Under the pieces are notes generated by a model. That model did no database searches, was not told where the DNA came from, and worked only from the letters and a program-made list of their open reading frames with translations. From Luteitalea pratensis (GTDB lineage: Bacteria > Acidobacteriota > Vicinamibacteria > Vicinamibacterales > Vicinamibacteraceae), in the NCBI RefSeq assembly GCF_001618865.1, contig NZ_CP015136.1, forward strand, positions 5,057,001-5,121,000: 64,000 nucleotides of DNA, read 5' to 3'. Numbering within the stretch: the stretch's first letter is position 1; each line of letters starts with the position of its first letter. Positions 1 through 64,000 of the stretch are shown one piece after another. The translations under genes were made by a program, and so were the position numbers.

Positions 1-234
1 GCGCGTGCGCGCCTGAAGACGCTGGTGAAGGGGCTGCCGCGTGCTCACCGCGACGCGCTCCTGCTGGTAGCCACGCAGGAACTGACCTACGCCGAGGCCG
101 CGGCGCTGCTGGACGCGCCCGTCGGTACGGTGAAGTGGCGCGTGAGCGACGCACGGCGGTTGTTGCGGGAGCGGATGCAGCGGCAGGACGCCGGCCTTCG
201 CAAGTCGGCCATCGGCCTTCGCAGGGACACGTAG
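1..234 (+). CDS. RNA polymerase sigma factor (ECF-like), C-terminal fragment
   Basis: The frame is open from the first base, so only the last 77 residues are present. They form a sigma-70 region 4: a helix rich in Leu/Ala after GLPRAHRDALLL, then the helix-turn-helix LTYAEAAALLDAPVGTVKWR and an Arg-rich tail. Region 4 recognises the -35 element. The TAG stop lies in the GTAG edge of a palindromic repeat (235-255). A one-TM, anti-sigma-like protein follows 33 bp downstream, a common sigma/anti-sigma arrangement. Family assignment is good; the regulon is unknown. Confidence 0.85.
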   Translation, partial: ARARLKTLVKGLPRAHRDALLLVATQELTYAEAAALLDAPVGTVKWRVSDARRLLRERMQRQDAGLRKSAIGLRRDT

Positions 235-255
235 CCGCCGGACTTTGTCCGGCGG
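235..255. repeat. Palindromic repeat, CCGGACTTTGTCCGG core
   Basis: An inverted repeat with core CCGCCGGACTTTGTCCGGCG is edged on the left by GTAG, whose TAG is the stop codon of the sigma factor fragment. The same core recurs as two copies at 44206-44254. Confidence 0.8.
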
Positions 256-267
256 TCTGAAAACAAC

Positions 268-897
268 ATGACCGATCACGACGACACGCAACTCGATGCC
301 GCCCTCGAGGCGCTGGCTCGCCAGGACATACCGCCTGACCATGTGGCGCGCGTCCTCGCCCGGACCAGCGCGGAGCAGGCCAATGCGCCTGTCGATGCGC
401 GTGGCGGGCAGGTTCTGGTCTACCTCCGGCCGCGGTGGCTGTTCCCCATCGCCGCAACGGTGCTCGCGGTCCTGGGCGCCACGTGGCAGTTGAATCGGCA
501 GGTGGAGACCTGGCTCCCTGCGGAGACGGCCGGCTCGGAGAGCCGGCCCTACCAGCTCCATGTGTGGGGTGCGCCGGAGGAGATCGTGCAGCCCGTACTG
601 CCGCCGCAAGCGTACTGGGGCATGGATCCCTTCCGCGAGTTCGCGACGCTGCGGTCAGGAACACAGGAACACAGGAACACAGGAACACAGGGGGGGCGTC
701 AGGCAAGCGCGGGCACAGCGCGCAACGGGGCGGCGTGGGTGCCGCCGCCGTCGGACCTGCCACCGATCGATCTTGAATCCATTGTCGCGGCCTCGCTCGA
801 CGTCGCGCCTGCCGAACCACTCGAAGTCATTACGCTCGCGGACATCCCGCTGGCGACCATCGTGATCGGCCCGATCACCGAAGAGGAAGATCCGTGA
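268..897 (+). CDS. Anti-sigma-factor-like single-pass membrane protein
   Basis: A 209-residue protein with an acidic, soluble N-terminus (residues 1-50), one membrane segment (about 57-73, FPIAATVLAVLGATWQL) and a long external region. The topology and the sigma factor immediately upstream suggest an anti-sigma factor, but no zinc-binding HxxxCxxC is visible, so this rests on context. Two repeats lie inside the coding sequence: a palindrome at 528-548, and four tandem GGAACACA octamers followed by seven Gs (658-696), which encode a low-complexity Gln/His/Arg/Asn/Thr stretch. The stop overlaps the next gene's GTG start. Confidence 0.6.
   Translation: MTDHDDTQLDAALEALARQDIPPDHVARVLARTSAEQANAPVDARGGQVLVYLRPRWLFPIAATVLAVLGATWQLNRQVETWLPAETAGSESRPYQLHVWGAPEEIVQPVLPPQAYWGMDPFREFATLRSGTQEHRNTGTQGGRQASAGTARNGAAWVPPPSDLPPIDLESIVAASLDVAPAEPLEVITLADIPLATIVIGPITEEEDP
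528..548. repeat. Palindrome GGCCGGCTCGGAGAGCCGGC inside a coding sequence
   Basis: The palindrome is followed by CCTACC, as in the intergenic copies at 10256-10279 (opposite orientation) and 55909-55932. Here it is translated within the anti-sigma-like protein. Confidence 0.75.
658..696. repeat. Tandem octamer array (GGAACACA x4) plus G7 tract within a CDS
   Basis: Four exact 8-bp units at 658-689 are followed by seven Gs at 690-696. The unit length is not a multiple of three, so gain or loss of one unit would shift the reading frame of the anti-sigma-like gene. Confidence 0.85.
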
Positions 898-1577
898 ACC
901 CGATTGTCATCGCGCTCTTTGCCACCGCCCTGCTCGCTCCGGACTTCACGCAGGATCAGCCGAACGCGCCGCAGGCGCCACAGGCCGCGCAGCCAGCGCA
1001 GCCACGCACACCGCAGCCGGCCCAGGCCCCTCAGGGCGAGGAGCGCGAACGAATGATGCCGCCGCCCCCGCCAGCCGCACCGCCGCCGCCGGGTGAGCGG
1101 CGCCCCGCGCCGACACGCAACGTCAAGATCGACGTGACGATTACGGACCAGACCGGATCGGCAGCGCCGATGAAGAAGGTCGTCTCGATCATCCTCGCTG
1201 ATGGGCGTCCAGGGGGCGTGCGCAGCATGACCAGCGTACCGCTCGTGTGGGGCGGGCCCAATCGCGAACTGCCGCTCAACGTCGACGCCACGGCGATGGT
1301 GACGCCCGAACAGAAGGTGCTGCTCGATCTGCGCTTCAACTACGCCAGCGTCAGCGTCATGCCACCCGTGGGCGCTGGCGCCGGCCCGGCGCCAGTGACC
1401 GAGGAGGAGAAGGCTCGCGATCGCGACATGACCGCGCCGCGGCCGGCATTTGGCAACATCACCGAGAACCTCGCGGTGCTGCTCTCGCAGAACGTGCCCA
1501 TCGTCGTCGCACGGTCGGCCGATGCCGCCACCGACCGCACCGTGACCGTCGAGGTGAAGGCGGAGATTCTGAAGTAG
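894..1577 (+). CDS. Secreted protein of unknown function with Pro/Ala/Gln-rich linker
   Basis: A 227-residue protein starting at a GTG that overlaps the upstream TGA, so it is probably translationally coupled to the anti-sigma-like gene. The N-terminus (about 1-16, IVIALFATALLA) is signal-peptide-like. Residues 20-75 are a Pro/Ala/Gln-rich low-complexity linker. The C-terminal ~150 residues alternate hydrophobic and charged residues, suggesting a beta-rich periplasmic domain (VKIDVTITDQTGSAAPMKKV). I do not recognise the family. Membership of the sigma/anti-sigma operon suggests an envelope-stress role, which is inference. Confidence 0.6.
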   Translation: MNPIVIALFATALLAPDFTQDQPNAPQAPQAAQPAQPRTPQPAQAPQGEERERMMPPPPPAAPPPPGERRPAPTRNVKIDVTITDQTGSAAPMKKVVSIILADGRPGGVRSMTSVPLVWGGPNRELPLNVDATAMVTPEQKVLLDLRFNYASVSVMPPVGAGAGPAPVTEEEKARDRDMTAPRPAFGNITENLAVLLSQNVPIVVARSADAATDRTVTVEVKAEILK

Positions 1578-1579
1578 GC

Positions 1580-1642
1580 GGGAATCGGGAATCGGGAATC
1601 GGGAATCGGGCACCGGGCACCGGGCGCCGGGAACCGGGAATC
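1580..1642. repeat. Tandem heptamer array (GGGAATC-type, 9 units)
   Basis: Nine contiguous 7-bp units begin with GGG and end in C: GGGAATC x4, GGGCACC x2, GGGCGCC, GGGAACC, GGGAATC. The array starts two bases after the stop codon of the preceding gene. A related array with GGGTTCC and GGGCACC units is at 12934-12971. Confidence 0.9.
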
Positions 1643-1848
1643 GCGGATCGCGACGGTAGGACCTGAGCGGGGATGTAGCCGCCGGACTCCAACGATATTC
1701 ACCGCCTACGGCCTGCGGGCTGCAGCCTACCCGGACCGCATATCGTGACTACCGGTGGCGCTGGCGTCATAGATACTTGTCAGGCGGTCACCCCCTGGCC
1801 TGGCCCGGCGTTCGGAGGCGTCCCGGAAGCAATCAGTAGAATGTCGAG

Positions 1849-2319
1849 ATGAAGGCCGCGGCCGCATCTCGACAACACCAGTCGCACTCCCTCCGCTTGA
1901 TGCTGGAGCGATTTTCCACGGCGGTGACGCGATGGACGGGAGGGACATCCGCCTTCATGGTTGCCCTGGGCGTCATCGTCGTCTGGGCGGTGACGGGTCC
2001 CCTGTTTGCGTTCTCCGACACGTGGCAACTCGTGATCAACACGGGTACGACCATCGTGACCTTCCTGATGGTCTTCCTGATCCAGCGGGCGCAGAACAAG
2101 GACAACCGGGCCATTCACCTCAAGCTGAATGAACTGGTCGCAGCCGTCGAAGGCGCCAGCAACCGGTTGATCGACGCCGAAGATTTGACCGAGGACGAGC
2201 TGGAGCTGCTGCACCGGTTCTATACCGAGCTGGTCACGCTGTCGAAGAAGGACCGGCACCTGTCGGAATCCCACTCGGTCGAGGAGGCCAGGAGCCGGCA
2301 TTCGGACAAGCTCGCGTGA
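1849..2319 (+). CDS. Low-affinity iron permease family membrane protein
   Basis: A 156-residue protein resembling the bacterial low-affinity iron permease family. It has a short basic N-terminus, then two membrane segments (about 36-56, TSAFMVALGVIVVWAVTGPL, and 65-83, INTGTTIVTFLMVFLIQ), followed by the family's conserved QRAQNKDNRAIHLKLNELV and an acidic cytosolic tail (DAEDLTEDELELL). Despite the name, iron transport is poorly established for the bacterial members. It appears monocistronic. Confidence 0.8.
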   Translation: MKAAAASRQHQSHSLRLMLERFSTAVTRWTGGTSAFMVALGVIVVWAVTGPLFAFSDTWQLVINTGTTIVTFLMVFLIQRAQNKDNRAIHLKLNELVAAVEGASNRLIDAEDLTEDELELLHRFYTELVTLSKKDRHLSESHSVEEARSRHSDKLA

Positions 2320-2326
2320 GCACGGC

Positions 2327-2351
2327 GCATCAGGCATCAGGCATCAGGCAT
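2327..2351. repeat. Tandem heptamer (GCATCAG x3.5)
   Basis: Three GCATCAG units plus a partial fourth lie directly between the stop of the iron-permease-like gene and the next start codon. Confidence 0.8.
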
Positions 2352-2362
2352 TACTCTGTGTC

Positions 2363-2812
2363 ATGACTCGCGCACGTCTCTGGGGGTACTTCGCGGGCAC
2401 GGCCGCCGTCGCCGCGCTCTTCGGGTTCCTGTTCGGTTGGTACCAGGCGTACCCCGCGCAGCATTCGCGTGATCGGGCGCTGCTCCGACTCAGATTGTCG
2501 GAGGCGCGATCCCGCACGCTCGACACCCGCATCGCACTGCTCAGGCGCAACTACGGTGACGCCCGCCAGCACGTCCAGGAGGCGATTCGCCTGCTCGACG
2601 TCTTCAAGGCGTCAGGGCAACAGCAGCTGCCCGACACCGAGTCGGCCAAGGTGGATCAGGCGCAGCAACTCCTCAAGGACACGCTTGGCCTGGCGCCGAA
2701 CGCCACGGCCGCGGCACCCTCGGGCGCACGGCCCGAAGACCAGGCGGAGGCCAAGGCGCTGAATGCGGCGAACCTGTTGGGCGAGGTCTACCGCGCGACG
2801 CCGGAACCGTGA
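2363..2812 (+). CDS. Small single-pass membrane protein, unknown function
   Basis: A 149-residue protein with one N-terminal membrane anchor (about 7-27, GYFAGTAAVAALFGFLFGWY). The rest is helical with coiled-coil character: RDRALLRLRLSEARSRTLDT, a QHVQEAIRLLDVF helix and KVDQAQQLLKDTL. An Ala/Pro-rich linker near residue 115 precedes a short C-terminal helix. The architecture is that of an envelope tether or scaffold. No family is recognised. Confidence 0.6.
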   Translation: MTRARLWGYFAGTAAVAALFGFLFGWYQAYPAQHSRDRALLRLRLSEARSRTLDTRIALLRRNYGDARQHVQEAIRLLDVFKASGQQQLPDTESAKVDQAQQLLKDTLGLAPNATAAAPSGARPEDQAEAKALNAANLLGEVYRATPEP

Positions 2813-2922
2813 AACGGCCTCACTGATCGGCCTTCGGGAGCGGCTGCGCTGTCCGGCCCTCGGCCTTCGATCTACGCCCGGGCGCTTGAATCGTCGCGGC
2901 TGCACCTGGAGCGGCGCCCCTC

Positions 2923-2944
2923 GCGTCGACCTGAAGGTCGACGC
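2923..2944. repeat. Palindromic repeat, CGTCGACCTGAAGGTCGACG core
   Basis: A near-perfect inverted repeat followed by CTAC. The family recurs at 34210, 44276, 44331, 48642 and 48777. It lies in the 209-bp gap between the small membrane protein and the convergent glycerate kinase gene; the rest of the gap holds GTAGGCTGCAG-type short repeats. Confidence 0.85.
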
Positions 2945-3021
2945 CTACTACAGGCCGCAGGACGTAGGCTGCAGCCGGCTTTAGCCAGGCCGTAGGCTGC
3001 AGGCTGCAGGCTGTAGCCCTC

Positions 3022-4350
3022 TCAATATATGAGCGCGATCTGCAGATCCCCGACGTTGGTGTCGGTTGGTCCGGTGCGGATGAGAGTCCCCAGGCGCTTG
3101 TGCAACTCGTAGGCGTTGTTGTCGGCAAGCAGCGTCGCGATCGAGAGCCGCTGGGACGTCGCGATCGCGGCAGTGTCGGTGTCGGCCCACGCGCCCGCCG
3201 CGTCTGTCGGACCATCGACGCCGTCGGTCCCGACGCTGCTGAGCAGCATCGGCCGCGGCTCCCGCGAGAGCACATCAATCGCACCCGCGACCAACTCCTG
3301 GTTGCGACCACCGCGGCCCGTGCCGGTGACGGTCACGGTCGTCTCGCCGCTGCTGATGACGCAGAGCGGCCCCCGACGATCGGCGCCCGCGTCTCGCAGC
3401 GTCGTGACATGCGCGACGCCAGCAGCGCGCGCCTCCCCAAGCACTGGTGGGCCAATGACGACGACGTCGTAGCCGCGTCGCCTGGCGTCCTCTGCCGCGC
3501 CTGCCATCGCCACGTGCCGCGTGCCGATCAATTCGTAGCGGCTCCGCGCCATCGCTGCGTCTCCCGGCTTGGGTGACTCGCGGGCGTCGCCCGATACCCC
3601 ACGCTGCAGCCAGGTGCGGACGGATGCGGGCACCGCCTCCTGGGCCGCCATCCGCGAGACGATGCCCCACGCGTCGGCGAATGTGGAGGGATCAGGCACG
3701 GTAGGCCCCGAGCCGATCACGCTCGGGTCATCTTCGATCGGCGCGACCACGTCGGAAATCGCCAGCGTGAGCGTCCGTCCGGCACACGCCGCGGCGAGGC
3801 GGCCGCCCTTGATGCCCGACAGGTGCTTGCGGACGCAGTTGAGTTCGTCGATGGCGCGGCCGTCGTGCATCAGCGCACGCGTGATCTGCTGCTTCTCGGC
3901 CAACGTGACGCCTGGCACGGGACGACACAGCAGCGCCGAGGCGCCGCCGGAGAGGAGCACGATGAGCCGGCCGTCGATGGGCACTGCGCCAGCGGCGGCA
4001 AGGGCCGCATCGGCGGCCGCCACGCTCTCGCCGGTCGGCGTGGGATGCCCACCGGTGAACCACTCGACGTCGTCGGGCACACGATGCGCGTCGTGGGTCC
4101 CGACGCCGATGGCCCGCCGGGGCAACTCCGGCACGAGTGCGTACCACCGCTCGAGCATGGCAGCCGACGCCTTGCCAGCGGCGATCAGCGTGTAGGGCTG
4201 CCCTGCCGAAATGAGCGCGTGCGTACCCTGCAGCGCGCGGCGCAGGAGTGCTGACGCGGACACCGACGCGAGGCCAGCGGCGGTGATGGCGGCAAGGTCG
4301 TCGCGGGCGCGCGACGGGAGCGTCAATGGAGGCAGCGGCCGTCCACCCAC
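3022..4350 (-). CDS. Glycerate kinase, MOFRL family
   Basis: About 442 residues from a GTG at 4350. It matches the glycerate/hydroxypyruvate 2-kinase family: an N-terminal domain with VAAGKASAAM-type glycine loop (LIAAGKASAAMLERW), LLSGGASALLCRP in the middle, then the C-terminal MOFRL part with SSGETTVTVTGTGRGGRNQE and LLSSVGTDGVDGPTDAAGAW. It phosphorylates D-glycerate with ATP, linking the glyoxylate/tartrate and serine routes to glycolysis. The start is uncertain: GTG at 4350 or a TTG at 4326 that overlaps the stop of the 87-residue gene upstream. The longer frame reading further upstream is low-complexity and unlikely to be coding. Confidence 0.88.
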   Translation of the reverse strand: MGGRPLPPLTLPSRARDDLAAITAAGLASVSASALLRRALQGTHALISAGQPYTLIAAGKASAAMLERWYALVPELPRRAIGVGTHDAHRVPDDVEWFTGGHPTPTGESVAAADAALAAAGAVPIDGRLIVLLSGGASALLCRPVPGVTLAEKQQITRALMHDGRAIDELNCVRKHLSGIKGGRLAAACAGRTLTLAISDVVAPIEDDPSVIGSGPTVPDPSTFADAWGIVSRMAAQEAVPASVRTWLQRGVSGDARESPKPGDAAMARSRYELIGTRHVAMAGAAEDARRRGYDVVVIGPPVLGEARAAGVAHVTTLRDAGADRRGPLCVISSGETTVTVTGTGRGGRNQELVAGAIDVLSREPRPMLLSSVGTDGVDGPTDAAGAWADTDTAAIATSQRLSIATLLADNNAYELHKRLGTLIRTGPTDTNVGDLQIALIY

Positions 4351-4586
4351 GCCTGCGGGGCGGTGACGTGACTGAAGTGATCGAGGATGCCGCTGACGAC
4401 CTGATCGGCGCGGCCCTGGCGGCACAAGAGCTCGAGTTGATCCATCACGCGGTCGAGCGCGAGCTCGACGCAGGCGACCGTGTTCCGGGAGTAACAGTCA
4501 CGGTGGCTGTCGAGCTGATGGTGACAGCGCTGGAGTTCCTCGCGATAGAACTCCGCGAGCAGGGACACACGACGCATGGAGTCCAC
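4323..4586 (-). CDS. Small hypothetical protein (87 aa), coupled to glycerate kinase
   Basis: A short alpha-helical protein with several His and Cys residues (CHHQLDSHRDCYSRN) and a Leu-rich helix (LALDRVMDQLELLCRQG). It has no signal peptide or membrane segment. Its 3' end overlaps the putative start of glycerate kinase, so the two may be co-translated. It lies upstream of a cluster of division genes on the same strand but is separated from them. No family is recognised. Confidence 0.45.
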   Translation of the reverse strand: MDSMRRVSLLAEFYREELQRCHHQLDSHRDCYSRNTVACVELALDRVMDQLELLCRQGRADQVVSGILDHFSHVTAPQAWVDGRCLH

Positions 4587-4647
4587 GTTGATATTTCTTG
4601 GCGTGTCGGAGCGACACTCCCACTCTAGCGAGCCGCGCCACCGAGTG

Positions 4648-5568
4648 TCAACGGGAGATCTCGCGCGACCCCACCCACCCCGCGAGGGCTCCGGCCAGCA
4701 GCGTCACCACCGTAAGCGTAAGCATGTGCTGCCACGTCAGGAAGGGCACGTCTGGCAGATCCAGCGCCCGGCCCCAGGCCGACGCTGGCCCCTGCCCGAC
4801 GACCCACACCGCAGCCCGGAGCAGGAGCAGCGCCAGGACCGTCCCGGCCGCTGCCTGGAGCACGCCCTCGGCCACGAAGGGGCCGGAGATGGCGCGCGGG
4901 GGCGCCCCCACCAGGCCCAGCACCTCGATTTCGTCACGGCGCGCGTAGTAGCCGAGCCGCAGCACCGCGGCCACCGCCGCAAACGCCGCCAGCGCGAGCA
5001 GCACCGCCAGTGTCGTCACCACGCGTCGTACGGTCGTCACGGTCAGGAGCACACGGCGCAGGACTTCACGGTCGTAGATCACATCGTCCACGCCGGCGGC
5101 GCTGCGCAACCGCGTCACCAACGCATCGACCTGTGGCGCGGTCGCCGTGGGAGCGAGGCGCACCTCGATGACCGCGCCGAACGGCCGGTCCGGCAGCGCG
5201 GTGATCACCCCCGCCAGATCGGGAAAATCGGCCGTCACGCGCGCGGTCGCCTGCTCTGGGTCGAGCACATCAGCCACGGCCACTGCCGTGTCACTGCGAG
5301 CGATGCGGGCGGCCGCATCGCGATCGGTCGTGGTCGCCTCGCGCGCCAGGTACACCGAGAGTTCGGCGGCCTGCGTCATGCGCGCGGTCACGTCGCGCAA
5401 CGCGACCGACGCACCCAGGGCCGCGGCCATCACGAAGACGGCCGCACCGAGCAGCAGCGTGGACAGCAGGGTGACGCGCCACCGGCGCGTGAGTGAGGTC
5501 CGGGCCTCGTCGAAACAGTACCGGAGAAAACCGACGGCGTTGGCGTCTTCATGCCGGCGCGCGTTCAT
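4648..5568 (-). CDS. ftsX: Cell-division ABC transporter permease FtsX
   Basis: A 306-residue FtsX. It starts at the ATG that overlaps the ftsE stop (ATGA), after which MNARRHEDANAVGFLRYCFD leads in. A first membrane segment (VTLLSTLLLGAAVFVMAAAL) is followed by a large periplasmic domain (about 60-180, containing ELSVYLAREATTTDRD and the extracellular FtsX fold). Three C-terminal membrane segments form the MacB/FtsX permease core. With FtsE it couples the divisome to peptidoglycan amidase activation. The reading frame extends upstream but is only the shadow of ftsE. Confidence 0.92.
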   Translation of the reverse strand: MNARRHEDANAVGFLRYCFDEARTSLTRRWRVTLLSTLLLGAAVFVMAAALGASVALRDVTARMTQAAELSVYLAREATTTDRDAAARIARSDTAVAVADVLDPEQATARVTADFPDLAGVITALPDRPFGAVIEVRLAPTATAPQVDALVTRLRSAAGVDDVIYDREVLRRVLLTVTTVRRVVTTLAVLLALAAFAAVAAVLRLGYYARRDEIEVLGLVGAPPRAISGPFVAEGVLQAAAGTVLALLLLRAAVWVVGQGPASAWGRALDLPDVPFLTWQHMLTLTVVTLLAGALAGWVGSREISR

Positions 5569-6233
5569 GACGGCCTCCGGTCGCCAACCAGCTGGCCGTG
5601 CTGCAATTGCACGACACGCCGGCGCACGTACGCGATGAGGTCCTGGTCGTGCGTCGCCATCACCACCGTCGTGCCCGACGCGTTGATGTCCCGGAAGATG
5701 TCCATGACCTCCAGCGACAGCGCGCGATCCAGGTTGCCCGTCGGCTCGTCGGCCAGCAGGATGGATGGCGCATTCATCAGGGCCCTGGCGATCGCCACGC
5801 GTTGCTGTTCGCCGCCCGACAGCTGCAGCGGGAACGCTTCCATCCGGTGCTGCAGCCCCACCTGCTGCAGCAGCATCGACGCGCGCCGCCACTGCTGCGA
5901 ACGCGGCATGCCCATCACTCGCGCCACCGTCGCCACGTTCTCGAACACGGTGCGTGCGGGCAACAGCTTGAAGTCCTGGAACACGAACCCGACCGTCCGC
6001 CGGTACGCCTGACGCTCGTCGCGGCGCAGGGTGGCCAGGTCGGTCCCATTGACCAGCACCTGGCCGGACGTCGCGACGTCCTCGCGCAACAGCAGCCGCA
6101 GGAGAGTCGACTTGCCGGCGCCGCTCGGGCCCGCGAGGCAGACGAACTCGCCCTTGTCGATGTCGAGCGAGACGTCGCGCAGCGCGTCGGCGCCCTGCCC
6201 GTACGACCTGGTGACCGCAGCAAGCGTGATCAC
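5565..6233 (-). CDS. ftsE: Cell-division ABC transporter ATP-binding protein FtsE
   Basis: A 222-residue ABC ATPase starting at a GTG (MITLAAVTRSYGQGADALRD) that overlaps the stop of the upstream membrane-protein gene as GTGA. It has Walker A GPSGAGKST, Q-loop FVFQDFKLLP, signature LSGGEQQRVAIARAL, Walker B ILLADEPTGNLD and the switch histidine in MATHDQDL. The DFKLLPARTVFENVA stretch is characteristic of FtsE. It is coupled to ftsX by a 4-bp overlap. Confidence 0.93.
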   Translation of the reverse strand: MITLAAVTRSYGQGADALRDVSLDIDKGEFVCLAGPSGAGKSTLLRLLLREDVATSGQVLVNGTDLATLRRDERQAYRRTVGFVFQDFKLLPARTVFENVATVARVMGMPRSQQWRRASMLLQQVGLQHRMEAFPLQLSGGEQQRVAIARALMNAPSILLADEPTGNLDRALSLEVMDIFRDINASGTTVVMATHDQDLIAYVRRRVVQLQHGQLVGDRRPS

Positions 6234-8683
6234 GTGCGTGGCACTCCGGAATGGGTCTCGATCAGTTCCACGCGCACGCGTCCGAAACCGGCCGCAACGT
6301 CGATGCGCAGGGGCAGGCGCCGCTGGTCGGCGCTCAGCCAGAGGTCGATGGCCGGCGGTGCCCGGCGCTGGACGCGCTGGACGAGGGCCGGACGCATGCG
6401 CAGCGCGCGGACCTGCTGGCCGCGCCACTGGATTGTCTCGGCCGCGAGCGGCCCGGACTGCAGCGTCAGGTTGCGACCCATGTCGTTCACCGGGATGGCG
6501 ACCTGGCTGCCAGCCGCAAGCGCGAGCGTGCGCACCAGGAGGAACGCGGCGATTGGGTCACGGTGGTCAGGCGGAGCACGAAAGCCGGGACCCGCCTCGA
6601 CCGTCGTGGCATCGGGGGGCACGACACGCACCACTCCGCCAGCGCCGTCATGGAACACCGACTGATCGACCTGGCGTCGTCCTTCACGGATCTCGCGCAG
6701 GTGCGCGACGGGGCGGAATTCGCTGTCGGTGAACGTCCGGAAGACGTCGCGCGCCTCGAAGAATCGCGCCACCCACGGCGCGGTCTCGAGCGACACGCGA
6801 GCCTCGTACCGGATGCGTGTCCGGTCGGCGGCCGAGAGCCAGCGCGGCAGTCTCGCGTCCGAACCGGTCGCGGCGAGCACGGCAATCTCGATCGTGCCGG
6901 CCGACACGTGTGTGCCGGCCCCGTCCCAGAAGACGTCGTACCGGCTCACCTCGCCAGGCGCAAACCCGGGAACGCCCGGCTGCGGAGCGCTCACCGCGGC
7001 AGGCGCCCCCACCGCCGCGAGCAATGTCGTCTCGTCGGCGAGTTCGTAGATGACCGACGGCGCGCCACCGCGACCGGCGACGCTCGCGCGTCGCGCCAGG
7101 GGCCACGCCTTGTCGAGGCCGTCGTCAGGCGCGACAACGAAACGCACGCCGAGGTCGTGCAGCGTCCATATCGCGTCGGCCGACGGGAACGTCGCCAGCG
7201 CGCCCGCGACAGCACCGGCAAACGCGGGTCGCTGACCGCTGTAGCCGTTGACGATCGGGCGGCCGTGCGTCAGCGTCTCGAGCATCAGCGGCGTCGCGGC
7301 CCGATCATCGGGCTGCGGGAGAAACGCGACCGCCCCAGGACCCTCCACATCGCGCAGCCAGGCACTGACGGGCGTCTCGAACGCGGGAGCGGGAACGTAG
7401 GGCACTCGCCAGGCGACCGCCTCGATCGCCACGACCAGCGACAGGGCGAGCACGACGGGATGCGATGCCGGGCGCCGTTCACGGCGCCACCAGGTGACCG
7501 CAAAGCCAGCCGCCGCGGCGACGCCGAACGAGAACAGGACACCAAACCGCGCCGGCGCGCGAATCGCCTGGAACCCGAAGACCCAGCGATGCGCCAATGC
7601 ATACACGCTGCGCAGGCCCTCTGGCCCCAGTGCAAACACAATCCCCGATGCGGCGACGGCACCCCAGGTCCAGAGGAGCGGTTGCCGGCGCGATCGTGGC
7701 AGCGCTGCGGCGGCGAGCACCGCCAGGGCAAGCGCACCCCAGCCGGGCAGGAGACCGTCTTCCTCGGTGCGGCCGATGGGCGCAAGCGCCACCGGCCGCC
7801 AGGGTGGGTCGCTCACGAAACTGGCAAGGGTCGCCGCATGCCGGCTCGCTTCGTCCATCGTCCGCACGAAGCCTTCGCGCTGTTGGGCCTGGACGTACGG
7901 CACGAGCACCGGCGCCACCAGCGCCGCAGACACCAAGCCGCTCACGGCGAGGGGCGCAAGCAGGCGCCCGAGCGAGACGCGGCCAGCGCCCGCGACGAGT
8001 GCGAGTCCACCGAGACCCAGGGCCACCAGGCCGATCACGGCGTAATAGACCGCGCTGACGGCGGTCAATCCGAACCAGAGACCGAGCCACGCGCCGTCCT
8101 GCCACCGTCGGCGCGCGACCAGCCGGTGCAGGGCGCCGAACGCCAGCGGCAGGAAGTACAACGCCTGCAGTTGCAGGTGCAACACGTGCGAGAAGCGGTA
8201 TGCGCAGAAACCCCACGCGAGACCGCCGACGACCGGACCGAGCCGATCGTCGAGCAGTTGCCGCAGGTACCACCACATCGCCCAGGCGCTTGCTGCCAGT
8301 GACGCGATGAAGACGGCGTTGTAGCAGAGGACGGGATCGCGCCAGATCGCGTAGATCGGCGACACCAGCAGCGCTTGCAGCAGCAGGTGATCGGTGAAGG
8401 CCAGCGTCTGGCGCGCCGGATGGAAGATGGGCGCATCGAAGACGCCACCGGTGACCCACGACGATGGGGCGAGGAACAGTTGCCGCAGGTCCCAGCCCAG
8501 CGTGAACAGGTTGAGATACGGGTCGCCTTCGCCCTGCGGCGCGCCGAGCAGGGTCCGCGGACGCCATCCCAGCGGCCACGTCGCGAGGACCGCCACCACG
8601 ACGTAGATGGCGAGGGCAAGGGCCCGCTCTCGCCAGCCAGGGCGGCCGAGATCAGGCGTCGAGCTGACGCTGGACGAGGGCAT
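6230..8683 (-). CDS. Large multi-pass membrane protein fused to a C-terminal DUF3108-like domain
   Basis: An 817-residue protein. Residues about 20-430 are strongly hydrophobic with about ten membrane segments and an early GEGDPYLNLFTLGWDLRQL loop, resembling GT-C-type or YfhO-like membrane glycosyltransferases. Residues about 440-560 are a periplasmic loop with the VNGYSGQRPAF stretch often seen in such proteins. From about 565 the sequence reads as a secreted beta-rich DUF3108 domain (PGEVSRYDVFWDGAGTHVSA; VFRTFTDSEFRPVAHLREI). Its stop overlaps the ftsE start and its N-terminus overlaps the gatB 3' end by 32 bp. Substrate unknown; the family assignment of the N-terminal half is tentative. 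Confidence 0.7.
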   Translation of the reverse strand: MPSSSVSSTPDLGRPGWRERALALAIYVVVAVLATWPLGWRPRTLLGAPQGEGDPYLNLFTLGWDLRQLFLAPSSWVTGGVFDAPIFHPARQTLAFTDHLLLQALLVSPIYAIWRDPVLCYNAVFIASLAASAWAMWWYLRQLLDDRLGPVVGGLAWGFCAYRFSHVLHLQLQALYFLPLAFGALHRLVARRRWQDGAWLGLWFGLTAVSAVYYAVIGLVALGLGGLALVAGAGRVSLGRLLAPLAVSGLVSAALVAPVLVPYVQAQQREGFVRTMDEASRHAATLASFVSDPPWRPVALAPIGRTEEDGLLPGWGALALAVLAAAALPRSRRQPLLWTWGAVAASGIVFALGPEGLRSVYALAHRWVFGFQAIRAPARFGVLFSFGVAAAAGFAVTWWRRERRPASHPVVLALSLVVAIEAVAWRVPYVPAPAFETPVSAWLRDVEGPGAVAFLPQPDDRAATPLMLETLTHGRPIVNGYSGQRPAFAGAVAGALATFPSADAIWTLHDLGVRFVVAPDDGLDKAWPLARRASVAGRGGAPSVIYELADETTLLAAVGAPAAVSAPQPGVPGFAPGEVSRYDVFWDGAGTHVSAGTIEIAVLAATGSDARLPRWLSAADRTRIRYEARVSLETAPWVARFFEARDVFRTFTDSEFRPVAHLREIREGRRQVDQSVFHDGAGGVVRVVPPDATTVEAGPGFRAPPDHRDPIAAFLLVRTLALAAGSQVAIPVNDMGRNLTLQSGPLAAETIQWRGQQVRALRMRPALVQRVQRRAPPAIDLWLSADQRRLPLRIDVAAGFGRVRVELIETHSGVPRT

Positions 8684-10106
8684 GCACCACTTTCGGGTTC
8701 GCCGTGCCGCGCGTGAGCTTCATCACCTGCCCCACCAGCGCGCCGATGGCCTGGACGCGGCCGGCTTTGTAACTCGCCACCGCCTCGGGGTTGGCGGCAA
8801 TCACCGTGGCGACGTGCGCCAGCAGCGCCGACTCGTCACCCACCTGCTTCAACCCCTCGCGCGCGACGATGGCCGACGCCGGCTCGCGCGTCGTCCACAT
8901 TGTCTCGAAGACCTGCCGGCCCGCGCCGGTGCTGATCGTGCCGTCATCGACGAGCCTGATCAGATCGGCAAGTGCGGCGGCCGTGACGGGGACGTCGGCG
9001 ATTGCGGTGTCCTCGTCCTTCACCTTGCGCAGCACCTCACCCATCACAAAGTTGGACGCCAGCTTCGGCGGCGCCACGCTGGCCACCTGCTCGAAATACG
9101 CGGCGAGGTCGACGTCCTGCGTCAGGACAGCGGCATCGTAGGCCGGCAGGCCGTACTGCGACACGAAGCGCGCTCGACGAGCCGCTGGCAATTCAGGTAA
9201 CGCCGCGCGCACGCGATCGACCTGCCCGCGTGACAGGACGAGCAGCGGCAGGTCCGGCTCCGGGAAGTACCGGTAGTCGTGCGCCTCCTCCTTGCTCCGC
9301 ATGGAGAAGGTCCGGCCGGTATCGGGATCGAACAGGCGCGTCTCCTGCACGATCGCGCCGCCGTCGGCGACGACGGCCGACTGGCGCGCGATCTCGTACT
9401 CGATGGCCTTCTGCAGGAAGCGGAAGGAGTTGACGTTCTTCACTTCCACCTTCGTGCCCAACGCCTGCTGCCCGAGCGGGCGCACGGAGACGTTGGCGTC
9501 GCAGCGCAGGCTGCCCTCTTCGAGATTGCCGTCGTTCACGCCGATGGCGACGAGCACGTCGCGCATGAACGTGAAGTAGGCCGCCGCCGCCGCGGCACCG
9601 CGCAGGTCCGGCTCCGAGACGATCTCGATCAGCGGCGTCCCGGCCCGATTCAGGTCGATGCCGGTGAGGTTCGGATCGCCGGTCCCCTCGTGCAACGACT
9701 TTCCCGCGTCCTCTTCCATGTGGATGCGGGTGATGCCGACACGGACGGCCTGGCCGTCGACCTCGAGATCCACGTGGCCACCGGTCGCGATCGGTCGATC
9801 GAACTGCGAGATCTGGTAGCCCTTCGGCAGGTCCGGGTAGAAGTAGTTCTTCCGCGCGAACTCGGAGACCTCGTGCACCGTGCACCCGAGCGCGATCGCG
9901 GCCGCGATGGCCTTGTCCACGGCATCGGCGTTGAGCACGGGCAGCGCCCCGGGCATGCCGAGGCACACGGGACAGGTGTGGGTGTTGGGTGGCGCGCCGA
10001 ACGCGGGCACGCATCCACAGAAGATCTTGGTACGGGTCTGGAGTTGGGCGTGCACCTCCAGGCCGATCACGGCCTCGAAGCGCACCGAGACGGAAGTCGC
10101 CGGCAC
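8652..10106 (-). CDS. gatB: Asp-tRNA(Asn)/Glu-tRNA(Gln) amidotransferase subunit B
   Basis: A 484-residue protein of full family length. It opens with FEAVIGLEVHAQLQTRTKIF, has the Cys-containing zinc region (FCGC and CPVCLGMPG), the GatB signature LNRAGTPLIEIVSEPD, and a C-terminal YqeY-like tRNA-binding tail (SYKAGRVQAIGALVGQVMKL). GatB is the kinase/tRNA-binding subunit of GatCAB, which amidates misacylated tRNAs. gatA and gatC are not in this window. It is the first gene of a minus-strand chain leading to ftsEX. Confidence 0.95.
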   Translation of the reverse strand: MPATSVSVRFEAVIGLEVHAQLQTRTKIFCGCVPAFGAPPNTHTCPVCLGMPGALPVLNADAVDKAIAAAIALGCTVHEVSEFARKNYFYPDLPKGYQISQFDRPIATGGHVDLEVDGQAVRVGITRIHMEEDAGKSLHEGTGDPNLTGIDLNRAGTPLIEIVSEPDLRGAAAAAAYFTFMRDVLVAIGVNDGNLEEGSLRCDANVSVRPLGQQALGTKVEVKNVNSFRFLQKAIEYEIARQSAVVADGGAIVQETRLFDPDTGRTFSMRSKEEAHDYRYFPEPDLPLLVLSRGQVDRVRAALPELPAARRARFVSQYGLPAYDAAVLTQDVDLAAYFEQVASVAPPKLASNFVMGEVLRKVKDEDTAIADVPVTAAALADLIRLVDDGTISTGAGRQVFETMWTTREPASAIVAREGLKQVGDESALLAHVATVIAANPEAVASYKAGRVQAIGALVGQVMKLTRGTANPKVVHALVQRQLDA

Positions 10107-10255
10107 GGAGAGATTGTAATGCTGCGGTGCCTCGACACTACGGCAACGGCCTCAGCAAGGCCCGCTCGCCGGAGCCCTGTCAGACGAAGGCCGCGTTCGG
10201 AGAACGGGCCCTACCACGAGAACGGGCCCTGCCAACTGCGTCGGCAAAGCGAGGG

Positions 10256-10279
10256 AGGGCCGGCTCTCCGAGCCCGGCC
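10256..10279. repeat. Palindrome, inverted copy of the 55909 element
   Basis: These 24 bases are the exact reverse complement of 55909-55932. They lie in the 224-bp gap between gatB and the response regulator, which also holds two copies of GAGAACGGGCCCT (10198 and 10218 region). I see no gene in the gap. Confidence 0.85.
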
Positions 10280-10330
10280 AGACGGCGGGTCTCTGAGCGC
10301 GGCCAGACGCAGTGCCGCCTCCCAACGGGC

Positions 10331-11425
10331 CTAGGCGCGTGACTCGGGCGCACCCAGTCCGGGCAGATGCGTGAACGTGCGCACGACATCCGGGTCGAAC
10401 TGCGTGCCGCTGCCGCGCACCAGTTCGGCCACGGCCTGCTCGTGGGTCAGGGCGTCGCGGAACGGTCGTGGCGATCGCATCGCGTCGTAGGAATCGGCGA
10501 CCGCCAGCACGCGGCTGGTCATGGGGATCTCGTCGCCGGCCAGCTGCCGCGGGTACCCGCCGCCGGCGTACTCCTCGAATCGCGACCGGACGATCCCGGC
10601 CGCGGGCCGCAACGCGGGCACGGCGTCGAGGATGGACGCCCCGAGGTCCGGCACCCGTCGCCACAACGCGCGCTCCTCGGTCGTCAGTTCACCCGTCTTG
10701 TTGAGGAGTCCATCAGGCAGGACCAGCCGGCCGAGTTCATGCAGCAACGCGGCCTGACCGAGGGCGTCGACCTGGCGGGCCGGTACCCGGCACGTCGTGG
10801 CCAGGGCAATGGCCAGGTGCCTGACGCGCTGGCTGTGCTCACGCCACACGTCGCTGCGGAACGCCACCAGATCGAGTGCGGCCTCGACCTGCTCGGTACT
10901 CGACACCTCGAGGCGGGTCATGGCCTGGGCGAGCCGGGCGTGCCGAACGCCGAGCTCAGATGCGCGCTGCTCGCGCAGCAAGCGATCCGCCCGCCGGAGG
11001 CGATGCTGCCGCACGCCGTTCTCGAGCGCACGCGAGAGGCTGCGCTGATCGAAGGGCTTCAGCAGGTAGTCCACCACCCCGTGCTGGAGGCCGCGCAGTG
11101 CCCAGTCGACATCGTGCACGCCCGTCACGAGGACGACGGCCATGTCGGGATGCCGCTGCTCCACCTGCTCGAGGAACCAGAAGCCGTCGTGTCCCGGCAT
11201 CTGCACGTCGCAGAGCGCGATACCCACGCCGCACTCGTCGGCAACCTCCAGGGCTTCATCGGCGCTGCAGACCGGCAACGGATGGCAGCCGTCGGCCTCC
11301 ACCCACGCCGTCAGCACCTCGCGCACGCCGTCATCGTCGTCGATGACGAGGACCGGCGCGGGGACGTCGAAGCGATCGCCGGCAAGCACGTCGAGCCCCT
11401 GTTCGGTTTCGCTGCGCGCCGTCAT
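10331..11425 (-). CDS. Response regulator with degenerate HD-GYP output domain
   Basis: A 364-residue protein. The receiver (about 23-140) looks complete: acidic pair D29/D30, phospho-acceptor D73 in ALCDVQMPGHDGF, T101 and K123 in LLKPFD. The output is HD-GYP-like (about 175-350) with GYP at 290-292, but the catalytic HD is H229-E230 (LLHELGRL) and the downstream metal-binding His residues are replaced (RRVPDLGASIL, VRSRFEEYAGGGYP). Family members hydrolyse cyclic di-GMP; this one probably cannot and may bind c-di-GMP or a partner instead. It overlaps the preceding NtrC-type gene by ATGA. Confidence 0.82.
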   Translation of the reverse strand: MTARSETEQGLDVLAGDRFDVPAPVLVIDDDDGVREVLTAWVEADGCHPLPVCSADEALEVADECGVGIALCDVQMPGHDGFWFLEQVEQRHPDMAVVLVTGVHDVDWALRGLQHGVVDYLLKPFDQRSLSRALENGVRQHRLRRADRLLREQRASELGVRHARLAQAMTRLEVSSTEQVEAALDLVAFRSDVWREHSQRVRHLAIALATTCRVPARQVDALGQAALLHELGRLVLPDGLLNKTGELTTEERALWRRVPDLGASILDAVPALRPAAGIVRSRFEEYAGGGYPRQLAGDEIPMTSRVLAVADSYDAMRSPRPFRDALTHEQAVAELVRGSGTQFDPDVVRTFTHLPGLGAPESRA

Positions 11426-12855
11426 GCTGCCCCCTGCCCACGCCGGATGATGGTGACGCCGAGGTCGAGGCGTTCGAGTCTGCGATAGAGCGCCCGCCGG
11501 CTCACCCCGAGCAGCAACGCCGCCTTCTTCTTGTTGCCATTGGCATGCTGCAGCGCCCGCATGATGTGCTCGCGTTCCACGTCCGACAGCGGCTCGAGGT
11601 CGTCCTCGCGGCGGGCGGGGCGGACGGCCAGCGGAGGGCCAGCGAGCGGAGTGCGCCAGGCATGTGGCGACGGGACTGGACGTTGCGCCGGCAGGCTCGC
11701 CTTCACGTCGAGTTCGCCGACCAGCCTCCCCTCGGCCATGAGGCAGGCACGCTCGATCACATTGCGCAACTCACGGACGTTGCCTGGCCAGTTGGCTTCG
11801 CCCAACAGGCGTTCGGCTCCCGACGTGAGCCCGTTCAGCGGCTTCGCGAGGCGGGCTGCGGTGGCCCGCATGAAGGCGTTGGCAAGGTAGACGATGTCTT
11901 CACGGCGATCGCGCAGGGGCGGGACGTGCAGCTCGACGACGTTGAGGCGGTAATACAGGTCACGGCGGAAACGTCCCTCGTCGCACTCGATTTCGAGGTC
12001 GCGGTTGGTGGCCGCGACTACCTGCACGTCGACCTTGCGCGGCTCGAGCGATCCGACCCTGTGCACTTCGCCGAACTCGATGGTCCGCAGCAGCTTGGCC
12101 TGGACGCCGGACGGCAGTTCCCCGACCTCGTCGAGGAACAGCGTGCCGCCGTCGGCCAGCTCGAACAGTCCTGGCTTGGCGTCGGTCGCGCCGGTGAACG
12201 CGCCACGCACGTGCCCGAACAATTCGCTCTCGAACAGGGTCTCGACGACCGCCGAGCAGTTGATGACGACGAAGCGCCGGTCCGCACGCGGACCGAGTTG
12301 ATGCAAGGCACGCGCGACCAGTTCCTTGCCGGTGCCCGTCTCGCCGCTGACGAGGGCCGTCCGCACGTGCGGCGCCATCGTGCGCAGCATCCGGAACAGC
12401 TTCTGCATCGGCACGGATCGGCCGATCATGCCGTGGAACGAGACCCCTGTGGACCGTTCGGCCGGAAACAGCCGGACCCGGCGCCGCAACGCATCGTCGA
12501 AGCGATCGGTCAGGAGTGCGCGCAGTTTCTCGACGTCGAGCGGCTCGCGCATGTAGTCGTAGACGCCGAGGCGGATGGCGGCAACGGCCGACTCCACCGA
12601 GGCGCGCGCGGTCAGGAGCACCAGTGACAGATCGGGTGCCTCGTCGCGAACGCTCGTGACCAGCGCCATGCCTTCCATGTCATGGACGTCGAGCGACGCG
12701 ACCAGCGTATCGGGAGGCCGCTGACGGAACGCCGCGAGGCCTTCGGTGCCGGTGTCGCACACCTGCAGGGCAAACCCGAGGCGCACCGCCATGTCGAGCA
12801 GGAGGTCCCGCGACGGGGTCGGCGGATGGATGACCAGCAGGGTCGGTGTGCTCAA
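11422..12855 (-). CDS. NtrC-type sigma-54 activator with an atypical receiver domain
   Basis: About 477 residues from a TTG at 12855, chosen because a GGAG lies 8 bp upstream and the receiver begins there; a GTG at 12927 would add 24 residues but has no visible ribosome-binding site. The central AAA+ domain has Walker A SGETGTGKE (about 170-178), GAFTGA (218-223), Walker B TLFLDEVGE and the Arg-finger region, and a Fis-type helix-turn-helix ends the protein (KKKAALLLGVSRRALYRRLE). It should activate sigma-54 promoters. The receiver keeps an Asp (about D56) but the usual N-terminal acidic pair is HP (LLVIHPPTPS) and the conserved Lys is replaced (YMREPLD). Coupled to the HD-GYP-like regulator downstream. 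Confidence 0.88.
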   Translation of the reverse strand: MSTPTLLVIHPPTPSRDLLLDMAVRLGFALQVCDTGTEGLAAFRQRPPDTLVASLDVHDMEGMALVTSVRDEAPDLSLVLLTARASVESAVAAIRLGVYDYMREPLDVEKLRALLTDRFDDALRRRVRLFPAERSTGVSFHGMIGRSVPMQKLFRMLRTMAPHVRTALVSGETGTGKELVARALHQLGPRADRRFVVINCSAVVETLFESELFGHVRGAFTGATDAKPGLFELADGGTLFLDEVGELPSGVQAKLLRTIEFGEVHRVGSLEPRKVDVQVVAATNRDLEIECDEGRFRRDLYYRLNVVELHVPPLRDRREDIVYLANAFMRATAARLAKPLNGLTSGAERLLGEANWPGNVRELRNVIERACLMAEGRLVGELDVKASLPAQRPVPSPHAWRTPLAGPPLAVRPARREDDLEPLSDVEREHIMRALQHANGNKKKAALLLGVSRRALYRRLERLDLGVTIIRRGQGAA

Positions 12856-12933
12856 GATTCGCGCTCCACACTTCCCAATCGACCGCCGCGGACTCACCTT
12901 GAACCAAAGTGGCACACGGGCGCACACGACGCC

Positions 12934-12971
12934 GGGTTCCGGGTTCCGGGCACCGGGTTCCGGGCACCGGG
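12934..12971. repeat. Tandem heptamer array (GGGTTCC/GGGCACC)
   Basis: Five 7-bp units plus GGG: GGGTTCC x2, GGGCACC, GGGTTCC, GGGCACC. This is the same unit design as the array at 1580-1642. It lies upstream of the sigma-54 activator gene. Confidence 0.88.
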
Positions 12972-13042
12972 CGATCTGTCAGGCGTCGGAATGACGCGCG
13001 GACGAACGCCGAACTTTTGTCGAAGGAATCCCAATCGTGTAG

Positions 13043-13062
13043 GCGTCGAGCTTGCTCGACGC
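13043..13062. repeat. Palindrome GCGTCGAGCTTGCTCGACGC
   Basis: Two 8-bp arms around CTTG with a GTAG edge on the left (GTAGGCGTCGAG). It is related to the GTCGACCT palindromes and lies 54 bp outside the left inverted repeat of the IS element. Confidence 0.8.
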
Positions 13063-13130
13063 TGACGTCCCTCCCATGCCGTGACGTAGCCCTCCTGTGC
13101 CCCGACGTAGACGCTTATGGAGGACCGGCC

Positions 13131-13192
13131 CCCGCGTCGGTGTACGCGGGTTACGCTGCGGGTCGCAGGTGATCCGACGGCGCAGAGCCGTC
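13131..13192 (+). ncRNA. Structured leader of the IS110 element; possible bridge-RNA region
   Basis: Two perfect stem-loops lie in the 75 bp between the left inverted repeat and the transposase start. At 13131-13150 CCCGCGT pairs with ACGCGGG around a 6-nt loop; at 13176-13192 GACGGC pairs with GCCGTC around a 5-nt loop. IS110 elements are known to encode a bridge RNA in non-coding ends. The leader is shorter than known bridge RNAs (about 170 nt), so this could be only a part of one, or a translational control structure. Confidence 0.35.
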
Positions 13193-13211
13193 AAGCGACG
13201 GGAGGTCGGTC

Positions 13212-14275
13212 ATGGGCGAGTCTACGACGTTCATCGGGTTGGATGTGCATCAGGCGAGCGTGACGGCAGCGGTGTGGCGCCCGGGCGCGGGCGCGCCGGA
13301 GGTGGGCGCGGCGCCAGTCGAGGTGCCGAAGCTGGTGCGGTGGGTGCAGCGCCTCGCGGCGGGTGGCCCGGTGCATGTGGCCTACGAGGCCGGCCCATGC
13401 GGCTATCCACTGGTGCGGGCGCTGACGCGCGTGGGCGTGCACTGCACGGTGGTGGTGCCCTCGCTGATTCCGCAGGCGGCGGGGGGGCGCCGCCAGCGCA
13501 TCAAGACCGATCGGCGCGATGCGCGACAGCTCGTCACGTATCTGCGACAGGGCCTGCTGTCGGCCGTGACCGTGCCGAGCGAGGCCGACGAGGCGTTGCG
13601 CGAGCTGGTGCGGTGCCGGCAGCAACTCCAGCGCGATGTGGTGCGGGCCCGGCATCGCGTCAGCAAGTTGCTGTTGCGGCACGATCGGCGGTGGACGACG
13701 ACGCGTCCGTGGACGCAGGCCTATCGGCGCTGGCTGCGGGATCTGTCGTGGGCCGAGCCCGGCGTCGCGCTGGTGTGTCGGACGTACCTGGATGCGCTCG
13801 AGAGTGCCGAGGCGCGCGTGCGGGCCCTGGATGCGCGACTGGCCACGTGGGAGGTGCCGGCGGCGCTGGCGGGCCCGGTGGCGCACCTGCAGTGTTTTCG
13901 CGGCATCGACCGCCTGCACGCGTTGACGATTGCGGCCGAAACCGGTGATGGGCGACGCTTCCCGAGCGCCCGGGGGTACATGCATTACACCGGCTTGACC
14001 TGTTGGGAGTGGTCGAGCGGCGCGCGCCGGCGGCAAGGCGGCATCAGTAAGATGGGCAATACGCATTTACGTCGGGTGTTGGTGGAAGCGGCGTGGCATT
14101 ACCGGACCCGGCCGGCGTGTGGCAAAGGCCTGCGGGCCCGCCAGCGCGGGCAACCCGAGGCCGTGTGCCACCTCGCGTGGCGGGCGCAGGAGCGCCTCCA
14201 CGCCAAGGTCCGGGGACTGCTGGGGCGCGGCAAACGCTCGACGGTGGCGGTGACCGCGGGGGCCGGTCCTCCATA
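13212..14275 (+). CDS. IS110-family transposase (DEDD recombinase), 3' end open
   Basis: The ATG at 13212 follows a GGGAGG ribosome-binding site. The N-terminal RuvC-like domain has D11 (FIGLDVHQ), E59 (VAYEAGPCG) and D100/D103 (KTDRRDARQL), matching the DEDD tetrad. The C-terminal transposase_20 domain shows FRGIDRLHALTIAAETGD, ...YTGLTCWEWSSGARRRQGGI and SKMGNTHLRRVLVEAAWHY. About 355 residues lie inside the element. There is no stop codon: after STVAVTA the frame enters the right inverted repeat, leaves the element and continues to 15494 through the SpoIID-like gene. Family members usually end a few residues later (…VARELAGF-like tail), so the C-terminus is probably clipped. Confidence 0.85.
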
Positions 14276-14280
14276 TGAGC

Positions 14281-14334
14281 CGTCGACCTTCCACCTTCGC
14301 CAAGGCTACGGTGGACAAGTCAGGTCGACCGGCG
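14281..14334. repeat. Long GTCGACC palindrome with internal hairpin
   Basis: The outer arms CGTCGACCTT and AGGTCGACC enclose CCACCTTCGCCAAGGCTACG and a GGTGGA arm. A shorter relative is at 52168-52208. The element starts a few bases from the right end of the IS and is read through in frame by the open transposase frame. Confidence 0.7.
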
Positions 14335-14417
14335 CTGGCACCAGGATCGAGAAGCCGGAATCGCCGTCCGCAGCGCCTCGGAATCGGGATTTCCCGCGCG
14401 ATGAGCGAACATGGCAC

Positions 14418-15494
14418 GTGCCGCGCCGTCATGCGGAAGCGTTCCAGCGCCTCCATCGTCATGTCCCATCGCCACAGCTCTCGACGCTGACGCTGTTGTC
14501 GGCCCTGCTCGTGGCGATGAACGGGTGCGGCGGCGGCACACCGCCGCCTAGGACGAGTCCGGCACCGCGACCGTCACCTCCCCGTGCAGGCACACCGCCG
14601 CCAATCGCCGCGCCCGTGCAATCCGGGGAAGCCGCGCCCCTGCGTATCGAAGTGGGGCCGCGCGGCAGCGGCGCGTTCGAGGACGTCGGGCTCGAGGACT
14701 ATGTCCGGGACGTGGTCGTGGGCGAGTTGTCGATCGGTGCCGCGGACGCCGCGCTGGCGCCAGCCGCTTACGAGGCTCAGGCCATCGTCGCGCGCACCTA
14801 CGCGCTGGCGGGACGGCGCCGCCATGCCGCCGAGGGCTTCGACCTGTGCTCGACGACGCATTGCCAGGTGTTTGCGCGCAACCAGTGGCGGCGGAGCCGA
14901 TGGGCGTCTGCCGTGGATGCCGCCGTCGCGCGAACGCGCGGGCAGTACCTCGAAAGCGCAGGCAGGCCCATCGAGGCCGTCTTCCACGCGCATTGCGGCG
15001 GACACACCAGCGCGGCGGTGGACGTGTGGCGCAGTGCGGGCGCGACGTACCTGCGCGGCATCGACGATCCGTACTGCCTCCGTGAGCAGGAAAGCGCCTG
15101 GACGAGCACGCTGGACCTGGAAGCCGTGCGCCTGGCCCTGAACCGGCGGCCGCGGACTGAGGTCGGAGATCGACTCGACGGCGTGCAGGTGCTGCGACGC
15201 GATGCCGGCGGACGGGTCGTCGAAGTCGCGCTGACGGGGTCGCGGGCGCCGGTCGTGACGGGCGAAGACTTCCGGCTCGCGATCATGGCCGTCGCCGGAC
15301 CGAGCAGCCTGCGCAGCGCACGCTTCGAGGTGGAGCGCCTGGGCGCGCAAGTGCGGTTCACGGGCCGCGGATCCGGCCACGGCGTCGGTCTCTGCCAGAT
15401 CGGCATGATCGGCCGCCTGCGCGCGGGCCAGACGCCGGCACAGGTCCTGCTCGCCTACTACCCAGGGGCCATCATCACCGTCGCCGGGACCTGA
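14418..15494 (+). CDS. SpoIID/LytB-domain lipoprotein (putative peptidoglycan lytic activity)
   Basis: About 358 residues from a GTG at 14418. The signal sequence (STLTLLSALLVAMNGC) ends in a lipobox-like Cys, so this is a predicted lipoprotein; a Pro/Thr-rich linker follows. The SpoIID domain (about 75-355) has EDVGLEDYVRDVVVGELSIG, YEAQAIVARTYALAGRR, HCGGHTSAAVDVW and the C-terminal GRGSGHGVGLCQIGMIGRLR. SpoIID-type proteins cleave denuded glycan strands. Start uncertain: the same frame is open back to the transposase at 13212, so a transposase-SpoIID fusion could in principle be made, but the IS insertion more likely displaced the native promoter region. Confidence 0.82.
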   Translation: MPRRHAEAFQRLHRHVPSPQLSTLTLLSALLVAMNGCGGGTPPPRTSPAPRPSPPRAGTPPPIAAPVQSGEAAPLRIEVGPRGSGAFEDVGLEDYVRDVVVGELSIGAADAALAPAAYEAQAIVARTYALAGRRRHAAEGFDLCSTTHCQVFARNQWRRSRWASAVDAAVARTRGQYLESAGRPIEAVFHAHCGGHTSAAVDVWRSAGATYLRGIDDPYCLREQESAWTSTLDLEAVRLALNRRPRTEVGDRLDGVQVLRRDAGGRVVEVALTGSRAPVVTGEDFRLAIMAVAGPSSLRSARFEVERLGAQVRFTGRGSGHGVGLCQIGMIGRLRAGQTPAQVLLAYYPGAIITVAGT

Positions 15495-15620
15495 GGGCCG
15501 CCGGGCGATCAAGGGGATAGGGACAGGGAAGAAGAGGCGTCCTCATCCCTTGAACCTCTTGCCTCGTCCCTTCTGATTTCCTGGTGACTTGTTCCTTGTC
15601 CCTTCTCCCTTGTTCATGGT

Positions 15621-16313
15621 TCAGAACATGTCCCTGAGCTCCCCGAACCGCTCGACCTGCCGGATGCCGGGATCGTGCGTTTCGGGCAGGTCGGTGAGTT
15701 CGAGGGCCCAGGTGCCCGGGTGTGGCACGAACACGGCTCCGAAACCGGCGGCACGCGCAGGCATGATGTCGGACTTCGGGCTGTTGCCGATCATCCAGGC
15801 ATGCTGGGGCCGCGCGCCGAGCCGGCGCGCGGCGTCGGCGTAGGCGGCCTGGTCCTTCTCGCGCACGACATCGACCTGATGGAACAGGTCACGCAGGCCC
15901 GATCGGACGACCTTGTCCCACTGCTCGTCGTGGTTGCCCTTGGTGAACAGCACCACGCGATGACGCCGCCGCAGGTAGGCAAGCGTGTCAGGGACGTCAG
16001 GCAACAACTCGAGCCGCTTGCGTCGCAGCGCCGCGATCTCCGCACGCAGGAACGGCCGCAACTGGTCGAGCGATTCGCCGATGCCGACATGCTCGCAGAG
16101 CACCTCGAGCGACGCTCCGAAGTTGAGTGACCCGTAGCCATGGGCGCGCGTCCGCTGGCGTTCGATGGCGAGCAACGCCTCACGTGTCCGCTCGGTGCTC
16201 ACGCCGTACTCGGTCAGCCGCGTCGCCGTCCGGTCGATCACGGAGTCGAAGTAGATGTTGTTCTCCCAGAGCGTGTCGTCGGCGTCGATGAACAGCGTCA
16301 GCCCTGGACGCAC
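15621..16313 (-). CDS. HAD-superfamily hydrolase
   Basis: A 230-residue HAD phosphatase. Motif I is FIDADDTLW (DxD nucleophile), a helical cap follows (about 20-95), motif II is VVLFTKGN, and motif III/IV lies in AWMIGNSPKSDIMPARAAGF. It belongs to the general phosphoglycolate-phosphatase/pyrophosphatase-like group. The substrate cannot be read from the sequence. The 126 bp before it (15495-15620) hold only pyrimidine-rich CCCTT-type repeats. Confidence 0.85.
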   Translation of the reverse strand: MRPGLTLFIDADDTLWENNIYFDSVIDRTATRLTEYGVSTERTREALLAIERQRTRAHGYGSLNFGASLEVLCEHVGIGESLDQLRPFLRAEIAALRRKRLELLPDVPDTLAYLRRRHRVVLFTKGNHDEQWDKVVRSGLRDLFHQVDVVREKDQAAYADAARRLGARPQHAWMIGNSPKSDIMPARAAGFGAVFVPHPGTWALELTDLPETHDPGIRQVERFGELRDMF

Positions 16314-16338
16314 GACGCCTCCTGCAGGGCAGCCGCGG

Positions 16339-17058
16339 TCACGACGTCATGGCGTACACGGCGATGTTGACGGCGAGCTTCGTGTTGTCCTCCCGGCGGA
16401 ATCGCTTGTTCTTCCAGTCGTAGTCCCATTCGCAGCCGTAGTCCTTGTTGCTGTAGAGCACCCCGAGCCGGCCGTCGTGCTCGACGCCGCGCAGGTAATC
16501 GTGCACGAGGTCGTCGCCCCAGCCGTTCAGCTCGTGCGCCGTGGTCGGCGGGGTGTCGAACGTGAAGAAGCAGCGGTAGAGGGGGTGCGTCGCCGGCAGT
16601 TTCGGCATCGTACCGGCCTTGCCAAACGTCGCCCGCATCTCCTGCTCGAAGCTGCGCGCGTACAGCCCGTCGACGTCGTGGTTGCAATCGTCGGAGAAGA
16701 GCAGGCCGCCCTGCTCCACGTACGTCCGGAGGCCGCGGCGCTCCCGATCGCTGAAGCGCACCAGCAGGTGTCCGGTCATGAACAGGAACGGAAAGGCCGG
16801 CAAATCGGCAGCATCGGCCGGAATGATCACTTCATCCCGGTAGACGGGGATGGTGGTGTACTCGACCAGGGTGTTGAGGACGTTGGCCGCCACTTTCGGG
16901 TTGTAGTCCCAGTCGCCCGAGGCATACCGCAGCCGTGCGAACACGAACTCCGAGGCACGGGGCTGGGCCCGGACGAAGGGGGCGCCGGCCGTGACCAGGA
17001 CGGCCCCGGCGCCCGCGGCCATGCCCTGCTGGACGAACGCCCGACGACTGACCGGCAC
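16339..17058 (-). CDS. DUF4159-domain protein with twin-arginine signal
   Basis: A 239-residue protein. The N-terminus SRRAFVQQGMAAGAGAVLV is a Tat-type signal, so it is exported folded. The mature part matches the DUF4159 glutamine-amidotransferase-like fold: FVFARLRYASGDWDYNPKVA, a LPAFPFLFMTGHL strand, LRTYVEQGGLLFSDDCNHDV and a C-terminal WDYDWKNKRFRREDNTKLAV. DUF4159 proteins are frequent in Acidobacteriota, often near MoxR/DUF58 clusters; none is seen here. Function unknown. It is divergent from the sigma factor gene. Confidence 0.85.
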   Translation of the reverse strand: MPVSRRAFVQQGMAAGAGAVLVTAGAPFVRAQPRASEFVFARLRYASGDWDYNPKVAANVLNTLVEYTTIPVYRDEVIIPADAADLPAFPFLFMTGHLLVRFSDRERRGLRTYVEQGGLLFSDDCNHDVDGLYARSFEQEMRATFGKAGTMPKLPATHPLYRCFFTFDTPPTTAHELNGWGDDLVHDYLRGVEHDGRLGVLYSNKDYGCEWDYDWKNKRFRREDNTKLAVNIAVYAMTS

Positions 17059-17153
17059 GACGGCAATTGTAAATCGCCGCGTGCCCGTAGTAGCGTGATG
17101 GGGTCCATGTCCTCGCCGGTAAACGCACGCACCACCGACGGGCGTACCCTCCT

Positions 17154-17810
17154 ATGGCAGCCATAAGGCCTCCCGGTTCGGCTGCCGTCGGCGCGCCGGT
17201 CGACGTCGACCTCGCTGCCGCCGTCAAGGCGCACCTCGCCGCCGACGAGGGCGTCGCTGCGCGCGAGTTGTACGGGGAACTGGTCCGCCGGCACCAGCGC
17301 AAGGCCACGCGCATCGCCCTGTACTACCTGCGCGAGTCTGCGGAAGCCGACGAGGCCGTGCAGGACGCGTTCGTGAAGGCGTACACGCACCTGCGCGACT
17401 TCGAGTACGGCCGATCGTTCGAGGTGTGGTTCACGCGGATCCTGGTCAACAGCTGCCTCGATCGCGTCAAGGCACGGGGCCGCCGGGCGCGCTGGATGAT
17501 CGCCGCCGACGACCTCGGGGACGCCAGCCCGCTGGAGCGGGTGGCAGTGCCGCGTGACTCGACGCCGGAGGCCCTGGCGCTGCGCCGCGAGCGCGGAGAG
17601 AGGCTGATGGGCGCCATCGAGCGGTTGCCCGAGCGGCAGCGCACCGTGGTGCTGCTGAGCCAGATCGAGGGCGCCACGACGCGGGAAGTGAGTGAAGTGA
17701 CAGGCTTGCGTGAGACCACGATCCGGGTGCACCTGTTCCGTGCACTCCGGCGCCTGCGGCTCCTGCTCGCCGACGACCCGGCGTTCGGCCGCGCGCCGGC
17801 CCGGGACTGA
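17154..17810 (+). CDS. ECF RNA polymerase sigma factor
   Basis: A 218-residue sigma factor. Region 2 (about 45-110) includes YYLRESAEADEAVQDAFVKA and FEVWFTRILVNSCLDRVKAR; region 4 (about 155-210) includes LPERQRTVVLLSQIEGATTR and the recognition helix EVTGLRETTIRVHLFRALRR. The N-terminal 40 residues are an extra, poorly conserved lead. An anti-sigma gene begins 10 bp downstream, indicating a two-gene autoregulated unit. Confidence 0.93.
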   Translation: MAAIRPPGSAAVGAPVDVDLAAAVKAHLAADEGVAARELYGELVRRHQRKATRIALYYLRESAEADEAVQDAFVKAYTHLRDFEYGRSFEVWFTRILVNSCLDRVKARGRRARWMIAADDLGDASPLERVAVPRDSTPEALALRRERGERLMGAIERLPERQRTVVLLSQIEGATTREVSEVTGLRETTIRVHLFRALRRLRLLLADDPAFGRAPARD

Positions 17811-17820
17811 GAGAGATGCC

Positions 17821-18438
17821 ATGCTGACGCGCCCGACGCGCTGGTTCGGTAGCTGGGGACGTCCCCATTTGAGCGACGAGTCGCTCCTGGAGTTGCACGC
17901 CCTGCTGGTTGCGGGCGAGCACTCGGTGGCTGGCCGCTACCTCCGCCACGTGAAGCAATGCGAGGTGTGCGCGCAGCGCCTCGACGGTGTCCGCGAGGAT
18001 GCCGCCGCGCTCCGACAAGACGTGACCGCCAGCATCGACGCCCGGATAACCCCGACCCGTCTCGAACGTCAGTTCGACGTCATCATGCGCCGCCTCGAGG
18101 GCCACTCCGGCAAGGTCCTCCCCTTCCCCACCACCATCCATCGTCCGGCCGAGGCTCCGACACTGCGCCGATGGGTGGCCATGGCTGCCGCGTCCGGATT
18201 GCTGATCGGCATCGGCGCAGGACGCCTCATGGGGCCGATGTCCTCCGCGCCCGCACCACCCTGGCAGAAGGTCAGCGCCAGTCCTGCCACCGGCACCCCG
18301 GCAGGCGTACAGGAGTCCGACGAGCAGATGCTGGTCGAGATCGACGCGGCCCTGGCGCGCAGCCGCACCAAGGAATTTCGCGCCCTCGACGAGTTGACGC
18401 CCCGCGTCGCGGACGCACGCGCGCGGAGTCCACGATAA
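17821..18438 (+). CDS. Zinc-binding anti-sigma factor, single-pass membrane protein
   Basis: 205 residues from the ATG at 17821. Residues 20-60 form a ZAS-like domain (SDESLLELHALLVAGEHSVA then HVKQCEVCAQRL), with the HxxxCxxC arrangement that binds zinc and clamps ECF sigma factors. One membrane segment follows (about 120-138, WVAMAAASGLLIGIGAGRL), then a short periplasmic tail. Context directly downstream of the ECF sigma factor supports it as the cognate antagonist. The TAA stop abuts a GGTAGGGACC repeat. Confidence 0.88.
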   Translation: MLTRPTRWFGSWGRPHLSDESLLELHALLVAGEHSVAGRYLRHVKQCEVCAQRLDGVREDAAALRQDVTASIDARITPTRLERQFDVIMRRLEGHSGKVLPFPTTIHRPAEAPTLRRWVAMAAASGLLIGIGAGRLMGPMSSAPAPPWQKVSASPATGTPAGVQESDEQMLVEIDAALARSRTKEFRALDELTPRVADARARSPR

Positions 18439-18443
18439 GGTAG

Positions 18444-18522
18444 GGACCGCTCTCCAAGCGGTCCATCTACTCGCCGGTCACCTTCGCCACCTCGAGGACG
18501 TGGACGCCTCGGAGAGGCGTCC
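18444..18522. repeat. Two palindromes: GGACCGCTCTCCAAGCGGTC and GGACGCCTCGGAGAGGCGTC
   Basis: Copy 1 is at 18444-18464 and copy 2 at 18502-18522. They form a matched pair that recurs in the same order after hutH (45892 and 45991). The left edge is TAGG, right after the anti-sigma stop codon, and a CTAC follows copy 1. The second palindrome lies just upstream of ispH, so the GTG at 18500 is unlikely to be a start codon. Confidence 0.85.
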
Positions 18523-18550
18523 CAACCAGGTACCCGTATACTGGGGAGTG

Positions 18551-19774
18551 GTGCAACCACTCATCTTCCGCAAAGGGCTCGACCTGAAGGACGCCGTCAA
18601 GGGCGAGCTGGCGCGCGATTACCACAGCGACGTCGTCGAGCGGATCCGAACCAGCGACTTCCGGTACGACCAGGGCCGGCTGACTATCCACCTGGCGCGG
18701 GAGTTCGGCTTCTGCTATGGCGTCGACCGCGCGGTCGATTACGCCTACCAGGCCCGGAAGCGGTTCGCCGATCAGCGGGTGTTCCTGACCGGCGAGATCA
18801 TCCACAACCCCCACGTCAACGAGAAGTTGCGGACAGCGGGCATCCGGTTCCTGAGCGATCCCGGCGAGCCGTCTCCCGGTCTGGGCGCGGGCGACGTGGT
18901 GATCATCCCGGCCTTCGGCGTGACGGTGCATGAACTGGCGCGTCTGCAGGGGCTTGGCTGCACGCTCGTCGACACGACGTGCGGCTCGGTCCTGAACGTG
19001 TGGAAGAACGTCAACCGCTATGCCCGTGAGGGCTTCACCGCCGTGATCCACGGCAAGGTCAAGCACGAGGAAACGCAGGCGACGGCCAGCCAGGCCCTGA
19101 AGACGTCCGGCGGACGCTATCTCGTCGTCCTCGACCGCGTGGAAGCCGGTCACGTCTGCCAGTACATCCGTGGCGGTGGCGAGCGCGAGGCGTTCATGGC
19201 CCGGTTCGGCAAGGCCGTCTCGGCCGGCTTCGACCCGGACCGCGACCTCGCCCACATCGGCGTGGCCAACCAGACGACGATGCTGATGTCGGAGTCGCTC
19301 GAAATCGCCGACATGCTGCGCCAGGCGATGGTGGACCGCTACGGCGAGGACGCGCTGGCCGAGCGGTACAGGGCGTTTGACACCATCTGCAGCGCGACAC
19401 AGGAGCGCCAGGACGCCGTCATCAGCCTCCTCGACGATGAGGCGGTCGACCTCATGCTGGTCGTCGGCGGGTACAACAGCAGCAATACGTGCAATCTCGC
19501 CCGTATCTGCGCTAATCGCGTGCCGACGTACCACATCGCGGATGTGGACCGTCTCGTCTCGCCCGAGTGCATCCGCCACCGGCCCGTGCCGCCGTCCGAC
19601 CAGCCGCTGGCGAAGTTGCCGGAAACGGAGACGCGCGGCTGGCTACCGTTGGGTGGTGCCGTACGCGTGGGCCTGACGGCCGGGGCGTCGACGCCCAACA
19701 ACATCATCGGGATGGTGGTCGAGCGCCTGACGGGCTTCACCGCCGAACCGTCCGTATCCGACGCCGCGCGGTAA
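18551..19774 (+). CDS. ispH: 4-hydroxy-3-methylbut-2-enyl diphosphate reductase, long form
   Basis: About 407 residues from a GTG at 18551 (GTG at 18548 is equally possible). It catalyses the last step of the MEP isoprenoid pathway. The three 4Fe-4S cysteines are visible: FGFCYGVDRAV (about C55), VDTTCGSV and SNTCNLARIC. HGKVKHEETQATAS, EIIHNPHVNEKL and TAGASTPNNIIG mark the active site. The N-terminal extension and length match the plant/cyanobacterial-type rather than the ~310-residue E. coli-type enzyme. Confidence 0.93.
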   Translation: MQPLIFRKGLDLKDAVKGELARDYHSDVVERIRTSDFRYDQGRLTIHLAREFGFCYGVDRAVDYAYQARKRFADQRVFLTGEIIHNPHVNEKLRTAGIRFLSDPGEPSPGLGAGDVVIIPAFGVTVHELARLQGLGCTLVDTTCGSVLNVWKNVNRYAREGFTAVIHGKVKHEETQATASQALKTSGGRYLVVLDRVEAGHVCQYIRGGGEREAFMARFGKAVSAGFDPDRDLAHIGVANQTTMLMSESLEIADMLRQAMVDRYGEDALAERYRAFDTICSATQERQDAVISLLDDEAVDLMLVVGGYNSSNTCNLARICANRVPTYHIADVDRLVSPECIRHRPVPPSDQPLAKLPETETRGWLPLGGAVRVGLTAGASTPNNIIGMVVERLTGFTAEPSVSDAAR

Positions 19775-19822
19775 ACAGCAGCCGAGCCGTCGCCGTACCC
19801 GGAGGACGGGGAAGGTGTGTCC

Positions 19823-20287
19823 ATGAACAAGTTGGCAACAGGAGCCGCGTGTCTCCTGGCCCTCGCCGTTGGCCTGGGCCCGAGCATCGCAGGAGCCACC
19901 GAGGGGCAGAAGCCCTCCAAATGGTGGCAAAGCCCGATCTGCAAGTCCCGGGTCGGCTTGACGGCCGCCCAGACCGCCGAGATCGAGCGGATTTTCCAGT
20001 CGGTCCGCGACGAGTTGCGGGCCGAGAAGGCCGAACTCGAGAAGCAGGAAGCGGCGCTCTCGCGGCTGCTGTCCGAGTCCAATGACAACGAAGCCGTCGT
20101 GGTGCGAACGGTCGACCGCGTCGAGGCTGCCCGCAGTGCGCTGGCCAAGACCCGCACGCTGATGCTCTACCGCATGCACCGGCTCCTCTCGCCGGAGCAG
20201 CGCGCCCGCCTCGATGCGTTCGAGCGGGAGCAAGCCAAGTTGATGGAATCGCCGCAACCACCGGGCCAGACCCGGCCGCGCGAGTGA
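19823..20287 (+). CDS. Spy/CpxP-like periplasmic protein
   Basis: 154 residues from the ATG at 19823 (a GTG six bases upstream is possible; GGAGGA precedes). A signal peptide (about 1-25, LLALAVGLGPSIAGA) leads to an all-helical mature part with VGLTAAQTAEIERIFQSVRD and two LTxxQ-like turns (LLSPEQRARLDAFEREQAKL), the pattern of periplasmic heavy-metal sensor/chaperone proteins. It directly precedes an efflux operon, so it may report envelope or efflux-substrate stress; this link is inference. Confidence 0.72.
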   Translation: MNKLATGAACLLALAVGLGPSIAGATEGQKPSKWWQSPICKSRVGLTAAQTAEIERIFQSVRDELRAEKAELEKQEAALSRLLSESNDNEAVVVRTVDRVEAARSALAKTRTLMLYRMHRLLSPEQRARLDAFEREQAKLMESPQPPGQTRPRE

Positions 20288-20343
20288 GGGCCCCGGACCC
20301 GTTCCGGCGCGTCGGTCCACGGACCGGCATTGGAGGATGGTTC

Positions 20344-22116
20344 GTGAGATTGACTGTGTACCTGGCGGGGGTCGTGGTAGCCGCGAGTGCGGGCCTGATG
20401 CCCGCGACGGCGCTGGCGCAATCGCGCAGCACCGATGTCTCGGATGCGCGGGTCGCCGAGTTGCTGCGGCTCGTGGCTGGCAAGGCAGGGCAGCAACCGA
20501 CGGTTCCGGGCGGCGCCCCGCCGGCGGGTAATGTCTCTGATGTGCCGCTGAAGATCGAGGAAGCCGTCGCGATGGCCCTCGAGAAGAACCTGGACATCGC
20601 GGTCGAGCGGCTCAACCCCTCGTCCTTCGATTTCAGCCTCGAGGCGCTGCGCGCCACCTTCAACCCGACGGCGACCTCGACGGTGGGCTACAACAGCACC
20701 TACCAGCTGCCGACCAGTCAGCTGGTGGGCGGCGCCCGCGTCAAGAACGACCAGGCGACCTGGAACTTCGGCCTGCAGCAGTTGCTGCCCTGGTGGGGTG
20801 GGTCCTACCAGGTGCAGTTCAACAACCGCCGCAACGACAACAACAACGCGTTTGTCACCTTCAACCCACAGTACAACACCCTGCTCAGCGCCGCGCTCGT
20901 GCAGCCGCTGCTGCGCGGCCGCGCGACCGACAGCACCCGCACGGCGCTGATCATCACGCAGATCAACCGCGAACTCTCCGACGTGCAGGTCCGGACGACG
21001 GTCATCGAGACGCTGGCCGACGTGCGCAACGCCTACTGGGACCTGGTCTTCGCCCAGGAAGTGGTCAACGTCGCGGCGCGCTCGTTGCAACTGGCCGAGA
21101 AGCTGGTCGACGACAACCAGGTGCGCGTCGAAGTGGGCACGCTGGCGCCGATTGACGTCGTCCAGGCCCAGGCCGAGGCGGCGACCCGCCGGCAGACCCT
21201 CGCCGCGCTCGAGGCGCAGGCCCAGACGGCTGAACTCGCGCTCAAGCGCCTGATCGTGTCCGGCACCGCCGACCCGATGTGGGGCGCGCGCCTGAAGCCG
21301 GTGGATCGCCCCACGCTCACCGAGCGGGCCGCGCCGCTCGAAGAAGCGCTGCGCAGCGCGCTCAACAACCGCACCGACCTCATCGAGCGGAAGCGCAACC
21401 TCGAGATTACCGATGCGAACCTGGCGCTGCTGAAGAACCAGACCGGCATGTCGGCCAACCTCGTCGCCAACTACGGCGGCCAGGGCATCGGCGGTACGCG
21501 CATCATCCGGGACGGGACCGGCGGCCCGATCACCGGGGAGATTCCGGGTGGCTACACCGACGCGCTGGACCTGATGTGGCGCCGTGAGTACCCGACCTGG
21601 ACCGTCCAGGTCCAGTTTGCCTACCCGATCGGCCCGAACCCGCAGTCGGCGCAGCTGGCACGCGCCAGGATCGGCCTCGAGCAGAGCCTGACGCAGATTC
21701 GCAGCCTCGAACTGCAGATCGCCGCCGAGGTGACCAACGCACGCCTGCAGGTGGACGCCAACCTGAAGCGCATCGAATCCGCGCGGGTGGCACGCGAGCT
21801 GTCGCAGCGCCGCCTCGAGGCCGAGCAGAGCAAGTTCGACGTCGGCCTCTCGACGAACTACTTCGTGGTGCAGGCCCAGCGCGACCTGCTCGACTCCGAG
21901 AACACGTTGCTGCGCGCGGCGCTCGACTACCAGCAGTCGCTCGTCAACTTCGAGCGCGCGCAGATCACGTCGGGCAATACCGGGGTCACCATCACGAACA
22001 CGCTGGGCGCCGGGACGGCGACCAGCGTCGGCGGTGGCGGCACGGGCAACAACAACAACGCCGCGGGTACGAGCACTGGCACCACCACCGGCATTCCCGG
22101 CACGGGAGGTCAGTGA
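20344..22116 (+). CDS. TolC-family outer membrane efflux protein
   Basis: 590 residues from a GTG at 20344, preceded by GGAGGA. It has a signal peptide (LTVYLAGVVVAASAGLMPAT ALAQ) and the two OEP repeats of the TolC fold: residues about 60-280 (SLEALRATFNPTATSTVGYN; NAYWDLVFAQEVV) and about 320-550 (RNLEITDANLALLKNQTGMS; ALDYQQSLVNFERAQ). The C-terminal ~45 residues are an odd Gly/Thr/Asn-rich low-complexity tail (GGTGNNNNAAGTSTG). It forms the outer-membrane duct of the adjacent RND pump. The stop overlaps the adaptor start (TGATG). Confidence 0.92.
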   Translation: MRLTVYLAGVVVAASAGLMPATALAQSRSTDVSDARVAELLRLVAGKAGQQPTVPGGAPPAGNVSDVPLKIEEAVAMALEKNLDIAVERLNPSSFDFSLEALRATFNPTATSTVGYNSTYQLPTSQLVGGARVKNDQATWNFGLQQLLPWWGGSYQVQFNNRRNDNNNAFVTFNPQYNTLLSAALVQPLLRGRATDSTRTALIITQINRELSDVQVRTTVIETLADVRNAYWDLVFAQEVVNVAARSLQLAEKLVDDNQVRVEVGTLAPIDVVQAQAEAATRRQTLAALEAQAQTAELALKRLIVSGTADPMWGARLKPVDRPTLTERAAPLEEALRSALNNRTDLIERKRNLEITDANLALLKNQTGMSANLVANYGGQGIGGTRIIRDGTGGPITGEIPGGYTDALDLMWRREYPTWTVQVQFAYPIGPNPQSAQLARARIGLEQSLTQIRSLELQIAAEVTNARLQVDANLKRIESARVARELSQRRLEAEQSKFDVGLSTNYFVVQAQRDLLDSENTLLRAALDYQQSLVNFERAQITSGNTGVTITNTLGAGTATSVGGGGTGNNNNAAGTSTGTTTGIPGTGGQ

Positions 22117-23357
22117 TGCGCAAGTGGGTAGTCGGACTCGCGCTCGTCGTCGCGGCGGGCGCCGCGTACGCCGTGTTCGGCAGCAAGGACGAAGCCGCGC
22201 AAGCCAGCGGGGCCGGCGGGGCCAAGGGTGGCCCAGCGGGGGCGTTCGCGCAGCCGCCGATGACCGTGCAACTCGCGAAGGTCACGCGCGCGTCGCTGCA
22301 GGCCTACGTCGAAGTGGTCGGCAGCCTCGTTGGCGCGCAGACCGTCGACATCGTGCCGCGCGCGCAGGGCCGGTTGCAGTCGATCGGCGTGCGCATCGGC
22401 GACTCGGTGAGCCGCGGCCAGGTGCTCGCCAAGGTCGAGGATGAGGAACTGCTCGAGCAACTGCGGCAGTCGGATGCGTCGTACGAGGTCGCGCGCGCGA
22501 CGATCCGGCAGCGTGAGGCCGACCTGTCGTTCGCCAGGACGAACCTTGCTCGCAACAAGAGCCTGTTCGAACGCAGCCTGCTCCCCCGCCAGTCGCTCGA
22601 CGACGCCGAGGCCCGCCACCAGGCGTCGCAGGCGCAGCTCGATCTTGCACAAGCGCAGTTGCAGCAGGCGTCGTCGCGCCGCGAGGAACTGCGCATCAAT
22701 CTCGCCAACACCACCGTCAACTCGCCAGTGAATGGCTTCGTGGCCAAGCGCTTCGTGGACCCGGGCGCGTTCGTCACGCAGAACGTCATGCTGCTCTCCG
22801 TCGTCGACATCTCGATCGTCCGCCTGGTGGTGAACCTCGTCGAACGTGATCTCCGCAAGGTGAGCGTGGGCGCCGGTGCCGCGGTGAGCGTCGACGCCTA
22901 TCCCGGCGAGACCTTCTCCGGTCGCGTGGCTCGCGTGGCGCCCGTCCTCGATCCAGCCACCCGGACCGCCGAGATGGAAATCGAGGTTCCCAACCCGTCG
23001 GGCCGGCTCAAGCCGGGCATGTACGCCCGGGTGCGCCTGATCAGTGCCAACAAGGAGAACGCGCTGGTCGTACCCAAGTCGGCAATGGTCGACGCGCAGG
23101 GCCGCCGTGGCGTGTACATGGTGCAGAAGGGGCAGGCCGTGTTCCGCGCCGTGACTCTCGGGCTCGAGGAACCGGACCGGATCGAGGTCACCGACGGGCT
23201 GAAGGAAGGCGACGAAGTGGTCACGACGGGCGCGTCGGCACTGCGCGACGGCGCGAAGGTGCTCCTCGCCGGCCCGGCCAGTCCCGGAGCGACATCAGGC
23301 GGCGCACCGAAGGCCGATCCGGCGGCGCAGGCGCGTGGCACGGCCGCACCTCGCTGA
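22116..23357 (+). CDS. RND efflux periplasmic adaptor (membrane fusion protein)
   Basis: A 413-residue adaptor with an N-terminal anchor (VVGLALVVAAGAAYAVFG). It has the split lipoyl domain (VPRAQGRLQSIGVRIGDSVS and LANTTVNSPVNGFVAKRFVD), a coiled-coil hairpin (about 110-195), a beta-barrel domain (GAAVSVDAYPGETFSGRVAR) and a C-terminal proximal domain ending in GLKEGDEVVTTGASALRDGA. It links the RND pump with the TolC duct. Its start overlaps the upstream stop by one base. Confidence 0.92.
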   Translation: MRKWVVGLALVVAAGAAYAVFGSKDEAAQASGAGGAKGGPAGAFAQPPMTVQLAKVTRASLQAYVEVVGSLVGAQTVDIVPRAQGRLQSIGVRIGDSVSRGQVLAKVEDEELLEQLRQSDASYEVARATIRQREADLSFARTNLARNKSLFERSLLPRQSLDDAEARHQASQAQLDLAQAQLQQASSRREELRINLANTTVNSPVNGFVAKRFVDPGAFVTQNVMLLSVVDISIVRLVVNLVERDLRKVSVGAGAAVSVDAYPGETFSGRVARVAPVLDPATRTAEMEIEVPNPSGRLKPGMYARVRLISANKENALVVPKSAMVDAQGRRGVYMVQKGQAVFRAVTLGLEEPDRIEVTDGLKEGDEVVTTGASALRDGAKVLLAGPASPGATSGGAPKADPAAQARGTAAPR

Positions 23358-23444
23358 GACGCCAGGCCCCGAAACGCAGGCAGGAGTCGCTCGGATGAGC
23401 GGCCCCGAACGGCCGCCACGACGGCCCGTCAGGACATTACGCCC

Positions 23445-26400
23445 ATGAGTATTCCTCGCACAGCCATCGAGCGCCCGGTCACGATGTTCATGATCAGCGC
23501 GGTGATCGTGCTGCTCGGCGCGATTTCACTGGTCCAGCTTCCCGTCGATCTCCTGCCGGATCTGACGTTCCCGAGCCTGACGGTGCGGGTCGCGTACCCG
23601 GGGGTCGGACCGCGCGAGATCGAGGAGTCGATCACGCGACCGATCGAGCAGACGGTCAGCGCCGTCGCCGGCCTCGACCAGCTGAGTTCGACGTCGTCGG
23701 AAGGCAGCAGCACCACGCGACTCAACTTCGTGTGGGGCACCGACCTCGGCGAGGCCGCCGACGACCTGCGCAGCCGCATCGACCGCATCCGTGGCCGCCT
23801 GCCCGAGGACGCCGACCCGCCGGTGATCTTCAAGTTCGACTCGTCGTCATGGCCGATCATGTCGATCGCAGTCCAGGGCGAGGGCGACGTGGACCCCGTC
23901 GCCTTGCGTGAGATTGCCGAGCGGACGCTCTCGCCGCGCCTCGAGCGCGTCAACGGCGTGGCGGCCGTCACGGTCCAGGGTGGACTCCGTCGCCAGATTC
24001 GCGTCGATCTCTCGAAGGAGAAGATCACCGCGCTCGGGCTGCCGGTCGACCGCATCGTGCAGGTGCTGCGCACCGAGAACCAGAACATCCCGGTCGGCGA
24101 GATCAACGAGGGCACGCTCACGTACCTCGTGCGCAGTCCCGGGCAGTTCAACAACCTCGACGAGATCCGCAACCTCGTGGTGCTGACACGCGAGGGCGTG
24201 CCGGTCTACATGCGCGACATCGCCGAGGTGCGCGACGGCACGGAGGACTTCCGGCAGTTCACGCGCGTCAACGGCCAGCCGGGCGTGCAGATGCGCGTCA
24301 CCAAGCAGTCGGGCGAGAACACCGTCGCCATCTCCGAAGCGGTGCACAAGGAAATCTCCCGCATCAACCGCGAGGTGCCGGGCGTGACGCTGTCGGTCTC
24401 CAACGACAGCGCCGTGTTCATCGAGCAGTCGATCGCCTCGGTCCGCGAGGCCGTGATGCTCGGCTCAGTGCTGGTCATCGTCATCATCTTCGTGTTCCTG
24501 CGCAGCTGGCGGTCGACGCTGATCATCTGCACGTCGATTCCGATCTCGATCATCGGCACGTTCGCGCTGCTCTTCTTCGGCGGCTACACGCTGAACACGA
24601 TGACCTTCGGCGGGTTGGCGCTCGGCGTCGGCATGATCGTCGACGCCTCCATCGTGGTGCTCGAGAACACCCAGCGCCACCTCGAGATGGGCAAGTCGCG
24701 CAAGCAGGCGTCGATCGAGGGCAGCGAGGAAATCTGGAGCGCCATCCTCGCCTCGACGCTCACCCACGTCGCGGTGTTCGTGCCGCTGTTCTTCCTCACC
24801 GGCTTCTCGAGCGTGTTGTTCAAGCAGCTGTCGGTAGTGGTGGTGTTCTCGCTGCTGATGTCGCTCTTCGTGGCGGTCACGCTGGTGCCGGTGCTCTGCT
24901 CGCTACTGATGACCGAGCATGACGAGGATCAGGAACGCACCGGCATCATCGGGTGGATGTTCCGCAGCAGCGGCCGCTTCCTCGACGCCATGGACGCGCG
25001 CTACGCCCGCGTGCTTGGGGTTGCGCTCCATCATCGCCCGACGGTGCTGGCCGTGGGCGCGTCGCTGTTCGCGCTCGCGATCTTCCTGTCGCCGTACCTG
25101 AAGTTCGAGCTGATGCCGCAGACCGACGAGGGTGAGGTCCGTGTCGACATCGAGCTGCCGGTGGGCACCCGCGTCGAGCAGACACAGGCGGCGATCATCG
25201 AGATCGAGGACAAGATCCGGAAGGGTGTCCCCGAGGCGGTGATGCTGATCTCGCAGGGCGGCGGAGGCGGCGGCTTCATGGGCGGCGCCAGCACGCACCG
25301 CGGCGAGTTCACGATCCAGCTCAAGCCGAAGGCCGAGCGTATCCGCTCCAACGAAGCCATCGCGCAGGACCTGCGCCGACTGCTCACCGGCATCCCCGGT
25401 GTGATCGCGCGGTCTCGCGCCTCGGGCGGATCGCAGCTCAATCGCATCCTCGGCGGCAACCAGGACGCGCGCCTGTCACTCGAGATTCGTGGCTACGACT
25501 TCGACGACGCGCAGCGCCTGGTGAACGAGTCGGAGGCCCTGTTGCGCACCGTCCCCGGCATCGCCGACGTGCGCCGCGCGCGCCAGGACGGCCGCCCGGA
25601 ACTCGCGGTCCGCGTCGATCGTGACAAGGCCGCGATCTTCGGCCTGAGTGTCACCGGCGTGGCCGACACGCTGCGCACGAACGTCGCCGGAACGCAGGCA
25701 GCCTTCTATCGCGAGCGCGGTCAGGAGTACCCGATCGTCGTGCGCTTGCGCCAGGAGGACCGCGAGCACGTGTCCGACGTGGGTGACGTCCTGGTGAGCG
25801 CTCCGGGCAATCGCGTGGTGCCGGCTCGCAGCCTGTTGACCGTGGAACCCGGCAACAGCCCGGTCGAGATCGAGCGGAAGAACCAGGAGCGCATCTCGCG
25901 GGTCAACGCGGAGCTCGAGGTCAGCCTCTCTGAAGCGGTGGCCAACGTCGAGAAACGACTGCCGGAGCTCAACGTGCCCGCCGACTTCTCGGTGGGCTTC
26001 GGCGCCGAGCTCGAGGAGCAGATCAAGGCCTTCACCCAGTTGAAGTACCTGCTGATCCTCGCCGTCATCCTCGTCTATGCGGTGATGGCGTCACAGTACG
26101 AGTCGTTCCGCGACCCGTTCATCATCATGTTCTCGATCCCGCTGGCGGCGATCGGCGTCGTCGGCGCGTTGTTGCTGACGGGCACGACCTTCAGCCTCCA
26201 GGCGTACATCGGCGTGATCATGCTGGCCGGCATCGTGGTGTCCAACGCCATCCTGCTCGTGGACTACACGTCGACGCTGCGCAAGCGCGACGGCATGGAG
26301 TTGTTCGAGGCCGCAACGACGGCCGGGCGCACCCGCCTGCGCCCGATCATCATGACCACGCTGACGACGATCCTCGGCCTCGTGCCGATGGCGTTCGAGA

Positions 26401-26597
26401 TTGGCGAAGGCGCCGAGTTGCAGGCGCCGCTGGCGCGCGTGGTGATCGGCGGCCTGCTCGCCTCCACGATGATCACGTTGGTCTTCGTACCGACCGTCTA
26501 CACGCTGTTCGAGCAGGGCCTGAAGGGCCTGCGCCGCACCCCGGCCGCCAAGAAGGCGACCGAACCCGGCGAGGCCGTCGCCCGCGTCGAGCTGTAG
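23445..26597 (+). CDS. HAE1/AcrB-like RND efflux transporter
   Basis: A 1050-residue, 12-TM pump in the usual two-repeat arrangement: TM1 near residues 12-30, large periplasmic loops about 40-330 and 560-860, and TM2-6 and TM8-12 bundles. The TM4 motif is [15 protein letters not shown]: one Asp rather than the DD pair of AcrB. The start [20 protein letters not shown] is typical. It is the third gene of the TolC/adaptor/pump operon. The substrate range cannot be read. The TAG stop lies in a GTAGCCGCCG repeat edge. Confidence 0.93.
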
Positions 26598-26680
26598 CCG
26601 CCGCTCTGAGGCGTCCGGATGTTGGTCCGGGCGCAGCTCGCTGGACACCGCCGCGTAAGTTGGATGACGATGCGGCCATC

Positions 26681-29386
26681 ATGCGGCTTGGCAGTGGGAC
26701 TCGGCTCGGCCCGTATGCGATCGAGTCCCTGCTCGGAGCAGGTGGCATGGGCGAGGTGTATCGCGCGCGCGATACGCGGCTCGATCGCGCGGTGGCCCTC
26801 AAGGTGCTGCCCGAGAATCTCGCCGCCGACGCCTCGCACCATGCGCGCTTCCAGCGCGAAGCACGAATCATCTCGTCACTGAACCACCCGCACGTTTGTG
26901 CGCTGCACGACATCGGCCAGCACGAGTCGCGACACTACCTCGTGCTCGAACTGCTCGAAGGCGAGACGCTGGCCGCACGCCTGGCGCGCGGGCCGCTGTC
27001 CCAGAGCCAGGCCGTCCGCGTCGGCGCGCAGATTGCCGACGCGCTCGCGGCGGCCCACCGCCACGGCCTCGTCCATCGCGACCTCAAGCCCGCCAACGTC
27101 ATGTTGACGCCGTCCGGGGTCAAGTTGCTCGACTTCGGGCTCGCCAAGCCGGTCTCCGCGGAAGTCGTGGTCACGCCGCTGGCGGCCACGGTCGGCGGCG
27201 GCACACCCGCGACAGCCGAGGGGCAAATCGTCGGCACGCTGCAGTACATGGCCCCCGAACAGGTGCAGGGCCTGCCGACCGACGCGCGGACCGACATCTT
27301 CGCGCTCGGCGCGGTGCTGTACGAGATGATGACCGGGCGCAAGGCATTCGAGGCGCACACTCCGGCGGGGCTGATCGCCAGCATCATGCGTTCCGATCCA
27401 CCCGCCGTGAGCGCAACCGTGCCGGGTACGCCGGGCTCGCTCGATGCCGTCATCGAGCGCTGCCTCGCCAAGGAACCAGGCGAACGCTGGCAGTCGGCGC
27501 ACGACGTGAAGTTGCAGTTGGAATGGCTGCAATCGCATGCCACGGGCGCGGTCGCGTCTCCCCCGCCGGCGACAGTCCATCGGCGCGTCTGGGGCGCGTC
27601 CCTCGCAGCGGCGTTCGCAGGTGGCCTGGTGACCGCGACGCCGCTGGTGGTGGCGTTGTGGCGCTCGCCCGCCGGTCCTGTCGACCTGGTGCCTCGGCGC
27701 CTGGACATGGCGCTGCCCAAGGACGCCGCGCTGTGGACCGGCGCCATCCCGGATGTTCCGGAGATCTCGCCGGACGGCCGCTGGGTCGCGTACGGGGCGA
27801 CGGTGAGGGGACGACGGCAACTGCACCTTCGGAGCCTGGCATCCACGGAGTCGAAGGTACTCCTGGACAACGAGGATGCGGCATTCCCGTTCTGGTCACC
27901 GGATAGCCGCGCGCTCGGGTTCTTCGCGCAAGCGAGCCTCAAGACGATCTCGATAGGTGGTGGGGCGGCGCGAGTTCTGGCGCCGGCCCCGGCCCCGCGC
28001 GGGGGGTCGTGGGGTGGGGGCCGGATCCTGTTCGCCTTGGGCAGAACATCCCCCACCCTTCCTGACCCGGGGGGCGCCGGCCTGTACACGATCCCGGAGA
28101 CCGGGGGGGCGCCGCGACGCGCCGAGATACCGCCGCTTCCGGGAACACTCTATTTCCGGCCGCGCCTGCTGCCGGATGGCAGGTCGTTCCTCATCAGCAC
28201 GTTCCCCGCGAATCAGCCCGCCGCCGCGCTCGAGGCGGCTGAGCGCGGGCATCAGGGGCAGAGCCTCCGCCTGGCGGCGCTCGATTCCCGAGAATCACGG
28301 CTAATCCCGGAGGTTGAGGGTCCTGCTTCGGCGCGGGCGCGGTTCGCCGTGGGCCACATGATCTGGGCGCGCGACGCGCAATTGTTGACCCGCGCGTTCG
28401 ATCCTCGCAGCGGCCAGTTCACCGCGCCCGAGGTAGTCATCGCCCAGGGCGTTCGTGTGTACTCGGTCGCGCGCGACGGCACCATCGTCTTCCAGGCCCA
28501 GAGTTCTTCTCCTTTCACGCAGCCCACGTGGTTCGACCGCAAGGGTGTACGTGAGGGCACGCTTGCTGATCCGGACGCCTACGGCGGCCTGTCCCTGTCC
28601 CCCGATGGGCGACGGGCATCGGTGTGGATGGGGAGCAGGGCAGGTAACCAGGACGTGTGGGAGGTGGACCTGTCGACCGGCGTGCTCTCCCGCATGACGA
28701 GCGACCCGGCGATCGACAGTGATGCCACCTGGGCTCCCGATGGGACTCGTGTGGCCTTCACCTCCGCGCGGTCTGGCACCCTCGCGGTGTATGTGAAGGA
28801 CGTCGCGAGTGGGCGCGAGGAACTGCTGGCCCCGATGGCGGGCAGGCCGCTGGTGGTGGACGGCTGGACCCCTGACGGCCGCGCCCTGGTGGTACGCCAG
28901 CCTGGGGGCCGCAACACGTACATCGTGACGCTGGACGCGGACCGCACCCTCCGCCCACTCGTGGCGAACGCCTTCACCATGGACGAAACGCAGGTGTCGC
29001 CGGATGGCCGATGGGCCGCGTACAACTCCGACGAATCGGGCGCCTGGGAGGTGTACGTGGCGCGCTTCCCGACGTTCACCTCTCGACGACGCGTGTCCAC
29101 CGCCGGGGGTGTGCAGCCGAAGTGGCGCCGTGACGGGAAGGAACTCTTCTACCTGGCCCTCGACTCCTCGATGATGAGCGTGCCGATCGATACGAGCGCG
29201 GAGCTCACGGTTCAGCGGCCGATCAAGCTGTTCGACAGCGGCATCACACCCGATCCCGGCCTGACGCAGTACGGCGTCACGCCGGACGGTCAACGCTTCC
29301 TTGCCCTGGACCGCAGCGGGCGGGAGGGCGAGACCCTGACAGTCCTCCTGAACTGGCTCACGCCGGAGAATCTCGGCCGCCGCTGA
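26681..29386 (+). CDS. Ser/Thr protein kinase with C-terminal PD40-type beta-propeller
   Basis: 901 residues from the ATG at 26681; a TTG at 26660 would add seven residues. The kinase domain (about 10-275) has the glycine loop LLGAGGMGEVYRA, K41, HRDLKPANVM (132-141), DFGLAKP at 151 and APEQ. A membrane segment lies near 305-325 (SLAAAFAGGLVTATPLVVAL). The rest is a propeller of SPDGRWVAY-type repeats (ISPDGRWVAYG, LSPDGRRASVW, WAPDGTRVAFTSARSG, SPDGRWAAYNSDESG). Thus a cytoplasmic kinase is coupled to an extracytoplasmic sensor. This architecture is abundant in Acidobacteriota. Confidence 0.93.
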   Translation: MRLGSGTRLGPYAIESLLGAGGMGEVYRARDTRLDRAVALKVLPENLAADASHHARFQREARIISSLNHPHVCALHDIGQHESRHYLVLELLEGETLAARLARGPLSQSQAVRVGAQIADALAAAHRHGLVHRDLKPANVMLTPSGVKLLDFGLAKPVSAEVVVTPLAATVGGGTPATAEGQIVGTLQYMAPEQVQGLPTDARTDIFALGAVLYEMMTGRKAFEAHTPAGLIASIMRSDPPAVSATVPGTPGSLDAVIERCLAKEPGERWQSAHDVKLQLEWLQSHATGAVASPPPATVHRRVWGASLAAAFAGGLVTATPLVVALWRSPAGPVDLVPRRLDMALPKDAALWTGAIPDVPEISPDGRWVAYGATVRGRRQLHLRSLASTESKVLLDNEDAAFPFWSPDSRALGFFAQASLKTISIGGGAARVLAPAPAPRGGSWGGGRILFALGRTSPTLPDPGGAGLYTIPETGGAPRRAEIPPLPGTLYFRPRLLPDGRSFLISTFPANQPAAALEAAERGHQGQSLRLAALDSRESRLIPEVEGPASARARFAVGHMIWARDAQLLTRAFDPRSGQFTAPEVVIAQGVRVYSVARDGTIVFQAQSSSPFTQPTWFDRKGVREGTLADPDAYGGLSLSPDGRRASVWMGSRAGNQDVWEVDLSTGVLSRMTSDPAIDSDATWAPDGTRVAFTSARSGTLAVYVKDVASGREELLAPMAGRPLVVDGWTPDGRALVVRQPGGRNTYIVTLDADRTLRPLVANAFTMDETQVSPDGRWAAYNSDESGAWEVYVARFPTFTSRRRVSTAGGVQPKWRRDGKELFYLALDSSMMSVPIDTSAELTVQRPIKLFDSGITPDPGLTQYGVTPDGQRFLALDRSGREGETLTVLLNWLTPENLGRR

Positions 29387-29401
29387 CGAGACCCGCGGGC
29401 T

Positions 29402-29824
29402 CTAGTCCGGGATGTGCGTTAACGCCGAGCGAGGCACCGACACGATCTCCTGTAGCCCAGCGATGCGGTAGGTGTTGGGCGCCGCATTGCCGCCCTGGCG
29501 GTACAGATAGATCGAATACAGACGGTGATCGGTCGTCACCAGGGCATACACCGAGCCGTTGCCATCGTCACCCACCTTGAGGGGGAACCCTCGCTCCTTC
29601 CAATGGGTGAACGGATTGAACCCGGCGATCAGCTGCGGTGCTGGAACCTGCTGGGTGAACGCTGCCCACGCGGCCTTCGCGGCAATCGACTTCTGGTCGG
29701 TGGGTTTCAAGAACGTGCCGACGTGGCCGACTGTCGTGACGCCCTCGTGGGTGTAGACCATGATCCAGCACCCACTCATCGGGCCCGTGAGCACGTCCAC
29801 TCCGGCCAGGGGGGTCTGGGTCAC
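29402..29824 (-). CDS. Hypothetical protein (140 aa)
   Basis: A soluble, aromatic-rich protein from a GTG at 29824 with no signal peptide (PMSGCWIMVYTHEGVTTVGH; HRLYSIYLYRQGGNAAPNTY). The same frame is open further upstream (NFNFLTYIPGLVTQ), where it meets the 3' end of the 72-residue frame at 29842-30060 and a strong AGGAGG. The two frames may therefore be one gene with a frameshift. No family is recognised; lower GC than its neighbours. Confidence 0.5.
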   Translation of the reverse strand: MTQTPLAGVDVLTGPMSGCWIMVYTHEGVTTVGHVGTFLKPTDQKSIAAKAAWAAFTQQVPAPQLIAGFNPFTHWKERGFPLKVGDDGNGSVYALVTTDHRLYSIYLYRQGGNAAPNTYRIAGLQEIVSVPRSALTHIPD

Positions 29825-29841
29825 CAGTCCGGGAATATAGG

Positions 29842-30060
29842 TCAGAAAATTGAAATTCCTCCTGCCTTCTGGTTCTGTCCGGCAACGATGCCACTGGTCT
29901 TCGTCCTGAAAAACAGCCCTTCAGACGAGACGGACTGCTCGATGGAAGACACCTTCGGGGGCTGATCCACGACGGTGCCCTCCGGGCCGGCGATGGCGGT
30001 CGCGACCGTCGCCAGCGGCATGGTCAGAAATCGCCCGACGATGAGTTTCTCTTCGAACAC
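29842..30060 (-). CDS. Small hypothetical protein (72 aa), possible N-terminal half of the following gene
   Basis: Starts at a GTG preceded by a purine-rich GAGGCGAGGTGAACC. The sequence (LIVGRFLTMPLATVATAIAG then an acidic/Ser-rich stretch) is not a clear signal peptide. It terminates at TGA within AATTTCAATTTTCTGA, 18 bp before the next gene's GTG. A one-base change in the T tract would join the frames into one protein of about 215 residues. Confidence 0.45.
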   Translation of the reverse strand: MFEEKLIVGRFLTMPLATVATAIAGPEGTVVDQPPKVSSIEQSVSSEGLFFRTKTSGIVAGQNQKAGGISIF

Positions 30061-30119
30061 GGTTCACCTCGCCTCTTGGGCAGGATACGTGGCCCCTCCG
30101 AGGTCGGGCCACGGCCGGA

Positions 30120-31442
30120 CTATAGCTGAAACACCAGAAAGGTACCGCGAAGGTTGGCGTTGCTTGCGGGCTTGGTCATCGTGGCCCGGTGACCGAAGGC
30201 ATACACGAACTTCGGGTTGGCGACGAAACACGCCGCGCGCCATCCGCTGAAGCGCCCGAGGGCGCGGCCCGTGTCGGCGTAGAGCGCGAGCAGTTCCTCT
30301 TCGCCGTGCTCTCCACCGATGCGCACGCCATAGGGCGGATTGAAGCAGAAGACTCCCGGCCGCATCGTGCGCACCGCCGGCAGCAGGCGCGCGATGTGGT
30401 CTGGCGTCAGCCTTCGCACGTCCTGTTGCCCGATGACGATGGAGTGGTAGTACGCCGCCCCGGTCAGGCCCGCGGCACGCAGGTTACCGACCATCGCAGC
30501 GATGCATGCGGCGTCGGCGTCCAGCGCGACGATCTGTGCGACGGTCCCGGGGAACAGGTCCGGCGTGTCGTCGGGCAACCCCTTGAACGCGGCGAGATGG
30601 CGCAGCGGGAGTTCCGCCGGCCGACGAATGGCCGCGCCCACCGCGAGACCGGCCGCCTCGATCGGAATCGTGGCGCTGCCAGCCATCGGATCGACGAGCG
30701 GCTCGGTGCGCGCGTCCCAGCGTGACAGCATGATCAACTGCGCCGCGAGCGTCTCGCGCAGCGGCGCGAGCCCGGTGGCCACGCGCGCGCCACGCTGATG
30801 ACGGCCGCCGCCGCCGATGTCGATGCCCACCACGGTCCGGCGCGCGTCAGGCGTCCCCGCACGGCGGACGACAAACACGACGTCCGGCGCGTCGCTGTCG
30901 ACGTCGGATGCCACGCCGCGCGACGCCAGCGCCTCGGCAAGTGCGTTCTTGACGACACCTCGCAACTGGAGCGGCGACGCCTCGAAGTCGGAGGCGGCTC
31001 CGACCTCGACCGAGAAGCGGAGGTGCGGGCCGCCGGGGAGCCTGTCGTCCGACGAGAGCGCGGGCACCAGGTCGGCGAAGAGCGGCTCGAGACGCACGGC
31101 CGGACTGGAGCACAGATCCCAGGAGATGCGAGACGAAGTGCGGTGATGGCACGCCGCGACCCACGCGACGCGTGCATCGAAGGGATAGAGCAGGGTCTCT
31201 TCGCCCTCGCGCTTCGGCGGGTCGAGGCGCACGTCGAACGGCGAGCGCATCACCAGGCGCTTGAGCTCGGCCTCCATGACCCGATTCGCGCCACCGGAGC
31301 CGGTCAGGCGCACGTCGTGGTAACGCTGCGCGCCCACGTGTCGCACTCGTGTGTCATCTGGAGCAGGAGGATACGACGAACCGAGTTGGTAGGGCGCGTT
31401 GAAGACCCGCCGATGTGCGCCTGCGGCGCGCGGCGGGTTCAC
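30120..31442 (-). CDS. THUMP-domain 23S rRNA/tRNA guanine-N2 methyltransferase (RlmL/Trm14-like)
   Basis: A 440-residue protein; the first ~50 residues are unusual and the true start may be internal. A THUMP-like RNA-binding part (about 100-220, LRFSVEVGAASDFEASPLQL...VVFVVRRAGTPDARRTVVGI) is followed by the methyltransferase domain: APLRETLAAQLIMLSRWD, VDPMAGSATIPIEAA (SAM loop), IVALDADAACIAA, and the catalytic CFNPPYGVRIG (NPPY). It would methylate guanine N2 in rRNA or tRNA; the exact target cannot be told. The NPPY motif and fold are clear. Confidence 0.85.
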   Translation of the reverse strand: MNPPRAAGAHRRVFNAPYQLGSSYPPAPDDTRVRHVGAQRYHDVRLTGSGGANRVMEAELKRLVMRSPFDVRLDPPKREGEETLLYPFDARVAWVAACHHRTSSRISWDLCSSPAVRLEPLFADLVPALSSDDRLPGGPHLRFSVEVGAASDFEASPLQLRGVVKNALAEALASRGVASDVDSDAPDVVFVVRRAGTPDARRTVVGIDIGGGGRHQRGARVATGLAPLRETLAAQLIMLSRWDARTEPLVDPMAGSATIPIEAAGLAVGAAIRRPAELPLRHLAAFKGLPDDTPDLFPGTVAQIVALDADAACIAAMVGNLRAAGLTGAAYYHSIVIGQQDVRRLTPDHIARLLPAVRTMRPGVFCFNPPYGVRIGGEHGEEELLALYADTGRALGRFSGWRAACFVANPKFVYAFGHRATMTKPASNANLRGTFLVFQL

Positions 31443-31465
31443 CGTACGCGCCGTGTCTGACTGTC

Positions 31466-31486
31466 GGGCCGCTCGGGGAGCGGCCC
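31466..31486. repeat. Palindrome GGGCCGCTCGGGGAGCGGCC
   Basis: It lies between the methyltransferase and the M14 peptidase. The CTACC edge contains, on the minus strand, the TAG stop of the peptidase gene (AGG TAG GGG). Confidence 0.8.
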
Positions 31487-34174
31487 CTACCTTCCCACCA
31501 TCAACGCATTGAACACCAGCTTGAACGTGCCATGCGTCTGGGCTCGATTCTGCGGACGGAAGCCAATCAGCACCACGCGACCCTTACCCTGCGTGACGAC
31601 GACGGCCGCGGCCTTGCGTGCGATGACCTGCTCGCCGAGCAGCCACCCGCTCTGAAGCAGGTCGCGGTCCGCGTACGTCGCGAGAATGGCCACGTCCTGG
31701 CTGCGGTCGGTCGACGTCACCTCGTACACCTGGCTGCCTGACATGAACAACGCCAGCCCCTCTTTCGGCATGCCGTACGCCAGCGGGTGGTCGTTGGCGT
31801 AGCGCACACGGAGCGTCGATCCGGGCGACCAGAACTCCTTGGCGGACACGCCTGCGACGGCGTTGCGGAGCGGCAGCCCGAAGCGCTGCATCGGCAAGTC
31901 GCCTGCCTGCCCGAACGTCAGGAGCGTGCCGCCAGCCTCGACAAACGCCTGCAGCGCCTTCACGCCGTCGGCCCCGAAGCCGCTGCGGTACTCCGGCGGC
32001 GTGGTCCGCTGCGAGGCCCCTTCACCTCCCTCTCCCCCGCCACCGCCACGTGCGCCGGCCGGTGGATCCTCACCGGTCATCGCCGTGAGCGAATCGGCGG
32101 GCAGCACGATCACGTCGAACTTCGACGCCAGGCCCGGTGCCTTCAGGTCGGCATCACGCACCGTCGTGAACGGCACGTCGAACTGCTCGAACAGCAGCCG
32201 CGTCCAGCCTTCGTCCATGTTGCCGCCGCGATACCGCTGGAACAGGCCGATGCGCGGCGTCGCCAGGGTCGTGGTCTCCGACGTGAATGGCGCCGACAGC
32301 GCGGCGAACGGTACGCCGGCGCGTGCGGCGATGGCGGTCACGTCGCCCGGCGCGACGAGGAAATCGCCCTGGCGCACGCTGCCGTCCGCCGACGCGACCT
32401 GTGCGCGCCGCACGCCGATGCCCTTCGCGAGCAGGAGCAGGACGGCGCGGTAGCTGTCGTTCAGGCGTCCGTCGAGGACATACCCCTGCGGGGCGGACGG
32501 CGCCACCACCGACGGCGCCACGAGCGCCTCGGAGATTCTCGTCAGCGAGGCGACCGGCACCGGCTCACCGACGGGATCGCTGCGCACCCCCATGAACTCG
32601 CCGAACGTGTCCGTGGACATGTCATAGGGCCGGATCGGCGTGCCATCCCGCTCGCGCGTGTAGCTGTTGTCGGGATAGAAGGTGCGTCCGAGCATCCAGC
32701 GCACCAGCGCCTGCTTCGGCTGGGCCATCGAGACGACGAACGACCCCGGTCCGTAGACGCGGCCGTCGACGATCACCTGGGCCGTCGCCTCGTGCACCTC
32801 GACTCCCGACGCGAGCAGCATGTTCACCAGCTTGCGAACGGTCAGCGCGTCATGCTGCCCGGCCGGCAGCACGTACGCCTTGACCGGCCCGGTCGTGCCG
32901 CGCTCCACCTGCCGCGACGCCTTCAGGTACATGTTGTGGAGCACCGTCTCGCGGTTGCGCGCCGCCAGATCCACCGTAGCCCACGCCGCGATCTTCTGCT
33001 GTTCGACGATGTCGCGCACGCGCCACCAGCCGCCGGGCCACACGCTCGGCATGTTGGTCTGCGGCGCATACTCCGGCAGGTTCCGAGGACCGCCACGCAG
33101 TTGATCGGGATGCAGGAACATCGGCGTCGCGAGGCGTGCGCTGGCCGACTCGGTCAGCATCCCGGCAATGTTGTGGAACGGCGTGATCCAGTGGAAGCCC
33201 ATGTGCCCCCAGCCGGAGTAGATGGCCGCGCCAACGACGCCCGTCTTGCCCGCCGCCTCGAGTTGCGTGCCCATGTGGGCGCCCCACCAGGCCATCTCGC
33301 GCCAGACCAGCGGATCGCCGTCGGGACGGATCGGCTCGGCGTACGGCGGAATGTACAACCGCGCGTTCGTGTTCCCCATCTGGTGGTGATCGACGTAGGC
33401 CTGCGGCATCCACTCGCGGTACAGGATCCTTGCGAGGTTGCGAGATTCGGGCAGGTTCAGCGCGAAGCCGTCGCGATTGTTGTCGTGCCCGGCATAGGTC
33501 TGGTAGAGCCACGGCAGCGGCGTCGCCTCGAACTCGGTGCCGACGTACTTCATGTACCAGTCGGCAATCATCTGCGTGCCATCGGGATTGATCGACGGCA
33601 CGACGATGCTGATCACTTCGTCCCGGATCCGCGTCGCTTCACCATCGTCGCGCGTCACGCTGTCGTAGACGAACTCGGCGGCCGTCTGCGCGGCGGCCAC
33701 TTCGCTCGAATGCAGGCCGAACGTCTGGATGATGACGGCGCGGCCGTCCCTGGTCGCCCGCTCGATGTCTGCCGGTGCGGCGCCGCGTGGGTCGGCGAGG
33801 ATGGCATTCAGCCGCCGGTACTCGTCGAGCCGCGCGAGGTTGGCCGGCGAGGAGATGAACAGCGCGATGTACGGCCGGCGCTCACTGGTGATGCCGAGTT
33901 CGACCAGTTTCACGCGGTCAGACGACTGCGCGACGGCGCGGTAGTACTCGAGGAGGCGATCCCACGTGGCCAGCTTGCGATCGGCCCCCATCCGGTACCC
34001 GAAGAACTGCTCTGGCGAAGGCGTCGCCGTCTGTGCCTGCGCGGCCAGCGAGGGAGACCAGAGCGACGACCCGGCCGGCTGCCGCACGCCGGCCAGCGCA
34101 CTGGCGGCCACGACGAAGGACAGCGCGCGGATGACACGCACACGGGGGCGGAGCATGGCGGATTCTAGCCCCAT
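31487..34174 (-). CDS. Secreted M14-family zinc carboxypeptidase-like protein
   Basis: An 895-residue exported protein with a signal region (ALSFVVAASALAGVRQPAGS). The M14 domain (about 60-380) shows the zinc motif FGLHSSEVAAAQTA (HxxE), the substrate Asn/Arg region INPDGTQM and NNRDGFALN, the third zinc His in AYVDHHQMGNTN and the catalytic Glu in GMLTESASAR. About 500 further residues include a glutamine-amidotransferase-like part (KFDVIVLPADSLTAM; FVEAGGTLLTFGQAG). Such large M14 proteins act on peptides outside the cell. The TAG stop is provided by a repeat edge. Confidence 0.88.
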   Translation of the reverse strand: MGLESAMLRPRVRVIRALSFVVAASALAGVRQPAGSSLWSPSLAAQAQTATPSPEQFFGYRMGADRKLATWDRLLEYYRAVAQSSDRVKLVELGITSERRPYIALFISSPANLARLDEYRRLNAILADPRGAAPADIERATRDGRAVIIQTFGLHSSEVAAAQTAAEFVYDSVTRDDGEATRIRDEVISIVVPSINPDGTQMIADWYMKYVGTEFEATPLPWLYQTYAGHDNNRDGFALNLPESRNLARILYREWMPQAYVDHHQMGNTNARLYIPPYAEPIRPDGDPLVWREMAWWGAHMGTQLEAAGKTGVVGAAIYSGWGHMGFHWITPFHNIAGMLTESASARLATPMFLHPDQLRGGPRNLPEYAPQTNMPSVWPGGWWRVRDIVEQQKIAAWATVDLAARNRETVLHNMYLKASRQVERGTTGPVKAYVLPAGQHDALTVRKLVNMLLASGVEVHEATAQVIVDGRVYGPGSFVVSMAQPKQALVRWMLGRTFYPDNSYTRERDGTPIRPYDMSTDTFGEFMGVRSDPVGEPVPVASLTRISEALVAPSVVAPSAPQGYVLDGRLNDSYRAVLLLLAKGIGVRRAQVASADGSVRQGDFLVAPGDVTAIAARAGVPFAALSAPFTSETTTLATPRIGLFQRYRGGNMDEGWTRLLFEQFDVPFTTVRDADLKAPGLASKFDVIVLPADSLTAMTGEDPPAGARGGGGGEGGEGASQRTTPPEYRSGFGADGVKALQAFVEAGGTLLTFGQAGDLPMQRFGLPLRNAVAGVSAKEFWSPGSTLRVRYANDHPLAYGMPKEGLALFMSGSQVYEVTSTDRSQDVAILATYADRDLLQSGWLLGEQVIARKAAAVVVTQGKGRVVLIGFRPQNRAQTHGTFKLVFNALMVGR

Positions 34175-34209
34175 GCCAGCGCCACGTCGGGGCAGCGGCC
34201 GGGTGGCGC

Positions 34210-34231
34210 GCGTCGACCTGAAGGTCGACGC
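34210..34231. repeat. Palindrome, CGTCGACCTGAAGGTCGACG core
   Basis: Identical core to 2923-2944, followed by CTAC. It lies in the 200-bp gap between the M14 peptidase start and folK. Confidence 0.85.
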
Positions 34232-34342
34232 CTACAGACTTCGGCTGAGCCGTCCAACGCCGCAAGCAAGTCGTCGCACCAGGGGGACACCGGGCACCGA
34301 CGACTCATGCCTATGCTTCGAGCGCTCCGCGCACGACTGTAG

Positions 34343-34362
34343 CTGCCGACCTAGGTCGGCAG
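34343..34362. repeat. Palindrome CTGCCGACCTAGGTCGGCAG
   Basis: A perfect 20-bp inverted repeat with a GTAG edge on the left (GTAGCTGCCGAC), 12 bp beyond the folK stop. Confidence 0.8.
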
Positions 34363-34374
34363 ACCTGGGTCGAT

Positions 34375-34851
34375 TCAGATCGGCGGGAGTTCGTGCAGGA
34401 GGTCCGACACGGAACGCCCCGAAACGGGATCCACCCAGTCGCCGGCGACCTCGGCGAGGGGCTGCAGGACGAACACGCGATCGCGAAAGCGGGGATGGGG
34501 CACCCGTAGGCCGGGTTCGTCGATGACGAAGTCGCCGTACAGGATCAGGTCGAGGTCGAGTGTGCGGGGAGCGTTGACGAACGGCCGCTCGCGGCCGGCA
34601 GCTTCTTCGATGGCCTGCAGTGCCTCGAGCAGCGAGCGTGGGCCGAGCAACGTCGTGCCGACGACGACTTCGTTGAGGAAGCTGGGGGCGTTCGGAGGGC
34701 CACCGACCGATTCTGTCTCGTAGCGGGCGGAAGCGACCGCACCGCTCAGCAGCACCGCGAGGCGTTCCTCGGCCTGGTCGAGTTGCTCATCGCGGTCGCC
34801 GAGGTTGCTGCCGAGGGCGATCGCGACGGGAACACGCGCTATTCCACCCAC
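34375..34851 (-). CDS. folK: 2-amino-4-hydroxy-6-hydroxymethyldihydropteridine diphosphokinase
   Basis: A 158-residue HPPK of normal length. ALGSNLGDRDEQL at the N-terminus, the substrate stretch YETESVGGPPNAPSFLNEVV, and the metal-binding RTLDLDLILYG with VPHPRFRDRVFVLQPLAEV. It transfers pyrophosphate from ATP to the pterin in folate synthesis. The GTG start at 34851 overlaps the end of the ferritin-like gene by 13 bp. Confidence 0.95.
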   Translation of the reverse strand: MGGIARVPVAIALGSNLGDRDEQLDQAEERLAVLLSGAVASARYETESVGGPPNAPSFLNEVVVGTTLLGPRSLLEALQAIEEAAGRERPFVNAPRTLDLDLILYGDFVIDEPGLRVPHPRFRDRVFVLQPLAEVAGDWVDPVSGRSVSDLLHELPPI

Positions 34852-35327
34852 CGGACCGACATCACGCCGTCGCCCGTACTCGCACCTTCCATGCGGCGGC
34901 CGAGGAGGTCGTCACGCCCCTGCAGCGCCAGTTCGAAGAAACGCAGGTGCTCGCGCATCTCGCCGAGCATCAGCGTCAGCATGGTGCGGTGGCGGGCGTT
35001 GGTGATGCCCTCGATCCGTCCAGCCCACTTGTCCACGAAGGCCTGCTGCTGGCGCGCATCGTCCTGGAGCACCGCGTCCTCGCGCGTCTTGCCCTTACCT
35101 GCGGGCACGGTCAGCGCCGAGATGCTCGAGTCGGGCGTGCCGCCGAGATCTTCGAGGGCCTTGCGCACCCACTGCAAGTGATGTTCCTCGCGGCCAATCA
35201 CATACTGGTAGGTGTTGTTGAACTCGTAGTCGGCGATCGCCTGGGCGCCCTTGATGTGGCGGTCGAACAGGGCGAGACGCTCGCGGTAGAGTTCCTGCAG
35301 CAGTGACAGCGTGGCAGACAGCTTCAC
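34839..35327 (-). CDS. Ferritin-like helical protein
   Basis: 162 residues from a GTG at 35327 that overlaps the stop of the DksA-like gene (GTGA), with GGAGAA upstream. Helical throughout, with Glu/His residues spaced as in ferritin-like di-iron proteins: LFDRHIKGAQAIADYEFNNT, YVIGREEHHLQWVRKAL, and TLMLGEMREHLRFFELAL. It may bind iron or manganese, but a complete ligand set is not certain from inspection. It sits between a DksA/TraR-type gene and folK in a tightly packed operon. Confidence 0.65.
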   Translation of the reverse strand: MKLSATLSLLQELYRERLALFDRHIKGAQAIADYEFNNTYQYVIGREEHHLQWVRKALEDLGGTPDSSISALTVPAGKGKTREDAVLQDDARQQQAFVDKWAGRIEGITNARHRTMLTLMLGEMREHLRFFELALQGRDDLLGRRMEGASTGDGVMSVRWVE

Positions 35328-35647
35328 TTCTGTTTCTCCTTGCAGGTGATGCACGAGCGCGTCCACGGAATGGCCCGGAGTCGCGCCGCCGAGATCATCT
35401 CGCCGCAGTCCTTGCACACTCCGTACGTGCCGCGATCGATCCGCTCGAGCGCTTCCTCGATCGCCTGCATGATCTTGGCGTCCGTGGAGCGCAACTTGAG
35501 CGCGATGTGCACCTCGTTGATGCCGTCGGCCTGGTCGGCCATGTCGCCCTGGCGACTGTTGCCCATCATCGAACCAATGGGCTTGAGGCCCTCACCGGCG
35601 AGCAACTCGCGCCGCTTCTTCAGGAGGGCTTCCTGGAACTCCGACAT
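35324..35647 (-). CDS. DksA/TraR-family C4 zinc-finger protein
   Basis: 107 residues from an ATG at 35647 (MSEFQEALLKKRRELLAGEG). An N-terminal coiled coil (about 1-70) precedes the zinc finger CKDCGEMISAARLRAIPWTR + SCITC, giving CxxC-x17-CxxC. Family members enter the RNA polymerase secondary channel or act as general transcription modulators. It lacks the DxxDxA tip motif as far as can be judged (MADQADGINEVHIAL has D..D nearby). First gene of the coupled DksA-like/ferritin-like/folK unit. Confidence 0.9.
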   Translation of the reverse strand: MSEFQEALLKKRRELLAGEGLKPIGSMMGNSRQGDMADQADGINEVHIALKLRSTDAKIMQAIEEALERIDRGTYGVCKDCGEMISAARLRAIPWTRSCITCKEKQK

Positions 35648-35733
35648 ATCCACCGTTAGTACTCCACCCTGCCGACGTTTCCGGCAGGAAGCTAAGCGAA
35701 GCATGTTAGCACCTCCCCCGAAGAACCGATGGG

Positions 35734-38274
35734 CTACTCGGCGCGGAGCACCGCAAGTGGTCGCCGCCGGACGACGTCGAGGCTGGCGAGGACGCCGACC
35801 GCCCCCACCACCGCGGACGTGAGCACGACACCGAGGACCAGCGTCAGCGGCGCCGGATGCCATGGCATCTCGAACAGGTATCGCGACAGCGCCCAGCTGA
35901 GGACGAGCGCTCCGGCGGCACCCACGAGCCCGCCGAGCGCACCCAGGCCCAGGTATTCCATCGCCACCATCGCCATCACCGTGCGCGGTGTCGCGCCGAG
36001 CGTCTTCAGGATGGCGGATTCGTAGAGCCGCTGGAACCGGGTCATCGCCACCGAGCCGATCACGATCAGGATGCCGCTGAACAGCGCGAGCCCACCCACC
36101 GCGGTGATTGCGAGTGTCACGTTGCCGAGGATCCCCTGCGCGGCCTTGACCACCTCGCGCACGTCCACCGCGGACACGTTCGAGTGGGCATCGACCAGGT
36201 CGCGCTGCAGCCGCGCACGTGCCTCGGGGCTGTCGGGTGCCCGCAGCACGCCCATGAATCCGTGCGGCGCCTTCTCCAGCACGCCGGGCCGGAAGACGAA
36301 CATGAAGCCGCCGGTGCGCATGTCGTTCCAGTCCACGTCACGCACCGACGTGACCTTGGCCTCGATGACCCTGCCGAGCACGTCGAAGCGCACGATGTCG
36401 CCCATCTGCAGTCCGGCGTTGCGGCGCAGCGACTCCTCGATCGACACCTCGGCCATGCCCTCGGCCGGTGTCGCCCACATCGCGCCATCGACCAGCGTCT
36501 CGTTGGCCTCGAGGCGGGCGCGATAGGTGATCACGAACTCCCGGCCGAGCCCCTGCCGTCCCTGCACGCCTTCGATGCCGTCCACCTTCTCGGTCGTGCC
36601 GCGGACCCCGGTCACGCGCGCCCGCAAGACCGGAATCAGCCGCAGCCCGGCCGCCCCCGGGGTGGCCTTGATCACGCGCTCGACATCGGCCGCCTGATCG
36701 CGCTGTACATCGAGCAGGAACATGTCCGGCGCATCGGGCCGCAGGTCGACCGAGAACTGGTCGAGCAGCGTCGCCTGCACCAGGCGCACGCCGAGGATGA
36801 AGAACGCGCCGAGGCCGACCGCGAGCAGGATGACTCGCGTCTGGTTGCCCGGACGCGCCAGGCTGAGCACCGCGTGGCGAAGGGCGAACACGCGCGTGCG
36901 ACGCAGCGGCCGGACGGCGCGGACGACCAACGCAGACGTGCCGAAGAGCGCGGCCGTGATCCCGAGCAGGCCGATCGAGACGATCGCGCCCGCCTTGAGC
37001 GAGGCCGCCTGCCATGACGCGACGAGGGCCAGGGCGATGCCGACGATCACGACCGTCGCCCACTGCACCCAATCGATGCGGCGCAGACGACCACCGAGCG
37101 ACGTGCGGGCCGACTCGTCCCGCAGCAGCCATAGCGGCCGGACGCGCCGCACTTCCAGCAGTGGCACGAGCGCGAACAGCAACGAAACCAGGACGCCGAT
37201 CGCGACGGCCTGCGCGGAGGCTTGCGGCGTCAGGCGCGCATCCAGCCTGTCGAGACCAAAGATGCCACCTGGCAGGAACCGCAACGCGACGGCGCCGAGC
37301 ACCAGCCCGAGCAGGCTGCCGAGCAGGCCGAGGGTGGCCACCTGCGCGATGTAGATGCCGAGAATCTGCCGGCTGGTGGCGCCAAGACACTTCATCACGG
37401 CGATACTGCGCACGCGCTGCCCGATGAAGACGCGGGTCACACTCCAGACGCCGATGCCGCCAAGCACCACCATCACGAAGCCGATCAGGCTCAGGTAGTT
37501 CTCGGCGACACGCAGGTCTTCACCGAGGCGGTCTTCGGTCGACCTGTACGAACGTGCCGACACGAAGCTGCCCTTGAACTGCGCACGCACGCCTTCGACG
37601 AGCGGCTCGATGCCGGCCTCGTCCACCCGCAGGAGGATCGCGAACCTGGCCCGGGATCCGAACGACAGCAGCCCGGTCCCTTCGAGGTCCCGTCGCGCGA
37701 TGATCACCCGCGGACCGAGGCTGAACATGCCCGCCCGCCGGCCCGGCTCACTTTCGATCACGCCGCGGATGGTGAAGGTGCTTTCGCCGATGCGCACCTT
37801 GTCGCCGACGGCAATTCCCAGTTGCACCAGCAGCTCTGGCCGCACCAGCACGCCCTGGTCATCCAGCAACGCCTGCGTGAACCGCTGCCCGCCACGCAGC
37901 ACGAACGTGCCGTACAGCGGATATCCCGAATCGACGGCCTGCAGCTCCGCCATCCGCGCGATGGGCTTGCTCTCGTCCGAGGGCCGAACCATCGTGGCAA
38001 ATTCGACGACTTCCACACTCTGCCGGACCGGCGCCTTCCGGATCGCGGCGTCGACCTTGGCGCGGACATCGGCTGGCCACGGGCGGTTGGTCGAGAAGAC
38101 CACGTCGGCAGCCGTCAACACCCGCGCCTGGCCGACCAGCGCCGCGCGCACGTTCTGGATCACCGACCTGAGCGCCGCAATCGCACCGACGCCGATGGCG
38201 ACGCAGAGGAAGAAGAAGAGGAGGCGTCCCCAGGCGGCGCGTAACTCGCGCCACACCATGCGCAGGGTGAACAC
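35734..38274 (-). CDS. ABC transporter permease, YbbP/FtsX-like (846 aa)
   Basis: A two-halved permease. TM1 (about 18-38), a large periplasmic domain, a first FtsX core (about 260-380, NYLSLIGFVMVVLGGIGVWS...VMKCLGATSRQILGIYIAQV) and, after a second periplasmic domain, a C-terminal FtsX core (about 720-835) ending in VLRAE. The paired-core layout and the neighbouring TesA-like gene match the E. coli ybbP/ybbA/tesA arrangement. Starts at a GTG directly after the ATPase stop. The cargo is unknown; lipoprotein or envelope stress export is plausible. Confidence 0.88.
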   Translation of the reverse strand: MFTLRMVWRELRAAWGRLLFFFLCVAIGVGAIAALRSVIQNVRAALVGQARVLTAADVVFSTNRPWPADVRAKVDAAIRKAPVRQSVEVVEFATMVRPSDESKPIARMAELQAVDSGYPLYGTFVLRGGQRFTQALLDDQGVLVRPELLVQLGIAVGDKVRIGESTFTIRGVIESEPGRRAGMFSLGPRVIIARRDLEGTGLLSFGSRARFAILLRVDEAGIEPLVEGVRAQFKGSFVSARSYRSTEDRLGEDLRVAENYLSLIGFVMVVLGGIGVWSVTRVFIGQRVRSIAVMKCLGATSRQILGIYIAQVATLGLLGSLLGLVLGAVALRFLPGGIFGLDRLDARLTPQASAQAVAIGVLVSLLFALVPLLEVRRVRPLWLLRDESARTSLGGRLRRIDWVQWATVVIVGIALALVASWQAASLKAGAIVSIGLLGITAALFGTSALVVRAVRPLRRTRVFALRHAVLSLARPGNQTRVILLAVGLGAFFILGVRLVQATLLDQFSVDLRPDAPDMFLLDVQRDQAADVERVIKATPGAAGLRLIPVLRARVTGVRGTTEKVDGIEGVQGRQGLGREFVITYRARLEANETLVDGAMWATPAEGMAEVSIEESLRRNAGLQMGDIVRFDVLGRVIEAKVTSVRDVDWNDMRTGGFMFVFRPGVLEKAPHGFMGVLRAPDSPEARARLQRDLVDAHSNVSAVDVREVVKAAQGILGNVTLAITAVGGLALFSGILIVIGSVAMTRFQRLYESAILKTLGATPRTVMAMVAMEYLGLGALGGLVGAAGALVLSWALSRYLFEMPWHPAPLTLVLGVVLTSAVVGAVGVLASLDVVRRRPLAVLRAE

Positions 38275-38982
38275 TCAGCGACCTCCGGCCACGGCGGTGA
38301 CCGGGCCAGCGTCGCGCGCGAGGCGCTCGACGATGCGGCCGTCACGCATGACGATCTGCATGTCGGCTCTCGCGGCCAGTTCGCGATCGTGTGTCACCAG
38401 CACGAGGGTCGTGGAGCGGCTGCGATTGACGTCGAAGAGCAGATCGATCACGTGCTGGCCGTTGCTCGAATCGAGGTTGCCCGTCGGCTCGTCAGCCAGC
38501 AGCACCTTGGGCTCGTTGGCGAGCGCACGCGCGATGGCGACACGCTGCTGCTCGCCTCCCGACAATTGCGATGGGTAGTGATGCGCGCGCGCGTCGAGGC
38601 CCACCTCGTGCAGCAAGCGCGTAGCGCGTGGGTGCGCGTCGGTCGCGCCGGCGAGTTCCATCGGCACGAGCACGTTCTCGAACGCGGTCAGCGACGGCAT
38701 CAGGTGGAAGAACTGGAAGACGAACCCGATCAGCCTCCCGCGCAGGCGGGCCAGCGCGTCCTCGCCGAGGCTGGTGATCGACGTGCCATCGATGCGGATC
38801 TCGCCGGTCGTCGGCGCGTCGAGCCCCGCCATCAACCCGAGCAGCGTGCTCTTGCCGCTGCCGGAGGGGCCGACGATCGCGAGGCTCCGCCCGGCAGGAA
38901 TGGTCAGGTCGAGTGAATGGAGGATGGTCAGGGGCGATCCGCCGCTGTCCACGGTCTTGGAGACACCGTGCAATTCGATCAT
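38275..38982 (-). CDS. ABC transporter ATP-binding protein, YbbA/LolD-like
   Basis: 235 residues from the ATG at 38982, overlapping the upstream TesA-like stop (ATGA). Walker A GPSGSGKST, Q-loop FVFQFFHLMPSLTAFENVLV, signature LSGGEQQRVAIARAL, Walker B VLLADEPTGNLD, switch His in VTHDRELA. It energises the adjacent permease. The upstream extension of the frame is not coding. Confidence 0.92.
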   Translation of the reverse strand: MIELHGVSKTVDSGGSPLTILHSLDLTIPAGRSLAIVGPSGSGKSTLLGLMAGLDAPTTGEIRIDGTSITSLGEDALARLRGRLIGFVFQFFHLMPSLTAFENVLVPMELAGATDAHPRATRLLHEVGLDARAHHYPSQLSGGEQQRVAIARALANEPKVLLADEPTGNLDSSNGQHVIDLLFDVNRSRSTTLVLVTHDRELAARADMQIVMRDGRIVERLARDAGPVTAVAGGR

Positions 38983-39683
38983 GTGGTCGCGAGGGCGCGT
39001 GTGAGCAGGGGCTTCAGTGAGTGCCAGATGAGGTCGGCCACGCGCCGCGTCCCTTCCTCGTTGGGGTGGATGCCGTCGGCCTGGTTCAATGCCGTATCGC
39101 CAGCGACGCCGGCCAGCATGAAGGGGATGAATGCGACGTCGTGCTCGGTGGCGACCGTGACGAATGCGTCGCGGAACTCGCGCGTGTACTGCGGCCCGAA
39201 GTTCGGCGGCGCTTCCATGCCCAACAGCAGCACGGTGATGCCGCGGCCCTTGGCCATTCTGATCATCTGCGAGAGGTTGTCCCGCATCTGATCGACGGGC
39301 AGGCCGCGCAACCCGTCGTTGGCCCCGAGTTCGATCACGAGCACCTTCACATCGCCGTCCAGCGCCCAGTCGAGCCGTCGCAGGCCACCCGCGGTCGTAT
39401 CGCCAGACACGCCTGCGTTGACGACCTCCGCGTCGAGCCCGGCGGCGGCGATCTTCTGCTGCACCAGGGCCGGCCACGCAACGTCGGGCGCGAGGCCGAG
39501 CCCCGCGGTGAGGCTGTCGCCGAGCGCGACCACCCGCGGGCGAGCGGCCGGCGCCGCCGGCGCGGGCGCAGCGGCCGCGGTGCCGCTGGCCGTCGCGGCG
39601 GCCTCGCGGGTCGCGGGGTCACGCTGGCACGCGCCGACCCCCAGCGCCCCGATCATCACCAGCAAGAGTCCTCGTCGTCTCAT
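38979..39683 (-). CDS. TesA-like GDSL esterase/lysophospholipase, predicted lipoprotein
   Basis: A 234-residue SGNH hydrolase with a lipoprotein signal (LLLVMIGALGVGAC; lipobox Cys19) and an Ala/Pro-rich linker. The blocks are visible: I VVALGDSLTAGLGL (catalytic Ser), II NAGVSGDTTAGGL (oxyanion Gly), III ELGANDGLRGL (Asn) and V DGIHPNEEG (Asp/His). E. coli TesA is a periplasmic thioesterase/lysophospholipase and is likewise next to an ABC pair. It overlaps the ATPase gene by ATGA and the small gene upstream by ATGA. Confidence 0.93.
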   Translation of the reverse strand: MRRRGLLLVMIGALGVGACQRDPATREAAATASGTAAAAPAPAAPAARPRVVALGDSLTAGLGLAPDVAWPALVQQKIAAAGLDAEVVNAGVSGDTTAGGLRRLDWALDGDVKVLVIELGANDGLRGLPVDQMRDNLSQMIRMAKGRGITVLLLGMEAPPNFGPQYTREFRDAFVTVATEHDVAFIPFMLAGVAGDTALNQADGIHPNEEGTRRVADLIWHSLKPLLTRALATT

Positions 39684-39943
39684 GGGTTGCTTACCGCTTC
39701 CCGGGCGGCGGCAATGCGGGCCTCGACATCGGCCAGGGCTGTCTCCAGCATGCCGCGGTGCGCCGGACGGCAGGCGCGTTGGAGGTCGGCGAGCACGCGC
39801 GCACGGACGAGTTGCAGCGACACGAATTCACGCCGCCGTTCGGCCTCGGCCTCCGGGACTTCGGGCGCCGCGTCGGCCACGCGCTGCTGCGCTGCCGCCT
39901 CCTGCCGCTCCTCGACCGACTTGCTCTCCCAGCCCCTGGCCAT
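39680..39943 (-). CDS. Small helical protein (87 aa) at the head of the TesA/ABC operon
   Basis: ATG at 39943. Charged, Ala/Glu/Arg-rich and helical (MARGWESKSVEERQEAAAQQ; RREFVSLQLVRARVLADLQR), without a signal peptide. The stop overlaps the tesA-like start. No family is recognised. Confidence 0.6.
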   Translation of the reverse strand: MARGWESKSVEERQEAAAQQRVADAAPEVPEAEAERRREFVSLQLVRARVLADLQRACRPAHRGMLETALADVEARIAAAREAVSNP

Positions 39944-39950
39944 CGTCCAC

Positions 39951-39992
39951 CTCAATTGCAGAATTGCAAGAATTGCAGAATTTCCTACCGCA
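39951..39992. repeat. AT-rich tandem array of GAATTGCA units
   Basis: AATTGCAGAATTGCAAGAATTGCAG-like array of short units, followed by AATTTCC; about three to four copies at 8-10 bp spacing. It lies in the 113-bp gap between the small helical-protein gene and the TonB receptor gene and is much lower in GC than the rest of the window. GTGCAATTGTG follows at 40021. Confidence 0.75.
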
Positions 39993-40056
39993 CGCGAAGC
40001 GCCGACGCACTGAGTTGATGGTGCAATTGTGAAGTTGTGCCATTCCGAAATTACGG

Positions 40057-41835
40057 TCATCTGACCGAGATCCCCGCCCTGCCCCATCGCCCGGGCATCT
40101 CCACACCGCGGATCTCTTCGTAGTGCTCGTCGCCAAGGTTGGCGACCTCGACAAACGCGGTCACGCGACGGATCGGACGGGCCAGCCGGGCGTCGACCGT
40201 CGTCCACGATGACCGCCCGACCGGCCGCCGGTGCTCGAGCCGCAGCCCGGTCGAGAACGACCACGGCAATTGCAGCGCGAGATCGCCGCCGACGCCATGC
40301 GGGGCGTAGTCGTCCACGTATTTCGACAGCCCGACGAGCCGATCGGTCTCGACCGAGGTCCAGGTGTACTGTGCGCCAAGCGCGACCGGACCGTGCTGCC
40401 CCCGCACGAACGCCTCGACACCGTGACTCCGCACGTCGCGAATGTTCTCGGTCCGCCAGCGGACCGTCGCATCGGGCCGCACCCAGTCGATCACGTCGCG
40501 CTCCCGCCGCACGAATCCCGTAAGGGTGCCCACCCACGTGCCGCCGAGGTAGGTATCCACGCCCGTGTCAGCGGTCCACCCGTGCTCGGGCTCGAGTGCG
40601 GTGTTGGCGCGATGATTCGGGTCGGTGTAGAACCGCTCGGTGAACGTCGGGACCCGGAAGGCCCGCCCGATGCTCGCCCGCCACTTCACGCGCGGCTGCA
40701 CGGGCAGGGCCATCGCCAGCGACGGGCTGACCGCAGTCCCGAACGTCGAGTACGTGTCGACCCGCGCGCTCGGGTACAGCAGGAGACGGCCAAGGCGGGC
40801 CTCGAGTTCGGCAAAGCCACTCAGTCGGCCCTCGTTGCGGTCCCCGAGCGCCGACGAACGGAGCCAGTCCGCCGTCGCCTCCAGCCCGGTCGTGAGCCGC
40901 AGCGACTTTGTCAGCGGACCACCGAGGCGCACGCCACCGCCCGCGACATGTGTGCGATGCCGGTTCGGCTGGGTGCCGAGCACGCGTGGGTCGTAGAGGA
41001 ACTCGTCGCCGTGGGTCCGGTACCAGGCGTCGCTCGTGAGCGTCCACTCGGGCCGCACACGCCGCTGATCGCGCGCCGACACGAGTGTCTGGATCGTCGA
41101 CTCCCGCGACGGCGCCGGCCCATAGAAGCCAGCCGCACCGAAGTCCTTGTCGAGGTGCGAGACGGCCACCGTGGTCGCGCCGAAGCGCAGGTCCATGCGC
41201 ACCTGCTGGTGCAGGAAATCCCGCGCTGGGGCGAACCCGGATGATCGATCGACCGAGGCACTGAGGCCGGTCAGCACGTCCAGGGTCGCCGGACGCCACG
41301 CGGCGCCAGTCTGCACGAGCCCGTAGTCGCCCCCGGCGAGGCGTGCCGACGGAGCCGACGGGTCACGCCTGGTGATGATGTTGATGACACCGCCCACGGC
41401 ATCGGCGCCATGCAGGGACGAGCCCGCGCCGGCCAGGAGTTCGATGCGGGCGATGTCCTCGAGTGCCACCGGCAGGTCGCCCGAGTGATGCCCTGTCTGC
41501 GGATCGTTGATGCGGACGCCGTCCACGAGCACGAGCGTCTGGCCGAAGGACGCCCCGCGCACGCTGATGTCAGTCTGCGACCCGTACGGGCCGCGTTGAC
41601 GGACCCACACGCCGGGCAACAGGCGGAGCGCGTCGGTCACCGAGGCGACAGGGAGACGCGCCAGGTCGTCGGCGGTGACGACCGCGAGCGTGCGTCCGAC
41701 CGCGCCCTCCGTCGCCGGGGCGGCGGTGCCTGTCACGACGACTCGCTCGCTGACCGTCGGGAGAGGAGACTGGGCCGCGGCCCCGGTCGCTGCCGCGGCG
41801 CTCACGACGACCAGCACGGCGGCAGCCACGTTCAC
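40057..41835 (-). CDS. TonB-dependent outer membrane receptor, BtuB-like
   Basis: 592 residues from a GTG at 41835 (VNVAAAVLVVVSAAAATGAA signal). Plug domain (about 35-145): SVTDALRLLPGVWVRQRGPY, ISVRGASFGQTLVLVDGVRI, GSSLHGADAVGGVINIITRR. The 22-strand barrel follows, ending in a GISVR-type terminus. The TonB box may be ERVVVTGTA. Resemblance to BtuB is by plug motif and length; no cobalamin riboswitch is visible upstream, so cobalamin specificity is not shown. It is divergent from the DPP4-like gene across a 97-bp gap. Confidence 0.9.
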   Translation of the reverse strand: MNVAAAVLVVVSAAAATGAAAQSPLPTVSERVVVTGTAAPATEGAVGRTLAVVTADDLARLPVASVTDALRLLPGVWVRQRGPYGSQTDISVRGASFGQTLVLVDGVRINDPQTGHHSGDLPVALEDIARIELLAGAGSSLHGADAVGGVINIITRRDPSAPSARLAGGDYGLVQTGAAWRPATLDVLTGLSASVDRSSGFAPARDFLHQQVRMDLRFGATTVAVSHLDKDFGAAGFYGPAPSRESTIQTLVSARDQRRVRPEWTLTSDAWYRTHGDEFLYDPRVLGTQPNRHRTHVAGGGVRLGGPLTKSLRLTTGLEATADWLRSSALGDRNEGRLSGFAELEARLGRLLLYPSARVDTYSTFGTAVSPSLAMALPVQPRVKWRASIGRAFRVPTFTERFYTDPNHRANTALEPEHGWTADTGVDTYLGGTWVGTLTGFVRRERDVIDWVRPDATVRWRTENIRDVRSHGVEAFVRGQHGPVALGAQYTWTSVETDRLVGLSKYVDDYAPHGVGGDLALQLPWSFSTGLRLEHRRPVGRSSWTTVDARLARPIRRVTAFVEVANLGDEHYEEIRGVEMPGRWGRAGISVR

Positions 41836-41932
41836 TGCACCGATTGTACCGTCGCCCTGCGATACACTGGGCGTTTGCGGGTACGGCCGACCTCCAGCCG
41901 ATGCCGATCTTCGCCGTGAAAGGGCTGTCTCC

Positions 41933-44191
<2,259 letters not shown>

Positions 44192-44205
44192 TGGGGCATG
44201 TGTAG

Positions 44206-44352
44206 GCGCCGGACTTGTCCGGCGCGCAGAGGGGACGGCCGGACAAGTCCGGCCGCTACATCTCTTTCGACGTAGGCGTCGACCTTCAGGTCGACGCTGG
44301 CTTGCCGTGTAACGACCTACACGACAGATTCCGCCGACCTGAAGGTCGGCGG
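44206..44352. repeat. Cluster of four palindromes with GTAG/CTAC edges
   Basis: 44206-44225 GCGCCGGACTTGTCCGGCGC; 44237-44254 GGCCGGACAAGTCCGGCC; 44276-44297 core CGTCGACCTTCAGGTCGACG; 44331-44352 core CGCCGACCTGAAGGTCGGCG. GTAG precedes copies 1 and 3; CTAC follows copies 2 and 4, so they read as two elements each carrying a pair. The cluster fills the 175-bp gap before hutH. Confidence 0.88.
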
Positions 44353-44366
44353 CTACACTCGCGGCA

Positions 44367-45887
44367 ATGCTGATCACGCTGGACGGGTCTCCACTGACGC
44401 TCACACAGGTCGCCGCCGTGGCGCGCGGCCAGGCGGTGGTGTCGCTCGGCTCCTCGACCCGCGAGCGGCTCGCCCAGGCACGCACGCAGCTCGAACGACT
44501 GGTCGAGGACGGACTGCCTCACTACGGCGTCAATACCGGCTTCGGGTCGCTGTCCCGGACACGCATTCCCCCCGACCAGCTCCGCGATCTCCAGCGAAAC
44601 CTCGTGCGCTCGCACGCGGCAGGCGTCGGCGACGCGCTGCCGGCCGACACCGTGCGCGCCATGATGCTCCTGCTCGCGGCCTCGCTCGCTCGGGGCGCCT
44701 CGGGCGTTCGTCCGATCGTCGTCGAGCAGATCCTCGCGCTGCTGGCGCACGGGATCACGCCGGTCGTGCCGTCGATCGGCAGCGTCGGTGCGTCCGGCGA
44801 CCTCGCGCCGCTCGCGGCCGTGGCGTGCACGCTGATCGGCGAGGGCGACGTGTCGGTCGCGGGCACGCGCACGAGCGCCTCCACTGCGCTGGCCAGGGCC
44901 GGCATCGCACCGCTGATGCTCGAGGCCAAGGAAGGCCTGGCGCTGATCAATGGCACCCACCTGATGGCCGCCGAAGCGGCGCTGCTCCTGACCGAATGGG
45001 AAACGCTCTGGCCGGCGGCGCTGGTCGGCTGCGCGATGTCAATCGACGCGGCCAAGGCGACCGACGTCTTCCTCGACGCCCGCGTGCATGCCCTTCGCGC
45101 GCAACCCGGGCAGTCGACAGTGGCCGCACGGCTGCGCGCACTGCTCGAGGGCACGCAAATCGTCGAGAGCCACCGCGTGAATGACAGCCGCGTGCAGGAT
45201 CCCTATTCGTTCCGGTGCGCACCGGCGGTGCTCGGTGCAGCCGTCGACGCGGTTGGGTACGTGCAGGCGGCCCTGGCGCACGAACTCGCTGCGGTCACCG
45301 ACAACCCGCTGCTCGTGGGCGCCAACGAGGATCGGGCCGGCGTGTCGCTGATATCGGCGGGCAACTTCCACGGCATGCCGGTGGCCCTGCCGCTCGACGT
45401 GCTGGCCATCGCGCTGACCCACGTTGCCGGCATTGCCCAACAACGGGTCTTCTTCCTGCTCTCGGCGCGCGATCCGGAGAGCGGCCTGCCACCGTACCTG
45501 AGCCCGTCGCCAGGACTGAACTCGGGCCTGATGGTCGTGCAGTACACCGCGGCGGCGTGCTGCAACGAACTCGCCGGACTGTGCATGCCGGCATCGGTCA
45601 TCAACGTACCGACCTCGGCAGGTATCGAGGACTACAACTCCTTCGGGCCGCGCGCGGCCGCGAAGGCGCAACGCGCCCTCGAACTCACACGCACCGTCGT
45701 GGCCATCGAGTTGCTCTGCGCGGCCCAGGCGCTCGACGACCATCGTCCGCTGCGCTCCGGGGTCCAGGTCGAAACCGCGCATGCGCGCATTCGCAGCGTC
45801 GTGCCGCCGCTCGAGACGGACCGGCCGCTCACGGCAGACATCGAGGCCATTGCCCTCCTGATCGCGACCGGTGCCTTCGCCAGTTAG
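44367..45887 (+). CDS. hutH: Histidine ammonia-lyase
   Basis: A 506-residue aromatic amino acid lyase. The MIO-forming triad is in SVGASGDLAPLA (ASG), with NTGFGSLSRTRIPPDQLRDL, LVRSHAAGVGDAL, and the C-terminal active-site block QDPYSFRCAPAVLGA and TSAGIEDYNSFGP. It deaminates histidine to urocanate; the pattern matches HAL rather than PAL/TAL (His at the SH-selectivity stretch LVRSHAAG). hutU and hutI are not nearby; ftcD is convergent downstream. The TAG stop abuts GTAGGGACC. Confidence 0.92.
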   Translation: MLITLDGSPLTLTQVAAVARGQAVVSLGSSTRERLAQARTQLERLVEDGLPHYGVNTGFGSLSRTRIPPDQLRDLQRNLVRSHAAGVGDALPADTVRAMMLLLAASLARGASGVRPIVVEQILALLAHGITPVVPSIGSVGASGDLAPLAAVACTLIGEGDVSVAGTRTSASTALARAGIAPLMLEAKEGLALINGTHLMAAEAALLLTEWETLWPAALVGCAMSIDAAKATDVFLDARVHALRAQPGQSTVAARLRALLEGTQIVESHRVNDSRVQDPYSFRCAPAVLGAAVDAVGYVQAALAHELAAVTDNPLLVGANEDRAGVSLISAGNFHGMPVALPLDVLAIALTHVAGIAQQRVFFLLSARDPESGLPPYLSPSPGLNSGLMVVQYTAAACCNELAGLCMPASVINVPTSAGIEDYNSFGPRAAAKAQRALELTRTVVAIELLCAAQALDDHRPLRSGVQVETAHARIRSVVPPLETDRPLTADIEAIALLIATGAFAS

Positions 45888-45891
45888 GTAG

Positions 45892-46011
45892 GGACCGCTC
45901 TCAGAGCGGTCCATGTCTTGCCGATCGGTCCGTAGTCGGCGGCGATGACCCAAGCCAAGGGCGAGGCGCTGGACGCCTCGGAGAGGCCGTGGACGCCTCA
46001 GAGAGGCGTCC
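45892..46011. repeat. Palindrome pair between hutH and ftcD
   Basis: GGACCGCTCTCAGAGCGGTC at 45892-45912 and GGACGCCTCAGAGAGGCGTC at 45991-46011, with an imperfect copy at 45971. The same pair, in the same order, lies at 18444-18522. The right edge CCTACC holds the ftcD stop codon on the minus strand. Confidence 0.88.
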
Positions 46012-47022
46012 CTACCTGTCCATCGCCCATTCGAGGACGCGGCGGGAAGAGTCGAAGGGGCCGAGTGCGTCGAGCCGCAACGATCGAACCGCCGCAGCCA
46101 CGAGCGCGGCATCCGGCGTGTCCTGTCCGCCGGCGACTGCCGCGCGGCCTGCAGCACGAAGCGCCTCCAACGGAACAAGGCCGATCAACTCCGATCCGAT
46201 CACGCGAGTGCCGTGCGCTTCGGCCTCCTCGGACACGACTCGCCAGGCCGTGTGCATCGGCGTCACCGTGACGTCGAGCAGGTTCAACGACACCTGCGCA
46301 TGCCCGTAGGACGGCATGCCCCATCCGACGGCGCGAACTGCCGGCAGCAGTCCCGGGTGACGCGCCAACCCACTTCGTTCGCGAGTCGTCTGGCCGGAGG
46401 TCCGCACACGCCTGGCGATCGACCGTGCGAGGTCCACGTCCGACGTGTCGAGCGACAGGTTCCACGCGATCAGGAACGGACGGGCGCCGACGATGGCCGC
46501 ACCCATGGTGGGATGCGCGAGGCGTGGACCAAAGTCCGGAACGAAGCGAGGATCGCGCAGCCGATCGGCGAGTCCCTCGAACTCGCCGCGTCGCAGCAGC
46601 GGCAGCGCTCGCCTCGTGGGATCGAATGCGGCTGCCTCGTAGAGGTACACGGGCAGTCCGAGATCGTGGGCCAGCGTCGCGCCGACGCGCCTGGCCAGTC
46701 GCGCGCACCGCTCGATGCTGGTGGCGCGAACGGGCACGAAGGGACAGACGTCGAGTGCGCCGAGGCGCGGGTGCGCCCCGCGCTGGCGTCGCATGTCGAT
46801 GCGTGCGGCCACTTCCCGCCCAAGGGCGATGGCGGCATCGCCGACAGGCTCCGGCGGCCCGACGAAGGTGAAGACGGTGCGATGGGCATCGACGCCACTG
46901 TCCACGTGGAGCAGCCTGACACCGGGCATCGCCGCCACCGCCGCAGCAAGGGCCGCGATCACAGCGGGATCGCGGCCCTCGGAGACGTTCGGGACGCACT
47001 CGACGATCGGATCGTCAGGCAC
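46012..47022 (-). CDS. ftcD: Glutamate formimidoyltransferase
   Basis: 336 residues from a GTG at 47022 ([20 protein letters not shown]). Formiminotransferase N and C domains: [37 protein letters not shown], then [20 protein letters not shown] and [20 protein letters not shown]. It moves the formimino group from formiminoglutamate to tetrahydrofolate, the final hut step in many bacteria. No cyclodeaminase domain is present. The TAG stop is formed by a repeat edge; the start overlaps the mscL end by 8 bp. Confidence 0.93.
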
Positions 47023-47452
47023 GGGTGCGCTTGAGTTCGTCGCGGATCTCGCGCAACAACTCGATGTCCTCCGGCGGCGGCGCCGGCGCCGCATCTTTCT
47101 CGTGAATCATCTGCTTGCGCATCTGGTTCACGAACTTCACGAGCAGGAAGACCGCGAATGCGATCAGGAAGAAGTTGATCAAGACGTTGATGAACAGTCC
47201 GTAGTTCAGCGTGACGGCGCCGGCTGCCTTCGCTTCCGCCAGGGTGGCGGCGGGCCCCGTGAGCTTGCCCGGACTCAGCGTGACAAACAGGTTGGCAAAG
47301 TCCACCTTGCCGACGATCATGCCGATGATCGGCATCACGAGGTCGTCCACGACGGACTTGGTGATCGCCCCGAACGCCGCGCCGATGATCACGCCGACCG
47401 CAAGGTCGATGACGTTGCCTCGGGCGATGAACTCCTTGAACTCCTTGAGCAT
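47015..47452 (-). CDS. mscL: Large-conductance mechanosensitive channel MscL
   Basis: 145 residues. TM1 (about 15-45) with [20 protein letters not shown] and the gate-lining [17 protein letters not shown]; a periplasmic loop; TM2 (about 85-108, [20 protein letters not shown]) and a charged C-terminal helix ([10 protein letters not shown]). It releases solutes on osmotic downshock. Overlap with ftcD implies co-expression. Confidence 0.95.
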
Positions 47453-47466
47453 GCTGTCGCTCCCGG

Positions 47467-47973
47467 TCAGAACTTGTAGACGAACGCAGTGATGAAGGCG
47501 ATGTCGTTCTTGTCCGCGTCGCCGGTGGGCCGCGATTTGTACACGTCCTGGAACTCGAGCTTCAGCTGGACACGCGTGGTCACCGAGGCCGCCAGGCCGG
47601 CGCTGAAGGTATACAGCGCGTCGCCGAAGTCGTCCATCTTCCAGAGTGCGGTCGATCCCTGTGTGATCGCGGCATTGGCCGAGAGCTTGTGGCTGAACTT
47701 CTCGCCGAGGGTCACCGCGCCGTCGGTCTCGAGTTCCAGGCCGGTGTTCTTCTCGAACGCCATGCCGAGGCTGGTGTCGACGTCGAAGGTGGTGCGGTCG
47801 GTCGCGACGACCTTGTAGCCGATGCCTGCCGTCGGCGCGATGAGATAGTCGATGTCCTTGAATCGGTCACGCACATAGCCGAGCTGGCCGAACAAGTACG
47901 CGCGCTCGGTGATCAGGCGTTCGAGGCGGGTGGCGACGAGGCCGCGGTCGGCGTTCTCGTTGCCGTCAACCAC
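47467..47973 (-). pseudogene. DUF481-family outer membrane protein, N-terminally truncated
   Basis: 168 residues from a GTG at 47973. The sequence matches only the C-terminal half of the DUF481 (YdiY-like) beta-barrel: [55 protein letters not shown] and an aromatic VYKF terminus. Signal peptide and first half (usually ~120 residues) are missing; upstream sequence is Arg-rich and non-family. Either a 5'-truncated pseudogene or a short form with an unrecognised start. Confidence 0.65.
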
Positions 47974-48055
47974 TCCGTCCTTTCGCGGGAACCCCGCTGC
48001 TATCGCCAGCCGGACGGAGGCGCGTCTGGGGCGGGCCGTGGCTCGCCCCCGATGA

Positions 48056-48322
48056 TCAGCGGCTCTCGTTGGCCAGTTTCTCGTAGGCGTGCGCGAGGTC
48101 CTGCGCCTCCGACCTGCGGGCCCGCGATTCCTCGAGCGGCGCACCCTCATGCGTGCGACTGGTCGCGATCACCGCGGCGTTCTGGTAGGCCGCCCGTACT
48201 GCGCCGCGCAGCGCGTCGGCGACATCGGCCACCATCTCGTCCGTGACCTTGACCGAAGGCGGCACGCGGGTCAGGGCCCGACGGGCTCGCTCGTTGATCT
48301 CCATGCCGATTTGCGCGTTCAT
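48056..48322 (-). CDS. Hypothetical protein (88 aa)
   Basis: ATG at 48322; helical, charged and soluble (MEINERARRALTRVPPSVKV; DVADALRGAVRAAYQNAAVI). A Glu/Arg-rich C-terminus. It lies just upstream of the truncated DUF481 gene on the same strand. No family is recognised and coding status is moderately supported by composition only. Confidence 0.45.
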   Translation of the reverse strand: MNAQIGMEINERARRALTRVPPSVKVTDEMVADVADALRGAVRAAYQNAAVIATSRTHEGAPLEESRARRSEAQDLAHAYEKLANESR

Positions 48323-48786
48323 TCAGGCGTCCTTGCGAAGCGGGAACATTCGGGCAGGCCCGCACGCCCTCGTGCGGCCGAGCCAACGCCCCATTGTACG
48401 CAACGCCCGGGACTCGCGCGCCGGGCGACTCTAACAACTCCGCCACACGCGCCGACACTGGACCTTGGTCCTGCGAGCTCTGCTAGGATCGCGCCGCCGC
48501 CTGCCGGATGTGTCGGTGCCTTGACCTCGACCCTCGTCACTCGGCCTTCGGCCCTCGTCGGTAGCGCCGCGGCCCTCCGAGCCCGGCCTGCATGCGGCAT
48601 TCGGCACTCGGCAGTCGCAGACGGCCGACAATCGAAGCCGACCGTCGACCTAAAGGTCGACGGCTACGGGTCGGCGGCGTAGCCGTCCAATCGGGGACGC
48701 AGGTCGCCGCTGCTCCAGCGACACCGGAGCATTGACGAACACCGATGGCGATTGAGCCCTCCGGGCGACTCTGTAGGCGTCGACCT
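48323..48786. other. 464-bp intergenic region with palindromic repeats, no gene seen
   Basis: It holds two GTCGACCT palindromes (48642-48663 and 48777-48798) and several CTCGGCC/TCGGCATTCGGCA-like short repeats. Reading frames in both strands are Arg/Pro-rich shadows. I see no gene. Confidence 0.6.
48642..48663. repeat. Palindrome, CGTCGACCTAAAGGTCGACG core
   Basis: Followed by GCTACGG; the same family as 2923-2944. Confidence 0.85.
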
Positions 48787-48798
48787 TCAGGTCGACGC
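48777..48798. repeat. Palindrome, CGTCGACCTTCAGGTCGACG core, contains the malQ stop codon
   Basis: A GTAG edge lies on the left. On the minus strand the malQ stop TGA (48787-48789) is at the centre of the palindrome (TCG ACC TGA AGG). Confidence 0.88.
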
Positions 48799-50370
48799 GG
48801 GCGCCGCCTCCGTCCGTGAGGCAACCGCGAAGGTCTGGCGCGATGGTGGGAGGCGGCCGTACAGATCCGCGAGCCGGCGCAACCCGGATGCGTGCGGCCC
48901 CTTCAGCGCGCCTGGCTGCAGGCGCCAGCGCCAGTTGCCCGAGGCGCGTCCCGGCACGTTCATGCGCGCGTCGCTGCCGAGTCCGAGCACGTCCTGGACG
49001 GGGATGATCGCCGTATCGGCCACCGAGGCAAGCACGCCGCGAATGGCCGCCCACGCCAGGTCGTCGCCCGACGCATCGAGGTAGGCTTCGGCGTACCGCC
49101 GCTCGCGCGCGACGTCGTCCGGGGATCGCGCGCTCTCGCCGGCGCCACCGCGCGCCCAGCCGATCATCGTGTCGTTGTCGTGCGTGCCCGTGTAGGCCAC
49201 CCGATCGCGCGTGAAGTTGTGCGGCAGGAAGTCGGGCGCCTGCGGGTCGGTCCCGAATGCAAACTGCAGGATCGCCATGCCGGGCAGCCCGTGACGTGTC
49301 CGCAGATCCTCGACGTCGGGAGTGATGAAGCCGAGGTTCTCCGCGACGATCGGCAGCGGCCCGAGCGCTGCCGACACGGCGGCGAGGAGGTCGCCGCCAG
49401 GCCCACGTTGCCAGACACCGGACGCGGCAGTGGTCGCATCGCCAGGCACTTCCCAGTAGGCAACGAAACCGCGGAAATGATCGAGGCGGATCTGGTCGAC
49501 GAGCGCGAGCGTCATGCGCATGCGACCAATCCACCACGAAAAGTCATCGGCCTTCATGCGATCCCACCGATACAGCGGGTTGCCCCACAGTTGGCCCGTG
49601 GCGCTGAAGTAGTCAGGAGGCACACCCGCCACGACGCGTGGCGCGCCGTCGGCACGCAAGTCGAATTGATCGCGGTGTGCCCACACGTCGGCGCTGTCGT
49701 GGGCCACGAAGATCGGCATGTCGCCCATGAGCGTGATCTCGCGAGCCGCCGCGGCGTCGCGAAGGGCTCGCCAGTGCGCGAAGAACTGCCACTGCACGAA
49801 CTGGTGCCGCCGGCACGCGGCCGCATGCTGCCGCCTGGCGTCCTCGAGCGCGCCCGGTGCGCGATCGCGCAGCGGGCCGGGCCACGAGGTCCAGGCGCGC
49901 ATGCCGTGGGCCTCCTTGAGCGCCATGAAGAGGCTGAAGTCGTCGAGCCACCACGCATGTTCGGCGCAGAACGCATCGAGGGCCTCCCGTTGCGCCGTCA
50001 TCGCCTGGGCGTCGAAGCGTGCGAAGGCGCGCACCAGGAGATCACGGCGCGGCGCGATCACCTGATCGAAGTCGCTGGTCCCGACCGGCAGCGCCGCCAG
50101 CGGTTCGAGGTCGCGTTGCTCGAGCCAGCCGTCTTGCACCAGGCGCTCCGGGCTCACGAGCAACGGATTGCCGGCCATCGCCGAGAAGCACTGGTACGGC
50201 GAGTCGCCGTACCCCGTCGGGCCAAGCGGCAGTACCTGCCACACGCGTTGACCGGCCTGTTCGAGGAAGTCGAGAAACCGATGCGCCTCGACGCCGAGAT
50301 CGCCGATGCCGTAGCGCCCGGGCAGCGACGTCGGGTGCAGCAGCAGGCCGCTCACTCGTGGCGACGTCAT
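48787..50370 (-). CDS. malQ: 4-alpha-glucanotransferase
   Basis: 527 residues from the ATG at 50370 (MTSPRVSGLLLHPTSLPGRYG). A GH77 enzyme: PLGPTGYGDSPYQCFSAMAG, WGNPLYRWDRMKADDFSWW, the nucleophile stretch QIRLDHFRGFVAYWEVP, acid/base Glu in IVAENLGFITPDV, and transition-state Asp in YTGTHDNDTMIGW. It disproportionates maltodextrins in glycogen/starch use. The C-terminus is encoded by a palindromic repeat, which also supplies the stop, so the native end may have been replaced. Confidence 0.94.
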   Translation of the reverse strand: MTSPRVSGLLLHPTSLPGRYGIGDLGVEAHRFLDFLEQAGQRVWQVLPLGPTGYGDSPYQCFSAMAGNPLLVSPERLVQDGWLEQRDLEPLAALPVGTSDFDQVIAPRRDLLVRAFARFDAQAMTAQREALDAFCAEHAWWLDDFSLFMALKEAHGMRAWTSWPGPLRDRAPGALEDARRQHAAACRRHQFVQWQFFAHWRALRDAAAAREITLMGDMPIFVAHDSADVWAHRDQFDLRADGAPRVVAGVPPDYFSATGQLWGNPLYRWDRMKADDFSWWIGRMRMTLALVDQIRLDHFRGFVAYWEVPGDATTAASGVWQRGPGGDLLAAVSAALGPLPIVAENLGFITPDVEDLRTRHGLPGMAILQFAFGTDPQAPDFLPHNFTRDRVAYTGTHDNDTMIGWARGGAGESARSPDDVARERRYAEAYLDASGDDLAWAAIRGVLASVADTAIIPVQDVLGLGSDARMNVPGRASGNWRWRLQPGALKGPHASGLRRLADLYGRLPPSRQTFAVASRTEAAPAST

Positions 50371-50466
50371 GGAAGCTCTCCCTTGACATGATTCAGACGT
50401 CGACCCCGACATGCCGATGACAGGTATGCCTCGGGGGGGACTGTCCTCTTCCGCGAAACATTCCTC

Positions 50467-50784
50467 ATGGTCATCGGTCCCATCGTGCTGATCCTGGCGG
50501 CGGCCCCCATGCTGTGCGGGCAACTCTCACCGAAGGGCCCGCTGGGCCCCGGCAAGCACGGCAAGGAGATGTCCGACGAGGAGTGGTACCGGACCAATCG
50601 CGTCGCTGGCGGCGCCTTCCTCGTGGGTGGCCTGATCTGGCTGGCCGCAGCGATCCTCCTGCCCGGCCGGTTCGACACCATGCGACAGGAACAGGAGACC
50701 ATCGCCTTCATCGGCGCGACGGCCGTGGCGGTGGCGATGGTCGTGTCGGTGATGTACGTCGAGGGAGAGTCCGAGGAATGGTGA
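50467..50784 (+). CDS. Small membrane protein, SdpI-like
   Basis: 105 residues: an N-terminal membrane segment (about 2-20), a loop with EEWYRTNRVAGGAFLVGGLI and two further segments (VGGLIWLAAAILL, IAFIGATAVAVAMVVSVMY). The W..tNr..G pattern resembles SdpI/YhfL-like proteins, which in Bacillus give immunity to a toxin. Divergent from malQ. Function here unknown. Confidence 0.6.
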   Translation: MVIGPIVLILAAAPMLCGQLSPKGPLGPGKHGKEMSDEEWYRTNRVAGGAFLVGGLIWLAAAILLPGRFDTMRQEQETIAFIGATAVAVAMVVSVMYVEGESEEW

Positions 50785-50790
50785 TCGACA

Positions 50791-51699
50791 CTATGGCTGC
50801 CCCTTGCGGATCTCGGCCAGCCGCTGTTTGAGATACGCCTCGTATTCCTTCTTCAGTTCGGGATCGCGTGGCGAACCGTAGATCTCGCTGGATTTGTACT
50901 TGCCCTCGTCGAATTTCCGCTTCGTCCATTCGTCGTGGATGCGGGTCTCGTCGGCCTTGTCGAGGACCTCGGTCACGAGCGCAGGCGGAATGAAGTAGAC
51001 GCCTTCGCGATCGCCGACCACCAGGTCACCAGGCATCACGGTGACGCCGCCAATCCGCACCGGGATGTTCACGCCCGAAATCATCACGTTGGAAATCGCC
51101 GTCGGATGCGCATGGCGGAAGTACGCCGGCATTGCGATCTGCGACAGCCCCTCGAGGTCACGCACCGCCCCGTCGACGACGAGGCCGCCGCCCCTGGTGG
51201 CCTTGTCGACGTAGTAGAACAGGTTGTCACCGACGATCGTGCCGCCCTCCTTCTTGCCGAAGAGGTCGACGACGAGCACGTCGCCGGGTTGCAGTTGATC
51301 GATCGCGAACTGGTTGCCGAGGCGCGGGATGTTGGCAGCCTTCGCGTTCGCGTTGAGCACCTCTTCGACGTCGGGTCGCACCGGCATGAACTGCACCGTG
51401 AACGCGCGCCCGACGAGCTTGGTACCAGGGCGCAGGATCTGGAAGCCATCCTCGTACTGGTTGCGGAAGCCCTTCCCCGGCAGCACGGTGAGGATGTCCT
51501 CGGACGAGAGGGCCCGCGCCCGCGCGATCAGCGCGTCGGGCACCTTCGGCCGCCCGTCCGGCAGTCGCTCGAACGGGTTCTGCGCCGTGTAGGCGACCAG
51601 CTGCTCACGCGTCAGGGTGAACAGTTGCGCCTGGGTGAGCGATGAGAGCGTGACGACCGCGAGCGCGGTACCGCCGGCAAGCACGACGGAACGGAACAT
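50791..51699 (-). CDS. Secreted RraA/HMG-aldolase-like protein
   Basis: 302 residues from an ATG at 51699. The N-terminus is a signal peptide (FRSVVLAGGTALAVVTLSSL). The mature protein is an RraA-like/dimethylmenaquinone-methyltransferase-fold domain: LQPGDVLVVDLFGKKEGGTI, GGGLVVDGAVRDLEGL (the GG..DG.xRD active-site pattern) and VMPGDLVVGDREGVYFIP. Relatives are cytoplasmic oxaloacetate decarboxylases/HMG aldolases, so export is unusual. The C-terminal ~60 residues are charged and helical. Convergent with the small membrane protein. Confidence 0.8.
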   Translation of the reverse strand: MFRSVVLAGGTALAVVTLSSLTQAQLFTLTREQLVAYTAQNPFERLPDGRPKVPDALIARARALSSEDILTVLPGKGFRNQYEDGFQILRPGTKLVGRAFTVQFMPVRPDVEEVLNANAKAANIPRLGNQFAIDQLQPGDVLVVDLFGKKEGGTIVGDNLFYYVDKATRGGGLVVDGAVRDLEGLSQIAMPAYFRHAHPTAISNVMISGVNIPVRIGGVTVMPGDLVVGDREGVYFIPPALVTEVLDKADETRIHDEWTKRKFDEGKYKSSEIYGSPRDPELKKEYEAYLKQRLAEIRKGQP

Positions 51700-51793
51700 C
51701 GGCGACTCCTCTCCAGCGGGCGCGACAGCTCCCGCGGCATCGGTGAGCGTGTGCGCGAGAGCATAGCCGGGGGGGGGACGGGTGGCAATTCGT

Positions 51794-51836
51794 AATGCCG
51801 CGATGCCGAGAATGCCGGGAATGCCGGGAATGTCGA
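51794..51836. repeat. Tandem nonamer (AATGCCGGG-type)
   Basis: AATGCCG/AATGCCGAG/AATGCCGGG units, three to four copies at 9-10 bp spacing, upstream of the RraA-like gene start (which reads leftward). Confidence 0.7.
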
Positions 51837-51935
51837 GGGCACCGAGCTGAGACCGGAGCGTCTCGCCGCGGCTTACCGCGGACGTCGAGTCGGCTACGCT
51901 GGGTTGCCGCATCGGTGCGGCCAGGAGGACGGAAC

Positions 51936-52151
51936 GTGGGAACCGACAGGGTGACGAAGGTGCTTCTCGCTGCGATTGCCGCGGGCGTCTGGGCGATCGT
52001 GCTGTTGCAGGCGTCGAATGCGCGGACGGTCAGCGACATGGCCGCCGAGGTCAGGGCCATCGGCGCGGACACGCAGAGCATCCACGAGGACCTGGACGCA
52101 GCCGCCGAGGACGACGTCCAGGGCGGCGCGACGAGCTACAGGCGCGATTGA
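51936..52151 (+). CDS. Small single-pass membrane protein (71 aa)
   Basis: GTG at 51936 with AGGAGG 9 bp upstream. One membrane segment (about 8-25, VLLAAIAAGVWAIVLLQ) and a short acidic extracytoplasmic tail. No family is recognised. Good ribosome-binding site and TM composition support it. Confidence 0.5.
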   Translation: MGTDRVTKVLLAAIAAGVWAIVLLQASNARTVSDMAAEVRAIGADTQSIHEDLDAAAEDDVQGGATSYRRD

Positions 52152-52167
52152 AGCGCCATTGAAGCCG

Positions 52168-52208
52168 TAGCCGTCGACCTTCCAACTTCGCCACGGCTAA
52201 GGTCGACC
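52168..52208. repeat. Long GTCGACC palindrome variant
   Basis: GTAGCCGTCGACCTT at one end and AAGGTCGACC at the other, with TTCGCCACGGCT between; a relative of the element at 14281-14334. Confidence 0.7.
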
Positions 52209-52259
52209 GATGACGACGAGGGGGAGGCGTCATCCCCCCGCCCGCGCCAATGCGACGAG

Positions 52260-52835
52260 TCAAGGGGCCGGACTGGCGTCGATGCGCTTCGCGATCTCGT
52301 CAGACAGGTCCAGCGCCGGCTCCCACCAGACCAGTCCGCTGTCGCCCATGCTCAGGACGGCCCACAGCGACCGTTCCTTGGCCACCTCCGCCACGGCCGG
52401 TCGTGCCTTCTCGAGGAACGCCTGCTCGACTTCGCGCTGTACCTGCTGCACTTCGGATTGGGCGTCCTGCGTGAATCGCTGGAAATCCACCTGCGCACGC
52501 TCGAACTGGCGCCGCAACTGTTCGCGCGCAGCCGCGTTCAGGACGGCAGCGCTCTGCAGCTTGCTCTCGAGGGCCGCGACGTCCTTGCTGCGCGCGTTGA
52601 CCTCGGCTTCCTTCCTGGACCGCAGTGCCTCGATGCGCGCCGACATCGCCTTCCCTGACGTGGACACCGCGGCCACGCGGGTGAAGTCCACCAGGCCGAT
52701 GCGGGCGTCGGCCGGGAACAGTCGCGCCACGGCGGCGGCTGGCGCGCCGGGGTCCGGCCTCACCTGCGCCCTTGCCGCAGGAACCAGTCCCACCAGGATC
52801 GCCAGCGCCCATGCGTACGAACGACCGTTCACCAT
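52260..52835 (-). CDS. OmpH/Skp-family periplasmic chaperone
   Basis: 191 residues with a signal peptide (YAWALAILVGLVPAARA). The mature part starts with the Skp-type strand IGLVDFTRVAAVSTSGKAM and continues as a long coiled coil (RIEALRSRKEAEVNARSKDV; RRQFERAQVDFQRFTQDAQS), ending in a short beta segment. It binds unfolded outer-membrane proteins in the periplasm. Not next to bamA here. Family match is strong. Confidence 0.88.
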   Translation of the reverse strand: MVNGRSYAWALAILVGLVPAARAQVRPDPGAPAAAVARLFPADARIGLVDFTRVAAVSTSGKAMSARIEALRSRKEAEVNARSKDVAALESKLQSAAVLNAAAREQLRRQFERAQVDFQRFTQDAQSEVQQVQREVEQAFLEKARPAVAEVAKERSLWAVLSMGDSGLVWWEPALDLSDEIAKRIDASPAP

Positions 52836-53000
52836 CCCTGCCTCCAGGTGTTGGCGTCAATCAGGATTGCCCTGCCATCGCGTGCAATCCTCTATAGACG
52901 GCCGTCGGGACGGCCTGGCTTGCCAGTGCCGCGGCCACCGCCGGGGGCGACCTTAGCCCGCGTCAGCGGTCGTCGGCTCCAGCCTCGCGTGGGTCCTTTT

Positions 53001-53513
53001 TTACTGCGCGGCTGCCACGAGTGCAGTCGTTGCGTCCTGCGCCGGTTTGATCAGAAGGGCTCCGCGAATGTCCTGGCTCTTGCCATCGAGCACCGCGACT
53101 TTGCAGTAATAGGAGCCTGGAAACAGGGACGCGGGCACAAAGGCCGTGGTGTGGCTTCGCCGCGGCTCCAAAGCAGGGGCAGAACCGTCCGCTGTCAACT
53201 CCCCGGTGACTGTATTGAAGACCTCGATCTCAACACTGCGCGTCGAATCAGCGATGTTGACGACGCCGCAATACAACACCCCGCTACGCAACTCGACCAT
53301 CGGCGTAAACGCGACATTGGAATCATTTGCGGCGATCAGGCCATCGACGCCTTCCTGCACCGTCGTCAGCGACGCCAGGATCTGCTCGAGAAGCTCGATA
53401 ACGCCTCCCGGATTCTGGCGTGCCGCGACGCCGGCGCCAAGCCCGCCTATCAGGATCACGACGACCGCAACCCGCAATTTCCACCCACGTTCAGCAGCGG
53501 TTATCCACGACAT
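53001..53513 (-). CDS. Exported/anchored protein of unknown function (170 aa)
   Basis: ATG at 53513. An N-terminal membrane segment (about 14-32, LRVAVVVILIGGLGAGVAA) is followed by a short helical region (VIELLEQILASLTTVQEGVD) and a beta-rich domain (VAFTPMVELRSGVLYCGVVN; ASLFPGSYYCKVAVLDGKSQ) with two Cys. Lower GC than the surroundings. No family is recognised. Confidence 0.6.
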   Translation of the reverse strand: MSWITAAERGWKLRVAVVVILIGGLGAGVAARQNPGGVIELLEQILASLTTVQEGVDGLIAANDSNVAFTPMVELRSGVLYCGVVNIADSTRSVEIEVFNTVTGELTADGSAPALEPRRSHTTAFVPASLFPGSYYCKVAVLDGKSQDIRGALLIKPAQDATTALVAAAQ

Positions 53514-53801
53514 GGCTCTGCTCCTTCCTGGCGGTCGGCCGAGTACGGCGAACAATCACCGCGACTTGGGCACAAGGATCAGATCGTGCGAAGGCCACAC
53601 GTCTTCACAGCGGCCCTGAATCGACGTGCGAAGGGAGCGTAGACGGCATCCGCGCGGGTGCACAGAGCATGACCATGCTGTCTTGTAACGATGGATGACT
53701 CAGGCGTTGTCGGGGCGCGTCGGATGGGCTTGAGATGTGCCAGCGTCGTCGTATGTTTGGACGAATACACTGCCAGCCACCAGCAGCGTCCAGTGCGACG
53801 G

Positions 53802-54428
53802 TCAATTTAGCGCCTTACGGGCGTGGAAGCGCAGTACGGGACCCTTCGTCCGCTGGTTGTAGTCAGGAAACCCTTCATCCTCTGAATACCGTAAAATCTC
53901 CAACCCTGGAAACACCCGGGGCAGTGAATCTGGTTCGTATCCCCCTCCGTAATGCTCGATGACAAGATGGCCGCCTGGGCGAAGGGCGGTCACGATCCGG
54001 GCCCCGAGCGGCTCAATACGGCCCATGTACATCACGACGATGAGATCGTATCGAGCTGTCCCATAGTCGAACGCGAACATATCCGCTTCGATGGCATTCA
54101 GCGCCAGCTTCGCTTCGGTTGCGGCCGCCCGCGCCTTCACCACGCCGACCGTGGACGTATCGAACCCAGTCACGTTCCACCCCGCCCGTGCCAGGTAAAG
54201 CGCGTTCCGCCCAGACCCCATGCCAATGTCCAGAGCGTCTCCAGGCTTCAGCTCGTTGGCCACCTGCATCAGGAAGGCGTTCGGCTCCCAGCGGATACGA
54301 GCCGGTTGGACCTCGAACATACGATTCCACCTGGCTCGTTCCTCAGGCGATTCTGGCGACGGCGCCTGCAACGCTGCAGCAAGAATCGTGTAAGCCAACA
54401 ACAAGAGCTGGGGGTAAGGTGTCCCCAT
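53802..54428 (-). CDS. Class I SAM-dependent methyltransferase with an N-terminal hydrophobic leader
   Basis: 208 residues. Methyltransferase motif I is ALDIGMGSGRNALYLARAGW, with the acidic strand VTGFDTSTVGVVKA and IEADMFAFDYGTARYDLIVV. The N-terminus (TPYPQLLLLAYTILAAALQA) looks like a signal peptide, unexpected for a SAM enzyme. Lower GC than the neighbourhood. It lies near the tRNA-Leu gene and the duplicated tRNA 3' end, so it could be part of an integrated segment. Confidence 0.8.
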   Translation of the reverse strand: MGTPYPQLLLLAYTILAAALQAPSPESPEERARWNRMFEVQPARIRWEPNAFLMQVANELKPGDALDIGMGSGRNALYLARAGWNVTGFDTSTVGVVKARAAATEAKLALNAIEADMFAFDYGTARYDLIVVMYMGRIEPLGARIVTALRPGGHLVIEHYGGGYEPDSLPRVFPGLEILRYSEDEGFPDYNQRTKGPVLRFHARKALN

Positions 54429-54613
54429 CGCTTCTGCCCTCCCTCCCAGATGACACGTGTATCGACAAGGCGAGACGGCTTCATTGAGCGCGACTCCAAA
54501 CCCGTTGCCTTACTGCCCTTGCGCTGGATCCACGGCGTCGACAAGTGGGCACAATTTGGGCACGATCGAGTGGCACTGGGCATGGACCGACGGTCACTTC
54601 AACCAATGAAATT

Positions 54614-54635
54614 GGTGCCGGGAGCGGGAATCGAG
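54614..54635. repeat. Duplicate of the tRNA-Leu 3' end (possible att remnant)
   Basis: 22 bases (start TGGTGCCGGGAGCGGGAATC) are identical and in the same orientation to 54710-54731, the CCA end, acceptor stem and T-arm start of tRNA-Leu. The copies are 96 bp apart. Duplicated tRNA 3' ends typically mark integration sites. Confidence 0.75.
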
Positions 54636-54709
54636 CGCCACGGCGAGCCCGCAGGGCGGAGCCGGGCGCCTGATGCTCGCTCGTGCACCGGCATGAGCGA
54701 AGCGAATGA

Positions 54710-54798
54710 TGGTGCCGGGAGCGGGAATCGAACCCACACGACCCTTACGGATCAAGGGATTTTAAGTCCCCTGCGTCTGCCAGTTTCGCCATCCCGGC
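54710..54798 (-). tRNA. tRNA-Leu (UAA)
   Basis: Read on the minus strand: acceptor GCCGGGA pairs with TCCCGGC, anticodon loop CTTAAAA gives anticodon TAA, a class II variable arm (CCTTGATCCGTAAGG) and T-arm GGTTCGATTCC. The 3' CCA is encoded (54710-54712). 86 nt plus CCA. Confidence 0.95.
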
Positions 54799-54814
54799 GG
54801 GGTGGCACTCACTC

Positions 54815-54841
54815 ATGCCTAATGCCTAATGCCTAATGCCT
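54815..54841. repeat. Tandem heptamer (ATGCCTA x3-4)
   Basis: Three exact ATGCCTA units and a partial fourth, 17 bp from the 5' end of tRNA-Leu. Confidence 0.85.
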
Positions 54842-54924
54842 GCATGGGCGATGCGCGCGCCGCGCGTGGTGCGGCCCGCAGCGCGGCATTCGGCATCACG
54901 GCATCGCGGCATTTTCACAATGCA

Positions 54925-55290
54925 CTAATGCACCACGCCGCCGCTATTGGCCGGCGGCGCTTTCACGGCTTCGTTGAGCAACTGCTCCAGCTTCGCTTGC
55001 GGCAGCGCGAATGGCCCGGCGACCGCCGACGCGCTGTGGATCTCGAGGGCGATCAACGCGCCCTCCGCATGCGGACTGACGATCCAGTTGATGCCCCTGA
55101 ACGTGAGCGCGGACGGCTCGTCGCTGCGGCCCGGGTTCAGCGCGCGATCGATGGCGAGCAGGGTCGACTGCAGCACCGTGCTCGCATCGTCGACGGTCCA
55201 GGCCGCGGGGTCGTCCCCGCCGATGTGGTGGACGGTCTCGGTGAAGACCTTCTCGTTGGCGCGCAGCATGATTTCGACGTCGTAGGTCAT
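54925..55290 (-). CDS. Hypothetical protein (121 aa)
   Basis: ATG at 55290 (MTYDVEIMLRANEKVFTETV). Alternates hydrophobic and charged residues and looks globular (VLQSTLLAIDRALNPG; GALIALEIHSASAVAGPF). No signal or TM. Divergent from the 55451 gene. No family is recognised. Confidence 0.55.
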   Translation of the reverse strand: MTYDVEIMLRANEKVFTETVHHIGGDDPAAWTVDDASTVLQSTLLAIDRALNPGRSDEPSALTFRGINWIVSPHAEGALIALEIHSASAVAGPFALPQAKLEQLLNEAVKAPPANSGGVVH

Positions 55291-55450
55291 GGATGTGAAT
55301 CGCTCGGGAATCGATAAACTCCAAGAATTGCACACTTCAGCCCGCTCGTGGCAGGGAGATGGCGTCGGCACCACGCCGCGTGCAGAAACCCGCCACATTC
55401 GTGCAAATCCTGAGGTTCGCCGGCGGCCGGCCGCTGCTACACTCGCCTCG

Positions 55451-55897
55451 ATGCTGACGCCGCGCGAATTCGTGGGCCGCATGACCGAGTGGGTGGACGC
55501 ATTCAATCGCGGCAGCCTCGACCTGCCGGACGGCATCCTTCACAAGGACGCGGTGTTCCGCCTCAACGGCCGCGCCTACGAAGACACGCTTGGCCGGCCG
55601 CCCACCGACCCGCTCGTGCGGCTGGTGGCGCGAGGCCCCGGCGGGTACCGGCTGCTGGTGAAGGCCCTGCAGTACACCCTGACGGCCCCGGGCATCGCAG
55701 TGCGCGACTTCGAGATCCGGCACGGCCTCGGGACCGGCCACATCGACCTCACGGGCCGGTTGCGCGACACCGGCGAGGGGTGGGTGAGCAACGCCGACCT
55801 CGCCATGACTGTCGACGTCGACGGCCACGTGACCGAGATTGCCATCCAGATGGACCCCGACGACGTGGCGCGACTGCTGCAGGCCCGACAGGCCTGA
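55451..55897 (+). CDS. Hypothetical protein (148 aa)
   Basis: ATG at 55451 (MLTPREFVGRMTEWVDAFNR). Soluble, alpha/beta (GILHKDAVFRLNGRAYEDTL; DVDGHVTEIAIQMDPDDVAR). The size is compatible with an NTF2/SnoaL-like fold but no diagnostic motif is seen. Not recognised. Confidence 0.55.
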   Translation: MLTPREFVGRMTEWVDAFNRGSLDLPDGILHKDAVFRLNGRAYEDTLGRPPTDPLVRLVARGPGGYRLLVKALQYTLTAPGIAVRDFEIRHGLGTGHIDLTGRLRDTGEGWVSNADLAMTVDVDGHVTEIAIQMDPDDVARLLQARQA

Positions 55898-55908
55898 CAG
55901 GTCGCGAT

Positions 55909-56050
55909 GGCCGGGCTCGGAGAGCCGGCCCTATCGTCATTGAAACCGGCCCTGCGTCGGAGAGCCGGCCTACCGTCGTTGAAACCGGCCCGGCGTCGGG
56001 GAGCCCGGCCCTACCGTCGTTGAAATCGACCCCGCGTCGGAGAGCCGCCC
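55909..56050. repeat. Tandem array of ~40-bp units containing the CGGAGAGCCGG palindrome
   Basis: Three units of about 40 bp (CGGAGAGCCGGCC..., TACCGTCGTTGAAACCGGCC) and a partial fourth. Units are similar along their whole length, so there are no spacers. The first 24 bases are the exact reverse complement of 10256-10279. Confidence 0.85.
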
Positions 56051-56071
56051 CTGGCATCGGGCGGCCGGCGC

Positions 56072-56784
56072 CTATCGTCCCCGCGACAGCCAGCGATCGC
56101 GCAGCGTCGCGACAATGCGGGCGTCGACCGGCGCGCCATAGGACTCTCCAGTTCGCGCGAGTCGCCCGACGTGCAGTTCGCGCAGTGACGAGCACGGCGC
56201 GAGCACGTCGATGCCCTCCATCGACACGCCACCGCCGACGATCACGCGAACCGGCACGATCGCGGCCTGCAGTCGCACGAGCGCCCCCGCGCGTGACGCC
56301 CATGCGCCGGCGCCACCGCCAGAGAGCACGCGATCGACAGCCGGGCAACGTCGCAGCGCCGCGGTGGGGTCGCCGCTGATCCGCTCGATGGCCCTGTGTA
56401 CGGTGATGCGGGCCCGCGGTACTCGTTCGGCCACCAGCGCGAGCGCGGCCTCGTCGATCTCGGCAGATCCGTCCGCTGCGGCGCGCACGTAACCGGTGAC
56501 GACGTCGACCGGCAGATCGGCAAACAGCGCAGCGTCGTCAGCGATCTCGTCCCGGTGCGTGTCGTCGCCGACGAGGAACGTGTTGCGCGGCCGAATCATC
56601 ACGCGTAATGGAATGCCGACGCGTTCCAGCAGCGCCTCGACCACGCGCACGTCGGGTGTGAGGCCGTCGGCGCGGATGTCGCGGACGACCTCCAGGCGCG
56701 TCGCGCCGCCTGCCTCGGCGGCCAGGCCGTCCTCGACCGACAGGGTGATGACTTCGAGGGCATCGGAGGGCGATGTCGAGATCG

Positions 56785-56788
<4 letters not shown>
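56072..56788 (-). CDS. cutC: CutC-family copper homeostasis protein
   Basis: 238 residues from a GTG at 56788 overlapping the stop of the YyaL gene (GTGA). TIM-barrel with the family blocks [33 protein letters not shown] (IRPR) and [18 protein letters not shown], plus [15 protein letters not shown]. CutC was linked to copper tolerance, but the biochemical function is unsettled. Shorter N-terminus than the open frame suggests. Confidence 0.88.
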
Positions 56789-58932
<2,144 letters not shown>

Positions 58933-59138
58933 CGGGCCATCTTAGCCCTGATGCAAGGTCGGGGTGCCCTCGTCCGGTGCCGTTTCTCTGAGTATTCTCG
59001 CGAATTCAACGCCCTTCACCGACACCTGTGACCCGATCGGTGACGGCGCGACCCTCAAAGCCACGGGCTCGGCGCCGGCTGCCACGCGATCCCACACGGC
59101 CTCGGCGTGCGCGCGCGTGTCCGCGCTCTCAGCGCGGA

Positions 59139-61622
59139 CTAGCCGGGTTGTCGAGGAGCGGGTGTCGAGAGTCCCGCGAAATGCTCCAGGAGCAGGCGGT
59201 GGACGAAGATGAAACCGCCTCCCACCTGACGCAGGAATACCAGCCTCACCCCCTGTCTCAGTGATCCGATGAGCCTCCGCGGCGTGCGTTCGGAGATGAC
59301 GAGCATCAGCCGCAAGACGTAGTGGAGGACGATGTCCGCTCCCCCGAACACCGCACACCCCAGTGCTCCCGGGATGTAGGCGAGGCCCACCCACATGCCC
59401 GGCTTCGCAAAATCGGAACCGAAGGTCAAGGCGAGCACCACGCCGACACATCCGGCAAAGACGAGCGCCGCCCGGAGCATGGTCCGCCGAATCCCCTGAT
59501 TGGGCGAGAACGTCTTGAGCGCCCGTGGCTGCACACCCCCGAGGCCGAATCCGGCCAACCAGCCCACCGCCACGACTGTGGCGTAACCCCTCCAACCCGA
59601 AGCGGCAGCCAGCCCGGACAACGCGTTTTCGACCAGGAGCATCAGGCCGAGGGCGACCACGACGCCGCCCCAACTGCGCTTCAAGGCGGATCGCCTCGAC
59701 CATCCCACGCTTTCGAACGTCTCGATTTCCTTGGTCAGAGGGAGCCGAGCCTTCAAGGCGAGCACGATACTGAGCGGCGCGATGATCAAGATGCTCCCAA
59801 GGGCAGACAAAAGAACCTGATCGAGCGAGAACGAGACGTCGGACGGCGACGGGGAAATCGTCTGAAGGCCCACATGGACGACGACGCCGACGACCAGACC
59901 GCTGGCGATCCAGATGCCGATCGGTCGCAGCCATCCGAGCGTGCGAGACAAGCCCGTGCCAGCCATGACGAGCTCGAAGAGACTCACGGCCAACGCCTGC
60001 GACAGGGCCGCCCACGCCGCGAAGCGGATCGACCCCTCGGAAAAATACAGGCCCCAGGCGCCGGTCAACGCGAGCGCGAGCGCGGTCCGGCCGGTCACGA
60101 CGTAGGCGGCAAGCGCCCAGCGTTTCGTGAGCCACGACGGCTGCATCTGCTCCACCAGGTACTCAGTGACGCCCTGGCCCCGCATCGCGCGCGCCAGCCA
60201 GGCAAGGAAGGCGATCGTCTGCGGTCTGGTCCCGAGCCCCTCCCGGACGCCCTTGCGGGCAAACATCGTCTGGATGTACCGGTCGAACAGAGCGTGGCGT
60301 CTCTTCTCGGGTGTGGTGTCCGCGGACGCCGACGGCGCCTCGGGCGACGCGTCGGCATAGGCCAGCGCCATCACGTTCAGCAGCAGCGGCGACGTGGCCA
60401 GCGAGCGAAGCGACTCGTCGTTGTCGAGCGCCGATGCAAGACCTGCGAAGCGAGGTCCGATCTGCATGAGGTAGGACTGGATTTGCGCCGCCTCGAGCGG
60501 TCGAAGCCGGATCGCCCCCCAGGCCTTGATCCGGTCGGGTAGCGCCACGTATTCGGCGACGCGGCTGCAGACCACCAGGCCGGGCGCACCATGGCTCTCC
60601 ACATACGCGTTGATGGCGCGAACGCAGTCAGCACGTCGCGACTCGTTCACTTCGTCGAGCCCGTCGAGCAGCAGGAGCAGGCGTCCCTCCGTCAGCCAGC
60701 GGCGGCACAACTGCTTCGGGATCTGGTACCTGCCGCGAATCTCCTCGGTCAGCCAGTCGAAGAGCGGCCCGCTTCGCGAGCCGAAGGACGAGAGATTCAA
60801 GACGACCGGGGTGATGCCTTCGTGTTCAGAGGCCAGCAGGCTGCGGGCAAGGTCCAGCAGGCACGTGGTCTTGCCCGCGCCAGGCTCGCCGAGGACCAGC
60901 AACGATCGGCCCGCTTCCTCGAAGATGTCCGCAATCTTGCGGCTCCTCAACAGCTCGCGCGTGGAGTGGTCCGGCAACTCCAGCACGGTGGCCCACGGAT
61001 GGTCGATGGCCTCCGTGTTGCCCTCGATGCCGAGATCGATCAGGACTTCGTCGTACAGCGAGTGCTTGAGGACGCCGTCCACCCAGAACTGCTCGACCTT
61101 GCGGCGCAGGATCTCGAGCTGGGACTGTTCGACGTCCCGGCCCGGCGTGGCACGGCGCTGCGCCATCTCCGTTCGCTGGTCGCGGATCCGGCGCGCCTGC
61201 CAGGCCGCCAGGTCGTCCTTGACCATGGCTCCGAGCTGTGACGCGTTCTCGAACCGCCGAACCGTGACCCCGTTCTCGACGTGACCTGCCCGCGCGAGGA
61301 AGGCTTCGAGCCGCGGATCGCGGCCGTCAAGGGCGGTCCGTCGTTCGTACACCAGGCGGTCCTTTCCCAAAGTGGTCGCCAGTTCGAACTCTTCGACCGT
61401 GTACGCCCCGTACTTGTTCGCAAACAGGCCGACGTAGATATCAGCGCTGTCGAGTTCCTTGCTGAAGGTCAGCGCGGGACTCTCCGGCCGGGCGCCCGCG
61501 TCGCGCTCGAAAAGCCAGGCGTCGATCTTGAGCTCGTCGAGCGCCTGCTTGACGGCAAGACGCTCGGGTTCGAGCTCTTCCATCGAGGAACTGACGAACG
61601 CTCGGATGCGTTCGAAGATCAT
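59139..61622 (-). CDS. DUF4062-NACHT NTPase with C-terminal multi-pass membrane domain
   Basis: 827 residues. N-terminal DUF4062-like domain (about 5-90: IRAFVSSSMEELEPERLAVK; SADIYVGLFANKYG). NACHT NTPase (about 235-420) with Walker A GEPGAGKTT (245-253), Walker B RLLLLLDGLDEV (314-325) and sensor-like ATSPLLLNVMAL. From about 500 to 780 there are eight to nine hydrophobic segments, broken by a cytosolic-looking TFSPNQGIRRTML (704-716), and the end has GGGFIFVHRLLLEHFAG, a NACHT-type C-terminal motif. STAND-type NTPases act as signal-triggered switches, some in anti-phage defence. No obvious partner gene lies beside it. Confidence 0.85.
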   Translation of the reverse strand: MIFERIRAFVSSSMEELEPERLAVKQALDELKIDAWLFERDAGARPESPALTFSKELDSADIYVGLFANKYGAYTVEEFELATTLGKDRLVYERRTALDGRDPRLEAFLARAGHVENGVTVRRFENASQLGAMVKDDLAAWQARRIRDQRTEMAQRRATPGRDVEQSQLEILRRKVEQFWVDGVLKHSLYDEVLIDLGIEGNTEAIDHPWATVLELPDHSTRELLRSRKIADIFEEAGRSLLVLGEPGAGKTTCLLDLARSLLASEHEGITPVVLNLSSFGSRSGPLFDWLTEEIRGRYQIPKQLCRRWLTEGRLLLLLDGLDEVNESRRADCVRAINAYVESHGAPGLVVCSRVAEYVALPDRIKAWGAIRLRPLEAAQIQSYLMQIGPRFAGLASALDNDESLRSLATSPLLLNVMALAYADASPEAPSASADTTPEKRRHALFDRYIQTMFARKGVREGLGTRPQTIAFLAWLARAMRGQGVTEYLVEQMQPSWLTKRWALAAYVVTGRTALALALTGAWGLYFSEGSIRFAAWAALSQALAVSLFELVMAGTGLSRTLGWLRPIGIWIASGLVVGVVVHVGLQTISPSPSDVSFSLDQVLLSALGSILIIAPLSIVLALKARLPLTKEIETFESVGWSRRSALKRSWGGVVVALGLMLLVENALSGLAAASGWRGYATVVAVGWLAGFGLGGVQPRALKTFSPNQGIRRTMLRAALVFAGCVGVVLALTFGSDFAKPGMWVGLAYIPGALGCAVFGGADIVLHYVLRLMLVISERTPRRLIGSLRQGVRLVFLRQVGGGFIFVHRLLLEHFAGLSTPAPRQPG

Positions 61623-62143
61623 GGGGGACCCTGGGCCGGGCGCGATTCTAGCACCGGGTCACGGCCGACGGCGTCTGACGTTGCCTACGGAGACACACGC
61701 CATGCCTCGCTTCGCGCGCAGAATCACCTCGCCGGCGCCCGAACGCGTCAGCCACGGCGTCAACGACCGCGCGTGCACATAGACCGACGTTTCGCGTAGA
61801 CGAGCGCTTGCGTATCGGGCACGCGGTCCCTGCGCGCGGGCCAGGTACCGAGATGCGTTCGTTCCCGACTAGCAGAAGCCGCAAGAGGGGAAGCGCGATG
61901 AAGAAGAACGCGGTCGACCCAATGCGAAGGACTACCGCGGCTTCTGATTGCCAACGCGCCGGTCGGGCTCACCTGTGGTCAGTCCGTGACCTGACCTGTG
62001 ACGTTCCCGGACGCGCCGCGCCACGTCTAGCTCCCCTTGCGGGCGCGACCGACCGCCGCTTTCTTGTTTTCTGGCGTCGCTGAGGGTCGCTGGGGCCCTT
62101 TGGCCTCGAAGCCCTGATGTAATATCGGCCCAGGGAGACGCCA
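61623..62143. other. 521-bp region, no convincing gene
   Basis: Between the NACHT gene start and the DJ-1-like gene. Reading frames in both directions are Arg-rich and unlike the neighbours. On the minus strand 62027-62110 encodes a Lys/Arg-rich stretch (KGPQRPSATPENKKAAVGRA) that could be a gene end, but no start is visible. A TAATAT at 62119 could be a -10 element for the DJ-1-like gene. Confidence 0.45.
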
Positions 62144-62683
62144 GTGATCACCGATCAACGCAAGCGCGTGGCTTTGCTCGTGGAGGATGAGTTCGAGGAT
62201 GCCGACGTGGCCGGCACGAGCGACCTTCTCCGGTCGGCCGGTGTCGAGGTGGTGATCGTCGGTCCGCTCGCGGGACGTACCTATCGCGGACGCAAGTCCC
62301 TCGAGGTGGAGTCGGAACTCGCGGCCGGCAAGGCGCATGCGAAGGACTTCGATGCGGTGCTCATCCCCGGCGGCCATGCCCCCGATCGGATGCGGATGCG
62401 GCACGCCATGATCGACCTCGTCCGCGACACGCTCGCGGCGGGAAAGCCGGTGGCGGCCATCGACCGCGGCGCGCAGTTGCTGATCTCGGTGAAGGCCGTG
62501 GCGGGCCGCACGATCACGTGCTGGCCGTCCATCGCCATCGACATCAAGAACGCCGGCGGACGCTACGTGGATCGCCCCGTCGTCGAGGATGGCTGTGTGA
62601 TCACCGCCCGCAAGGCCGACGACGTTCCGCACTTCGCCGCGGCAATCCTGAAGGCGCTCGGCAACCTGCAGCCCGCCTCCTGA
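62144..62683 (+). CDS. DJ-1/PfpI-family protein lacking the nucleophilic Cys
   Basis: 179 residues from a GTG preceded by AGGGAG. The class I glutamine-amidotransferase-like fold is clear: RVALLVEDEFEDADVAGTSD, VVIVGPLAGRTYRGRKSLEV and DFDAVLIPGGHAPDRMR. The nucleophile elbow, normally A-x-C-H-G, reads AAIDRGAQLL, with Asp107 and Arg108 in place of Cys and His; the partner Glu is also Asp-shifted. Protease, deglycase or chaperone-type catalysis by Cys is therefore not expected. It is 17 bp upstream of galK. Confidence 0.87.
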   Translation: MITDQRKRVALLVEDEFEDADVAGTSDLLRSAGVEVVIVGPLAGRTYRGRKSLEVESELAAGKAHAKDFDAVLIPGGHAPDRMRMRHAMIDLVRDTLAAGKPVAAIDRGAQLLISVKAVAGRTITCWPSIAIDIKNAGGRYVDRPVVEDGCVITARKADDVPHFAAAILKALGNLQPAS

Positions 62684-62700
62684 GACGCGCCCCCTCGCCT

Positions 62701-63813
62701 GTGACAGAAATACCCCATCACGACATCATCCGGCACCTCGGTCACCGGCGCACCGTGATTGGCCAGGCGCCCGGACGCGTGAACCTGATCGGTGAGCACA
62801 CGGACTACTCCGGCGGCTACGTGCTGCCGATGGTGATCCCGCAGACCACCGCAGTCGCCGCCGCTGCCAATGCCGATGCTGCGTCGCGTGCGTGGAGCGC
62901 CTCCATGCCGCACGATCAGCAGCAGGTCCGCTTCGTTGTCGGCGAGGAGGCCCGCGCCGGCGCGTGGGTGGATTACGTGCAGGGCGCCAGCGCCGTGCTG
63001 CGGGCGGCCGGGCACCGCGTCAGCGGCTTCGACGCCGTAATCAGATCCGAAGTGCCGCTCGGCAGCGGCCTGTCGTCGAGCGCCTCGCTCTCGGTCGCGG
63101 TCCTTCGCGCCTTGCGCGACCTGTTCCAGTTGCCGATCGACGACGTCGTGCTCGCCGGCCTGGCCAGACGCATCGAGACCGACTTCATCGGCGTTCCCGT
63201 GGGCGTGATGGATCCGATCGCCTGTTCGCTCGGCGCGGCCAACCAGGCGCTGTTTCTCGACACCCGGGATCTCTCGTGGCAACTGGTGCGGATTCCCTCG
63301 ACCGCCGAGTTCGCGGTGATCAACTCTGGCATCAGTCACAGCATCTCGACCGGCAGCTATCGGCTGCGCCGGCAGGAGTGCGATGCCGCCACGCGGTTGC
63401 TCGGCGTCCGCGACTTGCGGGACGTCGCTGACGACGACCAGCGCCTCGACACACTGCCCGACCCGCTGCGCAAGCGCGCCCGGCACATCGTCAGCGAGAA
63501 CGGCCGCGTGCTCGGCGCCGTCGACGCATTGCGCAAGCGTGACATGGCCCGCTTCGGCGCCCTGATGGACGGGTCGCATGCGTCGCTGCGGGACGACTAT
63601 GAAGTGTCGCTGCCGGAAATCGACCGGATGGTGGAGATCGCGCGTGCCCAGCACGGCGCGCTCGGCGCACGCATCACCGGCGGCGGCTTCGGCGGCTCGA
63701 TCGTGGTCCTCACGCAGGCCGGGCAGGCCGCGCGGGTGGCCGGCGCCGTCGCCCAGTCGGTGCGCGACGAACTCGGGCTGCGACCGCAGATCCTCGTCCC
63801 CGCTCCGGCGTAA
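62701..63813 (+). CDS. galK: Galactokinase
   Basis: 370 residues from a GTG at 62701. GHMP kinase motifs: galactose-binding PGRVNLIGEHTDYSGGYVLP, ATP-binding PLGSGLSSSASLSVA, and C-terminal GARITGGGFGGSIVVL. FIGVPVGVMDPIACSLGAAN contains the catalytic Asp region. It phosphorylates galactose at C1 (Leloir pathway). Between the DJ-1-like gene and a Na+/solute symporter gene, in one presumable operon. Confidence 0.94.
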   Translation: MTEIPHHDIIRHLGHRRTVIGQAPGRVNLIGEHTDYSGGYVLPMVIPQTTAVAAAANADAASRAWSASMPHDQQQVRFVVGEEARAGAWVDYVQGASAVLRAAGHRVSGFDAVIRSEVPLGSGLSSSASLSVAVLRALRDLFQLPIDDVVLAGLARRIETDFIGVPVGVMDPIACSLGAANQALFLDTRDLSWQLVRIPSTAEFAVINSGISHSISTGSYRLRRQECDAATRLLGVRDLRDVADDDQRLDTLPDPLRKRARHIVSENGRVLGAVDALRKRDMARFGALMDGSHASLRDDYEVSLPEIDRMVEIARAQHGALGARITGGGFGGSIVVLTQAGQAARVAGAVAQSVRDELGLRPQILVPAPA

Positions 63814-63852
63814 GCGCGCCCGGGCTCGCCCGCGGGTACAATCCGCGGACGC

Positions 63853-64000
63853 ATGACTACCCTCGATTTCGCGGTCCTGGCCGCGTACTTCGTCCTGATC
63901 TTCGCGATCGGCTTTTCCTTCGCACGCCGCAACCGATCCTCGACGGAGTACTTCCTGGCCGATCGCAACGTCGGCTGGTTCGCCATCGGCACGTCGCTGT
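63853..64000 (+). CDS. Sodium/solute symporter, N-terminal fragment
   Basis: ATG at 63853, 39 bp after galK, running off the window. The 49 visible residues contain TM1 (FAVLAAYFVLIFAIGFSFAR) and the family's STEYFLADRNVGWFAIGTSL, the SSS signature of SglT/GalP-type transporters. Galactose transport is inferred from the galK neighbour. Confidence 0.85.
   Translation, partial: MTTLDFAVLAAYFVLIFAIGFSFARRNRSSTEYFLADRNVGWFAIGTSL

Follow-up and report, generated by a model that had tools for sequence, protein, structure and literature searches.

A NACHT protein of Luteitalea pratensis with a DUF4062 head and membrane helices placed before the wing of its winged helix, a probable membrane-anchored NLR-like protein of abortive defence

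The window, the whole stretch of 64,000 nucleotides that was analyzed, comprises bases 5057001-5121000 of the single-contig genome (7,480,314 bases) of Luteitalea pratensis. On its minus strand (59139..61622) lies an intact reading frame with an ATG start for a product of 827 amino acids, here called P0001, composed of a DUF4062 domain, a helical linker and a NACHT region (NBD-HD1-WHD) in which an eight-helix membrane insert precedes the wing. A preliminary description of this DNA had already recognized the gene and the succession of DUF4062, NACHT and membrane helices, and had also rightly noted the gap of 521 bp upstream of the gene (61623-62143). The gene stands alone, flanked by housekeeping genes: on one side a DUF255/thioredoxin-like gene (56785-58932, minus strand) and on the other a DJ-1/PfpI gene (62144-62683, plus strand), both families being present in the Pfam scan of the window ORFs.

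In the window the two neighbors are 3,211 bp apart. In all four other genomes searched from the genus (G317, G362, G396, G397) they are adjacent, their matches lying about 51 to 107 bp apart (in G397 the contig carries the DUF255 protein only as residues 1-159), and they are likewise adjacent in four further genomes of the order (G400, G088, G403, G014); in a fifth genome of the order (G041) DJ-1 was matched only weakly (32%) and on a different contig. When the flanks were compared by BLAST, the two ends of the inserted DNA had a common match in the empty site, of 35 bp in G362 and in G317 and of 7 bp in G396; in G397 there was no overlap. The boundaries of the insertion are marked by an imperfect direct repeat of 19 bp (left copy 58944..58962, right copy 62110..62128, both on the plus strand; 84% identity between the copies), which is single in the empty site of the genus. 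No mobility gene was recognized among the scanned ORFs between the repeats, the small ORFs there lying outside the scan.

A full-length match of P0001 was found in 1 of 193 genomes of the class, namely in this genome only. Among 396 genomes of the phylum there was one other near-full-length match of the core (G152), in which a kinase replaces DUF4062, besides partial core matches in G197 (residues 159-517) and in G238 (residues 706-824, on an open frame of 169 amino acids). The gene is thus accessory and located within an insertion of about 3.2 kb, and the empty sites in the genus together with the patchy presence are most simply explained by horizontal acquisition. The viral contigs yielded no relative with the DUF4062 query and at least two weak NACHT relatives (25-26%) with the core query; one DUF4062 relative (L134) is from viral contigs. 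No match was found in the phage collection. From plasmids 27 records matched, 26 of them cyanobacterial by name and none covering 80% of the query, and the DNA from 58900 to 62200 had no match among the plasmids.

The DUF4062 or TIR-like domain (residues 5-125; 61248..61610, minus strand), a predicted NADase, is recognized by Pfam (PF13271) at residues 7-74 (E 1.5e-11; 44.8 bits, cut-off 24.7). According to the accessible text of a 2026 preprint (PMC13174449), DUF4062 is a TIR-like NADase family, whose Klebsiella member KpSwz protects against phage by NAD+ depletion, for which E97 is required, DUF4062 acting as the executioner of abortive infection. A profile of three rows, P0001 and its DUF4062-NACHT relatives from Nitrospira (L080) and Lacunisphaera (L040), matches the solved KpSwz chain (10wc) with E 3e-9; the profile was needed for this match, since in a phmmer search of the PDB (E<=1) P0001 alone did not find KpSwz. 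In the profile alignment E78 of P0001 (codon 61389..61391, minus strand) is opposite to an Ala at chain position 84 of KpSwz, which we infer to be the E97A of the solved mutant, the offset of 13 following from the 15-C construct. All 12 DUF4062 sequences chosen from earlier matches have Glu at the position of E78. Human TEP1 is matched by the same profile with E 0.0099, in an alignment that stops at residue 72, short of E78. In the structural model described below, in which the DUF4062 part is the weaker region (pLDDT of blocks 48-92), residues 3-142 resemble DNPH1 (Z 15.0), in agreement with the accessible text of the preprint, which places DUF4062 near the NDT superfamily (PMC13174449). A role of DUF4062 as sensor was also considered and was dropped for a NADase family whose catalytic Glu is kept in P0001. 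Since DUF4062 is a NADase family and the catalytic Glu of KpSwz corresponds to E78, the N-terminal domain is likely to be the executioner of P0001, and the protein is predicted from these alignments to be a NADase.

DUF4062 is followed by a helical linker (residues 126-205; 61008..61247, minus strand), which is delimited by alignment and model and carries the family signature FWxxGVLxxSL, with W180 and L185 invariant in 70 rows. Then come the NBD and HD1 of the NACHT region (residues 206-465 with approximate boundaries; 60228..61007, minus strand), assigned from Pfam, from the invariant residues and from VIA alignment to NLRC4 and NLRP3. The Pfam match to NACHT covers residues 240-338 (E 2.2e-6; 28.1 bits, cut-off 26.7) and includes the Walker A motif GEPGAGKT (245-252) and the Walker B motif LLLLLDGLDE, which ends at E324; Sensor-1 is R354, and P412 is also present. 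Searches with P0001 alone against PADLOC, NCBIfam and the PDB sequences gave only weak matches, mostly to P-loop proteins.

An AlphaFold2 model of P0001 was built with the 70-row alignment (pLDDT 82.3, pTM 0.73). Modeling from the single P0001 sequence had given a pLDDT of 39.6, and that model was discarded. Residues 161-827 of the retained model align by VIA-align with residues 93-465 of NLRC4 (Z 25.6 over 338 residues) and residues 166-823 with residues 134-538 of NLRP3 (Z about 22), and the top match in Foldseek was NOD2 (1.1e-7, TM-score 0.28 on the query). The model thus predicts an NBD-HD1-WHD fold that is interrupted ahead of the wing by eight membrane helices. A STAND switch with a membrane part, as proposed earlier for this gene, is supported by the Pfam match to NACHT, by the Z score with NLRC4 and by the eight helices.

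The wing (residues 777-817; 59172..59294, minus strand) belongs to a C-terminal winged helix for which the model shows a helix (784-793), two strands (797-800 and 803-806) and a further helix (809-817). It contains the sequence F806-V-H808-R-L-L-L812-E813-H814-F-A816, of which F, H, E and A are in register with FxHxxxQEhxA, the deviations being L812 in place of Q and H814 at the hydrophobic position; F806, H808, E813 and A816 are each found in at least 90% of the 70 rows. In the accessible text of PMC7583971, FxHxxxQEhxA is the conserved WHD motif, the His of which coordinates the nucleotide (H438 in APAF-1, H443 in NLRC4), and the H443L variant of NLRC4 is constitutively active. By this register H808 is the predicted nucleotide-sensing His of the WHD. 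The terminal FIFVHRLLLEHFA motif had at first been counted to the membrane region, which was wrong: because the C-terminal winged helix carries the FxHxxxxExxA motif, the terminal motif belongs to the ATPase switch, namely to the wing of the NACHT WHD. The chain ends 10 residues past the wing, a C-terminal sensor domain after the WHD being absent.

With these residues in hand, the explanation can be weighed that P0001 is a decayed or inactive inserted copy in which DUF4062 no longer acts. It is a single copy without partner, and DUF4062 beside NACHT can indeed be inactive, since of four human proteins having both domains only TEP1 is an active NADase, NWD1, NWD2 and NPHP3 not hydrolyzing NAD+ (PMC13174449, accessible text). 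However, the frame of 827 amino acids and its Walker motifs, H808 and E78 are all intact, and we regard this as the least probable of the explanations considered.

Between HD1 and the wing lie the last cytoplasmic helices before the insert (residues 466-500; 60123..60227, minus strand), whose boundary is taken from the model and which may be the first part of the WHD or the HD1-WHD junction, and then the membrane insert itself (residues 501-776; 59295..60122, minus strand). Judged from the ranges of the structural alignments, the insert would be located either within the WHD or where HD1 meets it. In the AlphaFold2 model based on 70 rows, residues 501-776 include eight hydrophobic helices; of the eight to nine C-terminal membrane segments in the preliminary description the number eight holds, by the model and the K/R counts. 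For both halves of the switch to be cytoplasmic the number of crossings must be even, as eight is, and eight crossings with both ends of P0001 in the cytoplasm also fit the K/R counts of the loops: in 63 of 70 rows the loops predicted to be inside have more K/R than the others (438 vs 123 in sum), and among the seven rows without excess is that of L080, which is cut near a contig end and has no residues there. Loops 557-565, 625-642 and 696-708 are predicted to be inside, loops 590-599 and 668-675 outside. The K/R-rich loops, including the I633 loop and the PNQGI loop (707-711), are therefore predicted to be cytoplasmic.

Within the core, variability in the alignment is highest in the helices. 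The near-invariant columns of the insert are I633, P707, N708 and G710, all in loops predicted to be inside, then H767, L770, R771 and L774 close to the inner end of helix 8, and Y507 in helix 1. From helix 1 to helix 4 the median spacing in the family is about 55 residues shorter than in P0001, which suggests that two helices are missing in many relatives, again an even step. In one relative (L109) a soluble stretch of about 430 amino acids is located between the helices matching 5 and 6 and thus in a predicted outside loop; it has no match in Pfam or among the PDB sequences. By eye this stretch looks propeller-like. No description of membrane helices inside a NACHT winged helix was found in the accessible literature searched, subscription papers being outside it.

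Relatives were collected by searching a five-row alignment against one genome per species (84,980 genomes), which gave at least 292 stretches, of which the best 80 were used. By record title 60 of these 80 are cyanobacterial; the other 20 are from Chloroflexi, Bacteroidetes, Methylococcales, Verrucomicrobia, Gemmatimonadetes, Desulfamplus, Nitrospira, Polyangia and others. The N-termini of 54 of the 80 were long enough for a Pfam scan (26 short ones were left out), and 45 of the 54 carry one of eight kinds of domain: Pkinase (19), TIR (7), CHAT (5), guanylate cyclase (5), AAA_35 (5), DUF4062 (2), caspase (1) and trypsin (1). The other nine have none of the eight, some with weak matches elsewhere.

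A quick maximum-likelihood tree with long branches was calculated from the soluble core of 70 rows, 11 of the 80 relatives, L109 included, having been left out of alignment and tree (truncated, frameshifted, or of odd length or start). On this tree the nine N-terminus labels ('none or unknown' counted) need at least 21 changes, the least possible number being 8 and the mean after shuffling 39.1; with the unlabelled rows omitted 16 changes are needed. The three DUF4062 rows require two changes on this quick tree and may have a single origin. The head has thus been exchanged many times on a core whose NACHT, membrane insert and wing were kept as a unit. The terminal motif was matched in 73 proteins, P0001 among them, and 66 of these end within 30 amino acids after it. 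There are exceptions among the relatives, with zinc-ribbon tails and, in L052 and L077, TPR and ClpS-like domains; in 8 of 81 proteins the pattern of the motif was not matched, six of these being judged incomplete or frameshifted and two (L052, L070) being visible variants. Since the usual place of the NLR sensor, after the WHD, is empty, the insert is the natural candidate for the sensor.

These comparisons bear on the membrane-disrupting output proposed in the preliminary description, which would have DUF4062 as sensor, oligomerization of NACHT, and C-terminal helices by which the membrane is opened or disrupted. P0001 does have eight hydrophobic helices, and for bacterial TRADD-N-type systems multi-TM domains in variable C-terminal regions have been proposed to be possible pores (PMC8195603, accessible text). 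But DUF4062 is a family of enzymes, of which P0001 has kept the catalytic Glu; kinase, TIR, CHAT, cyclase, caspase and trypsin heads would be redundant on a pore; and it is the helices that vary most, the near-invariant columns being found mostly in inside loops or at the inner end of helix 8, apart from Y507. A membrane-disrupting output is thus unsupported, and we consider it improbable. Because the same core is common to proteins with so many effector heads, the membrane region is unlikely to be the effector. The eight kinds of head fit a sensor-switch and would not be needed by a pore, and the membrane part is more plausibly a shared switch or sensor platform than a toxin.

That the gene has no known defence neighbors, as stated earlier, held: PADLOC, applied to P0001 and the 43 other ORFs of the window, found none that is convincing, the matches with E<=1e-10, among the 25 of 37 families listed, being generic PD-T4-6 and C3a189 kinases, RtcR/sigma-54, mad6 and MkoA. 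The neighborhoods of 17 of the 20 non-cyanobacterial relatives were surveyed (up to 6 kb and ORFs up to 1,200 amino acids; 106 of 110 ORFs, four being dropped for length). With E<=1e-15 and among the 25 of 53 families listed, there were matches to ZorA (2), ZorB (1), type I methyltransferase (2), PDC-S03 (2), mad3 (5) and kinase models. When 20 of the 106 ORFs were scanned singly, the following matches could be placed at a locus: a ZorA match adjoins the TIR-type relative L042, a viperin (pVip)-like match adjoins L049, and mad3 or LmuB matches, read as generic, adjoin L040 and L065. As for the association with defence islands that had been asked about, the matches beside L042 and L049 are its candidates, and defence neighbors at the 17 loci are few. 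The defence role itself, called speculative at the outset, appears plausible from the insertion, the patchy presence and the antiphage effector family, despite the few defence neighbors; the effector families and the accessory status are its main basis.

The small number of defence neighbors is also what would be expected if P0001 were a membrane-bound NLR of signaling or stress rather than of antiviral defence, relaying the state of membrane or envelope to its N-terminal output (a NAD-derived signal here, a kinase or cyclase elsewhere). Kinases are the commonest N-termini (19 of 54 scanned), cyclases account for another five, and the preponderance of cyanobacteria among the best 80 of at least 292 loci points in the same direction. 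Against it stand the location within an insertion, the full-length match in a single genome of the class, and the outputs themselves, since TIR, CHAT, caspase, trypsin and DUF4062 are typically found in systems of cell suicide. We consider this explanation unlikely, though deserving of attention.

We therefore favor, with somewhat better than even confidence, the reading that P0001 is a membrane-anchored NLR-like protein with a TIR-like NADase head that serves in abortive defence. In the resting state H808 of the winged helix would keep the NACHT ATPase in a closed, ADP-bound form, and the eight helices would tether the winged-helix part in the inner membrane. The trigger would be a change at the membrane, which is the probable place of sensing: phage entry, a lysis protein, depolarization or a membrane-bound phage product. 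Movement of the helices would move the winged helix and lead to nucleotide exchange and oligomerization, which would bring the DUF4062 TIR-like domains together; hydrolysis of NAD+ would then stop the infected cell, as expected for the presumed antiphage role.

More tentatively, P0001 may represent a new class of NLRs, in which the regulatory winged helix is spliced into a membrane bundle, so that the ADP/ATP switch reads the state of the membrane directly, without a separate sensor, and in which the same switch serves in different bacteria with at least eight kinds of exchangeable head, including the DUF4062 NADase that is also part of the vault protein TEP1. As far as the accessible literature goes, NACHT or NLR proteins with a DUF4062 effector are already known, and the membrane-interrupted winged helix is the new part. 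It would provide a direct and mutable link from the state of the membrane to an NLR switch. The core, being modular and occurring with eight kinds of N-terminus, also lends itself to domain swaps: should its membrane part be the sensor, a different N-terminus would be expected to alter the output and to leave the trigger as it was.

P0001 is like Swarozyc (KpSwz; PDB 10wc, 11cq, 11cv), the antiphage NADase of Klebsiella, in having a DUF4062 TIR-like domain with Glu at the catalytic place. Unlike Swarozyc, whose small HTH/winged auxiliary domain binds the phage portal (PMC13174449, accessible text), it has a NACHT ATPase and membrane helices; after residue 160 there is no such auxiliary domain, and the chain is NACHT-WHD with the membrane insert. 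With the eukaryotic TEP1, NWD1, NWD2 and NPHP3 it shares a DUF4062 that adjoins NACHT; those proteins also have an APAF-1-like helical domain, several of them WD40 repeats as well, and a membrane insert is not mentioned in the accessible text of the preprint (PMC13174449). The activation of DUF4062 by NACHT oligomerization appears in that text as speculation only, and a bacterial single-gene DUF4062-NACHT protein with the arrangement of human TEP1, NWD1/2 and NPHP3 would make the idea testable in E. coli.

Bacterial NACHT proteins to which P0001 can be compared are the bNACHT proteins (bNACHT25 of clade 6, SNaCT of clade 14) and EruA, all of them antiphage. The EruA model (NCBIfam NF058535) matches residues 307-425 weakly (30.8 vs a cut-off of 1000 bits), and bNACHT25 differs by its N-terminal DNase and its NCH1 domain (PMC12169576, accessible text). 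Interchangeable effectors on STAND NTPases are also a feature of the ternary and STAND conflict systems of multicellular bacteria (Kaur et al. 2020, 2021), and there are ties to these among the relatives of P0001, a TCAD9 domain being also present in the kinase-bearing L046 and a trypco2 gene adjoining L035. Unlike these systems P0001 is a single gene, and the word DUF4062 is absent from the accessible main text of both papers.

With NLRC4, NLRP3 and NOD2 the protein has in common the fold and order of NBD, HD1 and WHD and the nucleotide-sensing His motif of the WHD. Animal NLRs have a soluble switch and C-terminal LRRs, whereas P0001 ends at the winged helix and its switch is interrupted by membrane helices. 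It would thus be a bacterial relative of the animal inflammasome proteins, with the probable function of detecting a disturbance at the membrane and killing the cell that is infected.

Several relatives of P0001, the DUF4062-NACHT-membrane protein of Luteitalea pratensis, show features of note. A kinase-NACHT-membrane relative from Polyangia (L109:8651-13312, + strand) has a soluble, propeller-looking stretch of about 430 amino acids that separates the helices equivalent to helices 5 and 6 of P0001; the stretch is predicted to be an outside loop and could be an envelope sensor. The insert of another relative, L064, contains the cytoplasmic loop EIKTVESLKWSSQEFKKSIKQ twice, as if a module of loop plus helices had been duplicated.

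Some relatives also carry domains beyond the winged helix. In L052 and L077 the last 190 or so amino acids hold TPR repeats and, behind them, a ClpS-like domain, which may connect these proteins with Clp proteolysis. Zinc-ribbon-like tails are seen in cyanobacterial members with a short N-terminus, by weak Pfam matches for L090 and L114 and as judged by eye from the C-terminal ends for L097, L106, L108 and L115.

In the genome of P0001 itself there is a second, weak DUF4062-like match (L002; G000:C1:1049155-1049571, - strand; 30%, E 2.1e-6), which falls within an open frame of 2552 amino acids.

As for neighbours, a trypco2-family gene is located immediately 5' of the gene for a CHAT-NACHT-membrane protein on a Nostoc plasmid (L035:1125-4755, + strand). 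A ZorA match (L042:5888-6790, + strand) lies upstream of a TIR-NACHT-membrane relative from Methylococcales, and the matches listed for the scanned neighbour ORFs of 17 non-cyanobacterial relatives taken together also include one to ZorB.
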